Part shown: positions 1 to 64,000 of the stretch, in pieces | Layout: the number at the start of each line of letters is the position of its first letter | How positions within the stretch are numbered: position 1 is the stretch's first letter | Assembly: GCF_001548675.1 (NCBI RefSeq) | Contig: NZ_CP010834.1 | Span: 124,001-188,000 of the forward strand | Source: Methanobrevibacter sp. YE315 | Lineage (GTDB): Archaea > Methanobacteriota > Methanobacteria > Methanobacteriales > Methanobacteriaceae | Length of the DNA stretch: 64,000 bases | Direction: 5' to 3' | Notes under the pieces: model-generated | Databases searched by the model: none | Told to the model about the DNA's origin: nothing | The model's input: only the letters and a program-made list of their open reading frames with translations | Position numbers and translations under genes: made by a program

Positions 1-195
1 TATCTTCTTGCAATATGTTTCCCACTAATTGGTATAATCTATGGTTTGATATTATACTTCGCTAAAGGCGATGACGCATATATCAAAAAGCATGCGAAAT
101 ATATCATTATCGTTGGTTTAGTATTGCTCTGTATATCATTTGTATTAATGATGGTATATAATATATCAGTGTTTACATTTTATCAATTAAAATAA
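1..195 (+). CDS. C-terminal part of a membrane protein (cut by window start)
   Basis: The reading frame is open from the first base to a TAA at 193-195 and gives 64 residues. Two hydrophobic segments are visible (about residues 1-20 and 34-60) around a short charged loop containing AKGDDAYIKKH. The pattern resembles the membrane tail of small archaeal integral membrane proteins, but I do not recognise the family. The start and most of the protein lie outside the window, so function is unknown. Confidence 0.6.
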   Translation, partial: YLLAICFPLIGIIYGLILYFAKGDDAYIKKHAKYIIIVGLVLLCISFVLMMVYNISVFTFYQLK

Positions 196-231
196 TTCCA
201 CTTTTTCTTTTCTTTTTTTTTTAAAATAAGA

Positions 232-837
232 TTAGTTTGTATTTTTGCCTATTTTTTCAGCTTTTAACTTGTAATTTTCACGATTATTTAATATCAGTTC
301 CTTATGATAGGTGGTTTCGTCGAATATATGGATATTAGTTTTTTTGGTTTTTCCGGCCATGCGGTCTTTTATGAATATTGTTTCCAATGCTTTTATCTTT
401 CCATCATTTTTTAAATCTTCATAGCTGCTTCCTGCACTAATTAAGAAATTTGTCACATCCATGGTTTTCATTGTAGCCGGACTTCCATCTTCATGCTCGT
501 ATTTGAATCCTTTGGTGAATACTCTAGCAAAATATCCTACTAATTTTGCCGGTGCATCCATCCAGAATAATGGAAATATGAATGTCAATATTACTGCATT
601 GTTTATTTTTTCCTGTTCAATCTGTATATCCTCGGATAATGGTGAGGGGATATTATTGTTTTCTCTCAGGTATTCTTCTTCTGTGATGTCTGGATTAAAA
701 TTGGATTCATATAAATCTGTTATCGTGTATTGAATATTATTTTCATTTAACCCTTGAATGTATCCCTCTTTTATTTCATGTGTGATTGATTTTTTACTTG
801 GATGAGCATAAATTATGTGTACTTTTGGGTTTGCCAT
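232..837 (-). CDS. Flavodoxin-fold NAD(P)H oxidoreductase
   Basis: The 201-residue protein fits the flavodoxin_2 / NAD(P)H dehydrogenase (quinone) family, cytosolic FMN or FAD enzymes that move electrons from NAD(P)H to quinones or other acceptors. The N-terminal strand and FMN phosphate-binding segment IIYAHPSKKSITHEI, the FPLFWMDAPAKLVGYFARVF helix region and the downstream SAGSS loop are family hallmarks. Length is normal. The ATG is followed directly by a well-formed MANPKVHII strand, so the start is convincing. It is convergent with the upstream membrane gene and is the last gene of a minus-strand pair. The true substrate cannot be told from sequence. Confidence 0.8.
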   Translation of the reverse strand: MANPKVHIIYAHPSKKSITHEIKEGYIQGLNENNIQYTITDLYESNFNPDITEEEYLRENNNIPSPLSEDIQIEQEKINNAVILTFIFPLFWMDAPAKLVGYFARVFTKGFKYEHEDGSPATMKTMDVTNFLISAGSSYEDLKNDGKIKALETIFIKDRMAGKTKKTNIHIFDETTYHKELILNNRENYKLKAEKIGKNTN

Positions 838-911
838 GATTGATACTTTTTATTTTCATGGTTTAAAAAATTATTAGAAAGACGGTTCTTATAAGTAAAA
901 TAAAAAATGGG

Positions 912-1454
912 TTATTCCCCACCGTATTTTTCTTTCAGCTCTTCTTTTTCGGTTGCGATTTTTCCTTCCAGGGTACCTATTAAATGGTCTGTTTTTTCTT
1001 TAAGGGCCGCAACATCTTCTTCATAATCAGCTAATTCAAGATTATCCTCATAAACATCCTGAAGATTTGTAATCAAATCATTTTTAGCCATTAATATTTT
1101 TAATTGTGTCCTTAAGTATATTTCCTCTAGAATGCTGGATGCCTTATATAGAATCATGTCTTCAGGCCCTTCTTCATTTTTAATTTCTAAAGCAATTTCT
1201 TCTGATAACTCGTCAATTTCCAAATCAGCATCTTTTAAAGCTTTATCAACGCTTTTTTCCGCTGATTTAAGGTAGGATTGTAGTTTTTTTTCATTTCTGG
1301 ATTTTTTCCTTTCCAGTCTTCTTTCCTGGAATCTGATTTTGGCATTTGCACCTCTTTCGCTGGCTTTTAATATTGTTTCTTCTCTTTTGATTTCGTCGGT
1401 GTCCTTAATTTCATTGACTTTTTCTTGAAATGTTTTTTCATCATCAGAAGACAT
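912..1454 (-). CDS. Charged coiled-coil protein, unknown function
   Basis: This encodes 180 residues, very rich in Glu, Lys and Asp, with long heptad-like stretches (for example EERRLERKKSRNEKKLQ near residue 45 and the C-terminal EGKIATEKEELKEKYG). There is no signal peptide and no membrane segment, so it is predicted to be a soluble cytoplasmic helical protein. A TATA-like run (tttttatatataaac) lies about 60 nt upstream on the minus strand and a GGTGA-type ribosome binding site precedes the ATG. I recognise no family; a role in scaffolding or nucleic-acid handling would be a guess. Confidence 0.65.
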   Translation of the reverse strand: MSSDDEKTFQEKVNEIKDTDEIKREETILKASERGANAKIRFQERRLERKKSRNEKKLQSYLKSAEKSVDKALKDADLEIDELSEEIALEIKNEEGPEDMILYKASSILEEIYLRTQLKILMAKNDLITNLQDVYEDNLELADYEEDVAALKEKTDHLIGTLEGKIATEKEELKEKYGGE

Positions 1455-1752
1455 TTTTTTTCACCCGAATATCTTTTTAGTACTGGAATGTACAGATTTT
1501 ATAGTTCATATGTGAATTTTTATATATAAACAAGTATTAATATTTATATGTAAATAATGAATTATATTTACGAATGTTTAAAATTTATCGAAAAATATCA
1601 GAATATTACAATATTAAGTGTTTAGGGATAAAATATCTTTTCAAAAAGACAGAATATATTGTTTTTGACCTGTTCATATGCGACTTAAGATGCATCAACT
1701 GATAATGTATCTGTTTTGATAAGGTATTGCTCAAGACTATTGGAGGGATTTT
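1455..1752. other. Divergent intergenic region, no gene seen
   Basis: AT-rich spacer between the minus-strand coiled-coil gene and the DUF3100 gene. It holds the minus-strand TATA-like run near 1520-1535 and the GGAGGG ribosome binding site at 1742-1747. No other coding or structured element is evident. Confidence 0.5.
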
Positions 1753-3147
1753 ATTTCTAAAAGTCATTCACGATTACAACAAAGGCAACACAGGTATAGG
1801 CGACACAGGTATAGGCGTCGAGCGGATAGGGCCATTAAGAAAAGCCCACCATGGAAAGAGTATAATTTACATATTACCATATTGATTTTAGTCATTATCT
1901 CAATGGCCATTGGTGTTATAGATATTAAGATAACCGACACTATCAGTTTCTTGTTATTGCCTTTAATATACTCATTGGTATTGGGATTAGCTCTTTATTT
2001 GGCGAAATCCGTTAAATTTATAGGTCCCGAGCAAGCCAATGTGGCTGAGGGTGTAATGGTTTTACTCATTGGTGTTTTACTTGCCAAATTAGCCATTTCA
2101 AGTGGCCAGTCCATTTCTGCCATTTTTCAGGTAGGGCCTGCCTTGGTCTTGCAGCTTTTGGGTGATTTGGGCACTCTCATAGCGTTGCCCGTTGCTTTGC
2201 TTTTAGGTTTTAGAAGGGAAGTTATCGGTATGGCAAGTTCCATCTGCCGTGAACCTAACCTGGGAATCATCATTGATAAATACGGTTTCAAGTCTCCAGA
2301 GGCACGTGGAGTTTTAGCCATTTTTGTTATAGGATCAATCATTGGTACTCCATTCATCAGTTTCCTGTCAAGCATATGTACTTCACTCATACCATATCAT
2401 CCGTATGCCTTTGCAATGGCATCAGGTATAGGAAGTGCAAGTATGAATGCCGCTGCATTGGTTCCATTGGTGCATTTGCACCCGGATATGGCCACTCAAT
2501 TGGAAGCTTTTGCAGGATGCAGTAATATTCTTTCATTCTGTTTGGGAATTTACATGTGTATGTTTGTTTCATTGCCTATTGCAGAAAAATTGTACAAATG
2601 GTTATCTCCAATTTTAGGTAAAGGCGAAGCGCACATTGATGAGGAGAATGTTCCAGATGAAATAAAAGAGGATGATGATGCTTCAGACGGATTAAGTTCC
2701 GGAAAACTTAAAAGATGGGGCGCATTGCTTTTTGCATTTTCAGTCATTGTAACTGTTGGAAATTATGTGGGATTTCACACTCCATTAATTGACACATTTA
2801 TTGGAATGATGATTATTTCAATCGTTACCCTTACAGGAATGGCTCTTGAAAGGGTCTGTCCAGTCCATATCCAATCAATTATCTTTATAAGTATTATCGG
2901 TTTGCTTATAGCTATTCCAGGCATGCCAACCTCTGATTTTGTAGCTCATTATGTTTCCAATGTTGAATTGACTACAATCTGTACTGCATTCCTTGCTTAT
3001 GTTGGTATTTCAATCGGTAAGGATTGGGATGAGTTTAAAAAGATCGGTTGGAGAGGAATCATTGTTGCTTTAATTGTAATAACTGGAACTTACCTCGGTT
3101 CCGCAACCATTGCAAATTTTACTTTGTTTCTAACAGGAATGATTTGA
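1753..3147 (+). CDS. DUF3100 family multi-spanning membrane protein, non-ATG start
   Basis: The protein is a roughly 10-helix integral membrane protein that fits DUF3100, a family of presumed transporters with no established substrate. Features include the GPEQANVAEGVMVLLIGVLLA segment, a CREPNLGIIIDKYGF loop, and a small-residue-rich GIGSASMNAAALVPL helix, with an acidic cytoplasmic loop near the middle (EENVPDEIKEDDDASDG). The frame stays open upstream of the first legal start, a TTG at 1882, which would cut the first membrane helix in half. The upstream part encodes an Arg-rich leader (with QQRQHRYRRHRYRRR) and then PPWKEYNLHITILILVI. A GGAGGG ribosome binding site at 1742-1747 is correctly spaced for an ATT codon at 1753, so I prefer that start. 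The alternative is the TTG at 1882. Confidence 0.75.
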   Translation: MSKSHSRLQQRQHRYRRHRYRRRADRAIKKSPPWKEYNLHITILILVIISMAIGVIDIKITDTISFLLLPLIYSLVLGLALYLAKSVKFIGPEQANVAEGVMVLLIGVLLAKLAISSGQSISAIFQVGPALVLQLLGDLGTLIALPVALLLGFRREVIGMASSICREPNLGIIIDKYGFKSPEARGVLAIFVIGSIIGTPFISFLSSICTSLIPYHPYAFAMASGIGSASMNAAALVPLVHLHPDMATQLEAFAGCSNILSFCLGIYMCMFVSLPIAEKLYKWLSPILGKGEAHIDEENVPDEIKEDDDASDGLSSGKLKRWGALLFAFSVIVTVGNYVGFHTPLIDTFIGMMIISIVTLTGMALERVCPVHIQSIIFISIIGLLIAIPGMPTSDFVAHYVSNVELTTICTAFLAYVGISIGKDWDEFKKIGWRGIIVALIVITGTYLGSATIANFTLFLTGMI

Positions 3148-3210
3148 ACTCCTTGCCTGAAGCAAAGGTTCATAGACCTTTTCACTAAGTTAGGCATTCT
3201 TAGCTATTAA

Positions 3211-3234
3211 AGATAAAATTTATTTTTATCTTTT
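3211..3234 (+). terminator. Hairpin terminator after the DUF3100 gene
   Basis: The stem AGATAAAA / TTTTATCT (3211-3218 with 3224-3231) is followed by more T residues. It lies 64 nt after the DUF3100 stop codon and before the next plus-strand genes. Confidence 0.5.
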
Positions 3235-3252
3235 CAGCTAATCGGTCGAATC

Positions 3253-3303
3253 GCATTAACGGCAGTTTTTTTTGAGATGTAATCAGTTTGGGGATTGGAT
3301 ATA
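3253..3303 (-). repeat. Decayed dispersed repeat, copy 1 of 3
   Basis: The plus strand reads cattaacggcag followed about 30 nt on by gattggatata, matching the copies at 5643 and 9197. Translated on the minus strand all three give related peptides (here ISNPQTDYISKKTAVNA). It looks like a fragment of a lost gene or element. Confidence 0.4.
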
Positions 3304-3424
3304 ATAATGCAAACGTTTTGAAAAAGGAGTTCTGATACAAAGTAATAAATATTTTGTTTAATATATTATCAATGTTGTTAACTAAATATTTGATGATAAA
3401 AAATTATAATGGTGGAAAAATATC

Positions 3425-3709
3425 ATGTTGGAAGAATATTTACCTTTTATGTGGTTAATAATTTTTGGAAATATTGAAAACCTGATTTTAGCTTCACAAG
3501 GTGTTGTTAAAGGTGTTAATCCCAAAGTATTGGGTGGTTTGAGCATAATCGTTGTAATAATCTGGCAAATAATAGGTGTAATTTTGACTGATGCTGCCAT
3601 GCAATATTCAAATGTCATTAACTTTATCGGTGGACTTGCAATATTCATATTAGGTATTCAGGCGGTTTATGGAGCAGTGAAAAATATCAGATCAAAAGGT
3701 GGTGCATAA
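3425..3709 (+). CDS. Small 3-helix membrane protein, TerC-like single repeat (first of pair)
   Basis: This 94-residue protein has three predicted membrane helices (about residues 6-17 running into 18-26, 37-57 and 64-84). The pattern FGNIENLILASQG followed by a helix and then INFIGGLAIFILGIQAV resembles one half of TerC/YjbE-type proteins, where the motif is GxDNA...A and the later helix begins IGG. Those families are built from two 3-helix repeats and move metal ions. This gene and the next would supply the halves as separate chains (inference). A GGTGG ribosome binding site lies before the ATG, and the next gene starts 2 nt after the stop. Confidence 0.75.
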   Translation: MLEEYLPFMWLIIFGNIENLILASQGVVKGVNPKVLGGLSIIVVIIWQIIGVILTDAAMQYSNVINFIGGLAIFILGIQAVYGAVKNIRSKGGA

Positions 3710-3711
3710 TC

Positions 3712-3984
3712 ATGGTTGACTTAAAGAATTATGCCCAATTTTCCACTTTGCTTATTTTCGGAAACATTGAAAACCTGATTCTAGCATCACAAGGTGCTAC
3801 AGCTCATGTAAATCCATATATCCTTCTCATTTTAAGCTTAATTGCTGTTGTAATATGGTTGTTAATAGGAAGCTATGGAACTAAAATGGCCATTAAGTAT
3901 GCGGACTACATCGAAATCATCGGAGGCGTGGCCATTATCATTTTAGGTATTGAAGCGATGCTTGAAGGTGTTGGAATACTTTAA
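3712..3984 (+). CDS. Small 3-helix membrane protein, TerC-like single repeat (second of pair)
   Basis: This 90-residue paralogue of the preceding gene shares the near-identical core LIFGNIENLILASQG and the C-terminal IEIIGGVAIIILGIEAM. The acidic pair replaces the usual Asp-Asn with Glu-Asn in both chains. Each has an odd helix number, so two copies could insert in opposite orientations and form one antiparallel unit, as in LysE/TerC-type folds (inference from family knowledge). The near-zero gap to the upstream gene implies co-translation. No substrate can be assigned. Confidence 0.75.
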   Translation: MVDLKNYAQFSTLLIFGNIENLILASQGATAHVNPYILLILSLIAVVIWLLIGSYGTKMAIKYADYIEIIGGVAIIILGIEAMLEGVGIL

Positions 3985-4049
3985 TCATATATACTTAAAT
4001 AATTATTAATATAAATTTAGAATTGTTAATATGTGGAGGATTAATTTAT

Positions 4050-4145
4050 ATGAATGAAACTATTAAGGAGCACTCTTGGATTCCTTTAATCCTTGTTTGT
4101 TTTGCTACCTTTATTATAGCTTTGGATACTATTCATGAATGTTAG
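4050..4145 (+). pseudogene. Frameshifted 5' fragment of the MFS exporter gene
   Basis: An ATG at 4050 behind an appropriate GGAGG (4035-4039) encodes MNETIKEHSWIPLILVCFAT then FIIALDT, the expected first helix and motif of a DHA2-type exporter. After codon ACT the frame runs into HEC and a stop at 4143-4145. The continuing exporter frame is one frame over and starts MNVSISSVV. Relatives normally read ALDTTFMNVS, so about two bases are missing near 4130. Confidence 0.7.
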
Positions 4146-5571
4146 TATTTCTTCAGTTGTTGCTGATTTGAATACTGATGTGAGTACAATTCAAACTATT
4201 TCATCATTTTATACTCTCATCACTGCATCATTCATGCTGTTAAGTACCAAGCTTCAAGACATAGTTGGTAAAAAGAAACTGTTTTTAATCGGTGCCGTGA
4301 TTTATGGTGTTGGTACCTTGACTGCAGCATTAAGTTCCAGCGTTTTAATGTTATTTATCGGCTGGGCATTACTGGAAGGTCTTGGTGGCGCATTAATGAC
4401 ACCTACAGCCGTTTCCATAATAAGCGGAACCTATCATGGAGACAAACGTACATTAGCCCTTGCAATTGAAAGCGCACTGGTTGCAATTGCGGCCGCTATC
4501 GGCCCACTTTTCGGTGGGGTTGTGACAACATACTTCACTTGGAGATTAGGATTTGCTGTTGAATTTGTAATCGTTTTAGTTGTTTTAGCACTGTCTGGAA
4601 AAATACCTTATTTCGAAGCAACAGGATCCAAAAGCGAATTGGATATCACAGGCGCTATAGTTTCGTTTGTAGGTCTTGTGCTGTTTGTTATCGGTATTTT
4701 GATGCTGACTGATGATACCACTTTCAGTATAGCTGCAATGGTTGCAGGCCTAATTGTCCTTGCGGTCTTTGCATTGTTTGAAATCAAAAGAAAAAGGAAA
4801 GGCAACGTTCCGTTGCTTGATGTTGAATTGTTAAAGGACAGAAATCTGCGTGTAGGTACTATCCTTAGGTTAATGGTTAATCTTGCTATGGGCGGAACAT
4901 TGTTTGCAGTTTCTGTTTATCTGCAAAGCGTATTGGCTTTATCTGCATTCAATACAGGTTTGACTTTGCTTCCGATGACATTAGGTTTGCTTCTTTTTGC
5001 ATTGGCAGCTCCAAAATTGTCTGCAAAATTGAATCACAAGATACTCATGTCAGTAGGATGTATAATATCAATAATCGGATGTCTGATTTTAAGCCAGCAG
5101 TTTACAATGGACACTACAATGCTTGAATTAATGCCTGGACTGTTCATATTAGGAGCAGGGCTTGGTTTTGTAATGGCTTTAGGTGTGGACATTGCATTAA
5201 GCAATATTCCTGAGGAAGGTCAGAATAACGCATCAGGTATTGTTACAACCGGTCAGACATTAGGTCAGTCAATGGGTACCGCAATTATCGGTGTAATTTT
5301 AATTCTTGGAGTTATTGGAGGTATTAGTGATGGAGTCAATACCTATGTTCCGGAGCATTCCGGTGATCAGGCATTCGAGCAAGGCGTCTATGATTACTTC
5401 CAGTCAATAGGCAGTATAAACGAGGTTAATTCAGAAAACAGCACTGTTCAGAATGTTGTAAATATCATAATTAAGGATTCCATGCAATTCGTAATGTATG
5501 TAACGGCGGTTCTGATGGCAATCATTTTTGTTCTGACATTCCGGCTGACGGATAAAAAGATTAAAAAATAA
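4135..5571 (+). CDS. MFS drug exporter, DHA2/EmrB-QacA family (5' end frameshifted)
   Basis: The frame gives 478 residues of a 14-helix major facilitator exporter, a proton-driven multidrug efflux pump in the membrane. Motif A is visible as LQDIVGKKKLFLIG near residue 40, and motif C-like glycines occur in the ALVAIAAAIGPLFGGVV helix. The first helix is missing from this frame; it is encoded in the overlapping fragment at 4050-4145. As drawn, the protein would lack helix 1 and probably be inactive unless the frameshift is a sequencing error or is bypassed. It is followed by a short T-rich stretch. It resembles the MFS gene at 24.9 kb but is not a recent copy. Confidence 0.8.
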   Translation: MNVSISSVVADLNTDVSTIQTISSFYTLITASFMLLSTKLQDIVGKKKLFLIGAVIYGVGTLTAALSSSVLMLFIGWALLEGLGGALMTPTAVSIISGTYHGDKRTLALAIESALVAIAAAIGPLFGGVVTTYFTWRLGFAVEFVIVLVVLALSGKIPYFEATGSKSELDITGAIVSFVGLVLFVIGILMLTDDTTFSIAAMVAGLIVLAVFALFEIKRKRKGNVPLLDVELLKDRNLRVGTILRLMVNLAMGGTLFAVSVYLQSVLALSAFNTGLTLLPMTLGLLLFALAAPKLSAKLNHKILMSVGCIISIIGCLILSQQFTMDTTMLELMPGLFILGAGLGFVMALGVDIALSNIPEEGQNNASGIVTTGQTLGQSMGTAIIGVILILGVIGGISDGVNTYVPEHSGDQAFEQGVYDYFQSIGSINEVNSENSTVQNVVNIIIKDSMQFVMYVTAVLMAIIFVLTFRLTDKKIKK

Positions 5572-5939
5572 TGGGAGTTTATCTCTCATTTACCCTTTTT
5601 TAAGTAGCTACCTGCTTTTTTTCTTTTAATTTAATTAGGTGACATTAACATTAACGCCAATGTTTTCATTAGCCAATCCTGTTTTGGACTTGGATATCTA
5701 CATGAAAGCGTTTGAAAATTAGTTTTTCAATAAATTTTTCAGTTGAAGTGTTCATTGAACCATGTCAGACTTATTAGGGAAATTTCATTCGAAAAAATTT
5801 GTTTTAAACATTATTAAATTTTTTCTTTAAATTTTCTTATCAATATTCACGGTTAATATTCAAATATGTCCAAAAGGGTAAAAAATTAAATATTAAAGTA
5901 AATAATATATATTAATATCAATGTAAGGAGTTCAGTATT
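5572..5939. other. Intergenic region with a decayed repeat copy
   Basis: No open gene is present. A T-run after a weak hairpin (about 5605-5632) may terminate the MFS transcript. A copy of the decayed dispersed repeat lies at 5643-5697. The last 60 bases hold an AT-rich promoter (aataatatatattaatat) and the AGGAG before the next gene. Confidence 0.45.
5643..5697 (-). repeat. Decayed dispersed repeat, copy 2 of 3
   Basis: The plus-strand text cattaacattaacgccaatg ... cttggatat aligns with copies at 3253 and 9197. The minus-strand translation reads ISKSKTGLANENIGVNVNVT before a stop. The NENIGVNV portion also resembles the N-terminus of the V4R regulator at 11.1 kb, which may be chance. Confidence 0.4.
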
Positions 5940-6500
5940 ATGAATAATGATGAAATTTTAGCTCGTTTTGGAATTTCTTCAAAATTGGCTTATGGTCTAC
6001 TTGCCCAAAGCATATTGGTGATATTTGCGGCAATTATCAGTATATGGGGTATTTTTGAAGCAAATCGGGCGTTCACTCTTAGTTATATAACAAATATAAT
6101 TTCATTGCTTGTTTGTATTTCCCTTTTGGTTTATTCATTTTATGGTTTTAATGCTAAAAAGAATCAGGAAGCCTTTTTTGTAGCTGCAATAATATTATAT
6201 ATTGTTTTAATCCTATTCGGATTGTTAGCAAACACACTCGATTTGAAAAATCCGGTCAGCATGCTTACAGTAATAACATTGGTTTGTATTATCTTTTTCT
6301 TGCGTGAATATAGAATTAATTATAAGGTTGCTAACTTTGCAATGTTAATTGCTCTTATTTCCGGTTTTATTGTATTAGTATTTAATGTGATGGGAGGCAT
6401 GCCTTGGTTTATTGCTCTTAAATATATTATTATTCCAGTCACAATCGCCCTAACCTACTTCGAAAGATCACAAAGGGGTAAATACGATTTTAAAATTTGA
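5940..6500 (+). CDS. Six-helix membrane protein, unknown function
   Basis: This 186-residue protein is almost entirely hydrophobic, with about six membrane helices and a short basic C-terminal tail (ERSQRGKYDFKI). The N-terminus MNNDEILARFGISSKLAYG is cytoplasmic-looking. AAGGAG precedes the ATG at a good distance. There are no recognisable transport motifs. It is monocistronic, with a strong inverted repeat after it. I do not recognise a family. Confidence 0.65.
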   Translation: MNNDEILARFGISSKLAYGLLAQSILVIFAAIISIWGIFEANRAFTLSYITNIISLLVCISLLVYSFYGFNAKKNQEAFFVAAIILYIVLILFGLLANTLDLKNPVSMLTVITLVCIIFFLREYRINYKVANFAMLIALISGFIVLVFNVMGGMPWFIALKYIIIPVTIALTYFERSQRGKYDFKI

Positions 6501-6584
6501 ATAAGTTTTGAGATTCAACTGATGAAAAACAGGATATCTTATGGATATATTAACTGAATAATGTTATAAAAATAGGAATTTAAC

Positions 6585-6617
6585 TACCTGTTTAGGCATT
6601 CTGAAACTAAACAGGTA
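6585..6617. terminator. Perfect 11-bp stem between convergent genes
   Basis: TACCTGTTTAG (6585-6595) pairs exactly with CTAAACAGGTA (6607-6617) around an 11-nt loop. It lies between the stop codons of the convergent genes ending at 6500 and 6661 and could act on both strands. Confidence 0.5.
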
Positions 6618-6660
6618 GGATATAATCTTTCGATAAATTTAAGACAAATACTTTTAAATT

Positions 6661-7146
6661 TTAGAATGCTATTGCTTCAACTTTATTGTTTTTGTTAAAA
6701 TCATTTAAAATTGAAATTAATTTAGCAGTGTCAATGTTGCTTGAATCTTTTGCCCAGGAAACTACAATGAATTGTTCGCCGTCAACTTTTATTACTTCTG
6801 AAACACCATGGGTTGCGTGTTCATAGTCGGTGAAGTTTGCAGTATTGTCTGAGTTTTTATCAAGTTTTAAGTCATCATCCGCAACGATGTATTCTCTGCC
6901 GTCGTGTTGGATTGTGTGATCAAAAATGTCATCGTTTACTTTGTCATCATAGACGTCGTCGTCAACGTTTTTGAAGACTAAAATTCCACTGTCTTGATTG
7001 TTGTCTGCGTATACTGAATAGTAGTCGCTGCTGTATATGTTTTTGTAGTTTTTGTCTATATTAAAGCTGTTTACTGATGCGGCACAGGCACTGCCTATTA
7101 GAAGTGCTGAAACCATTAATGCAAATATTATTTTTTTCGCGTCCAT
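6661..7146 (-). CDS. Small secreted protein, operator-controlled
   Basis: This encodes 161 residues with a clear signal peptide (MDAKKIIFALMVSALLIGSA then CAA). The mature part is Asp-rich with beta-strand character (SDYYSVYADNNQDSGILVFKN, DGREYIVADDDLKL) and ends with a helical region. The layout resembles other short Methanobrevibacter secreted proteins such as the one at 28.8 kb, but I recognise no domain. GTGAT precedes the ATG. The shared palindromic promoter lies about 85-125 nt upstream, placing this gene in the surface regulon described in the findings. Confidence 0.75.
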   Translation of the reverse strand: MDAKKIIFALMVSALLIGSACAASVNSFNIDKNYKNIYSSDYYSVYADNNQDSGILVFKNVDDDVYDDKVNDDIFDHTIQHDGREYIVADDDLKLDKNSDNTANFTDYEHATHGVSEVIKVDGEQFIVVSWAKDSSNIDTAKLISILNDFNKNNKVEAIAF

Positions 7147-7230
7147 TTTATCACATCTTTTTTTGCTATGAATTTGAGGAGGATGTTTAATAGATGCCCC
7201 TTCAAAGTCTGATTAAACATATTAAAGTAC

Positions 7231-7270
7231 TCATATATAAAGTTTTTCGAATGAAAGTGCTTACTTGCAT
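7231..7270 (-). promoter_or_regulatory. Shared operator-BRE-TATA promoter, copy 1
   Basis: The plus strand shows tcatatataaa (TATA box on the minus strand), then gtttttcga (BRE region), then the operator ATGAAAGTGCTTACTTGCAT at 7251-7270. Its arms match with one mismatch. It drives the secreted protein gene ending at 6661. Confidence 0.7.
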
Positions 7271-7370
7271 TCTTATTTGTTAAAATAAGATTTAATTAAG
7301 GGTAATTTTAAAAAATAACATTTTTTAAGTAATTAATAGTGATTTAATGGATATTAATGTGAGATAGTTA

Positions 7371-7559
7371 ATGGTTTTGGAAAAATTTTTGCAGAAATTG
7401 TTTCCTTTTTGTATGAAATTGGGCGGGATCCGATTTTCAAAAGCCGTAAGATATTGCTGGAATAATCAGGTTTTAAATTCAACTGCAATAGAGTCAGATA
7501 ATTGGATGAAGTGGTTTTTTCAAAAATCAGTCAAGAAACTGCAGGATAATGGTGTTTAA
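7371..7559 (+). CDS. Possible short ORF, unknown
   Basis: This is 62 codons starting MVLEKFLQKLFPFCMKLG. Its composition is plausible for a protein, but no domain is visible and only a weak GTGAGAT-like sequence precedes the start. It lies between two divergently regulated secreted-protein genes and could be the tail of a decayed gene. I would not rely on it. Confidence 0.25.
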   Translation: MVLEKFLQKLFPFCMKLGGIRFSKAVRYCWNNQVLNSTAIESDNWMKWFFQKSVKKLQDNGV

Positions 7560-7665
7560 GATCATTATTTTAAAAAGAGTTATAAGTAAAAAAATTCAAA
7601 AAAATAAAAGGGGGGGTTTGGATTAAATATTAATCCAAATCTAATTCATTATTTTATTAATAAAA

Positions 7666-8040
7666 TTAGTTTAACATGTTTGAATCAACTTCATCAACAA
7701 TGTCGCCAGCTGGTGAAATTAAAACTAATTTTACGTAATAGTCGTTACTGTTTGCGTGGAAACTGAAGTATGCTGTTCCTGAGGAACCGCAGAGTCCTGG
7801 GTTATCTTCAACGTAGTTTACATCAACGAAGTCAACACCAGTGGACTCACTGATTTCCCAGTGGTAACCGGTACCAGCATTGTATGGTACGGACATGGTG
7901 AAATCACCGTTATCTAATATTGGTCCAGAAACATCACTTGTTGCTGAAACGCAACTTAAACCAACAACTATTGAAAAGATTGCTAATGCAGCAAAAATCA
8001 AATTTGTCTTACTTAAAAGTCTATCTGAATTTAATTTCAT
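7666..8040 (-). CDS. Chagasin-like (I42) cysteine peptidase inhibitor, secreted
   Basis: This 124-residue protein has a signal peptide (hydrophobic run about residues 11-31, ending CVSATS). The mature domain shows the two clearest chagasin motifs: GTGYHWE, corresponding to the NPTTGY-W loop, and GSSGTAYFSFHA, corresponding to the GxxGxxxFxF loop. The usual RPW loop is not evident near the C-terminus, so the domain may be shortened. Family members block papain-like cysteine peptidases. Outside the cell it could protect surface proteins or target host or neighbour peptidases (inference). It carries the shared operator upstream. Confidence 0.75.
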   Translation of the reverse strand: MKLNSDRLLSKTNLIFAALAIFSIVVGLSCVSATSDVSGPILDNGDFTMSVPYNAGTGYHWEISESTGVDFVDVNYVEDNPGLCGSSGTAYFSFHANSNDYYVKLVLISPAGDIVDEVDSNMLN

Positions 8041-8167
8041 AATTTTTTCTCCATATTTGTTTTATAAAACATATTAAAATTGCATAATCAAATTTATTAT
8101 TTGATTAAAGACTAATATTTGGGATATTTGGCAATTTGATAATATGTTATTTAATAACTTTTAATTC

Positions 8168-8208
8168 GTTATTTATAAAGTTTTCCGCATGTAAGTGCTT
8201 ACTTGCAT
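8168..8208 (-). promoter_or_regulatory. Shared operator-BRE-TATA promoter, copy 2
   Basis: TATA-like gttatttataaag, then ttttccgc, then the operator ATGTAAGTGCTTACTTGCAT at 8189-8208, read toward the left. It drives the chagasin-like inhibitor gene. Confidence 0.7.
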
Positions 8209-8240
8209 GAAATAGAGCATGTTTATCCTTATTTGTACGC

Positions 8241-8839
8241 ACAAACGAATTTTTAAAGAGAAATCTATAAATGAACCATTGAATATCGGATTTATATATA
8301 AAATTATCTAAAATGTAATATTCAAAATAACCTAATCAGAAAATGAGAGTATGGCATGCCTTGGTATTACTTTTTGATAAATTAATCCTAATTTCGATAT
8401 GCTAATCTTGATTAAATATTCCAAATTAAAGGCGCAATATCGAAAATTCTTTCAATCCTTGATTTTTTTCCGCATTTAAATTGATTTTACATATTTGATG
8501 ATTTATTCTTATCATTATTTGTTAAAAAATATGTTACATTGGATATGCCCAAATCAGATGGATTCTGGACAGATTTTATCTCAACATGTAATTGCGTATC
8601 GGGGTGTTTCCAAATCATTAGGCGCTTCATCATATGCAATTCCACAACATTCTTTTTTCAAAGACAATGATCTTGGGGAAGTATTGCCGGTAGCGAAAAA
8701 TGTTATATTGCATGTAATGATGGGGAATGAGTTTTGAATTGCTACAAGTCAATGTTATTTTATTTTCCTGAACTATAACGGAAAATATAAATCTTAAAAA
8801 CACTAAATTTCTTAAAGAGATAATTTTTGAGGTATTGAA
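8241..8839. other. 600-nt region without a convincing gene
   Basis: AT-rich with scattered short frames. An 80-codon frame at 8495-8737 lacks a ribosome binding site and any recognisable motif. Part of the region (8540-8730) is less AT-rich than its surroundings and may be a gene remnant, but I could not identify it. The end holds the promoter and GAGGT before the TfoX-like gene. Confidence 0.35.
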
Positions 8840-9094
8840 ATGGGTGAGTTGTCTAAACTTCCAAATATTGGTAAGGTGCTTGAGGAACAGTTAAACGATG
8901 TTGGAATAAACACTGCTGATGAGTTGATTGACATTGGCAGTAAAGAAGCCTGGTTAAGAATTAGGGAAGTGGATGAAAGTGCATGTATAAATAGGTTAAT
9001 GGCACTGGAAGGCGCTGTACAGAATATTCGCTGGCACGACCTGTCCGATGATGATAAAAAAAATCTAAGGGATTTTTATAGTACTTTCAAATAG
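8840..9094 (+). CDS. TfoX C-terminal domain protein
   Basis: This 84-residue single-domain protein has the TfoX_C pattern: LPNIGKVLEEQLNDVGINTADELIDIG, then CINRLMALEGAVQNIRWHDL. The domain is a helix-hairpin-helix-like fold, found alone or attached to TfoX N-terminal domains in competence regulators. In archaea the lone domain has no established role. A GAGGT ribosome binding site precedes the ATG. It is a stand-alone gene; the DNA after it is degenerate. Confidence 0.8.
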   Translation: MGELSKLPNIGKVLEEQLNDVGINTADELIDIGSKEAWLRIREVDESACINRLMALEGAVQNIRWHDLSDDDKKNLRDFYSTFK

Positions 9095-9336
9095 CAATGT
9101 AATGTGAAATCTTAATTATAACTTCCTTATGGAATAATGGATGGGAGCTTAATGCAAATTGAGGGATGCTTTTCTTCTTTAAATTAAATGCATGGTCATT
9201 AACATTAACGGCAACGTTTTTGGAAATAGCATCTGATTTTAGATTGGGTATATGAATTTTAGAAGGTAAGCCTATTTCCATGGTATTCAGGGGTGTTTTT
9301 CCAGTACCAGTATTAATTTAAAAATAATTGTTTGCA
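9095..9336 (-). pseudogene. Decayed dispersed repeat, copy 3 of 3, in a remnant frame
   Basis: Repeat core at 9197-9252 (cattaacattaacggcaacg ... gggtatat). The minus-strand frame here is the longest of the three copies and reads MEIGLPSKIHIPNLKSDAIS then KNVAVNVND. There is no promoter or good ribosome binding site, so I treat it as a gene remnant of unknown origin. Confidence 0.35.
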
Positions 9337-10086
9337 TCATATTTTAAATAATCTTTTTGCATTTTCCGTGGTTATTTCAATGACTTCATCTTCGCCCATA
9401 TCCAACTCTTCGGCTAGTTTTCGTATTACGTATTTTAAGTTGAGCGAAGTGTTTTTCTCTCCCATTTTTTCCTGCGGACTCAAATAGGGGGAATCGGTTT
9501 CCACAAGCATATGGCCAATATCGATTTGCTTTGCCATTCTTCTTGTTTTCTTGTTGTTGGTGTGGGTAATCGGACCTGCAATTCCTATATAGAAACCTAA
9601 TTTGATAAATTCCTGAGCCATTTCTGCCGAACCCTGATAGCAATGCATGGATCCCACTGTGTCATGGCTTTTCAGAATGTCAAATGTGTCCTGCATCGCT
9701 TTTCTTGAATGCACTATCACAGGCAGGTTGTGCTTTTCAGATAGGCCTAACATCTCTTCAAACAGTTCCTTCTGTCTGTCCTTATTGTCCTTTCTATGGT
9801 AATAGTCAAGGCCTATTTCACCTACTGCTATTACATTGTCATTTTTAAGCTGATTGTCCAATATGGAGATGTCTTCGTCTGTTGCTTTGTCTGCAAAGGG
9901 ATACAGATATCCCAATGCGGCATGGACATTTTCATATTTTTCTGACAGTTCCAATACCTCCCCGTTGCTTAGGGGGTCGGTGCCGTTCAATATCATATGT
10001 ATGTCGTTTTTTGCAGCCTGCCTTATTGTTTCTTCGGCATTTTCCATTTCACTGTTATAAATATGGCAATGTGTATCTATTATCAT
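9337..10086 (-). CDS. TatD family metal-dependent hydrolase / DNase
   Basis: This encodes 249 residues, the normal TatD length, cytosolic. The metal-binding signatures are all present: DTHCHIYN at the start, GEIGLDYY near residue 91, IVHSRKA, MHCYQG, and VETDSPYL near residue 202. TatD proteins are 3'-5' exonucleases and amidohydrolase-fold enzymes. The ATG is directly preceded by GTGAGGA on the minus strand. The gene is divergent from the TcdA-like gene with a 100-nt spacer, and no operon partner is obvious. Confidence 0.88.
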   Translation of the reverse strand: MIIDTHCHIYNSEMENAEETIRQAAKNDIHMILNGTDPLSNGEVLELSEKYENVHAALGYLYPFADKATDEDISILDNQLKNDNVIAVGEIGLDYYHRKDNKDRQKELFEEMLGLSEKHNLPVIVHSRKAMQDTFDILKSHDTVGSMHCYQGSAEMAQEFIKLGFYIGIAGPITHTNNKKTRRMAKQIDIGHMLVETDSPYLSPQEKMGEKNTSLNLKYVIRKLAEELDMGEDEVIEITTENAKRLFKI

Positions 10087-10187
10087 GAAATCCTCACTTA
10101 AAAAGATTTTTGCATTAAGTTTTTATTGTTTTGGCTTCAATTATTATATAATTATTAAATTAAATTAAATTTTTTGGTGACCGGAAC

Positions 10188-10898
10188 ATGGATGAGAAGT
10201 TTTCAAGAACAGAAATGTTGGTTGGAAATGAAGGAATGGAAAAGCTGGGCAATGCCAAAGTGGCCGTTTTTGGCCTTGGCGGCGTCGGCTCATTTGTTTG
10301 CGAAGGGCTTGCAAGAAGCGGAGTGGGCAATTTTATCCTGGTAGACTTTGACAAGGTGGATGAAAGCAATATCAACAGGCAACTGATTGCAACAGTCAAA
10401 ACAATCGGCAAATACAAGGTCGATTTGATGAAAGAGAGGATTTTAGAAATCAATCCTAAAGCAAACGTTGAAGTGTATAAGGAATTCTATATGGCAGATT
10501 CGAAGACAGACATCATTACCGAAGACCTGTCCTATGTTGTCGATTGTGTGGATACCATAATGGCCAAGATTGCAATAATCTGCAAATGCGATGCCCTTGA
10601 TGTTCCGGTCATCTCTTCCATGGGCACCGGGAACAAATTGGACCCTTCAATGTTTGAAGTGGCAGACATTTACGAGACTTCTGTATGTCCGCTTGCCAGG
10701 ATAATGAAAAAGGACCTTAGAAAGAGGAATATAGAGAAGCTGAAGGTGGTCTATTCAAAGGAAAACCCCATAAACACGAACGATTGTGCAATAAATCAGG
10801 ACAGGAAATATAAGGTGAAGGGCAGCGTTTCATTTGTGCCGTCAGTTGCAGGTCTGATAATTGCAGGTGAAGTTGTAAAGGATATTGCCGGTGTTTGA
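10188..10898 (+). CDS. ThiF/E1-like ATP-dependent enzyme, TcdA-type
   Basis: This 236-residue adenylating enzyme has the E1/ThiF Rossmann fold. The ATP-binding GLGGVGSFVCEGLARSGVG lies near residue 29, followed by DFDKVDESNINRQ, and the later CVDTIMAK matches the family. Length and the lack of extra domains fit TcdA, which cyclises tRNA threonylcarbamoyladenosine; a ThiF or MoeB role is less likely because no sulfur carrier is nearby. The start at the ATG after GGTGACC is convincing. Confidence 0.78.
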   Translation: MDEKFSRTEMLVGNEGMEKLGNAKVAVFGLGGVGSFVCEGLARSGVGNFILVDFDKVDESNINRQLIATVKTIGKYKVDLMKERILEINPKANVEVYKEFYMADSKTDIITEDLSYVVDCVDTIMAKIAIICKCDALDVPVISSMGTGNKLDPSMFEVADIYETSVCPLARIMKKDLRKRNIEKLKVVYSKENPINTNDCAINQDRKYKVKGSVSFVPSVAGLIIAGEVVKDIAGV

Positions 10899-10978
10899 TT
10901 TGTGGGTCCGAATTGTTTTTTCTTAGCTATTTTTTTATAGCTTCAGCATTCGGGATGTGATAAGCATATCGATTTTTA

Positions 10979-11002
10979 TTTCGTTTTAAACGAACAGTTC
11001 GT
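10979..11002. promoter_or_regulatory. Candidate operator related to the nrdD palindrome
   Basis: TTTCGT-TTTAA-ACGAAC (10979-10995) is followed after one base by GTTCGT (10997-11002), giving three adjacent half-sites. The same half-site pair (GTTCGT/ACGAAC, spacer 6) occurs twice in the nrdD promoter. It lies about 135 nt before the V4R regulator start. Confidence 0.45.
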
Positions 11003-11137
11003 ATTTTTTACTTTTAATTTTTTTGAAATGTTTAGTTTTTCGCATGTTTTTTTGCTAATTTGAACAATTATTGCCTTTTAGATACATTTATTAACAAATA
11101 ACTAATAAAATACCTATATACATTGGGGGATATAGCT

Positions 11138-11908
11138 ATGAGTGAAAAAAAACCCATTCAGATTTTTTCTAACGTTAACGAAAACATTGGTGTCAATGTT
11201 GTCAAAAGTCCAGTAAAACTTACAATCCTAGAAATGTTGCGCGATAGCGAAATGGAATTCGATGAAATAGTGAGCAACACAGGAAAATCAAAATCAACAG
11301 TTTCTGTACATCTAAAAGGTTTAAGAGAAGACGGCATTATCTCTTACAGAGTTCATCCTAAAGACAATAGGAAAAAAATATTCTACATCAATTCCAAGTA
11401 TCTCGGATCCGTAAACATATCAGAGCCTAAGGAGATTGAAGAAACCCAATCAGATTATCTGATTAAAAACATTGTCGAAGAGGATGCGGAATTCTCCACA
11501 TTACTGTTCCATACATTAAAGGCAATGCTCATTCAGGAAGGTGTAAATATAGATCCTATTCTACAGTCAACAGGAAATAGCATAGGCAGATCTATTTTTG
11601 ACATGCTGTATGATGACGATTTGGATATTTTCCTGGATAATATTGCAGATTTCTGGCAAAGGAAAGGTTTGGGAAGACTGACCTTTGAAGTTGGCCAGAT
11701 TATCAAAATCACAACCTACGACTGTTTCGAATGCGAACTGCTTCCTAAAACCGGAAAGCCGGCCTGCTTTTTAGACACTGGAATTTTCGAAGGTTTGTTC
11801 ACAGAGTTCTTCAATTTGCCCGTAAGCGTAATTGAAACCCAATGCTTTACTATGGGCGATGGAAAGTGTGTGTTTGAGGTAGAACCCCAACACATCAAAG
11901 CCTACTAA
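11138..11908 (+). CDS. Winged-helix transcription regulator with V4R sensor domain
   Basis: The protein (256 residues from the ATG at 11138; a TTG lies 15 nt earlier but overlaps the GGGGGAT ribosome binding site) has an ArsR-like winged helix at about residues 20-95 (SPVKLTILEMLRDSEM, then GKSKSTVSVHLKGLREDGII). A C-terminal V4R (4-vinyl reductase) ligand-binding domain follows at about 130-250, with the Cys-containing patches YDCFECELLPKTGKPACFLD and TQCFTMGDGKCVFEV. V4R domains bind small hydrocarbon or aromatic ligands, or metal via cysteines. It is presumably a DNA-binding sensor; the palindromes upstream are candidate sites. Its 3' end overlaps the convergent cbiL stop by 4 nt. Confidence 0.82.
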   Translation: MSEKKPIQIFSNVNENIGVNVVKSPVKLTILEMLRDSEMEFDEIVSNTGKSKSTVSVHLKGLREDGIISYRVHPKDNRKKIFYINSKYLGSVNISEPKEIEETQSDYLIKNIVEEDAEFSTLLFHTLKAMLIQEGVNIDPILQSTGNSIGRSIFDMLYDDDLDIFLDNIADFWQRKGLGRLTFEVGQIIKITTYDCFECELLPKTGKPACFLDTGIFEGLFTEFFNLPVSVIETQCFTMGDGKCVFEVEPQHIKAY

Positions 11909-12609
11909 TCATCGTCAAATTTGATGATTGTGGTGGTGAGATAAGGTTTTTCGTGAGAAAAGCCTTCAATAATCTTTTCGTCCTCGCGGGTACAGTTTTG
12001 AACAGAATAAATCTCTTTTTTCCTATCTTTTTCTTCAATGCTTGCTTCAAGTGCAGATGTGTTTCTTGAAGCTTTCATAAGCACTATTGAATCGCTGTAT
12101 TCAAGAACTTGCTCTAGCCTGTCATCGATTTTTGGAACAACAGTCAGGATTTGGTTCTGCTCCACCAAAGCTTCGTTTTTAGCAGCTGCACATGCAGTAA
12201 AAGAAGTAATTCCAGGAATGGTTTCGATTTCGTATTTTCCAATCAGTCTTTTCTGTACATATGAGTATGTACTGAATATGGAAGTGTCTCCAAGTGTGAC
12301 GAAAGCGACATCCCTTCCGCTGTCAAGGTACTGTGATATCATTTCAGATGCGCTGTCCCAAATCTTTTCAAGTTCAGCTTTGTCCTCTATCATTGGAAAG
12401 ATAGGTGCAACAATCATTAATCTTTTATAATCATCTCTTTTCTCAAGTATAGGTCTGACAATTGATAATGCAATGCTGTCTTTTTCTTTTGAGGATTTTG
12501 GTGAGAAGATGACCGGGACTGTTCCTAATATCCTTGCCGCTTTTAGAGTTATCAATTCACTGTCCCCAGGTCCAACACCGATTCCATATAATTTTCCTTT
12601 TTCAGCCAT
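11905..12609 (-). CDS. cbiL: Cobalt-factor II / precorrin-2 C20-methyltransferase
   Basis: This 234-residue SAM-dependent methyltransferase acts in anaerobic corrinoid biosynthesis, which methanogens need for the methyl-transfer cofactor. The N-terminal KLYGIGVGPGDSELITLKAA is the tetrapyrrole methylase signature, followed by the FSPKSSKEKDSIALSIV segment typical of CbiL/CobI. GDTSIFSTYSYV and ETIPGITSFTACAAA are conserved downstream motifs. It is a stand-alone gene here, convergent with the V4R gene. Start at ATG 12609, with a GTGAT site upstream. Confidence 0.88.
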   Translation of the reverse strand: MAEKGKLYGIGVGPGDSELITLKAARILGTVPVIFSPKSSKEKDSIALSIVRPILEKRDDYKRLMIVAPIFPMIEDKAELEKIWDSASEMISQYLDSGRDVAFVTLGDTSIFSTYSYVQKRLIGKYEIETIPGITSFTACAAAKNEALVEQNQILTVVPKIDDRLEQVLEYSDSIVLMKASRNTSALEASIEEKDRKKEIYSVQNCTREDEKIIEGFSHEKPYLTTTIIKFDDD

Positions 12610-12705
12610 ATAATCACTTTAGTTTTGAATAGTTTATTTTAAGTTTTATTTTTCAAATGCTCTTTCTATAATTTATTTATAGTATACATAACTAATATAT
12701 TTTTA

Positions 12706-14535
12706 ATGTCTAATTCTATGTTTTGCCCAAATTGCGGTATGCTTAAAAGTAACTGTACCTGTGGAAAATATCCAAAAGAGGAATCTAAAGGTCCGACAAA
12801 TCTTTTTAGTTTTTCCAAACCCAGAAGCTCTTCAATTTTGGATGACGAAATTCCTGAGGTTTATTCGATTGATGACCACAAGCAGGATGAGGGAACAGCC
12901 GCATACCTCAAGGAGATATACCCCCACATCGACGATGACATAATTGAAAATTTCCCGTTCAAGGAGCCTAGGGTAGGCCAGCTTGACATCATCCAGGACA
13001 TCAACGATGCAATCAGAAAGGGCTATAAGTACATTATTCTGGAAGCGGGGACAGGAACAGGTAAATCCGCAATAGCAACAACCCTTGCGAAAATGTATGA
13101 ATCAGCATACATTCTGACAATGACAAAGCAGCTCCAGTCACAGTATTGCGACGAATTCGAATTCCCGCTTGTCAAGGGAAGAAACAATTTCGCCTGCCTG
13201 AATGACAATCTGGAATCCACATGTGACATCGGAGCCTGCAAGACAACACCTACCTCAAGCAAATTCTTCTGTCCTTATGGGGTGGCCAAAAACCCGACAT
13301 TGGATGCGGAACTAGCTTTTGAAGATTCCTTCGGCGGCACGGTTTTCTATCAGTCAGCTGACCACTGCCACTACTGGAACCAAAAGGCCAATGCCGTCAA
13401 TTCGCCGATTACATTGATGAACTATGACTATGCAATCGTGGAGCTCAACTACGTCAAGCACTTCGGAACCCGCTCACTTCTGATTTTGGACGAAGCCCAC
13501 AACATTGAAAACAAGCTGATGGCAACAATGGAAGTCAACCTGTACAACAGGACTCTTGAAAAGGACATTAACAAGCACATAAGCCCCGAAACATTAAAGG
13601 ATGGGGAGCTTGAAGACTGGAAGATGGAAATTGAAGCCATCTGCGACAGCTATGAAGACATTGACCTGAAGGATGTGGCCAAAAACAAAGCTGACAGAAT
13701 CAGATCAACAATCGCCAGATTGAAAACCCTAAGAAACAACCTTGATAGCGAACCCAAAAATTGGGTCATCGACAGCGAGGAAACAGGAGTTTCATTCAAG
13801 CCTTTAAGGGTTCATCATTATGCCAAGGACAACCTGCTGAAGTACGGTGATGTTGTAATATTCATGAGTGCAACAATACTGTCCCACAAGATGTTTTCCA
13901 AATGGCTGGGCTTGAATCCTAACGAAGTCTATCATATCAAGGTTGACAGTCCGTTTTCAAAGGAAAAAAGGCCAATAATCCTTAATTTGGCCGGAAAGAT
14001 GTCTGCAAACAGAATAAAAAAGACCGCTCCGAAAACAATACCTATACTGCAGGAGATTCTAAAGAAGCATGAGGGAGACAAGGGTCTGATTCACACCCAC
14101 AGCTACAAGTGCCAGCAGTATATTGTCAATAACCTTTATAATTCAAGGCTGATTTCACATTCATCAAAAAACAGAGAGCAGATATTGAACTTCTTTGAAA
14201 AGGATGAAAATCCACTGGTTTTAGTATCACCTTCAATGAGCGAAGGTGTCGATTTGCCCTATGACAAATGCAGGTTCCAGATAATCTACAAGGTGCCGTT
14301 CCCGTATCTTGGGGATAAGCAGGTAAACATGAGGATGAAAAGGGATAAGAAATGGTATGCCTATAAGACAGTAATGACATTGATGCAGGCATACGGGCGC
14401 GGAATGAGAGCTGAAGACGATTCATGCTACACATATATCATTGACAGCGACATCAACATGCTTTTCAAAAGTCCTATGTACCGGTCACTGATTCCTGACT
14501 TTTTCAAGGAGGCAGTTGTCAGAGTAAAAAAATAA
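12706..14535 (+). CDS. DinG/XPD-family Fe-S DNA helicase with N-terminal zinc ribbon
   Basis: This 609-residue superfamily 2 helicase has Walker A EAGTGTGKSA near residue 112 and the DEAHN box near residue 262. Four cysteines between them (FACLNDN, STCDIGAC, FFCPYG) are the expected Fe-S cluster ligands. The C-terminal motifs SPSMSEGVDLPYDKC and QAYGRGMRAEDD follow. XPD/Rad3/DinG enzymes unwind DNA 5'-3'. An unusual N-terminal MFCPNCGMLKSNCTCG zinc ribbon is fused on. The stop codon abuts the 3' end of a tRNA-Arg gene on the opposite strand. Confidence 0.88.
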   Translation: MSNSMFCPNCGMLKSNCTCGKYPKEESKGPTNLFSFSKPRSSSILDDEIPEVYSIDDHKQDEGTAAYLKEIYPHIDDDIIENFPFKEPRVGQLDIIQDINDAIRKGYKYIILEAGTGTGKSAIATTLAKMYESAYILTMTKQLQSQYCDEFEFPLVKGRNNFACLNDNLESTCDIGACKTTPTSSKFFCPYGVAKNPTLDAELAFEDSFGGTVFYQSADHCHYWNQKANAVNSPITLMNYDYAIVELNYVKHFGTRSLLILDEAHNIENKLMATMEVNLYNRTLEKDINKHISPETLKDGELEDWKMEIEAICDSYEDIDLKDVAKNKADRIRSTIARLKTLRNNLDSEPKNWVIDSEETGVSFKPLRVHHYAKDNLLKYGDVVIFMSATILSHKMFSKWLGLNPNEVYHIKVDSPFSKEKRPIILNLAGKMSANRIKKTAPKTIPILQEILKKHEGDKGLIHTHSYKCQQYIVNNLYNSRLISHSSKNREQILNFFEKDENPLVLVSPSMSEGVDLPYDKCRFQIIYKVPFPYLGDKQVNMRMKRDKKWYAYKTVMTLMQAYGRGMRAEDDSCYTYIIDSDINMLFKSPMYRSLIPDFFKEAVVRVKK

Positions 14536-14609
14536 CGGACCTGGAGGGATTTGAACCCCCGATCTCAGGATCCGAAGTCCTGCGTCATTCCTGACTAGAC
14601 CACAGGCCC
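14536..14609 (-). tRNA. tRNA-Arg (TCG)
   Basis: The minus strand folds as a standard cloverleaf: acceptor GGGCCTG with CAGGTCC, anticodon stem CAGGA/TCCTG enclosing loop CTTCGGA (anticodon TCG, arginine), and T-arm GGGGG-TTCAAAT-CCCTC. The discriminator is G and CCA is not encoded. No intron. The 3' end touches the helicase stop codon. Confidence 0.92.
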
Positions 14610-14635
14610 AAAAAAGGATAAATAATTATAAAAAA

Positions 14636-15571
14636 TTATTTATCTTCGAAATCTAAAGGAACATCTTCGATAGCTTCAACTTCTGCAAAAATCTCATCGA
14701 TACTTTCATGATCAAGCTTTGCTTGCTTGTATTCAATATCTTCAATTTCCTCAGCAGTCAAGCCCTTTTTGCTTTCTTCCTTCTCTCTTGCTGGAGGAAT
14801 CTTATCAAAATCTTCTTCGGTGATTGGTTGGTTTTTGGTTTTTTTGTTTTTTCTAAATTTAGCTTTTAATTCATCAATACCGAATTCGCCTATTTTGTAG
14901 GTATCATCATCCGGCTGGCTTTTTGAAACATTATCTTTTGAAGCACTTTTGTTTTCATCAAGGTCTATTGAATCAATAGTGCTTGTAATGTTGCTCAGTG
15001 GATTTCTGATATGCAGTACCTTATATAATCCGTAGATTAATAATAAAACTCCTATTGCAAGGATTATTATGGATATGAAGTTTGTTTCTCCGGAAACAAC
15101 ATTGTCGATTACCCTATCACTTCGTGACTGGAAGATGATTGCTGAAACTACAACAAGAATCAATCCTAAAAGTGTGCTTAAAATACCTAAAATAGAGGTT
15201 CTTCCGATTTTCGCGTTTAGAAGCGCATCGAAATTGTTGCTCACATCGCTTACGATATCATCTATTTCTTCGTTTTCAAAAGAATCGTTGCCGTCTTCGA
15301 TGCTGCTTTCCTTAGGTGTTTTTATAATGTAGTTTTCATCAATCGGGTTTTCTTCAAGATTGACGTCAGGGTCTGTTTCATCTCCAGGGCGGTAGATGAA
15401 CTCATCATCAATTTCAAAATCATCAAAATCTGCAGCATCTTTGTTGAGATATTCAATTAATTCTTCATCTTCTTCCATTTCATCAAACTGATAGACATTT
15501 TCATCCTTTACATTATCGATCATGTCCTTCAGGTTTGAAATCCTATGCTCTTTTTCTTTAGAATCTTTCAT
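14636..15571 (-). CDS. Acidic two-helix membrane protein, unknown function
   Basis: This encodes 311 residues. A highly acidic N-terminal 120 residues (EEDEELIEYLNKDAADFDDF) precedes two membrane helices at about 127-147 and 167-188, then a charged, largely disordered tail of about 120 residues. Both tails are likely cytoplasmic. It sits at the 3' end of a minus-strand cluster with TFS, 9 nt downstream of that gene, so they are probably co-transcribed. I recognise no family; a membrane scaffold is possible. Confidence 0.7.
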   Translation of the reverse strand: MKDSKEKEHRISNLKDMIDNVKDENVYQFDEMEEDEELIEYLNKDAADFDDFEIDDEFIYRPGDETDPDVNLEENPIDENYIIKTPKESSIEDGNDSFENEEIDDIVSDVSNNFDALLNAKIGRTSILGILSTLLGLILVVVSAIIFQSRSDRVIDNVVSGETNFISIIILAIGVLLLIYGLYKVLHIRNPLSNITSTIDSIDLDENKSASKDNVSKSQPDDDTYKIGEFGIDELKAKFRKNKKTKNQPITEEDFDKIPPAREKEESKKGLTAEEIEDIEYKQAKLDHESIDEIFAEVEAIEDVPLDFEDK

Positions 15572-15580
15572 AAAAAAACC

Positions 15581-15904
15581 TCAGTGATATGCTCTCCAAG
15601 TATGCTTGCATTTGGCGCATGTAAAAATACGAGTAGGTGCTTCATCAGCACTACGGGTCTGTTTTAATTCATAATAAGCTTCATCATGTCCGCATTCCGG
15701 ACAGGTTTCGGTTATTGTTGAGCGCATGTCTATATCTTCGCCCAAATTCTTCACGGTTTCTTCAGTAGCTTCTATTTTTTTAGAAAACTCAAATTTGCCG
15801 ATATCCTCTTCTTTAAGTTCGTTTGAATATCCGCAGTTATTGCATTTTAAAATCCCATCTTTTGTTGGAAATACGATTCCATTACATTTAGGACAAAACT
15901 CCAT
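15581..15904 (-). CDS. Transcription factor S (TFIIS-like / RpoM)
   Basis: This 107-residue protein has two zinc ribbons: an N-terminal CPKC...CNNC and a C-terminal CPEC...CAKC. The C-terminal ribbon contains TRSADEAPT, where the Asp-Glu pair is the catalytic tip inserted into the RNA polymerase active site to stimulate cleavage of backtracked RNA. Length is exactly that of archaeal TFS. Neighbours include RNA polymerase subunit L and Csl4, an information-processing cluster. Confidence 0.93.
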   Translation of the reverse strand: MEFCPKCNGIVFPTKDGILKCNNCGYSNELKEEDIGKFEFSKKIEATEETVKNLGEDIDMRSTITETCPECGHDEAYYELKQTRSADEAPTRIFTCAKCKHTWRAYH

Positions 15905-15970
15905 TTAACTCTCACCCATTAATTTATATAATCATTAAATTTCTTTTTTAAATTATTTAAATATATAGCA

Positions 15971-16393
15971 TTATTCTTCATTTTTAGCTTTATTTAAACA
16001 ATCTTTTATTATTTTCTCATGGTCAAAAGCAAGATTGATTTCATCTAATTCTTCAGCCGAAAAGATGCCGATATCACTTGCATCGCTGTCCGCTTTCCTG
16101 GTGTTGAAATCACCTTTTGCAGTATATGCAATGGTTACTGTATGTCTGCGTGGGTCTCTGTCTGGATTTGAATAAACGTTAACTAAATCTTTGAGTTCAA
16201 CGTCAATGCTTGTTTCTTCTTTTGCTTCCCGTACGGCTGCTGTTTCCACGGTTTCCCCGTACTCAACGAAACCTCCCGGCAATGCCCAGCAATCCTTGTA
16301 TGGGTCGTTTTTCCTTTTGATTAAAATAAAGTTGAAGTCATCGTCAAAAATAAGTATGTCGGTAGTAAGTGAGGGTATTTTGTATTTGGTCAT
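15971..16393 (-). CDS. NUDIX hydrolase
   Basis: This encodes 140 residues. The NUDIX box is complete: GGFVEYGETVETAAVREAKE followed by ETSIDV. The N-terminal LTTDILIFDDDFNFILIKRK resembles ADP-ribose or nucleotide-diphosphate pyrophosphatases, and the DPRRHTVTIAY segment is typical of the ADP-ribose subgroup. It hydrolyses a nucleoside diphosphate linked to another moiety; the exact substrate is uncertain. It lies 32 nt after the RpoL gene on the same strand. Confidence 0.85.
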   Translation of the reverse strand: MTKYKIPSLTTDILIFDDDFNFILIKRKNDPYKDCWALPGGFVEYGETVETAAVREAKEETSIDVELKDLVNVYSNPDRDPRRHTVTIAYTAKGDFNTRKADSDASDIGIFSAEELDEINLAFDHEKIIKDCLNKAKNEE

Positions 16394-16425
16394 AAAACCA
16401 CATAAAAAAAGAATAATTGGAAGCT

Positions 16426-16704
16426 TTATAAAGCTTCATCAATAATTTTTTTAAATTCAGCGCTTTCCTTTTGGAGTTCTTCTGCTGCTTTTTTCAACGC
16501 TTTTCTAGGTCTTTTTCCTCTTTTGGTTTTGATGGTCATTTCCGGTTTGCCGGTAAGAGGGTGATCAATATTGTAAACAGCATATTCAACATCAGGGTTT
16601 TGCATTAGAATGTGTCTTAATGCATTGCAAACTCCATGGCTTTCATCTTTTACAATAAAAGTTAATTCTAAAGTTTTATCTTCTATAATTTCAAAATTTT
16701 CCAT
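16426..16704 (-). CDS. rpoL: DNA-directed RNA polymerase subunit L
   Basis: This 92-residue Rpb11-like subunit pairs with subunit D in the assembly platform of archaeal RNA polymerase. The hallmark HGVCNALRHILMQNPDVEYAVY and the HPL motif of the family are present. Its position just downstream of the Csl4 gene (14 nt) is common in Euryarchaeota. Confidence 0.93.
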   Translation of the reverse strand: MENFEIIEDKTLELTFIVKDESHGVCNALRHILMQNPDVEYAVYNIDHPLTGKPEMTIKTKRGKRPRKALKKAAEELQKESAEFKKIIDEAL

Positions 16705-16718
16705 TTTATCGACCTTAA

Positions 16719-17288
16719 TTAATCATTAACGTAGTTGTTTGATACTTTACGTTTTTCTTTCTTGTTACATGTATTACATTGAAGTTCATTTACTTTTTGT
16801 GTAGTATGCATAAAGTCTCTGCAGCGGGTGCACATGGCTTTTAGGACTCCGCAATCATCATCTACAGTACCTAAATCGACATTATCTCCAGTAATCTTGA
16901 TAACTTTTGCTTGAATAATGTCTCCTATTCTAAAAGCATCTGATAATTTTTCCAAGTAATCTTTTTTGGCTTGTGAGATGTGTATGGCACCCATGTAAGG
17001 CAATGCCAATGGCCTTGCGTTGTCTTTTATACATTCAATATTCACGTTTGCTCTTTGTGGCTTGATGTCGGTAATCTGACCGTATACTATATCTCCAACT
17101 TTTAAAAGAGCAGGCTTTGCATCTGACACAACAGAAATAACCTTCATTTTTTGATTAATTTTAACATTTCCAAGCACTGATGATTTAATTTCACCATTGT
17201 CGTCATAGGTACCTTCTCCAGGAAGGTATTGTTCAATAATTCCTAATTTATCACCAGGCATTACTATCTGTTCATCTTCTATATTCAT
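16719..17288 (-). CDS. Exosome subunit Csl4
   Basis: This 189-residue cap subunit of the archaeal RNA exosome binds RNA and recruits DnaG. The N-terminal MPGDKLGIIEQYLPGEGTYD segment is typical, followed by an S1 domain (VGDIVYGQITDIKPQRANVN), and a C-terminal zinc ribbon (CTRCRDFMHTT ... LQCNTCNK). Length and domain order match the family exactly. Confidence 0.92.
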   Translation of the reverse strand: MNIEDEQIVMPGDKLGIIEQYLPGEGTYDDNGEIKSSVLGNVKINQKMKVISVVSDAKPALLKVGDIVYGQITDIKPQRANVNIECIKDNARPLALPYMGAIHISQAKKDYLEKLSDAFRIGDIIQAKVIKITGDNVDLGTVDDDCGVLKAMCTRCRDFMHTTQKVNELQCNTCNKKEKRKVSNNYVND

Positions 17289-17362
17289 ATTAAAATCACC
17301 AAAATAAAGATTTTATAAAAATTTCTTTAATATAATAATTTTATCCATATTAATATTTAAAG

Positions 17363-18367
17363 CTATTTGTAGCGCTCATGGAATAAGATTTCATCCAACT
17401 GATAGTTTTCCCATTCACGCTTGTTCAATACTATTTCCAGTTCCTGTGGTGTTAGAAGTGGCTTTTTATACATTTGAGAGTCATCGATAGCTATTCTAGG
17501 ACATGCGCTCACGACAAAGGCATCCAGTTCAAGGTAAGGAAGCAAAATGTCGGGTGTGACATTGTCCACCATGATGATGTAGGCTTCCATCCCGCTTTCT
17601 TCAAGTGTCTTTTTGATTTCCTTTGCAAGCTTCATCCTGTACTGGCCTTCCTTTGTGGATACCAGTATTCCCCATTTTTTAGCAGATTTTGCCTTTGTGA
17701 TTCTTGCAAATCTTATTCTTAAGATCCTGTCTGTGTAATCATCCATTCTCCTGATTTCATTGTTGTATGGATCGATGGCCAGAACAGGGGTGTTTGAAAA
17801 CAGGTTGATTCCCAGCGGGTGGAAATTTCCGCTTCCGACAAAAAGTATTATTTCGGCATCCAGATCCTTTATTGATGAGAAGTTGCATCCGAGAACCTGG
17901 CCCTTTCTGGTTGAAGGTGATGAGCCGACGACAACTTCCTTTCCATTGTCTTCAAGATAATCATAAATTTCATTTAAAAGGTGCAGGTGCTGTGTTGTTG
18001 TGACAAGCCCTACTCTTGAATAGTCCTTAAGCTCTTCAAGGCATTTTTCAAGGTCCTTTTTGACATCTATATTTGAGAAGGCTTCTATGAACAGGGTAGG
18101 CACTTCGTATCTTAAGGGAAGGGGGGTGTGTCCGTAATGTATAATCAAATCGACGGAACCTTTCATCTTATAGTCGCTTACGTCGCATGCTCCGAAACAC
18201 GGGTCTCCTGATATGATGACTGTCGCATCGGTTTGCCTTTCTATTTCGCGGGCAATCTTTACTGCCTGCATCTTCAGGCCTTCCGGAAACTGGAGACCAA
18301 CGGTTTTAGCGTCTTTTGACTGGATTTTACGGATTGCCTTGTCCAAATCCATATTGTACATTGACAT
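17363..18367 (-). CDS. dph2: Diphthamide biosynthesis protein Dph2
   Basis: This radical 3-amino-3-carboxypropyl transferase carries out the first step of diphthamide synthesis on elongation factor 2. The three 4Fe-4S cysteines are visible: [10 protein letters not shown] near residue 75, GCNFSS in the middle domain, and [10 protein letters not shown] in the last. The longest frame begins at 18391 inside the upstream hpt gene; the ATG at 18367, just after the hpt stop (TTA at 18369-18371), gives the usual N-terminus [12 protein letters not shown]. The near overlap implies coupling with hpt. Confidence 0.9.
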
Positions 18368-18368
18368 T

Positions 18369-18938
18369 TTAATCTTCAATTGTCTTTTCAATCACGACTT
18401 TTCCATCAATGACATCCAGTTTTACGATAGTGAGTACCTCGTGGCCGGTTTCCTTTTCGACGATTTCCTTTCCTTCACCCTTTTCGATTACCGCCACGGT
18501 TGACCTGATGTCCAGACCCAAATCATCCAGGGTATTGAGCAGGGCTATTAGGGTTCCGCCAGTGCTTACAACATCGTCAATGAGAAGAATCCTTTCTCCA
18601 GGATGCAGGTCGTTTATGAAAAGGTTTGATGAGCCGTATCCGGTTTTCTGATAGACTTGGGTTTCTCCTTCAAGGCCGTATTCCCTTTTGCGTATCACTA
18701 CAAATGGAATGTCTGTTGCAAGGGACAATGCAGTTGCCAAATGAATTCCCATAGCTTCCACAGCAACAATTTTATCAATGTTTAAATCCGCATGCTTGTA
18801 GACTTCAAGTGACAGTTCCCTAAGCATTTTAGGGTCCATTGCAGGAACTCCATCGCTTATCGGATTTACAAAATAATTATACTCTCCTTTTTTTACTACC
18901 GGTGATGATTCCAATGATTTAATTACTTCTTCCAACAT
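18369..18938 (-). CDS. hpt: Hypoxanthine/guanine phosphoribosyltransferase
   Basis: This type I phosphoribosyltransferase salvages hypoxanthine and guanine with PRPP. The PRPP loop [16 protein letters not shown] is intact, and [20 protein letters not shown] is the conserved upstream segment. The ATG at 18938 ([12 protein letters not shown]) is preferred over a TTG 12 nt earlier because it matches family N-termini. It is the first gene of the minus-strand cluster, divergent from SRP54 across an 80-nt AT-only promoter. Confidence 0.88.
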
Positions 18939-19018
18939 ACTCTCACACAAAATATTAAAACTTATTAATTATAAATATAGTTTATTATAATTATATAATT
19001 TATTATAAAGTGATTGAT

Positions 19019-20368
19019 ATGCTTGGAAATTTAGGAGAAAATCTTACTAATACGATGAAGAAATTAGTAGGAATGTCCGTAATTGATAAAAAGACTATAA
19101 AAGAAGTTGTAAAGGATATACAACGTGCTTTAATTCAATCTGACGTTAACATTAAATTAGTTCTGGATTTATCAAAAAAAATTGAAAGCAGGGCCCTTGA
19201 AGAGGAACCTCCGAAAGGAATCACTCCAAGGGAACATGTAATAACAATTATCTATGAGGAAATGGTAAATCTTTTGGGCAGCGAAGCTGCAGGACTGGAG
19301 ATTAATGACAGGCCTTATAAAATCCTGTTCCTTGGTTTGCAGGGTAGTGGTAAGACCACAACAATCGGTAAGCTATGCAGATATCTGCAGAAGAAAGGTT
19401 TCAATCCTGCCGTTGTCTGTACAGACACATGGAGGCCAGCGGCTTACGAGCAGTTAAGGCAGTTGACTGAAGAGATGGATGTTCCGCTATACGGAGACCC
19501 TGACAACAAGGATGCGCTTGATTTGGCGCAAAAGGGTTTGCAGGAATTCAAGAACAGAAAGGTTATCATTTTCGATACAGCCGGTAGGCACAAGCAGGAA
19601 GAGGACCTTATTGCCGAAATGAATGAACTGGACAATATAATCGAGCCGAATGAAGCCATTCTTGTCATTGACGGTACTATCGGTCAGCAGGCCGGTGAAC
19701 AGGCAAGGGCATTTTCACAGGCAACCGACATCGGATCAATCATAATTACAAAGCTTGACGGTTCAGCGAAAGGTGGGGGCGCAATGTCTGCAGTTGCAGA
19801 AACCGGCGCACCAATCAAGTTCATCGGTACAGGTGAGAGAATAGATGACTTTGAATTATTCGACCCTGAAAGGTTCATTTCAAGATTGCTTGGAATGGGA
19901 GACATCAAGTCCCTTATAGAAAAGGCTGAAGAGACCATCGACGAGGACATTGCAGAAAAGACCATGAACAACATGCTCACCGGAAAGTTCACATTGGAAG
20001 ACATGAAAAACCAGTTTGAAATGATGAACAAGATGGGACCGATGCAGCAGGTCCTGAACATGATTCCGGGCATGGGAAACAAGATATCAAAAGAAGCCTC
20101 AAAGATGACCGAAGACAAGATAGAGTCCTACAAGATAATGATGTCTTCAATGACCGAAGAGGAAATGAAGAATCCGAAAATCATCAAGCAGTCACGCATT
20201 CAGAGGATTGCCCGCGGAGCAGGTGTGCAGGAAAGCGAAGTCAAGGAGCTTTTGAAATACTACAACAATACCAAAAAGACCATGAAAGGCATTGGAAAAC
20301 GCGGCGGCCGTCTGCGCGGCGGTGGCGGTTCAATGAACCGTATGATGGGACAATTTATGAACAGATAA
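19019..20368 (+). CDS. srp54: Signal recognition particle 54 kDa protein
   Basis: This GTPase targets membrane proteins co-translationally together with 7S RNA. The N domain covers about residues 1-90, and the G domain carries [13 protein letters not shown] near residue 106, [19 protein letters not shown] near 186, and [11 protein letters not shown]. The Met-rich M domain follows, ending in a Gly/Arg-rich tail. The ATG at 19019 ([15 protein letters not shown]) is chosen over a GTG 9 nt upstream, which falls in the GTGAT ribosome binding site. It is followed at once by Pus10. Confidence 0.95.
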
Positions 20369-20369
20369 C

Positions 20370-21575
20370 ATGAGACTAGCTGAACAGATTATAGACGAAA
20401 CCAATGGTCAGATATGCAAAAATTGTCTTGGACGCAAGCTATCCAAAACTGTTGAAGGCTCCAACAACATCGAAAGGGCAGATAAGGTCTGCAAGGAGAT
20501 TGGCATCGATTTGGACGGTGCAGAATGTGTTGTATGCAACAACCTTTTTGACAAAATCAATGATGACTTATACGAAAGGATAGCCGATAAGGTCAGCCAG
20601 CTTGGAGTCGAATTCGACACATTCCTTGTAGGTTCAAAGATAGACAAAGCCATCATGAAAAGGGATGAGGAACTTTCCGAAAAGTTCGGTTTGACAGTTG
20701 AAACCATCAAAAAAGAGGTCAACAGGATAATCGGTCTTGGAATATGGGAAAGGTTCGACAAGGAAGCGGAATTCGAATCACAGGACATAGTATTCAGCAT
20801 CGATTTAATCGGCGAGCCGAAAGTCAGAATCCAGATTAACCCATTATACATTGAGGGAAGATACAATAAGCTGAAGCGTGGAATACCTCAGACAAAATGG
20901 CCATGCACCAAATGCAAGGGAAGGGGATGTGAAGAGTGCAATTTCACAGGAAAGCAATACCCAGAATCCGTTGAAGAGCTTATTTCCGAGCATTTCCTTA
21001 AGGCAACCAAAGGAAGGGAGGCCAAATTCCACGGTGCAGGCCGTGAAGACATTGACGTTTTGATGCTGGGTTCAGGAAGGCCGTTCGTTCTGGAGATAAA
21101 AGAGCCGAAAATAAGAAAACTTGACCTGAAGGATTTGGAAGATGAAATAAATAAGATCAACGAGGGAAAAACCTCATATCATGATTTGCATGTTTGTGAA
21201 AGGAGAAGAAAAGCCGAAATAAAGCAGTCTTCACCGGACACATACAAGGTTTACAGTGCAGTGGTCAAATGCAGCGAGGCATTTGACGAATCCAAATTGG
21301 AAGAACTTTTGAAATTGGATGAAATCCACCAGCAGACCCCATTGAGGGTTTTAAGAAGGCGCGCAGACAAGGTGCGCATTAAGCATGTTCTGGATTTGTC
21401 CTATGAGATAATCGATGAGACAACATTCACTATGCGAATAAAGACAGAAGGCGGATTGTACATTAAGGAATTGATTTCAGGCGATGACGGACGAAGCAAT
21501 CCGAACGTGTCTGAAATATTGGGCGTTAAAGCTATTTGCGAACAATTGGACGTAATTGAAGTAAGCGAGAAGTAG
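20370..21575 (+). CDS. pus10: tRNA pseudouridine synthase Pus10
   Basis: This 401-residue archaeal Pus10 makes pseudouridine 54/55 in the T arm of tRNAs. The N-terminal THUMP-containing part has the cysteine cluster CKNCLGRKL and CVVCNN. An additional zinc-like cluster lies at about residues 175-192 ([12 protein letters not shown]). The catalytic aspartate lies in [20 protein letters not shown]. The start codon begins one base after the SRP54 stop, indicating an operon. Confidence 0.92.
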
Positions 21576-21580
21576 ATATT

Positions 21581-22048
21581 ATGGCAGATGAATTTACACA
21601 TTTGACAGACAGCGGCGTACATATGGTTGAAGTCGGGGGAAAGCCTGACCAGAAAAGAAGAGCTATTGCAGAAGGCAGCATATTTTTGGATAGGAATACC
21701 ATCAATCTGATCCAGAATGAGGAAATCAAGAAAGGAAACGTTTTGACAACTGCTCAGATTGCAGGAATTCAGGCCGTAAAAAACACTTCTTCAATAATCC
21801 CGCTTTGCCACCCATTGGCCTTGACCGGAATAGAACTTGATTTTGAGGTTAAGGAAGATGAAATCATTGCAACATGTGCGGTCAATACATTAGGAAAAAC
21901 CGGCGTTGAAATGGAGGCAATAACCGGAGTCAGTGTGGCGTTGCTTACAGTATGGGATATGGTAAAGGCAGTTGAAAAGGATGAGAATGGACAGTACCCG
22001 GATACAAGAATAAGCGACATTAAGGTAATTAAGAAAGAGAAAATCTAA
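21581..22048 (+). CDS. moaC: Cyclic pyranopterin monophosphate synthase MoaC
   Basis: This 155-residue molybdenum cofactor enzyme makes cyclic pyranopterin monophosphate. The family signatures are intact: [35 protein letters not shown], and [20 protein letters not shown]. In methanogens the cofactor serves formylmethanofuran and formate dehydrogenases. It lies 5 nt after Pus10. Confidence 0.95.
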
Positions 22049-22118
22049 ACTTTATATACTATGAAAATAATACTTATATACGTTATTTTTCATTGATTAA
22101 ATTTTAAGGAGATTATTT

Positions 22119-22280
22119 ATGGCGAAAAAAAATGACAAGATTTCCATGCCTCAAACCGGTGCAGGGTTAGTAAGATACTTTGATGAAGAAAGTCTCGGTC
22201 CAAAACTTGCTCCTGAGCACATTATTGTTGCTACAATTATCCTAGCTATATTCTGTTTCGTTTTAAGGTATTCAGCTTAA
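22119..22280 (+). CDS. secG: Preprotein translocase Sec61-beta subunit (SecG-type)
   Basis: This 53-residue protein reads [20 protein letters not shown] then [13 protein letters not shown] and a single C-terminal membrane helix ending in CFVLRYSA. The conserved [11 protein letters not shown] stretch is the archaeal Sec61-beta signature. AAGGAG precedes the ATG. A TATA box (tttatatac) lies just after moaC, so it probably has its own promoter. Confidence 0.92.
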
Positions 22281-22329
22281 AAATATTGTTTTTTTAAAAA
22301 ACAATACTACTTTTTTTATTTATGATATC

Positions 22330-23154
22330 ATGTTGACTAAAAGAATTATTCCATGTTTAGACTGTGACCTGCAGGTTCCGGAAGGCAGGGTTGTAAAGGG
22401 CGTTGAATTTAAGCAAATCAAATACGCAGGAAATCCTGTTGACCTTGCAACACGCTATTACGAAGAAGGAGCAGATGAGGTAGTCGTTTTAGACATCACA
22501 GCATCCCATGAAAGAAGGGCCACAATGGCCGATGTAATCGACAGATTGACAGAAAACGTATTCATGCCAATCTGTGTAGGCGGCGGAATAAGGAAAGTTG
22601 ACGACTACATTAAAATGCTTAAGGCCGGAGCGGACAAATGCTCAACAAATACGGCGGCCATCAAGAATCCGGAACTGTTGACTGAAGCTTCAAAAGTAGT
22701 GGGATCACAGGCGGTCGTAATAGGAATCGATGCAAAAAGAAGATATGTCGACCATCCCGACGATGCAAAGGACAAGATAGTCATCGAAACCGATAAGGGG
22801 TACTGCTGGTTTGATACAAGCATTTACGGCGGACGCGAATTTACAGGCATCGATGCAATACAATGGGCACAGAAATGCCAGGATTTGGGTGCCGGAGAGG
22901 TTCTATTGACAAGCATGGATGGGGACGGAACCCAAAACGGATACGATATCGAGCTGAACAGGACAATCAACGATGCTGTTGACATCCCGGTCATTGCAAG
23001 CGGAGGTGTCGGCGAACCGAAACATATTCTGGAAGTCTTTGAAAAGACAGATGTTTCAGCGGCTCTTGCGGCAAGCATATTTCATTTTAACCAGTATTCA
23101 ATCGGCACAGTTAAGGAGTACCTGAAAGAAAACAACGTGGCTGTTCGCTTATGA
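22330..23154 (+). CDS. hisF: Imidazole glycerol phosphate synthase cyclase subunit HisF
   Basis: This 274-residue (beta/alpha)8 barrel forms imidazole glycerol phosphate in histidine synthesis, using ammonia from His[14 protein letters not shown] carries the catalytic Asp, [17 protein letters not shown] and [15 protein letters not shown] are the phosphate-binding loops, and [15 protein letters not shown] holds the second catalytic Asp. It is slightly longer than bacterial HisF through an insert at about residues 140-160, as in other methanogens. Its stop overlaps the next start by 4 nt. Confidence 0.93.
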
Positions 23155-24053
23155 TAATTAAATCTCCGATTGACCTGGATTTGACAATAAATTCAGGCCA
23201 GACTTCACAACCCCCATGGATACAAAACGGCGATTCATTTTCAAATGTCGTTGTGACAGACGGCAAACCTTTAATTTTCAACGTCAGGCAGTCAGGGGAT
23301 TATTTGGTTTTCAACTTGGATGACAAGAGGGCCCTTTCCAGGCTGAACTACATTTTTGATTTGGATTTTGATTTGGACAAGTTCTACAGCTATCTAAACG
23401 ATCATGAAGAGCTTAGGGACATGTCCGGATTCTGCAGGGGCTTGAGACTGTTTTTGGCGCCAGACCCCTTCGAGTGCGTAATCTCGTCAATATGCTCTGC
23501 AAACAATTCAATTAAAAGATGGACAAAATCCGTTTCTGAAATCAAGAAGAATTGGGGAGTAAGATATGGCGATTACTATACGTTTCCTAAAAGCAACGTC
23601 ATGTCAAACATATACTTGGATGAAGAGGATGAATTTAATCTATCGGATGTTCAAGATATTTGCGATTGCAGCAATAATCTTAAAAATTGCGGCGTAGGAT
23701 ATAGAGCACCATACATGAGAAGGGCAAGCGAGCTTTTTACAGATGAAATTGACCTTTGCGAAATATTTGAAATGAGCTATGATGAAGCCTTTGAAACAAT
23801 GCTTGAAGTTCCGGGAGTAGGCCCTAAAGTTGCCGACTGCATTTTGCTTTACGGGTTCAACTTCAGGGAGGCCTTTCCAAGCGATGTTTGGATAAAAAGG
23901 ATAGTATCTCATTTATATTTTGACGGCAGGGACATCAGTGTTGCCAAAGTCCGTGACTTTGGAATGGAAGAGTTCGGAGAATATGCAGGCTATGTGCAGC
24001 TCTATATGTTTCATTATGCGCGCAAGTCAGGTCTGATGGCGAAATTGAAATAG
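23151..24053 (+). CDS. 8-oxoguanine / OGG-type DNA glycosylase (HhH-GPD)
   Basis: This 300-residue base-excision repair enzyme has the helix-hairpin-helix [19 protein letters not shown] near residue 223, where Lys is the Schiff-base nucleophile. The downstream [12 protein letters not shown] holds the catalytic Asp. The N-terminal half has the beta-sheet found in OGG1/AlkA (GQTSQPPW), and [13 protein letters not shown] is conserved. The ATG overlaps the hisF stop (ATGA), so translation is coupled. Confidence 0.88.
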
Positions 24054-24407
24054 TTTGTTTTTCATTTTCCTTGAAATCTAGGATTTGCTATTTGAGAAGT
24101 TTTATTTAAATTTTTATCTTAATTTTAGTTTATTTTTCCTATTTAAAGGCAATATTTTAGCATATATTGAAAATAGAATTATACGATATTATTATATTGA
24201 TTTTACTTTGTAAAATTGCTCTGATTGTGTAATTAATCTAGGATTTTCATCTAATTTTTAAAAACATTTAAATATTTAGTGAACACATATGCTCAATTGA
24301 AAGAGTGGAAGGTAAAAATCTTCATGATTTAGCCTACATGTCCTTGTCGCCACAGGCGACGACTTTCCATAATTATATTATTGGTCAATTAGGTGGCTGT
24401 AGGTTCT
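24054..24407. other. Intergenic region with a GC-rich hairpin and one copy of a direct repeat
   Basis: In very AT-rich DNA a compact hairpin GTCGCC-aca-GGCGAC stands at 24346-24360. It is flanked by longer-range complements TGGAAGG (about 24306-24312) and CTTTCCA (24363-24369), and CCTACA with TGTAGG further out. This may be a small structured RNA. A repeat copy lies at 24200-24238. No gene is visible. Confidence 0.4.
24200..24238 (+). repeat. Direct repeat, left copy
   Basis: About 38 nt beginning attttactttgtaaaattgc and ending tgattgtgtaattaat. It matches the copy at 24751 with few mismatches. The pair brackets the hairpin and the DUF3800 fragment. Confidence 0.5.
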
Positions 24408-24653
24408 TCATTCTTTATATACTTCTTTTATTTGTTTATTTTTAATTAAATCAATATATTCCGTATTATTATACTCAACACTTTGAAATATTGACCATGC
24501 GATTAGATCTGAAATTTGTAAACCCTTATAGTTCATAGAATTTGCATGTTTGATGATAACTGGATACTTTTTGTAATTATTTAACTTAGATTCAAAATAT
24601 TCATTGAAATTTTCAATTTCTTTTTGTTTGTTTTCCCAAATCTCCTGATTCAT
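24408..24653 (-). pseudogene. C-terminal fragment of a DUF3800 protein
   Basis: The 81-residue frame ends with IIKHANSMNYKGLQISDLIA and WSIFQSVEYNNTEYIDLI. The 'S...LQ-ADLIA..IF..YE' pattern is the C-terminal signature of DUF3800, whose full-length members are about 230-270 residues and have an RNase H-like fold. The N-terminal two thirds are absent upstream, so this is most likely the relic of a mobile accessory gene. The direct repeats on both sides fit an insertion or partial duplication. Confidence 0.6.
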
Positions 24654-24750
24654 CGATAAAAATATAATCCATAATTTAACTTGTATTTTATAATTAATAA
24701 ATTTTAAAGGTTATTTTATTAAAATACATATTATATTTAATTTAATATTA

Positions 24751-24789
24751 ATTTTACTTCGTTAAATTGCTTTGATTGTGAAATAACTT
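24751..24789 (+). repeat. Direct repeat, right copy
   Basis: attttacttcgttaaattgc followed by tttgattgtgaaataactt, the partner of the copy at 24200, 550 nt away. Together they enclose the DUF3800 fragment. Confidence 0.5.
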
Positions 24790-24866
24790 CACTTTTAGGA
24801 AATGGAAAATTGGAGATTTTTTGCCAAGCAAAAAATTATTAATCATAATTCTTATATATTATCTTG

Positions 24867-26228
24867 ATGCAGACAAAAAATCTAATCCTGTTAATCTGTT
24901 CAGTATTGTCGTTTTTCACTGTTTTTGCCGTCAATGCAGTGATGGTAGTCGTTCCGTCAATTGCCAGTGAATTTCACATGAGCAATATTGTTCAAAACTG
25001 GGTTATAATTATTTTTTTATTGGTTGTGGCCGTACTGTCTGTTCCCGCAGGCCAGATTTCAGGAAAATATGGCCTTAAGAAGGTCACAATCCTAAGCGTA
25101 ATTCTTTTTATCATAATTTCCATAGTCAATGTGCTTGTAACCAATTCCGAGCAGTTCCTGCTGTGCCGTGTGATTTTGGGAATTTCACTGTCATTCATCA
25201 ACGTCACTTCAATGGCAATGATAGTCTCAGCATTTGCTCCCGAAGAGAGGGGAAAGGCCCTTGGAATAAACATCACGGGAGTATATATAGGACTTTCCCT
25301 GTCGCCGGTTTTAGGGGGAATTCTAAACTACCAGCTTGGCTGGAGGTCTGTAGTGCTTTTCGGCGTTCCGTTTCTGTTTGTAATACTCGCCCTTCTTTTG
25401 ACAAAAATCGATGAGGAATGGATTACCTTTGAAGGCATCCCCCTTGATTTGAAGGGATCACTTTTCTACGGCGTTGGAATGGTGCTTTTCATGTACGGCT
25501 TCACGATTCTAAACGAGACACTGGGGGTGGTACTGACAGTTCTCGGAATAATCATTTTTGCGATGTTTGCAATGATAGAACTGAAGGAGGACCATCCTGT
25601 ATTTGACGTGAGGTTTTTCAAAAACCGCAAGTTCCTTTCAGCCAACTTCGCATCCCTATGCGCATATCTGGCCACCTTTGCGGTTACAACAATCCTGAAC
25701 TATCACCTTCAGTACATAAAGGGATTCGATTCACAGTTAACAGGAATGATCCTGCTTGTGGCGCCGCTGTGCCAGGTGGTTTTGGCTCCGATTGCAGGAA
25801 GGCTCTCCGATAAGTATGTTCCGCAGATTCTGGCAGCTATCGGAATGGGGCTCGGAACACTTTCATTGGTCATGTTCACATTCCTGGACTTCAACACTTC
25901 GGTGGAATTCCTTGTGGTGTCCATGATACTCTATGGAGTCGGATTTGGGTTCTTTTCACCGCCGAATACGAATGTCATAATGGGTTCGGTTCCGCCAAAG
26001 GACACTTCAGTCGCATCAGCAGCAGTTGCAACCATGCGTACCGTCGGCCAGGCGATGAGTATGGGAATCCTGACTCTGGTGTTTGCCTTTGTCATGGGAA
26101 ACGTAGCCATATCTCCTGAAGTTTATCCTCTGCTTGTAAGCAGCAGTCAGATAACCTGCATAATCTGTGTAGCGCTTTGTCTGGCTTCAGTATTCGCTTC
26201 GCTAGTGGGCATTAAATCTGAAAATTAG
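24867..26228 (+). CDS. MFS drug exporter, DHA2/EmrB-QacA family
   Basis: This 453-residue proton-coupled exporter has about 12-14 membrane helices. Motif A appears as AGQISGKYGLKKVTILS near residue 62, the conserved VVVPSIASEF near residue 28, and AFAPEERGKALGINITG in the loop after helix 4. The proline/glycine-rich GLSLSPVLGGIL fits motif C. The ATG at 24867 is preferred over the TTG immediately before it. A TATA-like ttatatatt is close upstream, so the mRNA may have a very short leader. It is intact, unlike the exporter at 4.1 kb. Confidence 0.85.
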   Translation: MQTKNLILLICSVLSFFTVFAVNAVMVVVPSIASEFHMSNIVQNWVIIIFLLVVAVLSVPAGQISGKYGLKKVTILSVILFIIISIVNVLVTNSEQFLLCRVILGISLSFINVTSMAMIVSAFAPEERGKALGINITGVYIGLSLSPVLGGILNYQLGWRSVVLFGVPFLFVILALLLTKIDEEWITFEGIPLDLKGSLFYGVGMVLFMYGFTILNETLGVVLTVLGIIIFAMFAMIELKEDHPVFDVRFFKNRKFLSANFASLCAYLATFAVTTILNYHLQYIKGFDSQLTGMILLVAPLCQVVLAPIAGRLSDKYVPQILAAIGMGLGTLSLVMFTFLDFNTSVEFLVVSMILYGVGFGFFSPPNTNVIMGSVPPKDTSVASAAVATMRTVGQAMSMGILTLVFAFVMGNVAISPEVYPLLVSSSQITCIICVALCLASVFASLVGIKSEN

Positions 26229-26265
26229 CTGGAACAGTAATCTAATTGATGGAAAAAAATAGGAT

Positions 26266-26287
26266 AATAGAGAAATTAATCTCTATT
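26266..26287 (-). terminator. Hairpin overlapping the adhesin stop codon
   Basis: AATAGAGA (26266-26273) pairs with TCTCTATT (26280-26287). The TAG stop of the adhesin lies inside the stem. The same AATAGAGA hairpin ends the other adhesin genes and the two small RNAs at 51 and 58 kb. Confidence 0.5.
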
Positions 26288-28697
26288 GTCTAGGAAATGG
26301 AAATGTAATTGTCTCGTTTACCGCAGTGTATTTGTAGTTGCCTCCATATGCAACAACAACGGTTAATCGATTTATGATTCCGTCAACATCAAAGTAGACA
26401 TTGCCGTTTGAGCCTATCGCAAGCCTGTAGGTTGTTCCTTCATAGGTAACTCTTAAATAGCCTGTTGCATCACTGTTTATGCTAACTGTGATACGTGTAA
26501 ACCTTGGACTTTCATAATAGGTTGTGCCAACCTGAATTCTTGGCTTGTATTTTGTTACAGTGAAATAAGCTGTTTTTGTTTGTCCCCTAAAGTTGTTGCT
26601 TCCTGCATAAGCTACACTTGCGGAATAGCTGCCGGCCTTTAATCCGGAAACGCTTAAGGTTGCGGTACCATTAACGATTTGAACCCTTTTAGTGACGCCA
26701 TTAACGGTGATTTTTACAAACCCGTTGACATTGTCCGCCATTTTGACATTGATGACGGCGTCATGGCCAACCTTGATGCTTTTGACGGAAACGGATTTGA
26801 TTGGAGTTCCTTTGCTGACGTTGAAGGTAGCGTTTAAGGTCTGGGCATTGTAGTTTGAGGTGCCTGCATAGATTGCAGTGACTTCATATGTGCCGACTCT
26901 TAAACCTGAAAATGAAGTGTTTGCAGTATGGTTAATGATTTGGGTCCTGACAGCCTTGCTGTTTACAATGATTTTGACAAAGCCGTTGACGTAGCTTGAA
27001 AATTCAACGGTGACTGTTTCGTCATTGCCGTAGGTAATTGAAGGGGCGGAAATTGAAGTCATTGGAGTTCCTTTAAGAACTTCAAAGCAAGATGAAGCCT
27101 CTTCAGCATAGTATCTGTAGTTTCCACCGTATTTTATGGTAAAGTTATGTGTTCCTACCTTTATGCCGCTGACATATGCAACTGCCTTTCCCTTTGTGAT
27201 TTTTGCTTTGTAGTCCTTGCCTTCGATTAGTATATGCACATAACCGGTGGCATCCTTGGCCGTTTCGACTTCAATCATAGTGGATTCGCCGAAATATGTT
27301 TTTTCGGATGGGCAAACAGTGATTCCCTGATATGTTTTTCCCACGACAAGGTTGCTTGAAACGGTTTGGGCGCTGCAGTTTGAGTTTCCGTCATAGCTTG
27401 CCACAATTTCATAGGTTCCCTCACTTAAAGCGTCTGCAGTAACAATTGCCTTGCCTGAGCTGATGGCAGAGGTATATGTTCTGTTGTTTACAGCAATCCT
27501 CACATTCCCATATGCGTTTTTGGATATGGCAACTTCAATGTCGAAACTTTTATTAGGAAGCGCAAAATCAGTGGATATGATTATGTGCGGTGATTCCAAT
27601 ACTGTGCAGTTGTATGCATTTCCCTTATAGATTGGACCGCCCGGAGAATACCATCCTATAATGGAACAGTCGGTGGCATTCCCGTTAAAGATTGCAGCAC
27701 CATTCTTTTCGGCAGAACAGTTTGTGAAAAAACAGTTGTTGGCATTCGCCGAATAGATTCCGCCTCCATATTTGACGGCGGAACAGTTGTCAAAAGTGCA
27801 GTTGCGAATATTGCTTATGGTATTGTATGAATAGAATGCTCCCCCGTTTCCACCGGAATGGCAATTGGTGAAAATGCAGTCTTCCAGATTGGAAGTTGCA
27901 TAGATTCCTCCGCCGATTTCTTCGGCAGAACAGTTTTCAAAAGAGCATTTTTTCACATTCAGCTTCCCGAAATATAAAATGCCCCCTCCTTTTCCACCGG
28001 AATGGCAGTTCACAAACAAACAGTTTTGAACATTTCCGTTGGCTGCAGAAAAGTAAACGCCGCCACCGGATTTGGTTGCATAACAGTTTTCAAAAGAGCA
28101 GTTGTTTGCATTTCCGTTAACGATTCCACCGCCATTATTGGCAGAACAGTTCACAAATGAGCATTCATATGCATTAAAGTTGTAAATGGCACCACCTGCT
28201 CCAGCAGAACAGTTCACAAAGCAGCAGCCATAGGCATTGCCTCTGACTGTGGTATAGATTGCCCCGCCAAGACTATCGCAGGAGCAGTCCTTGAAAGAAC
28301 AGTTATAGATTGTGCATGTTCCGTTCACTGCGGAATTGATGGTGTTGATAAAATTGATGTTTTTCAATATGACGTTAGTGTTTTTCACGTTGAAAACGTT
28401 TGATGCCCTGCTTGCATCAATGGTATGATTTTTACCGTCAACCGTTATTGCATCTCCAATGTCGATGCCGCTTTTGTGTGACCCGTCATTGACGTAGTCG
28501 TTTTCCAGGTACACTGTCTGGCCGCTTGAAGCGTTTTCAACCAGGCTTGCCAAATCAGCAAAGCTTCCGGTCTCTTCAAGAGGACTTTCACCTAGAACCT
28601 CATCAGCCGAAGCATTTTCATCAGCTGCACTAACGGCTCCCATTGTGATGATAACCAGAATCAACAGGCCGATTACCATCACCTTATCAAATTTCAT
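26283..28697 (-). CDS. Adhesin-like secreted protein: beta-helix plus Ig-like repeats
   Basis: From the ATG at 28697, behind GGGAGGTTAT, the protein has about 804 residues. It has a signal peptide (MKFDKVMVIGLLILVIITMG then AVSAAD). Residues 90-380 form a right-handed beta-helix with about 12 imperfect Cys-containing repeats of the form NCSFENCSA..GGGIYx. The C-terminal 430 residues hold four to five Big_3/Ig-like domains (GFVKITVNG...GTYEVTAIYAGTSNYNAQT). No C-terminal membrane anchor is visible. Such proteins coat Methanobacteriales cells and are thought to mediate adhesion; the ligand is unknown. It is divergent from a small secreted-protein gene. Confidence 0.85.
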   Translation of the reverse strand: MKFDKVMVIGLLILVIITMGAVSAADENASADEVLGESPLEETGSFADLASLVENASSGQTVYLENDYVNDGSHKSGIDIGDAITVDGKNHTIDASRASNVFNVKNTNVILKNINFINTINSAVNGTCTIYNCSFKDCSCDSLGGAIYTTVRGNAYGCCFVNCSAGAGGAIYNFNAYECSFVNCSANNGGGIVNGNANNCSFENCYATKSGGGVYFSAANGNVQNCLFVNCHSGGKGGGILYFGKLNVKKCSFENCSAEEIGGGIYATSNLEDCIFTNCHSGGNGGAFYSYNTISNIRNCTFDNCSAVKYGGGIYSANANNCFFTNCSAEKNGAAIFNGNATDCSIIGWYSPGGPIYKGNAYNCTVLESPHIIISTDFALPNKSFDIEVAISKNAYGNVRIAVNNRTYTSAISSGKAIVTADALSEGTYEIVASYDGNSNCSAQTVSSNLVVGKTYQGITVCPSEKTYFGESTMIEVETAKDATGYVHILIEGKDYKAKITKGKAVAYVSGIKVGTHNFTIKYGGNYRYYAEEASSCFEVLKGTPMTSISAPSITYGNDETVTVEFSSYVNGFVKIIVNSKAVRTQIINHTANTSFSGLRVGTYEVTAIYAGTSNYNAQTLNATFNVSKGTPIKSVSVKSIKVGHDAVINVKMADNVNGFVKITVNGVTKRVQIVNGTATLSVSGLKAGSYSASVAYAGSNNFRGQTKTAYFTVTKYKPRIQVGTTYYESPRFTRITVSINSDATGYLRVTYEGTTYRLAIGSNGNVYFDVDGIINRLTVVVAYGGNYKYTAVNETITFPFPRQ

Positions 28698-28808
28698 AAG
28701 ATAACCTCCCAATGTTAATATTTTATTGCGCTCTGTATATTAAATTTTACATTTTTCGCAAGGATTAAATCAGAAAAGGCCTAAATTAATAAATATTGAG
28801 GTGTAAGC

Positions 28809-29270
28809 ATGGATAAAAAATGGATTTTATTGTGCATGATGTTTTTAGTATCCCTCGTTATCGGAAGCGTCGGCGCCGCCGAATTGGAAAGCCATGACTT
28901 TGGCGACTACTTTTCAATGGACGTGCCTAAAGGCACTGACTTTTCAAATGAGACAATAATCTCTGCTGAAAACGGAACAACACAGGTAGTGGCGGTCTTC
29001 ATGGGAGGCGATTTGGAGATAGTGTACTTGAACTCAACAAAGGATTTTGATAAAAATGCAACAGACCATTTCAAGGTGATATTTGAAGCGATTTATCCGA
29101 TGAACCTTAATCATAAAGGTCCGGAGGGAGATCTGATAATATTCGAGGCCGACGATGATGGTGATACCTATCCGGTTGTAGTAAAAACAAGCGGAAATGA
29201 GCTGGTGTATGTCATCGGCGATGATTTGAATCTGATTAAGGAAATGGGTAATACTATAAAGTTTGATTAG
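28809..29270 (+). CDS. Small secreted protein, unknown function
   Basis: This 153-residue protein has a signal peptide (MDKKWILLCMMFLVSLVIGS then VGAAE). The mature part is beta-rich and acidic: HDFGDYFSMDVPKGTDF, then TTQVVAVFMGGDLEIVYLNS and VVVKTSGNELVYVIGDD. It looks like a single compact domain and resembles the secreted protein at 6.7 kb and the extracellular part of the protein at 36.8 kb in layout. It shares a 96-nt divergent region with the adhesin gene. GAGGTG precedes the ATG. Confidence 0.7.
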   Translation: MDKKWILLCMMFLVSLVIGSVGAAELESHDFGDYFSMDVPKGTDFSNETIISAENGTTQVVAVFMGGDLEIVYLNSTKDFDKNATDHFKVIFEAIYPMNLNHKGPEGDLIIFEADDDGDTYPVVVKTSGNELVYVIGDDLNLIKEMGNTIKFD

Positions 29271-29414
29271 GATTTTCTTTAATTTCGTTGAATAAGTTAT
29301 ATTCGTGGTGTTTAGTGCAAGTTGGGTAGGCATTTTCATTTGCATCACATATTTATTAATTGTTTTATGTTGGATTTATATTGTTTTATACACAATATTA
29401 TAATAGGTGTTAAA

Positions 29415-30007
29415 ATGGATAATAAAAACATAATTATAATTCTTATAGTTGTAATTGCTATTCTTTTAATAGCATTGGGTTTTACTCTTTTACCAGCACT
29501 CAACGCAAAACAAGACTGTAAATAGCTATTACAAGCAATGAAACTTTATATAATGGAGATAATTTAACTGTTAAATTAACAGACATGAATGGAACTTCAA
29601 TTAGTGGTGAAACTGTTAATATAACAATCATTGATGAAAATAATTCAAAAGATTACGAATCTGTTGTCACAGATTCTAAAGGTGTGGGAGTACTTAAATT
29701 AAATAAAACTGCTGGAAAATATACTGTTAACTGCACTTATGGTGTAAATGAGAATTATACTGGAAACAGTACTCAGAAAAAATTAACAATTGAGGAAGTT
29801 GTTAAAGAGGAAGTTGCAGTTCAACAAACTTCATCCGGGTCTTCAAGTTCTTCTAATTCACTAAATTATAATGAAAAATATAATTTTTATTATAATGATG
29901 AGGGAATTGTTGTTGACGTAAATGGTCATTATCCTACAATAGCCGGTAGAACTTATGATGACGTTATGGCGGAAGCAGAATATATTGAAGAGCATGGAAT
30001 GATTTAA
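29415..30007 (+). pseudogene. Anchored extracellular Ig-like protein, frameshifted near residue 36
   Basis: The first frame (29415-29525) encodes MDNKNIIIILIVVIAIL, a signal anchor, then LPALNAKQDCK and a stop. The second frame is open from just after a TAA and reads IAITSNETLYNGDNLTVKLT before the first ATG at 29585, continuing through an Ig-like domain (VGVLKLNKTAGKYTVNCTYG) and a Ser-rich linker to a short C-terminal domain (VDVNGHYPTIAGRTYDDVMA). Adding one A in the run at 29518-29522 joins them as KIAITS. So this is a one-base frameshift, genuine or from sequencing. Confidence 0.7.
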
Positions 30008-31344
30008 TTTATTCCTTTTTTAATTTTTTTATTTAATAATTTTTTACTAATCATAAAAGCTACTTTTGTTTTATCTCTTTTAAAGAAGTTAACATATGCA
30101 TTATCACCTTTCACTCCTTTTGGAGCTATTTCTAATAATTGATTTTTAAATCCATTAGTTGAAGTAGGCAGTAATTTGACATCTTCTTTATTGATAGCTA
30201 TCTTAATCTGATTATATGTTTTTTCGAAAGCATCCAAATCTTCATCATCAAATGTTATCTTTTTAACATCCTTTAAAATCCTAAATCCATTTCTGCTACC
30301 ATTAACTTCTTGATAGCATATCACGATTAAAGTAGTTTCTTCGAAATAATTTTTCCAGTAAGAATCCTTCCACTCTTCTTCAAAATCACTTAAACTTATA
30401 GTTTTAAATGACATTCTCTCACGGGGAGTTCCATCTTCCTTAATAGGCAAATTTTTAATTATAAAATTAGTTTTTGCAAATAATTCATCTTTTTCAGCTA
30501 ATTCATTATCTTTTCCAATTAACTCATCAGATATCATTTTGCTGATATGTTTTGGAACATTATTGCTATGGTCTATACCAGTAATCTCTTCAAGAATTTC
30601 CAATTGTGTTTTTCCAAAATAAGGCTTTAATTTATCCTTAACATATTCTTCGACGGTTTTGAAGTTTGTAATTGTTGTTAATTTAGGTTCAAGATTTTCT
30701 CTTAGGATACCTGTCATATAGGCATTTTTAAGTGAATATGCTCTTGGTTTTGGTAAGATATCCGAAAAAGGTTGTGTTGTTCTGTCAGAGGATGTTCTTG
30801 CTTTAGTACAGGCGCCTAGATAAGATGTGTCTCCTTCTGAAAGTTCATGTGCTTTCCCGTCTAGAACTTTCCTTTTTATTATTTCAAAATCGTTGTTAAA
30901 GATTTCAATATCTTTGCTCATATCGTATAACTGGTAATCTGTGATTAAAAAGTCTTTAGCTTCTTTTTTTGAGTCATATTCATACCATATGAGGAGCATT
31001 TTCCTGCATTTTCCAAGAACATGGCTGTTTTCAAAAGTTTCATTAATAATCTTATTGTAATCAATTTTACTTAAAACAAGTCTTTCTTTTGCTCTTAAAC
31101 TTCCATTTTTGTTTTTAACATAACCTGTAACTTTTAGTTCAATGTCAAGTTCTTCAAAATCAGCACGACTATCACTATTTATTTGATAGTCATAAAATCC
31201 ACTTTCAACAACATGGCCTAATAATCCTTTAGCCTGCTTTAAACTAGCAGTATCAAGTAGATGTTTAGAATCGATTTCTTTAAATGTTTTTCCTTTAATA
31301 TTTTCAGTATATTTAAGTAATTCTTCTTCAGTTTTGAATTTCAT
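30004..31344 (-). CDS. Sau3AI/MutH-type type II restriction endonuclease
   Basis: This 446-residue protein carries the MutH-like catalytic signature: LGHVVESG (Glu47), then RADFEELDIELKVTGY, giving Asp62, Glu69 and Lys71 with the same spacing as the D-E-K triad of MutH. Sau3AI is of similar length (about 490) with a C-terminal allosteric MutH-like domain, also expected here (residues 220-446). Family members cut GATC. It is divergent from a cytosine methyltransferase with an 80-nt shared promoter region. The region is AT-richer than core genes, consistent with acquisition. Confidence 0.85.
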   Translation of the reverse strand: MKFKTEEELLKYTENIKGKTFKEIDSKHLLDTASLKQAKGLLGHVVESGFYDYQINSDSRADFEELDIELKVTGYVKNKNGSLRAKERLVLSKIDYNKIINETFENSHVLGKCRKMLLIWYEYDSKKEAKDFLITDYQLYDMSKDIEIFNNDFEIIKRKVLDGKAHELSEGDTSYLGACTKARTSSDRTTQPFSDILPKPRAYSLKNAYMTGILRENLEPKLTTITNFKTVEEYVKDKLKPYFGKTQLEILEEITGIDHSNNVPKHISKMISDELIGKDNELAEKDELFAKTNFIIKNLPIKEDGTPRERMSFKTISLSDFEEEWKDSYWKNYFEETTLIVICYQEVNGSRNGFRILKDVKKITFDDEDLDAFEKTYNQIKIAINKEDVKLLPTSTNGFKNQLLEIAPKGVKGDNAYVNFFKRDKTKVAFMISKKLLNKKIKKGIN

Positions 31345-31424
31345 TTTTAATCATTACTTTCCAAATGCTCTGATTAATATTAATATATTGATAAACCAAT
31401 ATATAATATGTTGGAGAAATTGAT

Positions 31425-32681
31425 ATGGAAAAAACTGTTGTAGAATTATTTGCAGGTGTTGGAGGTTTCCGTTGTGGATTCAATGATGTTGAATTCGATG
31501 GCGGAACAGTTAAAGAACAAAATAATTGGAATTTTGTTTGGGCCAATCAATGGGAACCATCTACTAAAACACAAGCGGCATTTGATTGTTATATTGAAAG
31601 ATTTGGTGAAAATTCATGTGTATGTCAGGATATTGGTGAAGTTGATAAGACCACAATTCCAGACCACACTCTTTTGGTTGGCGGTTTTCCATGTCAAGAT
31701 TACTCTGTTGCAAGATCTCTTTCCAATGAAAAAGGTATCGAAGGTAAAAAAGGAGTTTTATGGTGGGAAATTGCTGAAGTTTTAGAGGCAAAGCAACCTC
31801 CTTTTGTTTTACTTGAAAATGTTGATAGACTTTTAAGATCTCCTTCAACTCAAAGAGGCCGTGATTTTGGCATAATGTTAAGATCACTTTTGGATAATGG
31901 TTATGCTGTTGAGTGGAGAGTAATTAACGCTGCAGAATATGGATTTCCTCAAAAAAGAAGAAGAGTCTTTATTTTTGCTTATCATGAATCTACTAATTAC
32001 TTTAAGGAAATGAAAAAATATTCTCCAGAACAAATAGTTTACTCTAATGGTATTTTTGCAAAAGAGTTCCCGATTAAGGATGTCAAATTAAAGAAAGGAA
32101 ATACTATTATTTCACAAGAAGAGTTTGAAGACATTGTTTATATTAGTGATGAATTTAATTTCCACTTTTTTAATGCGGGAATAATGGTCAATGGAATTAT
32201 TCATACATATAAAGTCGAACCAAAAGAGTGTAAAGAAATAACTACATTGGGTGACATTCTTGAGAAAGGTGAAGTTGATGAAAAATATTTCCTTCTAGAT
32301 GAAAAACTAGAAAAATGGACATTTTTAAAGGGATCAAAGAAAATTGAAAGAACAAAACCTAATGGTGAAAAATATTATTTTTCGGAAGGGCAACTCGCAT
32401 TTCCTGATAAGTTAGATGTTCCAGCAAGAACAATGCTTACAAGTGAAAGTACAACAAATAGGAGTTCACACGTTGTTAAAGATAAGGTTTCAGGTAATCT
32501 AAGAACATTAACTCCAGTTGAAGCAGAAAGAATCCAAATGTTTCCGGATAATTGGACAAATATAGAATCTAAGGCCATGACTGAAAGAAGAAGATATTTC
32601 ATGATGGGCAATGCATTAGTTGTTGGTGTTGTTCAAAAATTAGGCCATTATTTAGAAAAAATAGTTGAAGATGAAAATTAA
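31425..32681 (+). CDS. DNA (cytosine-5) methyltransferase, partner of the Sau3AI-like nuclease
   Basis: This 418-residue C5 methyltransferase has motif I ELFAGVGGFRCGF, the catalytic GGFPCQDYSVA with Cys90, VLLENVDRLL (motif VI), and EYGFPQKRRRVFIFA (motif VIII). The target-recognition region lies at about 200-310, and the C-terminal motifs IX-X contain PVEAERIQMFPDNW. Spacing and SLSNEKGIEGKKG resemble M.Sau3AI. It would protect the host genome at the site cut by the divergent nuclease, probably GATC (inference). GGAGA precedes the ATG. Confidence 0.9.
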   Translation: MEKTVVELFAGVGGFRCGFNDVEFDGGTVKEQNNWNFVWANQWEPSTKTQAAFDCYIERFGENSCVCQDIGEVDKTTIPDHTLLVGGFPCQDYSVARSLSNEKGIEGKKGVLWWEIAEVLEAKQPPFVLLENVDRLLRSPSTQRGRDFGIMLRSLLDNGYAVEWRVINAAEYGFPQKRRRVFIFAYHESTNYFKEMKKYSPEQIVYSNGIFAKEFPIKDVKLKKGNTIISQEEFEDIVYISDEFNFHFFNAGIMVNGIIHTYKVEPKECKEITTLGDILEKGEVDEKYFLLDEKLEKWTFLKGSKKIERTKPNGEKYYFSEGQLAFPDKLDVPARTMLTSESTTNRSSHVVKDKVSGNLRTLTPVEAERIQMFPDNWTNIESKAMTERRRYFMMGNALVVGVVQKLGHYLEKIVEDEN

Positions 32682-32763
32682 CCACCTTCATAACCGCACG
32701 ATTAAATCTTTTTTTTCCCATTTTTCTATATAATTTAATTTTAAATTTTAAATAAAGCTCTAA

Positions 32764-33219
32764 TTAATAGTAATTGTCCCCAGAATCTCCACCATCATCA
32801 GGATAATAATCGTATGTGTGCTCAACGGTAGGGGTATCATCATACATCCAACCATACTCTTCGGGATATGCTTCAAACAGTTTCTGGTTTGCGTATTCAG
32901 CGCCTTCCCCTGTCTGGTAATACGGATTTTTTGCACAGCTGGTACATACTTTTCCTTGGGTAAATTCATTATTTGCCTCTGAAGCGCTCAATGCCTTTCC
33001 GCAAATCGCACAGTAGCCGTATTGTCCGCTTTCAGAACTGCTGGTGGATGTCTTTTCAACCAATGTAGCATTTTTCACGGTCTTGTTTTTCAGTGTAGTG
33101 TTGTTGGCCATTGGCTTTCCGTCATCCTGATGAGGGGTAAGTGCAAAGTATCCTGCAACAATCAGGAGGACTGCAATCACTGCTACCATGGCCACTATTA
33201 TTTTCTTTTCGTTTTCCAT
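32764..33219 (-). CDS. Membrane-anchored extracellular zinc-ribbon protein
   Basis: This 151-residue protein has an N-terminal signal anchor MENEKKIIVAMVAVIAVLLI then VAGYFAL. A Thr/Ser-rich linker leads to a zinc ribbon (YCAICGKALSA ... GKVCTSCAKN) and a Tyr/Asp/Gly-rich tail. The anchor is strikingly like those of the proteins at 29.4 and 36.8 kb. The function is unknown. The tail, rich in Asp and Tyr, suggests an extracellular disordered end. Confidence 0.7.
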   Translation of the reverse strand: MENEKKIIVAMVAVIAVLLIVAGYFALTPHQDDGKPMANNTTLKNKTVKNATLVEKTSTSSSESGQYGYCAICGKALSASEANNEFTQGKVCTSCAKNPYYQTGEGAEYANQKLFEAYPEEYGWMYDDTPTVEHTYDYYPDDGGDSGDNYY

Positions 33220-33340
33220 AATATATTATATGTACTTTATAGTTATTATGTGTTTAAGTTCGCCATGACCGAACACTTCATGGGCCTTCATTAACTATAT
33301 AATGGCTTGTTACCATATATTTAATCAGTCAGGTGATTAG

Positions 33341-33490
33341 ATGGCAGACAAAAGATTGGAACTTGCAAAAAACAAATTAGATGAACTTCAAAACAAGCTG
33401 GAAAAGGTCAAAGGCACACCAAGAGAAGAGGAATTCCAGCTCCAGATTGATAAGCTTCAGGAATTGATTAGACACCTTGAAAGCGAGTAG
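33341..33490 (+). CDS. Small coiled-coil protein
   Basis: This 49-residue protein reads MADKRLELAKNKLDELQNKL and on to QIDKLQELIRHLESE. It is a continuous amphipathic helix with Leu heptads, hence a likely coiled coil. AGGTGAT stands 3 nt before the ATG, a strong ribosome binding site. There is no membrane segment. Function is unknown. Confidence 0.7.
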   Translation: MADKRLELAKNKLDELQNKLEKVKGTPREEEFQLQIDKLQELIRHLESE

Positions 33491-33609
33491 ATGTTTTCAG
33501 CTGAGATAGCTATTTCATCAATGTTTAACTCTTTTTTTCTAATTTTTTTACATATTTTAACTTTAAATTTTAAATAAAGCTTTAATTTCTTTATTTTTTC
33601 CATTTTAAG

Positions 33610-33650
33610 ATGTAAGTAGGCACTTACATTCGAAAAGCTTTATATATGAG
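33610..33650 (+). promoter_or_regulatory. Shared operator-BRE-TATA promoter, copy 3 (perfect palindrome)
   Basis: The operator ATGTAAGT-AGGC-ACTTACAT at 33610-33629 has perfectly matching 8-bp arms. It is followed by tcgaaaagc and TTTATATAT (33639-33647). It points right, toward the hairpin-rich transcript with a 13-codon ORF. Confidence 0.75.
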
Positions 33651-33730
33651 CTTGTATAAACTAAATAGTAGGTAGGATGAGGCCTACGAAATTCCAAACT
33701 CAATAAAATAAATATCAAGAGGTGAAAATC

Positions 33731-33772
33731 ATGACACGCGCTATTAGGAGGTTAATGTATATGTGGATTTAA
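33731..33772 (+). CDS. Thirteen-residue micro-ORF in the operator-driven transcript
   Basis: The peptide is MTRAIRRLMYMWI. GAGGTGA precedes the ATG with good spacing, and a second AGGAGG occurs inside it. The peptide is short, basic and hydrophobic. It could be a leader peptide or a small membrane-active peptide; without a homologue this is only a candidate. A second operator-driven transcript at 38 kb has a 13-codon ORF of the same length. Confidence 0.35.
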   Translation: MTRAIRRLMYMWI

Positions 33773-33786
33773 AATCCCCCATTTAA

Positions 33787-33952
33787 CAATTATTATTCAT
33801 ATAAAAACTCATATTATCCATAACTCGGGAAAAACTTATTGTTTTTCCCCAATTTTCTCCATATAATCTATTGCAAATTATTATTCTTATAAAAACTCAT
33901 ATTTATTCATAACTCGGGAAAAACTCGTTGTTTTTCCCTTTTTCTCCATATG
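33787..33952 (+). repeat. Tandem duplication, two units of about 80-87 nt
   Basis: Unit 1 (33787-33873) and unit 2 (33874-33952) agree over most of their length: caattattattcatataaaa with caaattattattcttataaa, and identical aactcgggaaaaact cores. Each has one perfect 9-bp stem. Confidence 0.75.
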
Positions 33953-33960
33953 CTTTCTTT

Positions 33961-34141
33961 CTTAAATATCTTTTGACGGCCGATATGGCTTGCGGCGATT
34001 TTGAAAATCTTTGCCTGCATCAAAGGGAAAAGACATGATTTTAAAGTTAATTTAATTTGTCCCAAATCATTTAAAAATTATTCCAGCATCTGTTTATTCT
34101 ATTATTGATTATCGGACGATTTTTTTTCAAAAACGAAGTGC
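33961..34141. other. Spacer before the next operator
   Basis: No coding frame or clear structure is seen here. It ends directly at the operator of the 34.2 kb gene. Confidence 0.4.
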
Positions 34142-34177
34142 AAGCAAGTGCTTACTTGCGAAAATATTTATATAAAA
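34142..34177 (+). promoter_or_regulatory. Shared operator-BRE-TATA promoter, copy 4
   Basis: The core GCAAGT-GCTT-ACTTGC is perfectly paired (within 34142-34161), followed by gaaaat and TTTATATAAA. It points right to the secreted protein gene at 34.2 kb. Confidence 0.7.
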
Positions 34178-34246
34178 CACTTTTCAAATCTAATCATGCA
34201 GTAGTTATTATATGGAGGTTTTAAGTTTACATATAAATTCAAAGCA

Positions 34247-35452
34247 TTGTTGGTATTGACTGTATGCATATGCCTTTTTGCATGCGCATCAGGCACTTAT
34301 GCGGCCGATTCCGATAGTGTAAATGACAATAATCAAAGCTTAGTGGATGTTGACATCCCAGTCATGGAAGAAAGTTCCATGTGCGGTTTTACAGGATGTG
34401 CAGCGGAAAGCCCGGTTGCGGATGAATGTTTCATGTGCAGTTTCGTGGGCAGTGTAGCAGACATTCTGCCGGATGATGTTTCACAGATGAAGTCCGAAGC
34501 ACAGGTATCCAACGAATCGTTAGGCTGGGCCATAAATGATGTTTTCAGCACCCAATTGTCCATAAACAACACTGACAACCCTATTTTTGCAAACAGCCCT
34601 GAACAGTCCGTGGAAACACAAGGATTATGTGAACACGGAGATTGCAGTCATGATATGAAAGGCAACATCAAATACAACGCAGTAATCGCCGGAGAGGGCA
34701 TTGGCGATTATATGGTGCATTCATACGGTTATTATACTCAGATATGTACCGCCAGCGTCATGATCGTTCCAAGAAATGTGGATGAGGATGAAACAAGAAT
34801 CCGCAATCTAAAAAGCATATTGGCAATTGACTGCAGCCAAGGGTTATCAGAGTCAAACTGCGAAGGCAATCTCACCTCTTCAGGCATGGATATGAACGGA
34901 AATGCCGTTATAGATTACGCCGATTCGCTGTACAATAACTCTTCAGGCTTTGATTATGATGGATTGAAGGTAAATTTATACTGCGATAGACTGGACGTTA
35001 CAGACTACAATCTGGAATATTCAATAATTGCAAACCCCGACTTGATTATCGCAAATTCAAGCACTGGCTGTAGGGATGCCTATGACTTTTCTGCAACAGG
35101 CACTCTGACATTCAACAACAATATATATAAACACTGCTTAAAATACTTCGATGCAAGAAATACCATTACCGAAACACTGGCTTTTAATAACTCATTTTTA
35201 GGCAATGACTGTAATTGCGAATCCGCTTTTAATCTGGAATTGCCGATAATCGATTGCATCGTCGACGATAATTCAAGTTCAAATGCTACTATTTTTTGCA
35301 TAAATGCTATTTCATCATTCTTCATTTCATGGGAAAGTGAAATAGTTGCCGTAGATCTTATTCTGGCCGATTCACTTGTGATTGGACAATCCACACTTAG
35401 CTTATCCAATGACGGTGCGCACGCCTTATGCCAACGGGAGGTGGTCATCTAA
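34247..35452 (+). CDS. Cys-rich secreted protein, operator-controlled, start codon uncertain
   Basis: The frame encodes a signal peptide (FKALLVLTVCICLFACASGT then YAAD). About 380 residues follow, with repeated short Cys motifs at the N-terminus (SSMCGFTGCAAES, DECFMCSFVGS) and beta-helix-like stretches in the second half (NNNIYKHCLKYFDARN, LAFNNSFLGNDCNC). The signal peptide begins before the first legal start, the TTG at 34247, which lies 28 nt from the GGAGG at 34214-34218. A single change at 34223 (AAG for ATG) would restore an ideal start. So it is either a TTG-started gene or one that has lost its start. There is no membrane anchor at the C-terminus. Confidence 0.6.
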   Translation: MLVLTVCICLFACASGTYAADSDSVNDNNQSLVDVDIPVMEESSMCGFTGCAAESPVADECFMCSFVGSVADILPDDVSQMKSEAQVSNESLGWAINDVFSTQLSINNTDNPIFANSPEQSVETQGLCEHGDCSHDMKGNIKYNAVIAGEGIGDYMVHSYGYYTQICTASVMIVPRNVDEDETRIRNLKSILAIDCSQGLSESNCEGNLTSSGMDMNGNAVIDYADSLYNNSSGFDYDGLKVNLYCDRLDVTDYNLEYSIIANPDLIIANSSTGCRDAYDFSATGTLTFNNNIYKHCLKYFDARNTITETLAFNNSFLGNDCNCESAFNLELPIIDCIVDDNSSSNATIFCINAISSFFISWESEIVAVDLILADSLVIGQSTLSLSNDGAHALCQREVVI

Positions 35453-35553
35453 ACGTCGCTTGCCCGGATTTCGAATTTCTAATTATTTGGAAAGCCGTCA
35501 TTTGCTTTTCGTGGAGCTATTTTGAAAAAAATATGGGTGCGAGGTGGGTTGAA

Positions 35554-35602
35554 ATTCGAAAAGGGTTGAGGAAAGTCTTCATCTTCTTTCCTCGCTTCGA
35601 AT
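35554..35602. repeat. Inverted repeat, hairpin family member 1
   Basis: Inner stem GAGGAAAG / CTTTCCTC (35568-35575 with 35586-35593) and outer stem ATTCGAA / TTCGAAT (35554-35560 with 35596-35602), both perfect. Confidence 0.55.
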
Positions 35603-35640
35603 AGAAAAAATGGAGTAAAATGAAGTGTTTTTGAAATTCG

Positions 35641-35682
35641 ATGAGATTGAGGCAAGTGCCACATCACTTCCCTTCATCTCAT
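35641..35682. repeat. Inverted repeat, hairpin family member 2
   Basis: Outer stem ATGAGAT / ATCTCAT (35641-35647 with 35676-35682) and inner AAGTG / CACTT (35654-35658 with 35665-35669). The sequence is related to the members at 35554 and 35891. Confidence 0.5.
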
Positions 35683-35890
35683 TGTATTCTCATAACATCA
35701 TCCGCCGATGTTGCGGAATTTATATTTAATGAAGTAATTAATAATATTCAACTTTTATTTGGGATATTTGACGAAACACGAGGCGAATGCCTGAAACTTA
35801 AGGTAAGTATAAAAAAAATCAACAACTCTTATTTGAGACATTTGGTAAAAAAATGGGATATTTGGCAAGTTGAACTTAAATAAGGGCTTG

Positions 35891-35915
35891 AGGAAAGTGT
35901 CAAATTCACTTTCCT
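35891..35915. repeat. Inverted repeat, hairpin family member 3
   Basis: AGGAAAGTG (35891-35899) and CACTTTCCT (35907-35915) form a perfect 9-bp stem with a 7-nt loop. Confidence 0.55.
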
Positions 35916-36010
35916 AAACACGGAAAAATGTTAAAAAAGATTGAAGTCGGGCTTGCAGGTCTATGGGGGTCATTTGGCCATGCAGCCCCTTCAAAACACA
36001 TAATGTTGAC

Positions 36011-36061
36011 CATTAGGATTTAATGCACTACTTAAGGGCTGGTAGTGCAATTAACCTAATG
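36011..36061. repeat. Long inverted repeat, about 20-bp stem
   Basis: CATTAGG-a-tttaaTGCACTAC on the left pairs with GTAGTGCAattaaCCTAATG on the right around the loop ttaagggctg. The stem is near-perfect over about 20 bp. It could terminate transcription from either side or be the end of a miniature element. Confidence 0.6.
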
Positions 36062-36233
36062 AATTATCTGTTCTATCAAATCGGCCGCAGGGCCATGATC
36101 TTATTTTTTAAAAATCAGAAAAAAAATCGTTTCATAAATAACATTGATTAGTCTCTAAACCCTAACTTGTTTTTCTACAGCTTTAAAGGATTGAAGCAAT
36201 CTAAAAAAAAAGAAAAAAATTGAAAGATAATGA

Positions 36234-36665
36234 TTATCTTTCTTCAACGGTCACTTTGTTCATGACGTCGCCTTGCTGGATAGCATCAACAACATCCTGA
36301 CCTTTGATGACCTGACCGAATACGGTGTGGACACCGTCCAAGTGTGGTTGTGGGCAGTGTGTAATAAAGAATTGGCTTCCACCGGTGTCTTTACCTGCGT
36401 GTGCCATTGACAATGCACCAGTACCGTGCTTGTGAGGGTTTCCTTCGGTTTCACATTTGATGGTATAGCCAGGTCCGCCGGTACCGTTTCCGATAGGGCA
36501 TCCGCCTTGAATCACAAAGTTAGGAATTACCCTGTGGAAGGTCAAACCGTCATAGAAACCTTCGTTGGCCAATTTTTCAAAGTTAGCTACAGTTCCAGGC
36601 GCTTCATTTGGGAAAAGTTCAAGTTCGATGTTTCCCTTGTCAGTTTCGATTATCGCGACTTTCAT
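36234..36665 (-). CDS. Cyclophilin-type peptidylprolyl isomerase
   Basis: This 143-residue compact cyclophilin is cytosolic (no signal peptide). It has the active-site [19 protein letters not shown] with the catalytic Arg and Phe, [19 protein letters not shown], and [12 protein letters not shown]. It speeds proline isomerisation in protein folding. The length matches short archaeal and bacterial forms. GTGAT precedes the ATG. Confidence 0.93.
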
Positions 36666-36784
36666 TTTATCACCTAATTATTATTTGGTTTAGTCCATTA
36701 TTATAATTAATGGATTGAAAAATGCAATCTTTTTAACCTTGAGATTCTAAACATTTATATATAATATGGCAATGATGTGGTAAA

Positions 36785-37555
36785 ATGGACAATGAGAAAT
36801 ATATTATAATCGGATTGATTGCAGTCATTGCAGTGCTTGCAGTAGGAATCAGCTATTTCCTATTTTTCCAGTCTGTTGAATATCAGACAATCCAAATCAG
36901 CAGCGGATCCACAATGGAAGCTCCAAAGGCAGATGATGTGGTCTGGCAGGAGGATGAAAACGGAATCAGAACATACGCCTGCCCGTCCAAAAAGGTTTCC
37001 GTCATCTCATATAACAGCGCAGATAATCTGACTCTGGTAGGAGCGGCAGCATTTGCAATGGCAAGGGAGGCACTTCTGACAGGTGCACATGACGTTGAAA
37101 CATACAAAGGTTATCAAATCAAGGAAAACACATTAAACGGAACTCACTATTATCTCGTCAATATTTCAAGCAATGAGACACATGACAACATTATCATAGG
37201 CTGCGGTGATATGGATATTCTCAAGCACATGCTTGACAGCCTCACTTTGGGAGCTCCTAAGGAAGGGGTTAGTGCAACACCCGTTGGCAGCAGTTCCGCT
37301 TCCGCCCCGGTTAAAAAGAATGTAACCAAAAATCCTAATGATGATAAAAACATGTATTCTCAAGATGACCTTCTGAATGCATATTATTTCGGCTATTCTG
37401 ATGGATATTGGGAATCAACCAATGATTATTATAGCTATGATAATGGCTATAGTGGTTATGATTATGACTATGGCGGTGGCAGTGATGATTACACGCCTGC
37501 TGTTGTGCCGGATAGCGGTGGCAGTGATGATGGTGGGGGTGGAAGCCCAACTTGA
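36785..37555 (+). CDS. Signal-anchored extracellular protein with Asp/Tyr/Gly-rich tail
   Basis: This 256-residue protein begins MDNEKYIIIGLIAVIAVLAV, a signal anchor matching those at 29.4 and 32.8 kb. A compact extracellular domain follows at about residues 35-155 (KKVSVISYNSADNLTLVG, then TYKGYQIKENTLNGTHYYLV). The last 60 residues are low-complexity YDYDYGGGSDD-type sequence. No catalytic motif is visible. It may be a surface or cell-wall protein. GTGGTAAA precedes the ATG. Confidence 0.7.
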   Translation: MDNEKYIIIGLIAVIAVLAVGISYFLFFQSVEYQTIQISSGSTMEAPKADDVVWQEDENGIRTYACPSKKVSVISYNSADNLTLVGAAAFAMAREALLTGAHDVETYKGYQIKENTLNGTHYYLVNISSNETHDNIIIGCGDMDILKHMLDSLTLGAPKEGVSATPVGSSSASAPVKKNVTKNPNDDKNMYSQDDLLNAYYFGYSDGYWESTNDYYSYDNGYSGYDYDYGGGSDDYTPAVVPDSGGSDDGGGGSPT

Positions 37556-37704
37556 AGAGGATTATTTAATATAATTCTCATTTTAACCTTAATTCTTTTT
37601 TTAACCTTTCAATTTTCCAGGCCATCATGTTTTAAAACTGATTTCATTAAAAACAAGTATTTAATTTTCAAAAAGATATGGTGGTTGGTTGGATAAATGG
37701 AAGG
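37556..37704. other. Spacer between convergent transcripts
   Basis: AT-rich, nothing recognised. It separates the anchored protein gene from the terminator of the minus-strand short transcript. Confidence 0.4.
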
Positions 37705-37742
37705 AAAAAATATTAAGATTTTTGAAACCTTAATATTTTTTT
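37705..37742 (-). terminator. Hairpin terminator of the 38-kb short transcript
   Basis: AAAAATATTAAG pairs with CTTAATATTTTT around atttttgaaac, giving a 12-bp stem with flanking A/T runs. Confidence 0.55.
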
Positions 37743-38095
37743 GGTTTATATGGAGGGTTATTGTTTTCTTTAAAATTTATTTGCTTTGCAGTAGTCTATG
37801 TTTTTTTAGTGTAGTCGCATTAGTGTTGCGATAGTTATTGTTGAACCCTCATTGGAGGTTTTTCGTCGACATGTTCAAGGGTTCTTTCATCATTTCGCAG
37901 CAGATTATGTTATCACCTTTTTGCTGTTTTTGAGTTTTTGTTATTTGGGGGTTTTTTGCTGTTTTTGAATTTTTGTCGTTCTGTTTGTTAGTTGCCTTCT
38001 AGAGTTCATAGCTTTCAATCGTGTAGGAGATTAAGAACATTTTATCACCTTTTTAAATTCAGGGTTTTTGTGTCTTCTGACTTTCCCTGTCTGTT
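37743..38095 (-). ncRNA. Candidate operator-driven short transcript with micro-ORF
   Basis: Reading leftward from the shared promoter at 38.1 kb there is no normal gene before the terminator at 37.7 kb. The transcript would contain AAAAAGGTGAT followed by a 13-codon ORF (37999-38040), a direct repeat of CAAAAACAGCAAAAA, a second GGTGAT, and a 7-bp stem GAACCCT / AGGGTTC enclosing about 25 nt. It could be a regulatory RNA, a leader, or a micropeptide message. Confidence 0.45.
37999..38040 (-). CDS. Thirteen-residue micro-ORF in the 38-kb transcript
   Basis: The peptide is MFLISYTIESYEL. GGTGAT lies 3-4 nt before the ATG, as good a ribosome binding site as any in the window. It has exactly the same codon count as the micro-ORF at 33731, although the sequences differ. 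The coding status is unproven. Confidence 0.3.
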   Translation of the reverse strand: MFLISYTIESYEL

Positions 38096-38112
38096 TATTA
38101 CTTTATCAAAGG

Positions 38113-38152
38113 CACTATATAAAGTTTTTCGAGTGTAAGTGCCTATTTACAT
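38113..38152 (-). promoter_or_regulatory. Shared operator-BRE-TATA promoter, copy 5
   Basis: cactatataaag, then tttttcga, then GTGTAAGT-GCCT-ATTTACAT at 38133-38152 (arms with two mismatches). It points left to the 37.7-38.1 kb short transcript. Confidence 0.65.
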
Positions 38153-38362
38153 CAATAAATATAAAAAAACAAATAATCAACAATTATTATTGGAAAACAA
38201 ATAGGATAAATAAGTTATTTAATATTTGAAATGTTTTGATGATGATTTGACATTCAAAATTATGAATTCAAAATCCGGAAAAGATCATAAGAAAAATCAT
38301 TAATGTTAAAAGAAGTTATGAATAAAAAAAGAATAAAAAAAGATAGGTTTTGGGGGGTTCAC
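38153..38362. other. Spacer, no gene
   Basis: AT-rich region between the fifth operator and the stop of the Thr/Asn-rich surface protein. Nothing recognised apart from an A/T-rich run that may serve as that gene's terminator. Confidence 0.35.
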
Positions 38363-38749
38363 CTATCTTCTTTTGAGGCTGTATGCACCGATGATTGCAG
38401 ATACTGCTAATAATGCGAGGATTGGGTTTCCGGTTGCGTGTTGTACTGGGGTTGTGTGTTGTACAGCTGCTTTAACAGTAGCATTGGTTGTGTTTGTTGT
38501 GTTTGTTGCGTTAGGGTTGAATGGGTGTTGTTCGTCGTGGTTTGCGTCAGGTGGGATGATGTATTTTGATGGAGCTACATCGGTGTCGTTTGTTACGTTG
38601 GTTGTGTTGTTTACTTCTGTTGCGTTTACGTCGGTTACTGGGGTTGCGTCGTTTACTTCTGCTACATGTTCAGCAGCGCATACTGATCCTGCTGAAATGA
38701 GAACTAAAAATATTGCCATTATTGATAAGATTTTGCTGTTGAGTTTCAT
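38363..38749 (-). CDS. Thr/Asn-rich surface protein with C-terminal membrane anchor, operator-controlled
   Basis: This 128-residue protein has a signal peptide (MKLNSKILSIMAIFLVLISA then GSVCAAE). The middle is rich in Asn-Thr-Thr and Asn-x-Thr, offering many N-glycosylation sites (NNTTNVTNDT, NATNTTNTTNAT). It ends with ATGNPILALLAVSAIIGAYS then LKRR, a short motif plus helix plus basic tail like the sorting signals of archaeal surface proteins. It is probably glycosylated and wall- or membrane-attached. The shared operator lies about 140 nt upstream. Confidence 0.75.
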   Translation of the reverse strand: MKLNSKILSIMAIFLVLISAGSVCAAEHVAEVNDATPVTDVNATEVNNTTNVTNDTDVAPSKYIIPPDANHDEQHPFNPNATNTTNTTNATVKAAVQHTTPVQHATGNPILALLAVSAIIGAYSLKRR

Positions 38750-38867
38750 TTTTGATTCCTTCGATTATTATTAATGTAAGTTTTATTGAGTTCGAATTAC
38801 AGGAAAAATTAATTCATTTTTTTTCTGAATTAATTGTCCTCGTACAGTTTAATTATATAAACAAGGC

Positions 38868-38906
38868 AGTATATAAAGTTTTTCGAGTGTAAGTGCCCAC
38901 TTGCAT
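38868..38906 (-). promoter_or_regulatory. Shared operator-BRE-TATA promoter, copy 6
   Basis: agtatataaag, then tttttcga, then GTGTAAGT-GCCC-ACTTGCAT at 38887-38906. It points left to the Thr/Asn-rich surface protein gene. Confidence 0.7.
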
Positions 38907-39145
38907 CGTAAAATACAATAAAACAAGATAATTAATCTATAAATTGAAAACAAATGGTTTTAAAATATTTAAATCATAAACATGAACTTCTATGCCATTA
39001 TTGAAATCATCTTGAATTTCATTTCAGTTTCGAAAATCTGATTGAAAGCTGACAATATTTGGATTAACACCTCATAAGTCGTAGAAGTATTTATTATTGA
39101 TGAAATCAAATATATTTAGTGATTAGATAGTTCAAGGAGGATATT
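38907..39145. other. Divergent spacer with ArgD promoter
   Basis: Only the AT-rich promoter region and the strong AAGGAGG ribosome binding site just before 39146 are seen. Confidence 0.45.
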
Positions 39146-40306
39146 ATGAATACTCAGGAATTAATTAAAATTGAAGATGATTATTTCATAAACACTTTCA
39201 CAAGACAGCCAATTGTATTGGACCATGGTGAAGGTGTTAAGGTCACAGACATTGATGGAAATGAGTACTTGGACATGTTTGCGGGTATTGCCGTTAACGC
39301 ATTAGGCCACAACCACCCAAAACTTGTAAAGGCAATCCAGGATCAGGCAGAAAAGCTCATCCACATTTCAAGCATTTACTATAACGAACCTGCATTGGTA
39401 TATGCCAAAAAATTGATTGACAAAACCAGTTTCGACAGAATATTCTATGCAAACAGCGGAGCTGAAGCAAACGAAGGAGCCATAAAACTCGCCATCAAAT
39501 ACACAGGTAAAAGCGAAGTTATATCAACTGTAGATTCATTCCACGGAAGAACATTGGTTACTTTGGCCGCAACAGGACATGAGGAATACCATGAACCTTT
39601 CAAATGCGTTTTGCCAAAAGGCTTCATCAATGTCCCATACAACGACATTGACGCAATCAAGCAGGCCATTACAGAAAATACCGCAGCAATCATAGTCGAA
39701 CCTATCCAAGGTGAAGGTGGAGTGAACGTTCCGGATAAGGACTACTTGAAGCAGATAGAAGAAATCTGTCATGAAAAGGACATCGTATTCATTGTGGATG
39801 AAGTCCAGACAGGTTTCGGCAGATGCGGAACATTGTTTGCACACGAATTATTCGACGTCAAACCTGACATCATGACAATGGCTAAAGGAATCGGAGGAGG
39901 AGTTCCAATGGGTGGAATCCTTGCAACAGAAAAGGTAGCCGCCGCATTCGTACCTGGAGATCATGGAACCACTTTCGGTGGAGGACCGCTCGTTTGTGCA
40001 GCAGCAAACGCTGTTCTTGACACATTCGATGAGGAAAACATCCTCGACAATGTCAATGAAGTCGGAGACTATTTCATCGCCGAGCTTAAAAAACTGGATA
40101 AGGAAATCATCAAGGAAGTAAGAGGAAAAGGTTTGATGGTCGGTTTGGAATTGACCAAGCCTGGTGCGGAATACGTTGACAAGCTAAGAGAAGCAGGATT
40201 CCTAATCAACTGTACTGCCGACAAGGTTTTAAGATTTGTCCCACCGCTTATAATTACAAAAGAAGAAATCGATGAATTCGTAAAGGCTTTGGATGAAATA
40301 TTATAA
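39146..40306 (+). CDS. argD: Acetylornithine aminotransferase
   Basis: This 386-residue class III PLP aminotransferase makes N-acetylornithine in arginine synthesis and, in some organisms, succinyl-diaminopimelate. FVDEVQTGFGR-type sequence occurs near residue 218, the PLP lysine lies in TMAKGIGGGVPMGG near residue 247, and ANSGAEANEGAIKLA is the cofactor phosphate region. Nearby lysA and dapF suggest it might also serve lysine synthesis (inference). AAGGAGG precedes the ATG. Confidence 0.92.
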   Translation: MNTQELIKIEDDYFINTFTRQPIVLDHGEGVKVTDIDGNEYLDMFAGIAVNALGHNHPKLVKAIQDQAEKLIHISSIYYNEPALVYAKKLIDKTSFDRIFYANSGAEANEGAIKLAIKYTGKSEVISTVDSFHGRTLVTLAATGHEEYHEPFKCVLPKGFINVPYNDIDAIKQAITENTAAIIVEPIQGEGGVNVPDKDYLKQIEEICHEKDIVFIVDEVQTGFGRCGTLFAHELFDVKPDIMTMAKGIGGGVPMGGILATEKVAAAFVPGDHGTTFGGGPLVCAAANAVLDTFDEENILDNVNEVGDYFIAELKKLDKEIIKEVRGKGLMVGLELTKPGAEYVDKLREAGFLINCTADKVLRFVPPLIITKEEIDEFVKALDEIL

Positions 40307-40333
40307 ATTTAATTTCTCAAGGAGGCGTTAATC

Positions 40334-41035
40334 ATGGCAAGAGAACTGGAATTTGTATGCGATTCATGTGGATACAGCTTCAAATCAATCGATAAGATAT
40401 TCTGGATCGATGACGATTTGATGGTTCATGTCGAGCCTTTGTTGAAATCCACTTCAGCAGAAAGTTCCGAAGCCCCTATAAAAGGCTATTTTGCTGAATA
40501 TTACTGTTATAATTGCGATAAATTCGTAGACAAATTTATCATTTATAAAAAGTCACCTGAAATAGATGACGGAAAGGTCATTCAATTGCTGGAGCAGTTC
40601 GATGATTCTGCAAAAATCATCCAGTTCGATGATGTTTTCCAGAAATGTCTAAAATGCGGTACTGAATTGCCTACAAGGGCGGAGTATTCATTTGTATTGG
40701 ATGAAAACGATGAGTTCCATATCGGCGAAACACTTTATGACTTTTCAAACGGACAGAACTATAAGTTTGCCGGTGAATATCACGGATATTTCTGTTCCCA
40801 TTGCAAAAAGCAGATCAACAAATTTGTCATAAGCGAAAACAATGCGGAGTTAACAGATTCCGAGATTAAGGCCATTCTTGAAGACCATACAAATGACCTG
40901 ACAATTTTCATTCGCCGCGATTTTGACCTGTGTCCTGATTGCGGTGAGGAAGTATACTATCTGCATGAGAATTCAACATGCACAAAATGCAGACAGGGCA
41001 AATTTATCATTGAGATGGAAGATTTGATTGATTAA
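40334..41035 (+). CDS. Multi-zinc-ribbon protein, unknown function
   Basis: This 233-residue protein has four CxxC pairs or ribbons: FVCDSCGYSF, YYCYNCDKF, KCLKCGTELP, YFCSHCKKQ, and the C-terminal LCPDCGEEV ... CTKCRQG. The two N-terminal halves look like an internal duplication (each 'CxxC..., ~50 residues, GYFxxYYCxxCxKxxxKFxI'). It is soluble and cytoplasmic, perhaps nucleic-acid binding. AAGGAGG precedes the ATG and it lies 28 nt after argD. Its last 4 nt overlap the convergent NUDIX gene. Confidence 0.7.
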   Translation: MARELEFVCDSCGYSFKSIDKIFWIDDDLMVHVEPLLKSTSAESSEAPIKGYFAEYYCYNCDKFVDKFIIYKKSPEIDDGKVIQLLEQFDDSAKIIQFDDVFQKCLKCGTELPTRAEYSFVLDENDEFHIGETLYDFSNGQNYKFAGEYHGYFCSHCKKQINKFVISENNAELTDSEIKAILEDHTNDLTIFIRRDFDLCPDCGEEVYYLHENSTCTKCRQGKFIIEMEDLID

Positions 41036-41448
41036 ATTTTCCAATTTCTTTTTTTCAAAACTTTTTTAAATGAACTGGACAGTTCCAAGGATTCAACATC
41101 ACCCAAATCAGCCCACATCCAGTCAATGTGCTCATCGCTGATTTTGACATCACCTTCAACATCATCAAGATACATTATCAGCTGCACGGTCCTTTTGTGG
41201 GCATAATCGTTCTGTACGGCTTCTGCAAAGTCTCCAACTTTAGCATCCAGACTTGTTTCCTCCTTAATCTCACGAACAAGAGCATCATCAAAGGATTCGC
41301 CGGGATCCACTTTGCCTCCCGGAAGCTCCCAGGTGTCAGGGTCGGTCTTTGAGAGTGGATGCCTTTTTAAAATCAGTATTTTGCCGTCATCGTTCTTGAT
41401 TATTCCGCGCATTGTAAGTCCGTATTTTCTATGCATTTTATCACTCAT
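41032..41448 (-). CDS. NUDIX hydrolase, MutT-like
   Basis: This encodes 138 residues with a complete NUDIX box, GGKVDPGESFDDALVREIKE then ETSLDA. The N-terminal LTMRGIIKNDDGKILILKRH and the WELPGG lead-in are typical of MutT-like pyrophosphatases that remove damaged nucleotides. The substrate is unknown. It is a second NUDIX gene, distinct from the one at 16 kb. Confidence 0.85.
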   Translation of the reverse strand: MSDKMHRKYGLTMRGIIKNDDGKILILKRHPLSKTDPDTWELPGGKVDPGESFDDALVREIKEETSLDAKVGDFAEAVQNDYAHKRTVQLIMYLDDVEGDVKISDEHIDWMWADLGDVESLELSSSFKKVLKKRNWKI

Positions 41449-41477
41449 TCATTCTATGGATTGTTGGATTAATGTGT

Positions 41478-41600
41478 GCCATTGAGATTTGGGGCAGTGA
41501 AAGTTTCAATCTCATCTGCCAATGAATATAATCTTAATGGCTATAATTCCGCCCACGGCCGGTTTCGCCAGGCCAGCCCAATAGGTTTTTCTCATTGATT
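41478..41600. ncRNA. Candidate structured RNA in the lysA upstream region
   Basis: This locally GC-rich island in AT-rich spacer has interlocking complements. TGAGATT (41483-41489) pairs with AATCTCA (41508-41514), and GGCAG (41492-41496) with CTGCC (41516-41520), an order that permits a pseudoknot or two alternative stems. A second GC-rich patch follows (GCCCACGGCCGG ... CCAGGCCAGCCC, 41551-41579), then a T run at 41586-41590. It could be a lysA leader or a separate RNA. I know no matching class. Confidence 0.4.
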
Positions 41601-41733
41601 TATCCTTTCTTTTTTTTAATAATATAACTTTTTGGAATAAATATTAAACATTAGGCCTGATTTTTTCACTAATTTTAAATAGTTTGAAATAAATAACTAA
41701 ATACATAATGTAACTTTTTTAGGAGTTTTAATC

Positions 41734-43017
41734 ATGGATTTGAATATTAAAGTAAACGATAAAAACCACCTTGATATCGGTGGTGCCGATGCAGTAGACA
41801 TTGCAGAAGAATTCGGAACTCCAACCTATGTCATCGATGAGGCTAGGATAAGAGACAATTATAACAGATTTTATTCTGCATTTTCAAAATACTACTCTGA
41901 TTTCAAAGTGTTTTACGCATGCAAAGCCAACACCAACCTTGCAGTCATGAAAATATTGGAATCTGAAGGATGCTGCATTGATGCGGTTTCACCTGGAGAA
42001 GTCCACATAGCAAAAATGGTAGGATTTTCCGGGGACAGAATACTTTTCACAGGTAACAACATTACCAATGACGAATTGAAATATGTCCACGATGAAGGTG
42101 CAGTCCTCAACATCGATTCAGTATCAGCACTCAACAGGCTGGCCAAAATGGTCGATCCTGAAGGATTGAAAATCTCATTCAGGGTAAACCCTATGGTAGG
42201 TGCAGGACACCATGACCACTGCATAACCGGTGGAGTAATGAGTAAATTCGGTATAATGGACAATGAAGCAGTTGAAGTATATGAAATGGCAAAAAAATTG
42301 GGATTCAACCCTATCGGTATGCATTCCCATATCGGTTCCGGAATATTGGACCCTGAACCATTCAAACTTGCCATCGAATCCACAATGGATATTGCAGGAA
42401 AAGTCCACCAGGAAGCAGGAATAGACTTCGAATTCGTTGATTTCGGTGGAGGCGTAGGAATCCCTTACACACCTGAAGAAAACATTGTGGACTTGGACAA
42501 GTTCGCAGAAGTCAACGTGGGACTCTTCAAAGAGAAACTTGAACAGTATGACATGGGAAACCCAACAATGTATCTTGAACCTGGAAGATACATAGTCGGA
42601 GATGCAAGCGTGCTTCTTGTGACAGTCAACAGTTTAAAACAAAGCTACAGAAAATTCATCGGTGTTGATGCAGGTTTCCACACACTCCTAAGACCTGCAA
42701 TGTATGATTCATACCACCATATCGTAAATGCAAGCAAAATGGATGCTCCAAACACCCAGGAAGTCGACATTGCAGGTAATGTCTGCGAATCAGGAGACCT
42801 TTTCGCACGTGACAGGCCAATGCCTGATGTTGAAGAAGGAGATGTATTGGGTATCCTAAACGCAGGAGCATACGGTTTTACAATGTCTTCAAACTACAAC
42901 TCAAGGCCGCTTACCAGTGAAGTGTTGGTCAGCGACGGAGAACCGATCCTTGTGCGCGAAAGGGAAACCTTTGAAGACCTGTACAGAAAACAAACAATAC
43001 CACCACATTTGAAATAA
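41734..43017 (+). CDS. lysA: Diaminopimelate decarboxylase
   Basis: This 427-residue PLP enzyme carries out the last step of lysine synthesis. The PLP lysine lies in [11 protein letters not shown] near residue 64, followed by the glycine loop [17 protein letters not shown], and the ECGG-like [13 protein letters not shown] carrying the active-site Cys of the other subunit. AGGAG precedes the ATG. It lies 9 nt before dapF, forming a lysine pathway operon. Confidence 0.94.
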
Positions 43018-43026
43018 GTTGATATT

Positions 43027-43887
43027 ATGGTTGATTTAAAAGGATTAAAATTTTCAAAAATGCACGGAATAGGAAATGATTTCCCAATAATAGACGAAAG
43101 CAAAGGGGAAGTCATACCTGAAGCGGACAAACCAGAAGCATGCAGAATGCTATGCCACAGAAACTTCGGCGTCGGTGGGGACGGCGTACTTTTCGTCGAA
43201 CCGTCTGAAGTTGCTGATATCGGATACAGAATGTTCAATCCTGACGGCAGCGAAGCCGAAATGTGCGGAAACGGCATAAGATGCTTTGGAGACTTTGTAT
43301 ATAGAAAAGGCATTCTCAAGCAGGAAAAAATGACTGTAGAAACAAGGGCAGGAATCAAGACAATTGAAATCACTTTGGAAGACGATGAACCTGTACTGTT
43401 CAAGGTGGATATGGGTTTGTCAACATTTAAAACTCCTGAAATTCCAATGACTGCAGATGTCGACGAATTCCTCGACGGTGAATTGGAGGTTCTTGACACA
43501 ACATTCAAACTGACAGCAATCAGCGTCGGAAACCCTCATGCGATAATCTTCGTCGATGATGTTGATGAAGTTGACATCAACAAATACGGTCCGGCCATTG
43601 AAGCACATGAAGTTTTCCCTGAAAAGATCAACGTCCACTTCGTGGAAGTCATCTCCAAAAAAGAGGGCAGGATGATTACCTGGGAAAGGGGTGCAGGCGT
43701 AACATTGGCCTGCGGTACCGGAGCCACATCAACAGCCATTTCCGGCTACAAGCTAGGCCTGTTTGACAGTGATATTTTGCTTCACTTGCCTGGCGGAGAC
43801 TTGAAATTCAACGTTTATGAAAAAGAAGATGCTCTTGGAGCTTTCATGGAAGGCCCTGCAGAGCTTGTTTTCGATGGAGAATTCTAA
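43027..43887 (+). CDS. dapF: Diaminopimelate epimerase
   Basis: This 286-residue cofactor-independent epimerase converts LL- to meso-diaminopimelate. The two catalytic cysteines are in AEMCGNGIRCFGDF and LACGTGATSTA. The N-terminal KMHGIGNDFPIID is the family signature. It is the second gene of the lysA-dapF operon. It is followed by a T-rich end. Confidence 0.94.
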   Translation: MVDLKGLKFSKMHGIGNDFPIIDESKGEVIPEADKPEACRMLCHRNFGVGGDGVLFVEPSEVADIGYRMFNPDGSEAEMCGNGIRCFGDFVYRKGILKQEKMTVETRAGIKTIEITLEDDEPVLFKVDMGLSTFKTPEIPMTADVDEFLDGELEVLDTTFKLTAISVGNPHAIIFVDDVDEVDINKYGPAIEAHEVFPEKINVHFVEVISKKEGRMITWERGAGVTLACGTGATSTAISGYKLGLFDSDILLHLPGGDLKFNVYEKEDALGAFMEGPAELVFDGEF

Positions 43888-43999
43888 TTCTCCCAATTTT
43901 TCTATTTTTTTTTAATGATTCCTTATTTTTCAATTAAGTTTTTAAAAAAAGTTGGAGTCATCGAATTGACAACTCCTCACTACATTATAAAAAATATTT

Positions 44000-44791
44000 T
44001 TAAGCATATGTTGCAGACCATGCATCAGCAATTGTATCATAATCAAGATGGCCAATAACTTTATTTTGTTGATTAAGAGTATCTACAACAATATCTGCAC
44101 TAATATGGACGTTTTGACCACGGACATCCTCATCAGTATAGAATTTATAATGGAAACCATATTCCTTATTTTCAAAATAAGTGTTCTTATTGTTAAAGGT
44201 TATAGTGTCAAAATCCTCAGTAGCCCCATTTTCATAAGTAACTTTCAAATTATTAAGTTTGAATGCATTTACTCCAGAAATTGTTTCTTTAGGGATTATT
44301 TTAAAGGCAACTGCTGATACGTAACTTCCACCTCCACTATTAGTGGCACCACCATGCTCTTGTATATATTTGTCTTCAAGTTCTTTGTATTCTTTTTCTG
44401 TCAAAACTTTACCAGTTTCCTTGAATATTTTTTCTTGTTGTTCATCAGCATATTGTGTTGCAGCAGATTCTATAGCTCCTCCAAATGGTGTATCTCCATA
44501 ATGAATTCCAGTTTCAAATATTACTTCACTAACATCAACCAGATCACCGCCTCCACTCATAAGAGCAAAAACACCAATAATCAATAAAATAACGGCTGCA
44601 AGAAGTATAAGGATTTTAGGTTCATTTAAGAGGTTATTAAGTAAATTATTCACGGTATTATCAGTATTTGCTGAAACATTTTGTTTGGTATTATTGGATT
44701 TATCGGATTCAATAGGATTTCCACATTTGGAGCAGAACATTACTGAATCATCTAATTCTTCACCACATTCTGTACAAAAAATTTTTCCCAT
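44000..44791 (-). CDS. Zinc-ribbon, single-helix membrane protein with extracellular domain
   Basis: This 263-residue protein starts with a zinc ribbon (FCTECGEELDDSVMFCSKCG), then an Asn-rich linker, one membrane helix at about residues 58-80 (ILILLAAVILLIIGVFALM), and an extracellular domain of about 180 residues rich in beta strands (VTYENGATEDFDTITFNN, YGFHYKFYTDEDV). The zinc-ribbon/helix architecture is common among archaeal zf-ribbon_2 proteins, but the outer domain is not one I know. It is stand-alone, with its own TATA-like region upstream. Confidence 0.7.
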   Translation of the reverse strand: MGKIFCTECGEELDDSVMFCSKCGNPIESDKSNNTKQNVSANTDNTVNNLLNNLLNEPKILILLAAVILLIIGVFALMSGGGDLVDVSEVIFETGIHYGDTPFGGAIESAATQYADEQQEKIFKETGKVLTEKEYKELEDKYIQEHGGATNSGGGSYVSAVAFKIIPKETISGVNAFKLNNLKVTYENGATEDFDTITFNNKNTYFENKEYGFHYKFYTDEDVRGQNVHISADIVVDTLNQQNKVIGHLDYDTIADAWSATYA

Positions 44792-44939
44792 TATTTATCA
44801 CCTACTTATTATTATATTTATTATATTATAAAATAAATAGCAATCGCTACAAAAAACAAACATCAAGCTATACAACCAAAAATAGGGTTTAATTGATTAA
44901 ATAAGCAAGTAGATGAGGTATTAATTATTTATGGGAGTG

Positions 44940-45104
44940 TTATCTTCCCAATTTTTTCCTGTATAATCCCACTGCAATGTCAAGCGCCGCAACAATGATT
45001 ATCATTATAATCCAAATGTTAAATTCTTTCCTTAATATGGCAAACATTATTGCTAATATTATGAGTATGGCTCCTATATAAACTAATTTTTTCCATTCTT
45101 CCAT
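44940..45104 (-). CDS. Small two-helix membrane protein
   Basis: This 54-residue protein reads MEEWKKLVYIGAILIILAIM, a short basic loop (LRKEFN), a second helix, and the basic end GLYRKKLGR. GGTGAT precedes the ATG. It is the last gene of the L21e-to-HemK2 minus-strand run, starting 13 nt after the HemK2 stop, so it is probably co-transcribed. Function is unknown. Confidence 0.65.
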   Translation of the reverse strand: MEEWKKLVYIGAILIILAIMFAILRKEFNIWIIMIIIVAALDIAVGLYRKKLGR

Positions 45105-45117
45105 TCAAATCACCTAA

Positions 45118-45702
45118 TCATATTTTATAAGCATTAATCAACGTTATGTCTTCAAAAAAGAAGTGTTCGCTAGCGGCAATTTCAGCTATAAAGCCCAGCC
45201 TGTCGAGCATTTCCAAGGTTTCGTCGTTGCCCGAAAGTGAAGACTGTATCAGCTGGACAATTCCACCATCATTTAAATGATTTCCCACTTCATTTAAGAA
45301 TAAGTCAATGACTTTCCTACCGTTTAATCCACCATCGAATGCATAATTTATAGTGTCATCCAAAACTTCGTCATCTTCGGTAGGTAGATATGGAGTATTA
45401 AATAAAATTACATCAAACTTTCTGTTTTTCACCGGTTCAAATAAGTTTCCGAATAGGATTTCAATGTTTTCAATGCTGTTCGCCTTGAAGTTTTTCTCGC
45501 AAAGCAGACAGGCATCGAAGTTGATGTCAGTTACAGTAATCCTGTCGGTCAGCCTTGATGCATACATCGCAACTATTCCTGATCCGGTTCCTATTTCAAG
45601 AACACTCTGGCCTTCCTTGATTTGCAGATTATCGGCCAGCAGATAGCTGTCCTCAGCCGGAACATAAACATTGTCATCGGTATTTATAATAAAATCAGCC
45701 AT
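45118..45702 (-). CDS. HemK2/Mtq2-type protein glutamine methyltransferase
   Basis: This 194-residue SAM methyltransferase has the SAM motif VLEIGTGSGIVAMYAS. The catalytic NPPY-type motif appears as FNTPYLPTEDDE, and EDSYLLADNLQ is the family's N-terminal signature. It is expected to methylate the GGQ glutamine of archaeal release factor aRF1. Length fits the short archaeal/eukaryotic form, not bacterial PrmC. It lies 5 nt after ksgA. Confidence 0.85.
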   Translation of the reverse strand: MADFIINTDDNVYVPAEDSYLLADNLQIKEGQSVLEIGTGSGIVAMYASRLTDRITVTDINFDACLLCEKNFKANSIENIEILFGNLFEPVKNRKFDVILFNTPYLPTEDDEVLDDTINYAFDGGLNGRKVIDLFLNEVGNHLNDGGIVQLIQSSLSGNDETLEMLDRLGFIAEIAASEHFFFEDITLINAYKI

Positions 45703-45707
45703 TATAC

Positions 45708-46580
45708 CTACTCCCTTAAAATCTCGTTAATCTCTTTTGACAAAAACAGAATCTCTTCGGGCGTAAGCATGACCACCCTCTTTTTGAGATAGTCTTCCAG
45801 CCGCTCATCCTCGATGGAGTTCAGCCTTTTTTTCATTTCCTTCTTGTCAAGGCTGCAGAACACATGCCTGGAATCGATCAGCGCATTTCTTATTTTCTTG
45901 TTTCTGTGCTGGAATAGTGCCTTTGTGATTTTGGAGTAAAAATTAAAATCCTCTTCCGGAATACGGGTTTCCTTAGGCTTCAGGCAGACGACAGTGGAAT
46001 CGACTTCGGGCTTCGGAAGAAAGCTTTCGGCGCTCACATCGGTCAGTTTCAAAACGTCGCATTTAAAATAAAGCATTGCTGAAAGTCTGGAATAGTTTTT
46101 GGTACTGACTTCACCGTTCATGCGGTCAGCGAATTCCTTCTGATACATCAAAACGGCCAAGTCAAAATCATAGTCCAGAAATTTGAAAGTTATCGGTGAT
46201 GAGATTTGATAAGGTAGATTTGACACAATCTTGTTGAACTTCGGAAATTCAACCTTCAGTGCGTCATCGTTTATAAGCTCTACATTATCTATCTTTTCGT
46301 CTTTAAGCCTTTGGGCAAGGATGTCTGAAATCCCTCTGTCCTGTTCGATGGCTATTACTTTTTTAGCTCTTTTGGCAATTTCAATTGTCAGTGTTCCTAT
46401 CCCAGTCCCGATTTCCAAAACAACATCATCCTTATTGATGTTTCCAAAGCCGATAATCTGGTCTCTTTTGTTCTTGTCAATCAGGTAGTTCTGACCAAGA
46501 TTTTTATTCAGCTTAATCCCATACTGATTTAAAATAGATTTGGTTATTTTAGATAAGGATTGGGAAGTTCCACCAGTCAA
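45708..46580 (-). CDS. ksgA: 16S rRNA dimethyladenosine transferase KsgA/RsmA
   Basis: This 290-residue enzyme dimethylates the two adjacent adenosines at the 3' end of 16S rRNA. LNKNLGQNYLIDKNKRDQII, VLEIGTGIGTLTIEIAKRA and NLPYQISSPITFKFL are the family motifs. The start is a TTG at 46580 following AAGTGATAAA; no ATG fits. It continues the information-processing cluster downstream of DUF655. Confidence 0.92.
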   Translation of the reverse strand: MTGGTSQSLSKITKSILNQYGIKLNKNLGQNYLIDKNKRDQIIGFGNINKDDVVLEIGTGIGTLTIEIAKRAKKVIAIEQDRGISDILAQRLKDEKIDNVELINDDALKVEFPKFNKIVSNLPYQISSPITFKFLDYDFDLAVLMYQKEFADRMNGEVSTKNYSRLSAMLYFKCDVLKLTDVSAESFLPKPEVDSTVVCLKPKETRIPEEDFNFYSKITKALFQHRNKKIRNALIDSRHVFCSLDKKEMKKRLNSIEDERLEDYLKKRVVMLTPEEILFLSKEINEILRE

Positions 46581-46590
46581 TTTATCACTT

Positions 46591-47220
46591 TTATCTAGTA
46601 TTTTTAGGTCTTCTTGGAGGTTGTGTAAATATGTAGTATTTGTTTTTACCTCTTCTTGGAGTTGTTGTATCCAATTCCTGTTTAACTCTGTTTACAATCA
46701 TACCTGCAGGGTCGGCCAATGTAGGGAGTCTTTCGGAGATGTCTTCAAATGATTCGAACGGCTTTTCCTCTCTTGCTTTGATGATGTCCCACATATATTT
46801 TTTGCCGATTCCTGGAATTAACTCTAGTGAATGAAGTCTTGTGCTTAGCGCTTCTGTCTTGTTGAAGAATTCAACGTATTTGTCTTCGTTTGCTTCAACG
46901 ATATCGCGAATTGCGTAGTCCAGTTCTATTCTGCTTGTTGCAGTCAAGTTTTCATAATCGAGCTTTCCAAGCACTCTGTATATTTTGTCTCTTTTTCCTC
47001 TTCCAATATACACGGTGTCCTGTATTTCCAAATCAACACCGTTTTTAGGAGCTAATTCGAGTAAAGTGAATTGTTCTGTACCAATAGCTTGAGCAATAGG
47101 TTTGCCTCCGAATTTAGACATATCAGACTTAACATAGCCTCGGCTTAGATAATCAAGTACAACAGCATATTCTTCCTTTTTTACTGCTGGTTTATTCTCT
47201 CTTTTTCTTCTATTATCCAT
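46591..47220 (-). CDS. DUF655 family nucleic-acid-binding protein
   Basis: About 209 residues (ATG at 47220; a GTG 9 nt earlier lies in the ribosome binding site). The C-terminal half has a helix-hairpin-helix, LELIPGIGKKYMWDIIKARE. The N-terminal YAVVLDYLSRGY and VYIGRGKRDKIYRVLGKL match DUF655, an archaeal family next to ksgA in many genomes and presumed to bind RNA. The role is not established. Confidence 0.85.
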   Translation of the reverse strand: MDNRRKRENKPAVKKEEYAVVLDYLSRGYVKSDMSKFGGKPIAQAIGTEQFTLLELAPKNGVDLEIQDTVYIGRGKRDKIYRVLGKLDYENLTATSRIELDYAIRDIVEANEDKYVEFFNKTEALSTRLHSLELIPGIGKKYMWDIIKAREEKPFESFEDISERLPTLADPAGMIVNRVKQELDTTTPRRGKNKYYIFTQPPRRPKNTR

Positions 47221-47379
47221 CTTTATCACTCACTATTGTTTTTTTAAAACTTGAATTAGCTATTAATTCAAACTTATAAATAGTTTTATTTTTCAAGTGT
47301 AATAAAGATATCTAAAAAAAGCTACACTGGGATAAAAAAATAGTATAAAAAATAATAAAAAAAGTGAATAGTTTTGAAA

Positions 47380-47724
47380 CTATTCTTCAACATCATATTG
47401 TTCCAAAAATTCAAGGATCTTTTCCATGTCTTCCTTGTCGATTTTGGAAGGTTCCTTGGCAAAAATAAGTCTCATGTCCGCCAAATCTTTAGGAACTAAA
47501 TCAACAATATGAACAGCGACTTTAGGCCTTAGGCCAAATTCGTCCTGGAGCTTTTCAACGATTTCCTTTGAATCCTCAACGGAATATCTTTTGAACCTTG
47601 CAAGGTGGTTCAATGTAAGGTTCTGTTCATAGTTCAATTCGTTGTCCTCAGAAAAGTCTTCAAGAACTTTTTTGACTTCAGCACCGGAAATCGGTTCGCT
47701 TTCGATAACTTCTTTTCCAATCAT
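47380..47724 (-). CDS. rpoF: DNA-directed RNA polymerase subunit F (Rpb4-like)
   Basis: This 114-residue stalk subunit pairs with subunit E. The SGAEVKKVLEDFSEDNELNY start, the LARFKRYSVEDSKEIVEKL middle and the ADMRLIFAKE helix are typical of archaeal RpoF. Its position directly after L21e (5 nt) is conserved in Euryarchaeota. Confidence 0.9.
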   Translation of the reverse strand: MIGKEVIESEPISGAEVKKVLEDFSEDNELNYEQNLTLNHLARFKRYSVEDSKEIVEKLQDEFGLRPKVAVHIVDLVPKDLADMRLIFAKEPSKIDKEDMEKILEFLEQYDVEE

Positions 47725-47729
47725 AGAAA

Positions 47730-48020
47730 TCAGTTTTGTAATTTTAAGTGGTCAGGTCTTACTATTAACTCTTTTGCTTTGTTTCCATCTTTTAAAGCTA
47801 CGATGTATGCTTTTCCTTTTTGACCAATGACTTTTCCGGTTTTACCGTGGAATCTAGGTGCAGGTTGGCCTTTTTGGATACTTGGGTTAATAGTAATGTG
47901 AACTAAATCTCCTTCTTCAAATCTTTGCATTCTGTTGGTAATCGGGTTGGTTCTGCCCGGTCTTTGTACCTTTGTCATTTTTTTTCTTGATCTGCTTTTT
48001 AATCCTCTTGATCTTTGCAT
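47730..48020 (-). CDS. rpl21e: 50S ribosomal protein L21e
   Basis: This 96-residue protein is basic throughout: [20 protein letters not shown], then [20 protein letters not shown] and [16 protein letters not shown]. It is first in the minus-strand operon L21e-rpoF-DUF655-ksgA-hemK2. A TATA box (gatttatatac on the minus strand) lies 30 nt upstream. Confidence 0.95.
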
Positions 48021-48278
48021 GATATAACCTCTAATCAGTTCTGTCTGGGTATATAAATCTATGTTATCAGCTGCCTAGTATCAAAAAAGCCCATAAATAC
48101 TAGTAACATAGGATGTGAAAATAACTATTACCATCAGTGATATGATAATATTATAATTTTAGTTTAATGGTATTAATATACTTTTAGTTTTTGGGTGTTT
48201 TGGTTGTGGAATTTTGGATTATTATTGAAATTCAAATTTCATCGGAGAGTCCGTGAAATCATGACTAAAAAAGAAGAA
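48021..48278. other. Promoter region of the L21e operon, otherwise empty
   Basis: Only the L21e promoter near 48045-48060 is recognised. The rest is AT-rich without frames or strong structure. Confidence 0.4.
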
Positions 48279-48306
48279 AAAATAGAGAATAAAAATCCTC
48301 TATTTG
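48279..48306 (-). terminator. Hairpin overlapping the adhesin 1 stop codon
   Basis: AATAGAGa and cCTCTATT pair around aataaaaat. It is related to the other adhesin terminators, with the stop codon inside the stem region, and is flanked by A/T runs. Confidence 0.5.
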
Positions 48307-50915
48307 ATTGTTATTGAACGTGTTTTTGTTTCTGCAAGATATTTGTAGTTGCCGGCATAACTGGTTTTTAGGGTGTAGGTTCCAGGTGCCAAATCAGGCA
48401 GTGTACGGGTTGCCACACCTTTAGTTATTTTGGCCTTGTATGTGCTTCCGTTGACTTCAAATTTCACGTTTCCAGGTGCATCTTCAGCCAGATTTGCAGT
48501 AAGGACGGTCTTGCCGTCCACTGTAGCTTTTGAAACGGACAGTTCCGGTGAAATCTTTGTCACTTCAAAGTTGGTCTTGATTGTTTGGGCATTGTAGCGG
48601 GCGGTTCCGGCATAGTAGATGTGCAGGCGATATTTTCCTGAGGCAAGGCTGGAAACTGAAGCTATTGCCAATCCGTTCTCGATGTGAATCTTGTCAGTCA
48701 GAATATTGTTTCCATTCTCATCAGAGACGGTGAACCAGATGTTCCCGTTGACATTGTTGACTTTGACCTTTATTGTAGGATCTGAGCCAACAGCACAATT
48801 GGAAACTTCCACAGAAGCTATTGGGGTTGCCTTAAGCATATTAATATTGAATGAGACTTCTTGAGCATCAAAATATGCGCTTCCGCCGTAGGTCACCTTA
48901 ATCACATTCTCTCCAACATTCAAGATGCCCAACGGAATGTTTAATATTTCAGATTTTCCCTTTATGGCGAAAGCCTTATGGGATGCGCCGTTTACGGTTA
49001 CATGGGCATTGCCTACAATGCGGTCACTATTCAAATAAATATCGAGTGATGTATCTTTAGCGTCATAGTTGATTTGCCTTGAGAAATTGTCAAATGAGTA
49101 ATAATCATATGGGGAAAGATAAAGATAACTGATTGGTTTTGCCTTGACTACCTCAAAGTTAAGTGTTTCATTTTGAGCCTTATGATTAACGTTTTCGTCA
49201 TAAATAACTTTAATATCATATGTTCCGGGTTTCATGATGCCTAACGAGAATGACATTTCGGAATGGCCGGTAGTATTTCTTATATAAGTTAAATTATTGA
49301 TTTTAACTGTGATGGAACCGGGAACAGCTGTGTTTCTCAAGTATACATAAAGTCTGGATTGATTGTATGAGAATTGGATTTTGTCATTATTATGAATATA
49401 TTTTTCTCGTTTGACACTAATGCTTCTTATCGAATCAACTTTGTTTACTTTTAATGTGGTTGTTACGTTTTGGGCTTTGTAGTCATTACTTCCCTGATAA
49501 GTGGCCCGGACTTCATATGTGCCAGAAGATAAATCGGAGAAATAAACTGATGATTCGGGTTTGACTTTTTTAGTTTTTCCGTTTACTGTGATGTTCACAT
49601 AACCTGCACTGGCTTCACCATCAACAAAGACATAGGCTGACTCTCCATAATTTACATCCCTTGTTCTGATGGAATTGATTGCAGCAAGGGCTTGGCATTC
49701 GATGAAAGTGCAATTGGTATCAGTACCTTTACATATGGCTGCATTAGAATCTTTAGAAGAACAGTTCCTGAAAATGGAATCCTTGGCATTACCATTATAA
49801 ATTGCACCGCCGGCATTAGTGGCATAACAATCTGCAAAGGAACAATTATAGGCACTACCTCCAGAAATAGCTCCGCCTCGATTATAAAAACCATTAGAAG
49901 CAGAACAATTTACAAAGGAACAGTTATAGGCACCTCCAGAACGAATAGCTCCACCGTAAGCACCAAAATTAGCGGAAGCAAAACAATTTACAAAGGAACA
50001 GTTATAGGCACTTCCATGTTGGATAGCACCACCAAAACTCTCATAGCCGCCGGAAGCAGAACAATCTAGAAAAGAACAGTCATGAGCACTGCCATTATAT
50101 ATAGCACCGCCAATAGTAGCAGAACAATCTACAAAAGAACAATTATAGGCATCACCATGATAAATAGCGCCGCCATAAGCATATTCACGATCACAAGAAG
50201 CGAAACAATCTTCAAAGGAACAATTATAAGCAGAACCTTCACAAATAGCGCCACCATAACCATATCCATAATTAAATCTGCCGACAGCAGAACAATCCAC
50301 AAAGGAACAATTATAAGCAGAACCCTTATAGATAGCACCACCATAAGCAGTAGCACCGACTGTCCAGGAAGTACACTCTATGAAAGTGGAATTATAGGCG
50401 TTCCCATAAGCAATAGCGCCGCCATAAGCATTAACCCCATATTCATTACAGGAGATGGAACAACCTACAAAGGAACAATTATCAACAGTGCATTTATAGC
50501 TATTGCCGTAACCTACAACCGTTGTATTTTTATTATCTACAAATTTTATGTTTTTCAATGTAACCTTTTGGATAGTGGTAATGTAAAAAATGTTTGTAAG
50601 TGATTTTTTTCCATCTATTGTGTGTCCCTGTCCGTCAATGGTTATGGATTTAGTGATGCGAACAACAGAGTCTTGCTTGTCGTTTGAATAATCCTTCTGC
50701 AACTTCAATGTTTTCCCGCTTTCTGTATTGTCCACCAAGCTCTGAAGTTCATCAAAGTCACCAGGTGACGCCTCAAGTCCGTCAGTATCTAAAGCATCAA
50801 CGCTCAAAACGTCATCTGATGCATCCGTAATGTTGTTGTCGGCCGCATTTGCAGCCCCCATTGTTAAAATGGCCAGCAAAAATAAACCGGCTATCAACAG
50901 CTTATCAAATTTCAA
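48300..50915 (-). CDS. Adhesin-like secreted protein 1: beta-helix plus Ig-like repeats
   Basis: This 871-residue protein starts at a TTG behind GGGGCGAT. The signal peptide is MKFDKLLIAGLFLLAILTMG then AANAAD. At about residues 95-400 a right-handed beta-helix holds some 11 repeats of the type GGAIYxGSAYNCSFVDCSA. Ig-like Big_3-type domains run from about 410 to the end (GNVKFEVNGSTYKAKITKG ... GTYTLKTSYAGNYKYLAETK). There is no C-terminal membrane anchor. The last 80 residues are nearly identical to those of adhesin 3, suggesting gene conversion. A small-RNA unit with the shared operator lies about 300-680 nt upstream. Confidence 0.88.
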   Translation of the reverse strand: MKFDKLLIAGLFLLAILTMGAANAADNNITDASDDVLSVDALDTDGLEASPGDFDELQSLVDNTESGKTLKLQKDYSNDKQDSVVRITKSITIDGQGHTIDGKKSLTNIFYITTIQKVTLKNIKFVDNKNTTVVGYGNSYKCTVDNCSFVGCSISCNEYGVNAYGGAIAYGNAYNSTFIECTSWTVGATAYGGAIYKGSAYNCSFVDCSAVGRFNYGYGYGGAICEGSAYNCSFEDCFASCDREYAYGGAIYHGDAYNCSFVDCSATIGGAIYNGSAHDCSFLDCSASGGYESFGGAIQHGSAYNCSFVNCFASANFGAYGGAIRSGGAYNCSFVNCSASNGFYNRGGAISGGSAYNCSFADCYATNAGGAIYNGNAKDSIFRNCSSKDSNAAICKGTDTNCTFIECQALAAINSIRTRDVNYGESAYVFVDGEASAGYVNITVNGKTKKVKPESSVYFSDLSSGTYEVRATYQGSNDYKAQNVTTTLKVNKVDSIRSISVKREKYIHNNDKIQFSYNQSRLYVYLRNTAVPGSITVKINNLTYIRNTTGHSEMSFSLGIMKPGTYDIKVIYDENVNHKAQNETLNFEVVKAKPISYLYLSPYDYYSFDNFSRQINYDAKDTSLDIYLNSDRIVGNAHVTVNGASHKAFAIKGKSEILNIPLGILNVGENVIKVTYGGSAYFDAQEVSFNINMLKATPIASVEVSNCAVGSDPTIKVKVNNVNGNIWFTVSDENGNNILTDKIHIENGLAIASVSSLASGKYRLHIYYAGTARYNAQTIKTNFEVTKISPELSVSKATVDGKTVLTANLAEDAPGNVKFEVNGSTYKAKITKGVATRTLPDLAPGTYTLKTSYAGNYKYLAETKTRSITIK

Positions 50916-51221
50916 GATAATCGCCCCAACAATTGAAAAATTAAATTATAATTAATTTATTATCAAAAGAGACATATATAGTTAATTTACAGAAAATTTT
51001 TGGCATTGTTAAAAAATGATATGTAAAACATAAAAAGCGTTTATATGATATTCTCATTTTTTTGAATTTCAGAAATATATATTTTTAAAAAATATAATGA
51101 TTATTTTACACCTAAAAACAGGATATGATGTGGAATTTGTGATTGAAAGAGAAAACTCGTTTTAAAAGCAAACTTTTCATGCAAAACAGGTTCAATTGAA
51201 AAAAATCAGAGAATTTTTAAA
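50916..51221. other. Adhesin 1 leader/promoter region
   Basis: Very AT-rich. TATA-like agacatatatag lies near 50968-50980 and others near 51070. It probably contains the adhesin's own promoter. No gene. Confidence 0.4.
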
Positions 51222-51541
51222 AATTAAAAAATAGAGAGGTAAGTCTCTATTTTTTTTTTAATCAAGGAAGGACAATAACCGGCAGCGCATGTTATATAAT
51301 TTTCTAGGGCAATATACTCGTAATGAGTATTGGATAATTAAACTTTATCAATGTTTTTGGAGTATTATAGGATAAATCCTAATAAAGAAGTGTTATTTTG
51401 AAATTTAATAAAAACGGGAGTATAAAAGTATGAGCGATCAGGAACTCATACTTTTTTTGGGTTTATTTTGCTGTCCGTGTTTTCATGTCTTCTTTGATTT
51501 AATTTTTAATGAAGTAGTCAAGCTGTATCAACTTTCTACTT
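51222..51541 (-). ncRNA. Candidate small RNA upstream of adhesin 1, copy A
   Basis: About 320 nt from the shared promoter to a hairpin terminator (AAAAATAGAGA / TCTCTATTTTTT at 51225-51256). It contains stem AAGTATGAG / CTCATACTT (51426-51434 with 51445-51453) and stem ATACTC / GAGTAT (51314-51330), separated by a long conserved single-stranded stretch with ACTCCCGTTTTTATT. There is no conserved ORF. A second copy lies at 57775-58121 with the first stem retained but changed in length and loop, evidence that the structure matters. Confidence 0.6.
51225..51256 (-). terminator. Terminator of small RNA copy A
   Basis: ATAGAGA / TCTCTAT stem around six nt with A and T runs on either side, read leftward. 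Confidence 0.6.
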
Positions 51542-51562
51542 AATTATTCATATGAACGGGCT

Positions 51563-51601
51563 CATATATAAAGTTTTTCGCATGTAAGTGCTTACTTGCA
51601 T
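51563..51601 (-). promoter_or_regulatory. Shared operator-BRE-TATA promoter, copy 7
   Basis: catatataaag, then tttttcgc, then ATGTAAGTGCTTACTTGCAT at 51582-51601. The surrounding 60-plus nt are identical to the copy at 58.1 kb except for one base. Confidence 0.75.
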
Positions 51602-51701
51602 CTTAAAACATGTTTAAAAGAAGTATTGGGATTTATAGATTGTTTAATGGTGAATATTGGTTAATTGGACAGTTATAATCAAAATATTAAAAAAAGAAGA
51701 A

Positions 51702-51729
51702 AAAAATAGAGAAGTTGAATCTCTATTTT
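51702..51729 (-). terminator. Hairpin at the 3' end of adhesin 2
   Basis: AAATAGAGA (51704-51712) with TCTCTATTT (51720-51728). The stop codon is inside the right arm. The same unit, including the preceding aaaaaaagaagaaaaaa, occurs at 54581. Confidence 0.55.
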
Positions 51730-54460
51730 AGATAGTTATGTCTTTTGATATTACTCTTACGGAGTATTTGTCATTTCCAGTGTATTTTACTATAATATTA
51801 TGTGTGCCAGGTATTACACCATCTATGGTTGCAGTAGCTACTCCATTTGTAATGTTAACAAAGTACGCAGTTCCTTCGTAGGTTATTCTCATTACACCTT
51901 CCACATCAGGATTTATTTTAGCAGTTATTACTGTTTTTCCGTTCACTGCTTTTGCAGACACTGACATTGGTGCTGGAATAATTTTATTCACGGAAAAACT
52001 AGTAGTCCTGGTTTCTGCATTGTATTTGTAGTTTCCAGCATATTTTGCAGTAACATTGTATGTTCCAACCTTTAAACCTGAGATGGTGATTGTTGCAACA
52101 CCATTTTTGATTGGGGTTTTGTATGTTTCTCCGTTCACAATGATGTGGACGTTTCCTGATGCATCACCAGCTAGATTGACTGTAATAGTTTTAACCCCGA
52201 ATTCGACATGGGTTGTAGTCACTTTAAGTCCAGGTGATGATTTGGATACTGTAAATGTTTTTGAAACTGTTTCTGCATTGTATTTGTAGTTTCCAGCATA
52301 TTTTGCAGTAACATTGTATGTTCCAGCCTTTAAACCTGAGATGGTGATTGTTGCAACACCATTTTTGATTGGGGTTTTGTATGTTTCTCCGTTCACAATG
52401 ATGTGGACATTTCCTGGTGCATCGTTGGCTAAATTGACTCTAATATCAGTAGTTCTACCAACAAGGGTGTCCCAAGCCATAACGCTCATTTCAGGAGATG
52501 ATTTGGATACTGTAAATGTTTTTGAAACTGTTTCTGCATTGTATTTGTAGTTGCCGGCGTATTTTAATGTAACACTGTATGTTCCGGCCTTTAAATTATT
52601 AATATCCACATAAGCGGCGCCGTTTTCGATTGCAACTTTGTAGGTGTTGTCTCCGATTATGAATCTGACAAATCCTGTCGCATCCTTAGCTAGGGTGGCT
52701 GTGATTCTTTCTGTTTCACCCACTGCAATATTATTTGTTTCAAGTTGCATTCCCTGTTTGAATTTGCCTACATGGAATGTGTCTGTCATTGTTTCTGCAG
52801 TGTGGTATGCATTACCTCCGTATGTTGCTGTAACGGTATATGCTCCGTCAGCCAAGTTTGGCACATCAACGGATACTGCACCTGATTTGATTTGCAGACG
52901 GTAGGTTTCGCCGTTAATGGTAATTCTAACATATCCTGTTGCTTTTTTAGACATTGTTACTTTAACGTTTGCTGTTTCACCGGTTTTTGCAAAATTGTTT
53001 GCAAGTGTTAACTGTGGAGATCTCTTATTGACAACAAGACTGACATTCAACGGATTAGCACCAACACAACTTAATTCGAGCATATAATTTCCAGGGGCAG
53101 CATCGATAGGCAAATCGGAACCTGAAATGGTTGAAAATGAATTGGTCAATTTATTGTCTTTGTAGATTTTAACATTGACTGGCACATAAACGTTTATTCC
53201 ATTGGATTGGGTTTTTATTTGTAGTTTTCCTCCTTCTCCATAATTTACTGTTAAATTTGAACAGGATAATGTTATTGGAATAAAAGTACAGTTTCTATAG
53301 TCTCCGTCGATATAAATGCCTCTTTCGGTTGTGCAGTTTATGAATGCGGAATCATATGCATTTCCCTTCTTAATAATTGCGGCATTTCTCATTTCACAAA
53401 TGCACTCGACAAAGGTGCAGGAGTATGCATCGCCCATGCAAATTGCAGCACCTTCATAAGAATAGCATTTCTCAAAGTAACAGTTATAAGCGTCACCGCT
53501 TTCAATGGCTCCACCGGATGACCCTCCAGCTCCGTCAACCACATAGCATCCTATAAATGAGGATTCATAAGCGTTTCCTCCGTAAATGGCTCCACCATAT
53601 TCAGACCGGCAATTCACAAAGGAACAATTACGGGCGTCACCTTGGATAGCTCCACCACAGCCTGCTGTCCAAATAGCAAAAGCTCTACATTCTTCAAAAG
53701 TGGAATTGTATGCATCACCTATAATTGCGCCCCCACCTACGGAATAGCATTCAATAAATGAGCAGTCATAGGCATTACCATTATATATTGCTCCACCAAA
53801 GCCATCGCAATCAGGTTCCCATCCGTCATAATAGGAGTATTTGGCATAACAGTTTATAAAATTACAATTGTATGCATCACCATTGTATATTGCCCCACCT
53901 TTACAGATATGATGGTCGCTTTTATAATATTGCCTTTCATTTTCATAGCGATACGCGTTACAGTTTGTAAAAGTGGAATCGTATGCGGTTCCGTTGTAAA
54001 TGGCTCCACCGTCCTTTTCAGAAGTGCAGTCAGTAAATGTACAGTTGATTATTGTACATGTTCCATAAACTGCAGAGTAGTTTTTGGTAAAACTGTTTTT
54101 AAAATTGATGTTTTTCAAGGTTACTTTGGCATTGTTGACATGGAATATGTTTGATTTTCCGTTTGCATCAATTGTATGACCCTGCCCGTCAATGGTAATT
54201 GCCTTTGAGATTGTAACCCTGTTTGAAGATTGTGAATTAATATAATCCTTATCTAAAGTCAATGTTTTCCCGCTTGAAGTTCCGCTCACCAGACTTGACA
54301 GTTCGCCAAAGTCACCTTCAGAAACTTCAAGTTCATCTGTTGGTTCTGCTGTGAGAACCTCGTCCGTCGTGTCAGTAATGTTTGCATCGGCCGCGCTTAC
54401 GGCACCGAGTGTAAAAATAAGCAAGAGTATACTGACCAGTATAATCATATTAAATTTCAA
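51728..54460 (-). CDS. Adhesin-like secreted protein 2: beta-helix plus six Ig-like repeats
   Basis: About 910 residues from a TTG at 54460, 5 nt after GGGGTTGT. The signal peptide is followed by a beta-helix at about 95-390 (GGAIYNGNAYDCSFIECYS). Six Ig-like domains follow with the pattern GNVHIIVNGETYKTPIKNGV ... GTYNVTAKYAGNYKYNAET. Two of these, at 52010-52290 and 52270-52550, are almost identical at the DNA level with a period of about 258 bp, so the domain number may vary by slippage. There is no C-terminal anchor. It is next to adhesin 3, separated by 130 nt with no small RNA between them. Confidence 0.88.
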   Translation of the reverse strand: MKFNMIILVSILLLIFTLGAVSAADANITDTTDEVLTAEPTDELEVSEGDFGELSSLVSGTSSGKTLTLDKDYINSQSSNRVTISKAITIDGQGHTIDANGKSNIFHVNNAKVTLKNINFKNSFTKNYSAVYGTCTIINCTFTDCTSEKDGGAIYNGTAYDSTFTNCNAYRYENERQYYKSDHHICKGGAIYNGDAYNCNFINCYAKYSYYDGWEPDCDGFGGAIYNGNAYDCSFIECYSVGGGAIIGDAYNSTFEECRAFAIWTAGCGGAIQGDARNCSFVNCRSEYGGAIYGGNAYESSFIGCYVVDGAGGSSGGAIESGDAYNCYFEKCYSYEGAAICMGDAYSCTFVECICEMRNAAIIKKGNAYDSAFINCTTERGIYIDGDYRNCTFIPITLSCSNLTVNYGEGGKLQIKTQSNGINVYVPVNVKIYKDNKLTNSFSTISGSDLPIDAAPGNYMLELSCVGANPLNVSLVVNKRSPQLTLANNFAKTGETANVKVTMSKKATGYVRITINGETYRLQIKSGAVSVDVPNLADGAYTVTATYGGNAYHTAETMTDTFHVGKFKQGMQLETNNIAVGETERITATLAKDATGFVRFIIGDNTYKVAIENGAAYVDINNLKAGTYSVTLKYAGNYKYNAETVSKTFTVSKSSPEMSVMAWDTLVGRTTDIRVNLANDAPGNVHIIVNGETYKTPIKNGVATITISGLKAGTYNVTAKYAGNYKYNAETVSKTFTVSKSSPGLKVTTTHVEFGVKTITVNLAGDASGNVHIIVNGETYKTPIKNGVATITISGLKVGTYNVTAKYAGNYKYNAETRTTSFSVNKIIPAPMSVSAKAVNGKTVITAKINPDVEGVMRITYEGTAYFVNITNGVATATIDGVIPGTHNIIVKYTGNDKYSVRVISKDITI

Positions 54461-54580
54461 AATATACAACCCCTAAAAAATTTTTTTAAAACTTAATTTA
54501 TGATTAATTTTTTAAAGTTAATATATATTTCTGAATGGAAAATTTGTTTTCCAAGTGATATTTTGTTAAAAAAAGAAGAA

Positions 54581-54608
54581 AAAAATAGAGAAGTTGAATC
54601 TCTATTTG
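54581..54608 (-). terminator. Hairpin at the 3' end of adhesin 3
   Basis: AAATAGAGA with TCTCTATTT around agttgaa, identical to the one ending adhesin 2. Confidence 0.55.
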
Positions 54609-57529
54609 ATTGTTATTGAACGTGTTTTTGTTTCTGCAAGATATTTGTAGTTGCCGGCATAACTGGTTTTTAGGGTGTAGGTTCCAGGTGCCAGATCAGA
54701 CAGTGTGAGTGTTGCTACACCTTTAACTATTTGAGCTTTGTATGTGCTTCCGTTGACTTCAAATTTCACGTTTCCAGGTGCATCTTCAGCAATGCTTGCA
54801 GTAAGAACGGTCTTTCCGTCCACAGTGGCTTTTGAAACGGACAGTTCAGGAGAAATCTTTGCCACTTCAAAGCTGCTTTTTATGGTTTGGGTATTATAAT
54901 ATGCATTTCCGGAATAATACACATGCAGGTTATAACTGCCTACGCTTAAACCTGGAATTGAAATATTCGCCCAATTATTTTCAATGCTGCTTTTATTTGA
55001 AAATATTGTTGTTTTGTTTGCATCTGAAATTGTAAACCATATGTTGCCGTTAATATTTTTCACGTTAACTTTAACTGTCACATCTTTGCCGGGAGCCCAA
55101 TTTGAGACTTCTACAGAATTGATAGGGGTTCCCTTAACCACTTCAAAAGTGTCCTTAATGGTTTGCGCATTATAATTGGTGCTGCCGGCATAGTATATAT
55201 GTACCTTATACTTTCCTAATTTAAGGCCTGAAACGGATTGGGTGGCTACTCCATTTTCAATATGGATTTTATCGGTTAAGATTTTAGTATTGCTTGCATC
55301 CGAAATGGTAAACCATACATTACCGTTGATTTTGCTGCTGGACATAATTGCAGTAATTGTTGCATTATCGCCAAATCCAACCTGATTGGACATATTGACT
55401 GAACTTATTGGAGTTGCCTTAACCACAGTTATTGAAAGTGTCACATCCTGTGCTGCAAAATATGCGCTGCCGGCATAACTCACTTTAATATCATTCACCC
55501 CTACTTTCAAAACATTTAAAGGAATGCTTAAGGAAGTTGTATTGGATGTTTTTAAAACTTTATGGGATGCGCCGTTAACGGTAATGTGCAGATTGCCAGG
55601 CACACGATTGCTTTTCAGGGAAATGTCAAGTGTAGGATTTTCTCCATCATAGGCCACTTCTTTTTTGTCATATGAAACATAATTGTAATAATTGTAAGCC
55701 TTAATATAACTAATTGGATTACATTTATTCACTTTAAAGGCCATTGTTTTAGTTTGAGCATTGTAATTAGTATCTCCCGCATAAGTTGCTACAATATTAT
55801 GTGAACCTAACTTTAAAATACCCAAAGGAATAGAAATTGAAGAACGGCCGTTGATATTTACTATTTTTGATATTCCGTCTATGGTAACATTAAAATAACC
55901 CGGCACATTATTGTTTTTCAGTGCAATAGCGAGTCTAGCACTGGTAAATGAAAATTCAACTTTTTTCATGTTCTCAGAAATGTATGGATTTACAATCCTA
56001 AACAGAAAAATCGGGTCGGTTTTCAATACATTAAAGGTAAGTGCTTTGGTTTGCGCTGAAAAGTATGCACTTCCTGCATAGCTTACTTTAATATCATATG
56101 AACCTACATTTAAAACACCTAACGGAATCAATAAATAATAATCGTAGCTGTAACCGCTGCCTGAAGAGGTTTTAATTGTTTGAGTAACGCCATTTATAGT
56201 AATGTGGACATTTCCCGGCACGCTGTCGTCAAACATTAAAATTTTAAGTGAGGAATTTTCGTTGATAAAAGTAACGTTCCTATTGTAATTAACATTAAGT
56301 CCTGTAACATAAATGCTTTTAATTGGATTTTTTTTAACAACATTAAATGAAATGTTTTCGGTTTGAGCATTATAGTTTGCACTTCCAGCATAACTCACTT
56401 TAATATTATTTATGCCCAAATTCAAAACGCCTAAATCAACATAAATATTATAAGAAGTTTTAATTTTAATCTTTTGAGTAATGCCATTCACTTCAATATG
56501 CACATTGCCAGGCACATTATTATAATTCATCATAATGTTAAGTGTGGCATTTTTACCGTCATAATAATATTCTCCATTGTTCATGCCTTTGACTTCAATG
56601 CCGTAAATTGGATCGATTTTAGTTACTTCAAAAGTGGATGTTATTGTTTGAGCTTCAAATTTATCGCTTCCAGCATAGCTCACTGTAACATTATATAAAC
56701 CAACATCAAGATAACCTAAATCAAAATACCCCCATCCTGTTTTAACTACTTTGGTTTTCCCATTTGCAGTAATGTTTACATTGCCGGGGGCCCTGCCATC
56801 TCCTGCAACAGAAATGCGTATATAGTTACCGGAACTAACCAAAATTGATTGGATTGCGGCATTATTTCTACAATTTACAAATGTACAATTGTAATCGTCA
56901 CCCCAAACAATAGCGGCATTACTATTTTTAGTAGTACAATTCACAAAAGTACAATTATAAGCATTTCCACCATCAATTGCACCACCAGACATTCTGGCAA
57001 AGCAATTTACAAATGTACAGTTGTATGCATTTCCACCATCAATTGCACCACCATAATCACTAGAACAATTTACAAAAGAACAATTAATGGCTCTACAATT
57101 TTTTTCATTGGAGAGAATACCACAATAACCATTTACAAAATTGATATTCTTCAATACAACATTTTGGCTGTTAACCACGAAGATTCTTTTCATGTTATTG
57201 CCGTATATAGTATGGCCTTGACCATCAATGTTTATCGCTTTTGTAATTTCAACATATCCTCCAGATTCATCAATTACATAATCCTTTTCCAGTGTCAATG
57301 TTTTTCCGCTTGAAGTTCCGCTTACCAAACTTTTAAGTTCAGTAAAATCGCCCTGCTGTGCAGATTCAAGTTCATCTGTAGAATTAATGCTTAAAACTTC
57401 ATCAACAGGGTCCGCGCTGAGAACCTCATCCGTCGTGTCAGTAATGTTTTCATCGGCCGCGCTTACGGCACCGAGTGTAAAAATAAATAATAAAATTATA
57501 CTGACAAGTAAAATTTTATTCAATTTCAA
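54602..57529 (-). CDS. Adhesin-like secreted protein 3: short beta-helix and about nine Ig-like repeats
   Basis: About 975 residues from a TTG at 57529 after GGGGTTGT. The signal peptide is LKLNKILLVSIILLFIFTLG then AVSAAD. The beta-helix is short (about residues 115-215, four repeats such as GGAIDGGNAYNCTFVNCFA). The rest is a rod of about nine Ig-like domains of 90 residues (VPGNVHITINGVTQTIK ... YDIKVSYAGSAYFSAQT). It looks like a long stalk displaying a small head. The last 80 residues nearly equal those of adhesin 1. A small-RNA unit lies about 250-590 nt upstream. Confidence 0.88.
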   Translation of the reverse strand: MKLNKILLVSIILLFIFTLGAVSAADENITDTTDEVLSADPVDEVLSINSTDELESAQQGDFTELKSLVSGTSSGKTLTLEKDYVIDESGGYVEITKAINIDGQGHTIYGNNMKRIFVVNSQNVVLKNINFVNGYCGILSNEKNCRAINCSFVNCSSDYGGAIDGGNAYNCTFVNCFARMSGGAIDGGNAYNCTFVNCTTKNSNAAIVWGDDYNCTFVNCRNNAAIQSILVSSGNYIRISVAGDGRAPGNVNITANGKTKVVKTGWGYFDLGYLDVGLYNVTVSYAGSDKFEAQTITSTFEVTKIDPIYGIEVKGMNNGEYYYDGKNATLNIMMNYNNVPGNVHIEVNGITQKIKIKTSYNIYVDLGVLNLGINNIKVSYAGSANYNAQTENISFNVVKKNPIKSIYVTGLNVNYNRNVTFINENSSLKILMFDDSVPGNVHITINGVTQTIKTSSGSGYSYDYYLLIPLGVLNVGSYDIKVSYAGSAYFSAQTKALTFNVLKTDPIFLFRIVNPYISENMKKVEFSFTSARLAIALKNNNVPGYFNVTIDGISKIVNINGRSSISIPLGILKLGSHNIVATYAGDTNYNAQTKTMAFKVNKCNPISYIKAYNYYNYVSYDKKEVAYDGENPTLDISLKSNRVPGNLHITVNGASHKVLKTSNTTSLSIPLNVLKVGVNDIKVSYAGSAYFAAQDVTLSITVVKATPISSVNMSNQVGFGDNATITAIMSSSKINGNVWFTISDASNTKILTDKIHIENGVATQSVSGLKLGKYKVHIYYAGSTNYNAQTIKDTFEVVKGTPINSVEVSNWAPGKDVTVKVNVKNINGNIWFTISDANKTTIFSNKSSIENNWANISIPGLSVGSYNLHVYYSGNAYYNTQTIKSSFEVAKISPELSVSKATVDGKTVLTASIAEDAPGNVKFEVNGSTYKAQIVKGVATLTLSDLAPGTYTLKTSYAGNYKYLAETKTRSITIK

Positions 57530-57774
57530 AATAATAAACAACCCCTAAAAAATTTCATAATTTAATTAATATTAATTATTTTAGAGCTATATATATATAT
57601 TTTTGAATGTAATATTTTTTTACCAAAATAAGTGAGTTTAATGAGCTATTTTTTTTAATTTTGAGGATTTATGCTTCTTGGTTTTTCAGGCAAAATCCTC
57701 TTTTAAAATCAGGTTCGATTAGAAAAATAATTTAAGGAAATTAAAGATTTTATTAAAATTAGTGAATTATTTAA
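57530..57774. other. Adhesin 3 leader/promoter region
   Basis: A strong TATA run (ctatatatatatattttt) lies near 57586-57602, the likely adhesin promoter. The rest is AT-rich. Its right part resembles the region at 51160-51220 before adhesin 1. Confidence 0.45.
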
Positions 57775-58121
57775 AAATTAAAAAATAGAGAAATGAGTCT
57801 CTATTTTTGATCAATGAAGGACAATTGCTTTCGGCCCATACATATATTTTCTAATGTTTTTTCTAGGGCAATATACTCGTAATGAGTATTGGATAATTAA
57901 ACTTTATCAATGTTTTTTGGAGTATTATATAGGATAATAGTATTAATTTAACCATCTTTCAATAAAGAAGTGTTATTTTGAAATTTAATAAAAACGGGAG
58001 TAAAAAAAGTATGATGGTTCATACTTAAAATTTTTTTGGGTTTATTTAGGCCGCATTTATCAATTGTCTTCTTTGATGTAATTTTTAATGAAGTAGTTTA
58101 AGTTATTTCAACTCTCTACTT
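57775..58121 (-). ncRNA. Candidate small RNA upstream of adhesin 3, copy B
   Basis: About 345 nt from the shared promoter to a hairpin terminator at 57781-57808. It shares with copy A two nearly identical blocks (tctagggcaatatactcgta ... and aataaagaagtgttattttg ...). The first stem is AAGTATGA / TCATACTT (58007-58014 with 58019-58026), shorter with a different loop but still perfect. The second stem ATACTC / GAGTAT (57873-57889) is unchanged. No ORF is conserved between the copies. Confidence 0.6.
57781..57808 (-). terminator. Terminator of small RNA copy B
   Basis: TAGAGA / TCTCTA stem with flanking A and T runs, the same design as the adhesin and copy A terminators. Confidence 0.55.
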
Positions 58122-58142
58122 AATTATTCATATGAATGGGCT

Positions 58143-58181
58143 CATATATAAAGTTTTTCGCATGTAAGTGCTTACTTGCAT
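58143..58181 (-). promoter_or_regulatory. Shared operator-BRE-TATA promoter, copy 8
   Basis: catatataaag, then tttttcgc, then ATGTAAGTGCTTACTTGCAT at 58162-58181, essentially identical to copy 7. Confidence 0.75.
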
Positions 58182-58299
58182 CTTAAAATATTAAAAAGAG
58201 GCATAATAATTAAGTATTATTAGAAAAAAGGATGATGATGTGTTTAAATATAATTAGGGCGTTTTTTGTTAATGAAAAATTTGTAAAAATGGTGTGAAG

Positions 58300-58321
58300 A
58301 AGATAACTGTTTAGTTATCTT
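58300..58321 (-). terminator. Hairpin overlapping the nrdD stop codon
   Basis: AAGATAACT (58300-58308) pairs with AGTTATCTT (58313-58321) around gttt. The TAA stop lies in the stem. A weak T run follows on the minus strand. Confidence 0.45.
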
Positions 58322-60629
58322 CGAATCTTCTTCTGTCAATTAATTCTTGACGTTTACCTGGGTTCCAACCACCTGATGCAGATTTTGCACGTCCAACTTG
58401 TTGTACGTATCCGGTAATCCTATCATACCATTCTACATCTTCTTTTTCACCACAGGTAGGACAAACATTGTTTAGTCCTTTCATTAAAGTTTTACATTTA
58501 AGACAGAAACTTAATGCTGAGCTGTAAGCCCAGAATCCTATGTCGGATTTTCTTGCAATTTTGTTGGTTAGGCTCATTAATGAATCTGGATCTGAGTAGG
58601 ATTCTCCCATGAATGCATGGAAGATGTGTCCACCAGGAGTTAAGCCGTGATATTTTTCTTCGATTTTGATTTTTTCAATCAAGGACAATCCGGTGTCTAC
58701 AGGCACGTGTGAGGAGTTGGTGTAGTAGTTAGCGTTTCCTTCACCTTGCACGATAGCTTGATCGCCGAATTGTTTTTTATCGAGAGTTGCGAATCTGTAA
58801 GCGGTAGATTCAGCAGGAGTTTGAATAACAGACCATCTGAGTCCGGTTTCATCTTTCAATTGGTTGGCTCTATCATTGATGTATTCGATACATTTTAAAC
58901 CGAACTTATTGGAATCAGGGTTTTCAATGCCTTCTCCGAATAATGATGATAACATTTCGTTAAGTCCAACAAAACCGAATGATAAAGTTGAATTTTCGAT
59001 TCTGTAGTAGGATTCATTTCCAACTTGTTGTTTTAGGAACGGCAAGATATGGAAATCATTTAAGCATTTTAATCCTTGTTCTCTTCTGAGCATTAAGGTT
59101 TCAACAGCTAAATCCATGTATTCGTCTAAGTATTCGAAAACTTGTGATTCGTCTTTGGATTGGTATCCGATTCTTGGTAAGTTTAAGGTAACGTAAGCAA
59201 GGTTACCTGTTCTTAAACAGTCTTTATCCCAGTCACCGGTCCAGGTGTCTTGTAGACAGGTTCTGCATCCCATATAGTTTGCCATTTTTCCTCTGTATTC
59301 AGGGAACATGTTTACAAAGTAGGATGAACCGTATTTTGCAGATAATTCGTGAACTAAACGGAGATCGTCTTCGTATTCACTGGTCATTGTTTCTTCACGG
59401 AGAGTGTAAATGGTATTTGGGAATAAATGAGGTTTTCCTTCATTGTCTCCTTCAAGCAATGTTTCAGTGAATGCTCTTTGGATTAATCTGGTTTCGTCTT
59501 CGTAGTCTGCGTAGGTTCCAACCACTTCACCTTTTGGTCCGTATGCTGTTTCGTCTTTCAAGAAATCAGGCACACCGAATTCCAATGCCATGCTGGTAAA
59601 TGGAACTTGTGATCCACGGGCTGCGTAAGCCATGTTCAAGTTGTAGATAAGCATTTGAACGGCTTGTTTGATTTCAGAATAGGTTCTTCCTCTTGCAAAC
59701 GGTGCAACGAATACGTTCCAAAGGGACATTGATTGTCCACCGGACATGTTCTGTTGTGCTGCAAGCATGATTTCACCGGTGTGGTTCATTAAGGTTTCCA
59801 TGTGGTTTGGTGCACCTGCAATGGAAGTGTGGTCACCGGTACCATCTACTTTAAGCCCGTATTTGATGAAAGTTCTTATGTCGTGCTGAAGACAGTTCAA
59901 TGGTCTTCCTGCGAAGAATTCTAAATCGTGAATGTGAATGTCACCTGACATGTGTGCGTCAGCCAAGTGTGAAGGCAACATTTTTAAGAGTGCGTATTGT
60001 TTTAATGCTTCGTCTGCTACATGCTTGTGAATACTTTCAGGGTTGTGTATCATGTTTGCATTGTCTCTGTTACCGTTTTCGATTAAGGAGGTAATGTTGT
60101 ATACAGGAATACCTAAACGGGTGTAGCGGCTTCTTAAGTCTTCTAATCCGTATTCGATCAATTTGGTGTTGACCATTTCCCTAATCATTGGAGCGGTTAA
60201 GTATTCTACGTTTAACTTTTTGAGTTCTTTCCAGGTTTCTGTAGCGATTTCAAAAGCAGTTTCTTGGCTTGCTCCAGTTTCTTCAATCAAGGTATTTGCA
60301 ATTTTGGATAAGTCGAATGCTTCAATGGTATCTCTTGAAGTACGTACTTTTAGTTGGGTACTTGCTAAGTATTTGTTTGCAATTTCAGGATCAATGTCTT
60401 CTAGACATTCGTAGACAATCTTTTTGATTTCTTTGGTTTTGATCCCATCATATAATTGAGATACTACTGTAGCTACGATTTTATCTGATTCAAAGAATGG
60501 AGTTTCAACCATTATCAATGACTTTAATAATTTTTCATAGCTAAATCTTTCTCTGATTCCGTTGTTTTTCTCTACATTGATTTTAACGGAATCATTTAAG
60601 TTATTTCCTAATTCTGATATTCTTTCCAT
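58311..60629 (-). CDS. nrdD: Anaerobic (class III) ribonucleoside-triphosphate reductase
   Basis: This approximately 772-residue glycyl-radical enzyme reduces NTPs to dNTPs without oxygen. An ATP-cone regulatory domain is at the N-terminus (GIRERFSYEKLLKSLIMVE). The middle has the NrdD barrel (HIHDLEFFAGRPLNCLQHD). The zinc site CLKCKTLMKGLNNVCPTCGE precedes the C-terminal GRAKSASGGWNPGKRQ with the likely radical glycine. The ATG at 60629 is preferred; a GTG 9 nt earlier overlaps GGTGTGA. No activase NrdG gene is adjacent. The promoter carries two GTTCGT-N6-ACGAAC palindromes. Confidence 0.93.
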   Translation of the reverse strand: MERISELGNNLNDSVKINVEKNNGIRERFSYEKLLKSLIMVETPFFESDKIVATVVSQLYDGIKTKEIKKIVYECLEDIDPEIANKYLASTQLKVRTSRDTIEAFDLSKIANTLIEETGASQETAFEIATETWKELKKLNVEYLTAPMIREMVNTKLIEYGLEDLRSRYTRLGIPVYNITSLIENGNRDNANMIHNPESIHKHVADEALKQYALLKMLPSHLADAHMSGDIHIHDLEFFAGRPLNCLQHDIRTFIKYGLKVDGTGDHTSIAGAPNHMETLMNHTGEIMLAAQQNMSGGQSMSLWNVFVAPFARGRTYSEIKQAVQMLIYNLNMAYAARGSQVPFTSMALEFGVPDFLKDETAYGPKGEVVGTYADYEDETRLIQRAFTETLLEGDNEGKPHLFPNTIYTLREETMTSEYEDDLRLVHELSAKYGSSYFVNMFPEYRGKMANYMGCRTCLQDTWTGDWDKDCLRTGNLAYVTLNLPRIGYQSKDESQVFEYLDEYMDLAVETLMLRREQGLKCLNDFHILPFLKQQVGNESYYRIENSTLSFGFVGLNEMLSSLFGEGIENPDSNKFGLKCIEYINDRANQLKDETGLRWSVIQTPAESTAYRFATLDKKQFGDQAIVQGEGNANYYTNSSHVPVDTGLSLIEKIKIEEKYHGLTPGGHIFHAFMGESYSDPDSLMSLTNKIARKSDIGFWAYSSALSFCLKCKTLMKGLNNVCPTCGEKEDVEWYDRITGYVQQVGRAKSASGGWNPGKRQELIDRRRFEDN

Positions 60630-60675
60630 ATTTTTCACACCATTATCCTACGTTTTTAAAAAAGCATAAAAATTC

Positions 60676-60693
60676 GCGAGAGGGTAATCTCGC
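60676..60693 (-). other. Hairpin in the nrdD 5' untranslated region
   Basis: GCGAGA (60676-60681) pairs with TCTCGC (60688-60693), a GC-rich 6-bp stem in otherwise AT-rich leader, about 45 nt before the start codon. Confidence 0.4.
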
Positions 60694-60730
60694 ATATGCT
60701 ATACTATATGTCGGCACTTGTATAATTATC

Positions 60731-60748
60731 GTTCGTATTATCACGAAC
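60731..60748 (-). promoter_or_regulatory. nrdD operator, promoter-proximal
   Basis: GTTCGT-ATTATC-ACGAAC, perfect 6-bp arms. It lies on the gene side of the TATA-like ctatataata (60751-60760), so a bound repressor would block initiation. Confidence 0.65.
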
Positions 60749-60785
60749 ATCTATATAATACATTATTCCTTATGGTATATAAATT

Positions 60786-60803
60786 GTTCGTCTTGCAACG
60801 AAC
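60786..60803 (-). promoter_or_regulatory. nrdD operator, distal
   Basis: GTTCGT-CTTGCA-ACGAAC, the same arms, with its centre 55 bp (about five helical turns) from the proximal site. A second TATA-like ggtatataaat lies between them (60773-60784). Confidence 0.65.
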
Positions 60804-60886
60804 ATTATTTAAGTACTCTGATATTTATTATGGTTTTGGTATTTAAGGTTTGAATCCAAGAGCATTTGGAAAGTAATCAAAATTCT

Positions 60887-63800
60887 TTAGAAGAACACAT
60901 CCAAAGAACTTTGCTTTGATTTGTCACTTTCAAACAATGAGTTGATACCGTATTCCTGAATTTCCAAACGTTGCTTTAGATAATGGGAAACAGGATATCT
61001 GTTAACAAGCTCTTGTGATATTTCAAGGTATTTTGTAACTGACCCTTTGGAAACTGAAAGGACCAGATTGCCTCCGCATGTGCATTTTCCGGTAAGAGGC
61101 ATTCTTCTGTATTTAGCGCCGCACTTTGTGCACCTTACCTTCTGCTTGGAAAACGCTCTGGAATTTCCCATGATGTCCGGCAGGAAGTGGGATGACAATA
61201 CCTTTTCCACAACTCCCCTCTGGTCAACTGCCCTGATGGTTTCTGCAAGGCTGATTTGAGCTTCAACCTTTTCTCTCATTGAAGGCAGCCTCTTGTAAAG
61301 ACATACTGTAGGTCCCGCATGAATATTGGAAGTGTTGTGGGAAAACATCAATCCTTCATATTGCTCAGGGGTTCCCAAATGCTTTTCGACATTGTCAATG
61401 TACTCCAGAACCTCAGCAGGCTTAAGAGGACTGTATGTCTTTTCGTAAAATTCGACAGGGAACCTTTCAAAGATGTCCAGGTTGTGGGATTCGTCGTCAA
61501 TCTCTTCCGGATCGATTCTTGAAGATAAAACTAAAGGAGCATCCATACTTCCTCCCCTAGTATTCGGCAAGTATGATTTTGAAAAGTTAATCAATGCATC
61601 CAAAAGCAGCATCACGGCATCTTCATCACTGTCACAGTTTCTACGCTTTGCAGAGTGGAAATATGGATGCGCATAGCAGCCCAATGCCTTTGTAAATCCT
61701 ACAATCCTTCCAAGCACTCCTGCAGAAGTGTGGGGTGCAAGGCCCGCAACCAGATGCCCGATCAGGTCGCTTTTTTCCTTTACATTGTAGAATGGGTCCA
61801 TGTCATAGAATCTTTCAAGCTCATCATCAATGAACTGTGCGGTATGGAGCAGATATTCCGCGCAGTTTTCTGAAATGACAATGTCCTGGACCCTAAGCTC
61901 AATAATTTGCTCGTCGTTTTCAATAGGATTGCCGTAGCAGTCCTTTTCATAGCCCATTTCCAATAGTTTTTCGACAGTGACTCCAATCTCTTTTGGAATG
62001 AAATGTGTAAGCGGCAAATCAGTTGAATCGTGGCGTATTGTACCGTCCTTGAATGTGAATACTCCATTCTTGGCTCTAAGTATTCCCTTTTCAAGAGGTT
62101 CAGGCAATTTTGACTCTGAAATCATACCTATAACCCCTTTCACCTCATCAACCCTTCTTACCTTAACATTGTCGGATGCCTTCTTAAGCATTGAACCGAG
62201 AGGAACGGTTTTGGTGGAAGGTTTTCCCATTTCAGTCGGACTGCCGCATTTAGGGCAAAGAGATCCGAATGAGCTGATTCCGCATTCCGGGTTTGTACAT
62301 TTTCTTCTGGATATGTCCACTTTGATGCTTCCCTTTTTAGCGGCTGTTGCAACCAGCCTTCTGGCACCTCCATTGTTGCCGATTGGAATCAGTCCGTGAG
62401 GCGCAGGTCTCATCAATCTTTCCTTTGACTTTTCAGGTCTGCCTACACGTGTACCGATATAGGCAGGAGCCTTGTTTTTGATTTCAACAGGTGAAACTTC
62501 ATTCAGAGCCTCTAAAGTTGTTTTCCTTTCAGGCAATTTTTTGGACAATGTCACCAGAAGCGCATAGGAATGGTCCTTGTCAATGACGATTCTGTTGTCG
62601 CGCACAAGGTGGGGAACACCGATGACTTCCAAAATCCTTTTTTGATAGGATAAGTCTAATTTCAATTCTTCACCCGGCTTGTAGCCGGATTTGCATTTTT
62701 CAATCAGGTCAATCAATAAGTTCAAATCTTGAATGGTCACGTCGTTATAGCAGTATGTGTATTTTGGATGAAGCGGAATGCCGTATTCTTTTGATAGTTT
62801 TAAGGCATCTACTGATGATATGTAATCATGTTCGAGGCTGTCCAAATCCAAATCATTGCTGTTTTCATCAAATTTCTCGCTTCCGGTCAGCAGCTGTATC
62901 CACCATTCTTCACACCATCCGGACGGATACAGGTTCTGGTTGTTTCTCAGGAATTCTCCAAACGCAACAAGCATGTCTCCCAGAAACAGTATTTCGACAA
63001 CATCCTTTTTCACTTCACGTGCCTGTTTCACGGAATCAAGAATCAATACATCGCCGTTTTTAAGCTTTACAGTCGGACCTTCAATGGAATCGACAGGAAC
63101 AACACAGTTACCTTTTCCAGGATATTCAATCTTAAGCTGTGTTCCAACGGCCAAAAAGTCAAGTAAAGCCATTGTAGCAGGATGAACGCCCATGGTTGCA
63201 AGGCCGGTATTTCTTGACCTGCCGTACCTTAGTCTGAATCCTCCCTTCTCTGAAGGATATCCTAAAACAGGCCTTCCGCCAATGATATCCTGAATGTATT
63301 TCGGTTCGCTTACAATGTCTGAATCACCGCTGTCATCTCCTGCAGAATCATCTTTTTTGGGTTTGGAATATTCTTCAAGCCAGTCCCAGTCAAGGCCTAG
63401 CTTGTTTGCAATCTTTTTGATTTTTTTGGATTTCTGGATAACCCCTTCAACCATCGCAAGCAATGCTCCTCCACGGATGTTGTTGGTTTCAACACGCTCC
63501 AGGTCCCTGTGGGACACTTCCACCTGGTCGGTTTGCTCTCCGGAAACCTCCACTGGAATGTGTGTTGCTGCAAATCTCACTTCTTCTGGTGTTGGTGAGT
63601 ACTGTAAATTTGTAACTTCGGATTCGTATAGCTCAACTTCTTCAACATACCTTTCGATTTCATCATCAATCGGCTTGAATTCATCGATGCCAATGGCCTG
63701 TCTGATTTTATCTCCCAAAAGCACGGACAATGCTGCAGCTGTACCTCCAGCACTTCTGATGGGCCCTGCAAAGTAAACTGCAATGTATTCTGTCCCGTCA

Positions 63801-64000
63801 AAGTTCTTTTTAATCTTTACCTGGGAAATCCCTTCCAAAGGCGCTGCCACAACTCCTTCTGTTAGAATCGCAAGGGCAGTTCTTAAAGCCTGGTCGCATT
63901 TCTGTTCCTGATTCCAGTTTGCCTTTTCGCCGACAAGCTCAAACTCGCCTGATGCGATTTCAGCGGCAATTTCAAATGCAATGGATTCCCTATCCATATC
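60887..64000 (-). CDS. polC: DNA polymerase D large subunit DP2 (start outside window)
   Basis: At least 1037 residues of the catalytic subunit of the euryarchaeal replicative polymerase D. The visible N-terminus DRESIAFEIAAEIASGEF is an internal segment in relatives, which have about 60 more residues, so the true start lies beyond the window edge. GPIRSAGGTAAALSVLLGD, the catalytic-region FHSAKRRNCDSDEDAVMLLL, and the C-terminal zinc ribbon CTKCGAKYRRMPLTGKCTCG are family landmarks. No intein interrupts it. Confidence 0.92.
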   Translation of the reverse strand, partial: DMDRESIAFEIAAEIASGEFELVGEKANWNQEQKCDQALRTALAILTEGVVAAPLEGISQVKIKKNFDGTEYIAVYFAGPIRSAGGTAAALSVLLGDKIRQAIGIDEFKPIDDEIERYVEEVELYESEVTNLQYSPTPEEVRFAATHIPVEVSGEQTDQVEVSHRDLERVETNNIRGGALLAMVEGVIQKSKKIKKIANKLGLDWDWLEEYSKPKKDDSAGDDSGDSDIVSEPKYIQDIIGGRPVLGYPSEKGGFRLRYGRSRNTGLATMGVHPATMALLDFLAVGTQLKIEYPGKGNCVVPVDSIEGPTVKLKNGDVLILDSVKQAREVKKDVVEILFLGDMLVAFGEFLRNNQNLYPSGWCEEWWIQLLTGSEKFDENSNDLDLDSLEHDYISSVDALKLSKEYGIPLHPKYTYCYNDVTIQDLNLLIDLIEKCKSGYKPGEELKLDLSYQKRILEVIGVPHLVRDNRIVIDKDHSYALLVTLSKKLPERKTTLEALNEVSPVEIKNKAPAYIGTRVGRPEKSKERLMRPAPHGLIPIGNNGGARRLVATAAKKGSIKVDISRRKCTNPECGISSFGSLCPKCGSPTEMGKPSTKTVPLGSMLKKASDNVKVRRVDEVKGVIGMISESKLPEPLEKGILRAKNGVFTFKDGTIRHDSTDLPLTHFIPKEIGVTVEKLLEMGYEKDCYGNPIENDEQIIELRVQDIVISENCAEYLLHTAQFIDDELERFYDMDPFYNVKEKSDLIGHLVAGLAPHTSAGVLGRIVGFTKALGCYAHPYFHSAKRRNCDSDEDAVMLLLDALINFSKSYLPNTRGGSMDAPLVLSSRIDPEEIDDESHNLDIFERFPVEFYEKTYSPLKPAEVLEYIDNVEKHLGTPEQYEGLMFSHNTSNIHAGPTVCLYKRLPSMREKVEAQISLAETIRAVDQRGVVEKVLSSHFLPDIMGNSRAFSKQKVRCTKCGAKYRRMPLTGKCTCGGNLVLSVSKGSVTKYLEISQELVNRYPVSHYLKQRLEIQEYGINSLFESDKSKQSSLDVFF

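Follow-up and report, generated by a model that had tools for sequence, protein, structure and literature searches.

The genome of Methanobrevibacter sp. YE315 carries two similar stretches of DNA, each in front of an adhesin-like gene, and this raises the question of what they encode and whether they act on the adhesins around them. The window analysed here is the whole 64,000 nt stretch formed by bases 124001-188000 of the single-contig 2.27-Mb genome. An initial annotation had described the two copies, here A and B, as a duplicated small RNA candidate with a common promoter, long conserved blocks and a terminator hairpin but no open reading frame, and these claims are borne out by the sequence and the alignment. 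The copies are 81% identical over about 390 nt including the promoter (pairwise alignment), with blocks of 100% identity alternating with diverged or inserted stretches, and a DNA similarity search found only these two copies in the genome. No open frame of at least 20 aa is common to A and B on the transcribed strand. Both copies are on the minus strand, as are the surrounding adhesins, and start and end of the transcript are therefore reversed relative to the coordinates first given. Each copy precedes an adhesin gene yet has its own terminator, as had been proposed; in addition, a separate TATA box lies about 50-60 nt 5' of the TTG start of the adhesin downstream of A and of the one downstream of B. 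A and B are predicted from these features to be non-coding units with their own promoter and terminator, and our reading, given a probability of about 0.6, is that they are genes of a trans-acting archaeal sRNA of about 320-345 nt, controlled through an inverted repeat, in which a linker would block the start sites of adhesin mRNAs. The presumed start of the copy A RNA was set about 25 nt past the TATA box and its end at the terminator. The units and their promoters are as follows.

51224-51543, minus strand: copy A, predicted non-coding RNA of about 320 nt (fold z = -6.9, no shared ORF)
57778-58123, minus strand: copy B, predicted non-coding RNA of about 345 nt (fold z = -5.8)
51565-51600, minus strand: copy A promoter, inverted repeat TGCAAGT-AAGC-ACTTACA abutting BRE/TATA (CGAAAAACTTTATATA), exact pattern match
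58145-58180, minus strand: copy B promoter, inverted repeat identical to that of A, with BRE/TATA (pattern match)

The minus-strand 5' start of both units is TGCAAGTAAGCACTTACATGCGAAAAACTTTATATA, in which the inverted repeat is followed by a strong archaeal BRE/TATA. The repeat is 18 bp long, TGCAAGTAAGCACTTACATGC, and is fused to the BRE-TATA. A scan with the pattern TGYAAGTNNNNACTTRCANNCGAAAANNTTTATATA, allowing at most two mismatches, found 17 sites in the YE315 genome, and the pattern was present in 48 of the 67 genus genomes and 68 of the 139 family genomes, the latter representing three genera. The reversed pattern, used as a control, gave no matches in the genus or the family genomes. 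The highest number per genome was 54 copies (G097, genus g9). A scan for promoters of the sigma-70 style was disregarded, the host being an archaeon. In many of the loci read, the promoter sits 20-120 nt 5' of genes for small secreted proteins. The element looks like the mark of an undescribed regulon under a postulated regulator, and it suggests that A and B are co-regulated with small secreted proteins; such co-regulation would imply an exchange of surface proteins. Five further copies of the promoter were found in the window by pattern match.

7234-7269, minus strand: further promoter copy
8172-8207, minus strand: further promoter copy
33611-33646, plus strand: further promoter copy
38116-38151, minus strand: further promoter copy
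38870-38905, minus strand: further promoter copy

These five precede small secreted proteins and other genes, among them a gene for a chagasin-like peptidase inhibitor (7666-8040). Very short frames (13-19 codons), which have strong ribosome sites of the type GGAGGTGAAAA, are also found behind the promoter, in the window at about 33650-33760 (plus strand) and in another genome (L100, G012 C38), and may encode small peptides. CUCCC as a 3'UTR mark of the whole regulon was rejected, being found in 8 of 48 cases behind regulon protein genes and in 37 of 315 in the comparison.

Separate folding of A and B gave the same architecture, comprising a 5' hairpin, a long-range helix, a AAGUAUGA hairpin, an AUACUC/GAGUAU hairpin and a terminator. 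The z values given above are relative to dinucleotide shuffles, none of which, out of 100, folded as well.

51512-51541, minus strand: copy A 5' hairpin, AAGTAG/CTACTT with inner AAGTTG/CAGCTT (predicted fold)
58091-58121, minus strand: copy B 5' hairpin (predicted fold)
51261-51498, minus strand: copy A long-range helix, with arms at 51470-51498 and 51261-51288 that close the linker-bearing domain (fold)
57810-58077, minus strand: copy B long-range helix, with arms at 58049-58077 and 57810-57837 (predicted fold)
51424-51455, minus strand: copy A family hairpin AAAAGTATGAG/CTCATACTTTT, 11 bp, arms 51424-51434 and 51445-51455 (fold, covariation)
58007-58026, minus strand: copy B family hairpin AAGTATGA/TCATACTT, 8 bp (fold, covariation)
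51381-51421, minus strand: copy A linker ACTCCCGTTTTTATTAAATTTCAAAATAACACTTCTTTATT, 41 nt, core 51396-51413, antisense to adhesin start sites
57961-58001, minus strand: copy B linker, the same 41 nt as in A, core 57976-57993 (alignment, target matches)
51314-51330, minus strand: copy A invariant hairpin ATACTC/GAGTAT (sequence, fold)
57873-57889, minus strand: copy B invariant hairpin ATACTC/GAGTAT (sequence, fold)
51213-51255, minus strand: copy A terminator hairpin, arms 51244-51255 and 51226-51237, with T-run (fold)
57775-57808, minus strand: copy B terminator hairpin, arms 57798-57808 and 57781-57791, with T-run (fold)

The main stem, here the family hairpin, had been said to keep its pairing in spite of a different length, and this holds with 11 bp in A and 8 bp in B; the second stem, ATACTC/GAGTAT, is unchanged between the copies, also as claimed. 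In the long-range helix AUCAAAGAAGACA pairs with UGUCCUUCnUUGAU and the pairing is extended inward. Both arms of the inner part are rewritten between A and B with the pairing kept (joint shuffle P = 0.0034), and the energies are -12.2 and -9.6 kcal/mol for own arms and -4.0 and -8.2 kcal/mol for crossed arms. The units end in a AATAGAGA/TCTCTATT hairpin with a T-run, a type also seen at the ends of adhesin genes. Neither A nor B had an Rfam match at gathering score. Covariation between A and B alone is modest; it becomes strong once homologues from other species are included.

At the DNA level, searches of 67 genus genomes and then 139 family genomes gave only weak, AT-rich matches beyond YE315, none of them convincing, and several of these were adhesin starts that run the opposite way. 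The covariance model R1, for which only the two window copies were used, found A, B and one weak partial match in the 67 genus genomes, and exact-pattern scans of public contigs for the small hairpin gave no matches. The promoter, in turn, drives non-coding units, often in tandem, in five other Methanobrevibacter species of the rumen (G033, G036, G039, G051 and G048). These sister units have the layout ATTAAGTAGAG...AAAAGCATGA[loop]TCATGCTTTT-ATTCTCCC-TTTT, which matches that of the 5'-most 150 nt in both window copies. A contig scan also found one motif of the sister RNAs in the uncultured Methanobrevibacter bins RUG823, RUG593, RUG10921, RUG13973 and RUG13115, which are of rumen origin. A second covariance model (R2), for which only the RNAs of G033, G036 and G039 were used and the window copies left out, gave 12 clear matches in five species. 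In the 64-kb window its best match was A (E = 0.022; 0.77 genome-wide) and its third B (E = 4), which are weak scores, both matches lying in the register that the promoter defines. The GUGGUGGUGAG motif found ahead of the hairpin in the RNAs of other species is absent from A and B. The R2 score alone is weak, but position, order of elements and promoter agree, and A and B are for that reason likely to be related to the sister RNAs; at most they would form a divergent branch of that family with an extra 3' domain.

Homologues that had lost the stem were sought, and the homologues found keep it with many double changes. In the alignment of the family hairpin, which takes in some weak matches that are perhaps ordinary terminator hairpins, 98% of the cells were paired and 13 of 15 pairs had double changes, a level reached by none of 500 shuffles. 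Sixteen hairpins aligned by hand, namely the window copies, the clear family matches and two similar 3' hairpins from G013, had no broken pair at stem positions 3-10. The structured non-coding duplicate of the initial annotation is supported, while its minus strand, promoter family, relatives and long-range helix had been overlooked.

The sister units adjoin adhesin-like or beta-helix/Ig-repeat genes in G033, G036, G048 and G051. In G039 they adjoin a TIR-NTPase gene; this TIR-domain/NACHT-type NTPase gene (L156 764-3295, G039 C115) has sister units on both sides and possibly encodes a defence protein. The loop of one sister-RNA hairpin in G048 (L158 / L127 413-548, C117) holds a run of 11 C, possibly a slippage-prone tract, and a candidate pseudoknot, AAGTA-GAGTT/TACTT-AACTC, was seen by eye in the 5' element of the other species' RNAs. 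The same promoter also drives other tandem non-coding units (L167/L114, G035 C49; L164, G010 C17; L160, G040 C23; L170, G041 C70), which are spaced 221-443 nt apart, are unlike the window RNA in sequence and have C-rich motifs (CTCCC, ATTCCC and runs of 6-10 C). In G013 (L163 1077-2558, C36) promoter-linked genes encoding small secreted proteins have this same hairpin at their ends, with a TTCTCCC or C8 tail, and one unit there resembles a decayed secreted-protein gene. The shared hairpin and tail and the decayed gene suggest that the sRNAs may derive from the 3' ends of promoter-linked secreted-protein mRNAs.

The linker contains UUUUAUUAAAUUUCAAAA, and many adhesin genes begin with the complement of this sequence, TTTTGAAATTTAATAAAA (TTG start codon, MKFNK). 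With at most two mismatches, 19 sites for the linker core were found in the genome, two of them in the RNA genes; 7 of the other 17 lie exactly at start codons of adhesin-type frames. Duplex energies were calculated for a target sample of 464 kb with 370 gene starts, in which simple rules served to assign the gene starts and to classify genes as adhesins. Four adhesin-like genes of the window are among the predicted targets.

48300-50915, minus strand: adhesin-like gene following A, with Big_3_5 repeats, a TATA box of its own and a TTG start (duplex rank 14; rank 18 with opening costs)
51728-54469, minus strand: adhesin-like gene lying between A and B, with its predicted target site at 54445-54462 (duplex rank 7; rank 14 with opening costs)
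54602-57541, minus strand: adhesin-like gene following B, in which the predicted target site, 57514-57531, has one mismatch (duplex rank 13)
26283-28712, minus strand: adhesin-like gene pointed to by the initial annotation, predicted target at the start codon region and GGGAGG (duplex rank 4)

Adhesins made up nine of the top 14 among the 370 start regions (P = 6e-5) and, with opening costs included, ranked 1, 3, 5, 8, 14 and 18 (P = 5e-4); the adhesin starts are related sequences and hence not independent tests, so that these P values are indicative. Clear discrimination of adhesins was obtained only with segments overlapping the linker block, in A and B alike. Among 400 dinucleotide-preserving shuffles, none matched the count of nine or the energy difference seen with the real sequence, and one reached the P value of the rank test. 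The interaction prediction that had been called for is in this way favourable as regards duplex energies and unfavourable as regards simple co-folding without pseudoknots, which gave no adhesin preference and is a method that cannot represent pairing in a closed domain. The target first suggested, ACTCCC against the GGGAG at 28.7 kb, does exist as a match but of 5 nt only, which is too weak; adhesin mRNAs are retained as predicted targets through the 41-nt linker antisense to their start codons and not through the GGGAG site. A duplex of -34 kcal/mol (L087) was set aside, as it lies inside an apparent ABC-type coding region.

A corresponding preference is found in a second species, G036. Its four sister-RNA tails, which differ in sequence from the window linker and were compared as an independent check with 230 gene starts of that genome, all favour adhesin-like starts (P = 0.004-0.04), whereas a 16S-type anti-SD sequence, used as control, has no such preference (P = 0.24). 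Two G036 adhesins have SD regions to which these tails are perfectly complementary, one over 14 nt and the other over 12 nt, and one of the two is the gene flanked by the RNAs. The tail AUUCCUCC in G048 matches GGAGGAAU ahead of the next adhesin, and in the small sample from G051 the target signal was absent.

The complementarity could also be a relic, if a real RNA had captured an inverted adhesin 5' end and the match had no present function. The plus strand of the linker does resemble an adhesin start (GTGTTATTTTGAAATTTAATAAAA), and GTGTTATTTTGAAAATTAATAAAA is carried by adhesin starts of other species. This is nevertheless rather unlikely, as the 41-nt block shows no difference between A and B although the sequence around it has diverged, and as G036 has a different sequence in the same place that again matches adhesin SD regions. 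Less probable still is that the exposed C-rich segments bind a protein or ribosomes in general, so that the RNA would be a decoy or act against SD sites at large: the dissimilar promoter-driven units of G010, G035, G040 and G041 also have CUCCC or longer runs of C, but adhesin starts are preferred over the SD sites of other genes in two species, and the 16S-type sequence does not share this preference.

A cis-acting leader, in which readthrough of the terminator into the downstream adhesin would let the structure regulate that gene, is given an equally small chance. The terminator after each unit and the TATA box of each adhesin argue against it, and the G036 units point away from or towards an adhesin and do not lead into one, although in both copies and in G048 the unit is on the same strand as the adhesin and upstream of it. 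Hardly probable at all is a mobile element of the small, non-autonomous kind, or an ordinary repeat arising by recombination among adhesin genes. Two close copies beside repetitive, mutually paralogous adhesin genes are what this would give; however, matching terminal inverted repeats, as in a MITE, are absent at the unit ends, the genome has two copies only, the long-range helix has two-sided compensatory changes and the promoter is common to a regulon.

The most likely function is that the RNA pairs with adhesin mRNAs at their start sites and so silences their translation, by analogy with the systems discussed below. A transcription factor binding the inverted repeat beside the BRE/TATA would control both A and B and, through the same element, a set of small secreted proteins. 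The RNA, if made as predicted, would fold into the 5' hairpin, the long-range helix closing a multibranch domain, and the family hairpin, followed by the exposed C-rich segment (CUCCC) and the linker. The 41-nt linker would then pair in the cell with the start-codon regions of many adhesin mRNAs (TTTTGAAATTTAATAAAA: TTG or ATG plus the MKFNK codons) and block ribosome loading, so that the regulon would swap one set of surface proteins for another. More tentatively, and at less than even odds, the same may apply genus-wide, as a surface-switching regulon of gut Methanobrevibacter and relatives in which one factor at TGYAAGTnnnnACTTRCA-BRE-TATA induces secreted proteins together with tandem, fast-evolving, adhesin-silencing sRNAs, each lineage evolving its own C-rich anti-start RNAs.

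The adhesin-like genes, of which Methanobrevibacter genomes have dozens, are thought to govern which bacteria and surfaces these methane producers bind. If the reading is true, an RNA family directed at adhesin starts under a secreted-protein promoter would be a concrete and testable switch of surface proteins, and a new family would be added to the few archaeal sRNAs of known target. Among bacteria, the Hfq-dependent sRNAs MicA and OmrA/OmrB, sometimes duplicated, silence outer-membrane proteins at the start site. They are alike in silencing surface proteins but unrelated to A and B, which belong to a methanogen with BRE/TATA promoters. Adhesin-like proteins are a described class of surface proteins in Methanobrevibacter (PMC2812497, PMC11532034), with 105 genes in M. 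ruminantium (PMC2812497), and the targets predicted here are of this class, being Big_3_5 or beta-helix surface proteins. In the literature searched, neither an RNA regulator of these proteins nor a mechanism choosing which adhesins Methanobrevibacter displays was found.

In Methanosarcina mazei, anti-RBS sequences in the loops of sRNA154 and sRNA41 block translation (PMC5867862); these RNAs act in nitrogen and acetate metabolism, whereas the A and B units sit among adhesin genes. The closest likeness is to sRNA162 of the same species, in which stem-loops and a 39-nt single-stranded linker mask the RBS and start of a trans-encoded mRNA, as found by experiment (PMC3510493). A and B similarly have a linker of 41 nt between hairpins that lies over start codons. 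They differ in belonging to another genus, in sequence as far as tested (no Rfam match), in being duplicated, in being predicted to target an entire gene family and in a promoter common to secreted-protein genes, and their action is predicted where that of sRNA162 is experimental. A and B with their relatives are best read as a new archaeal sRNA family that would block adhesin translation in the manner of sRNA162.
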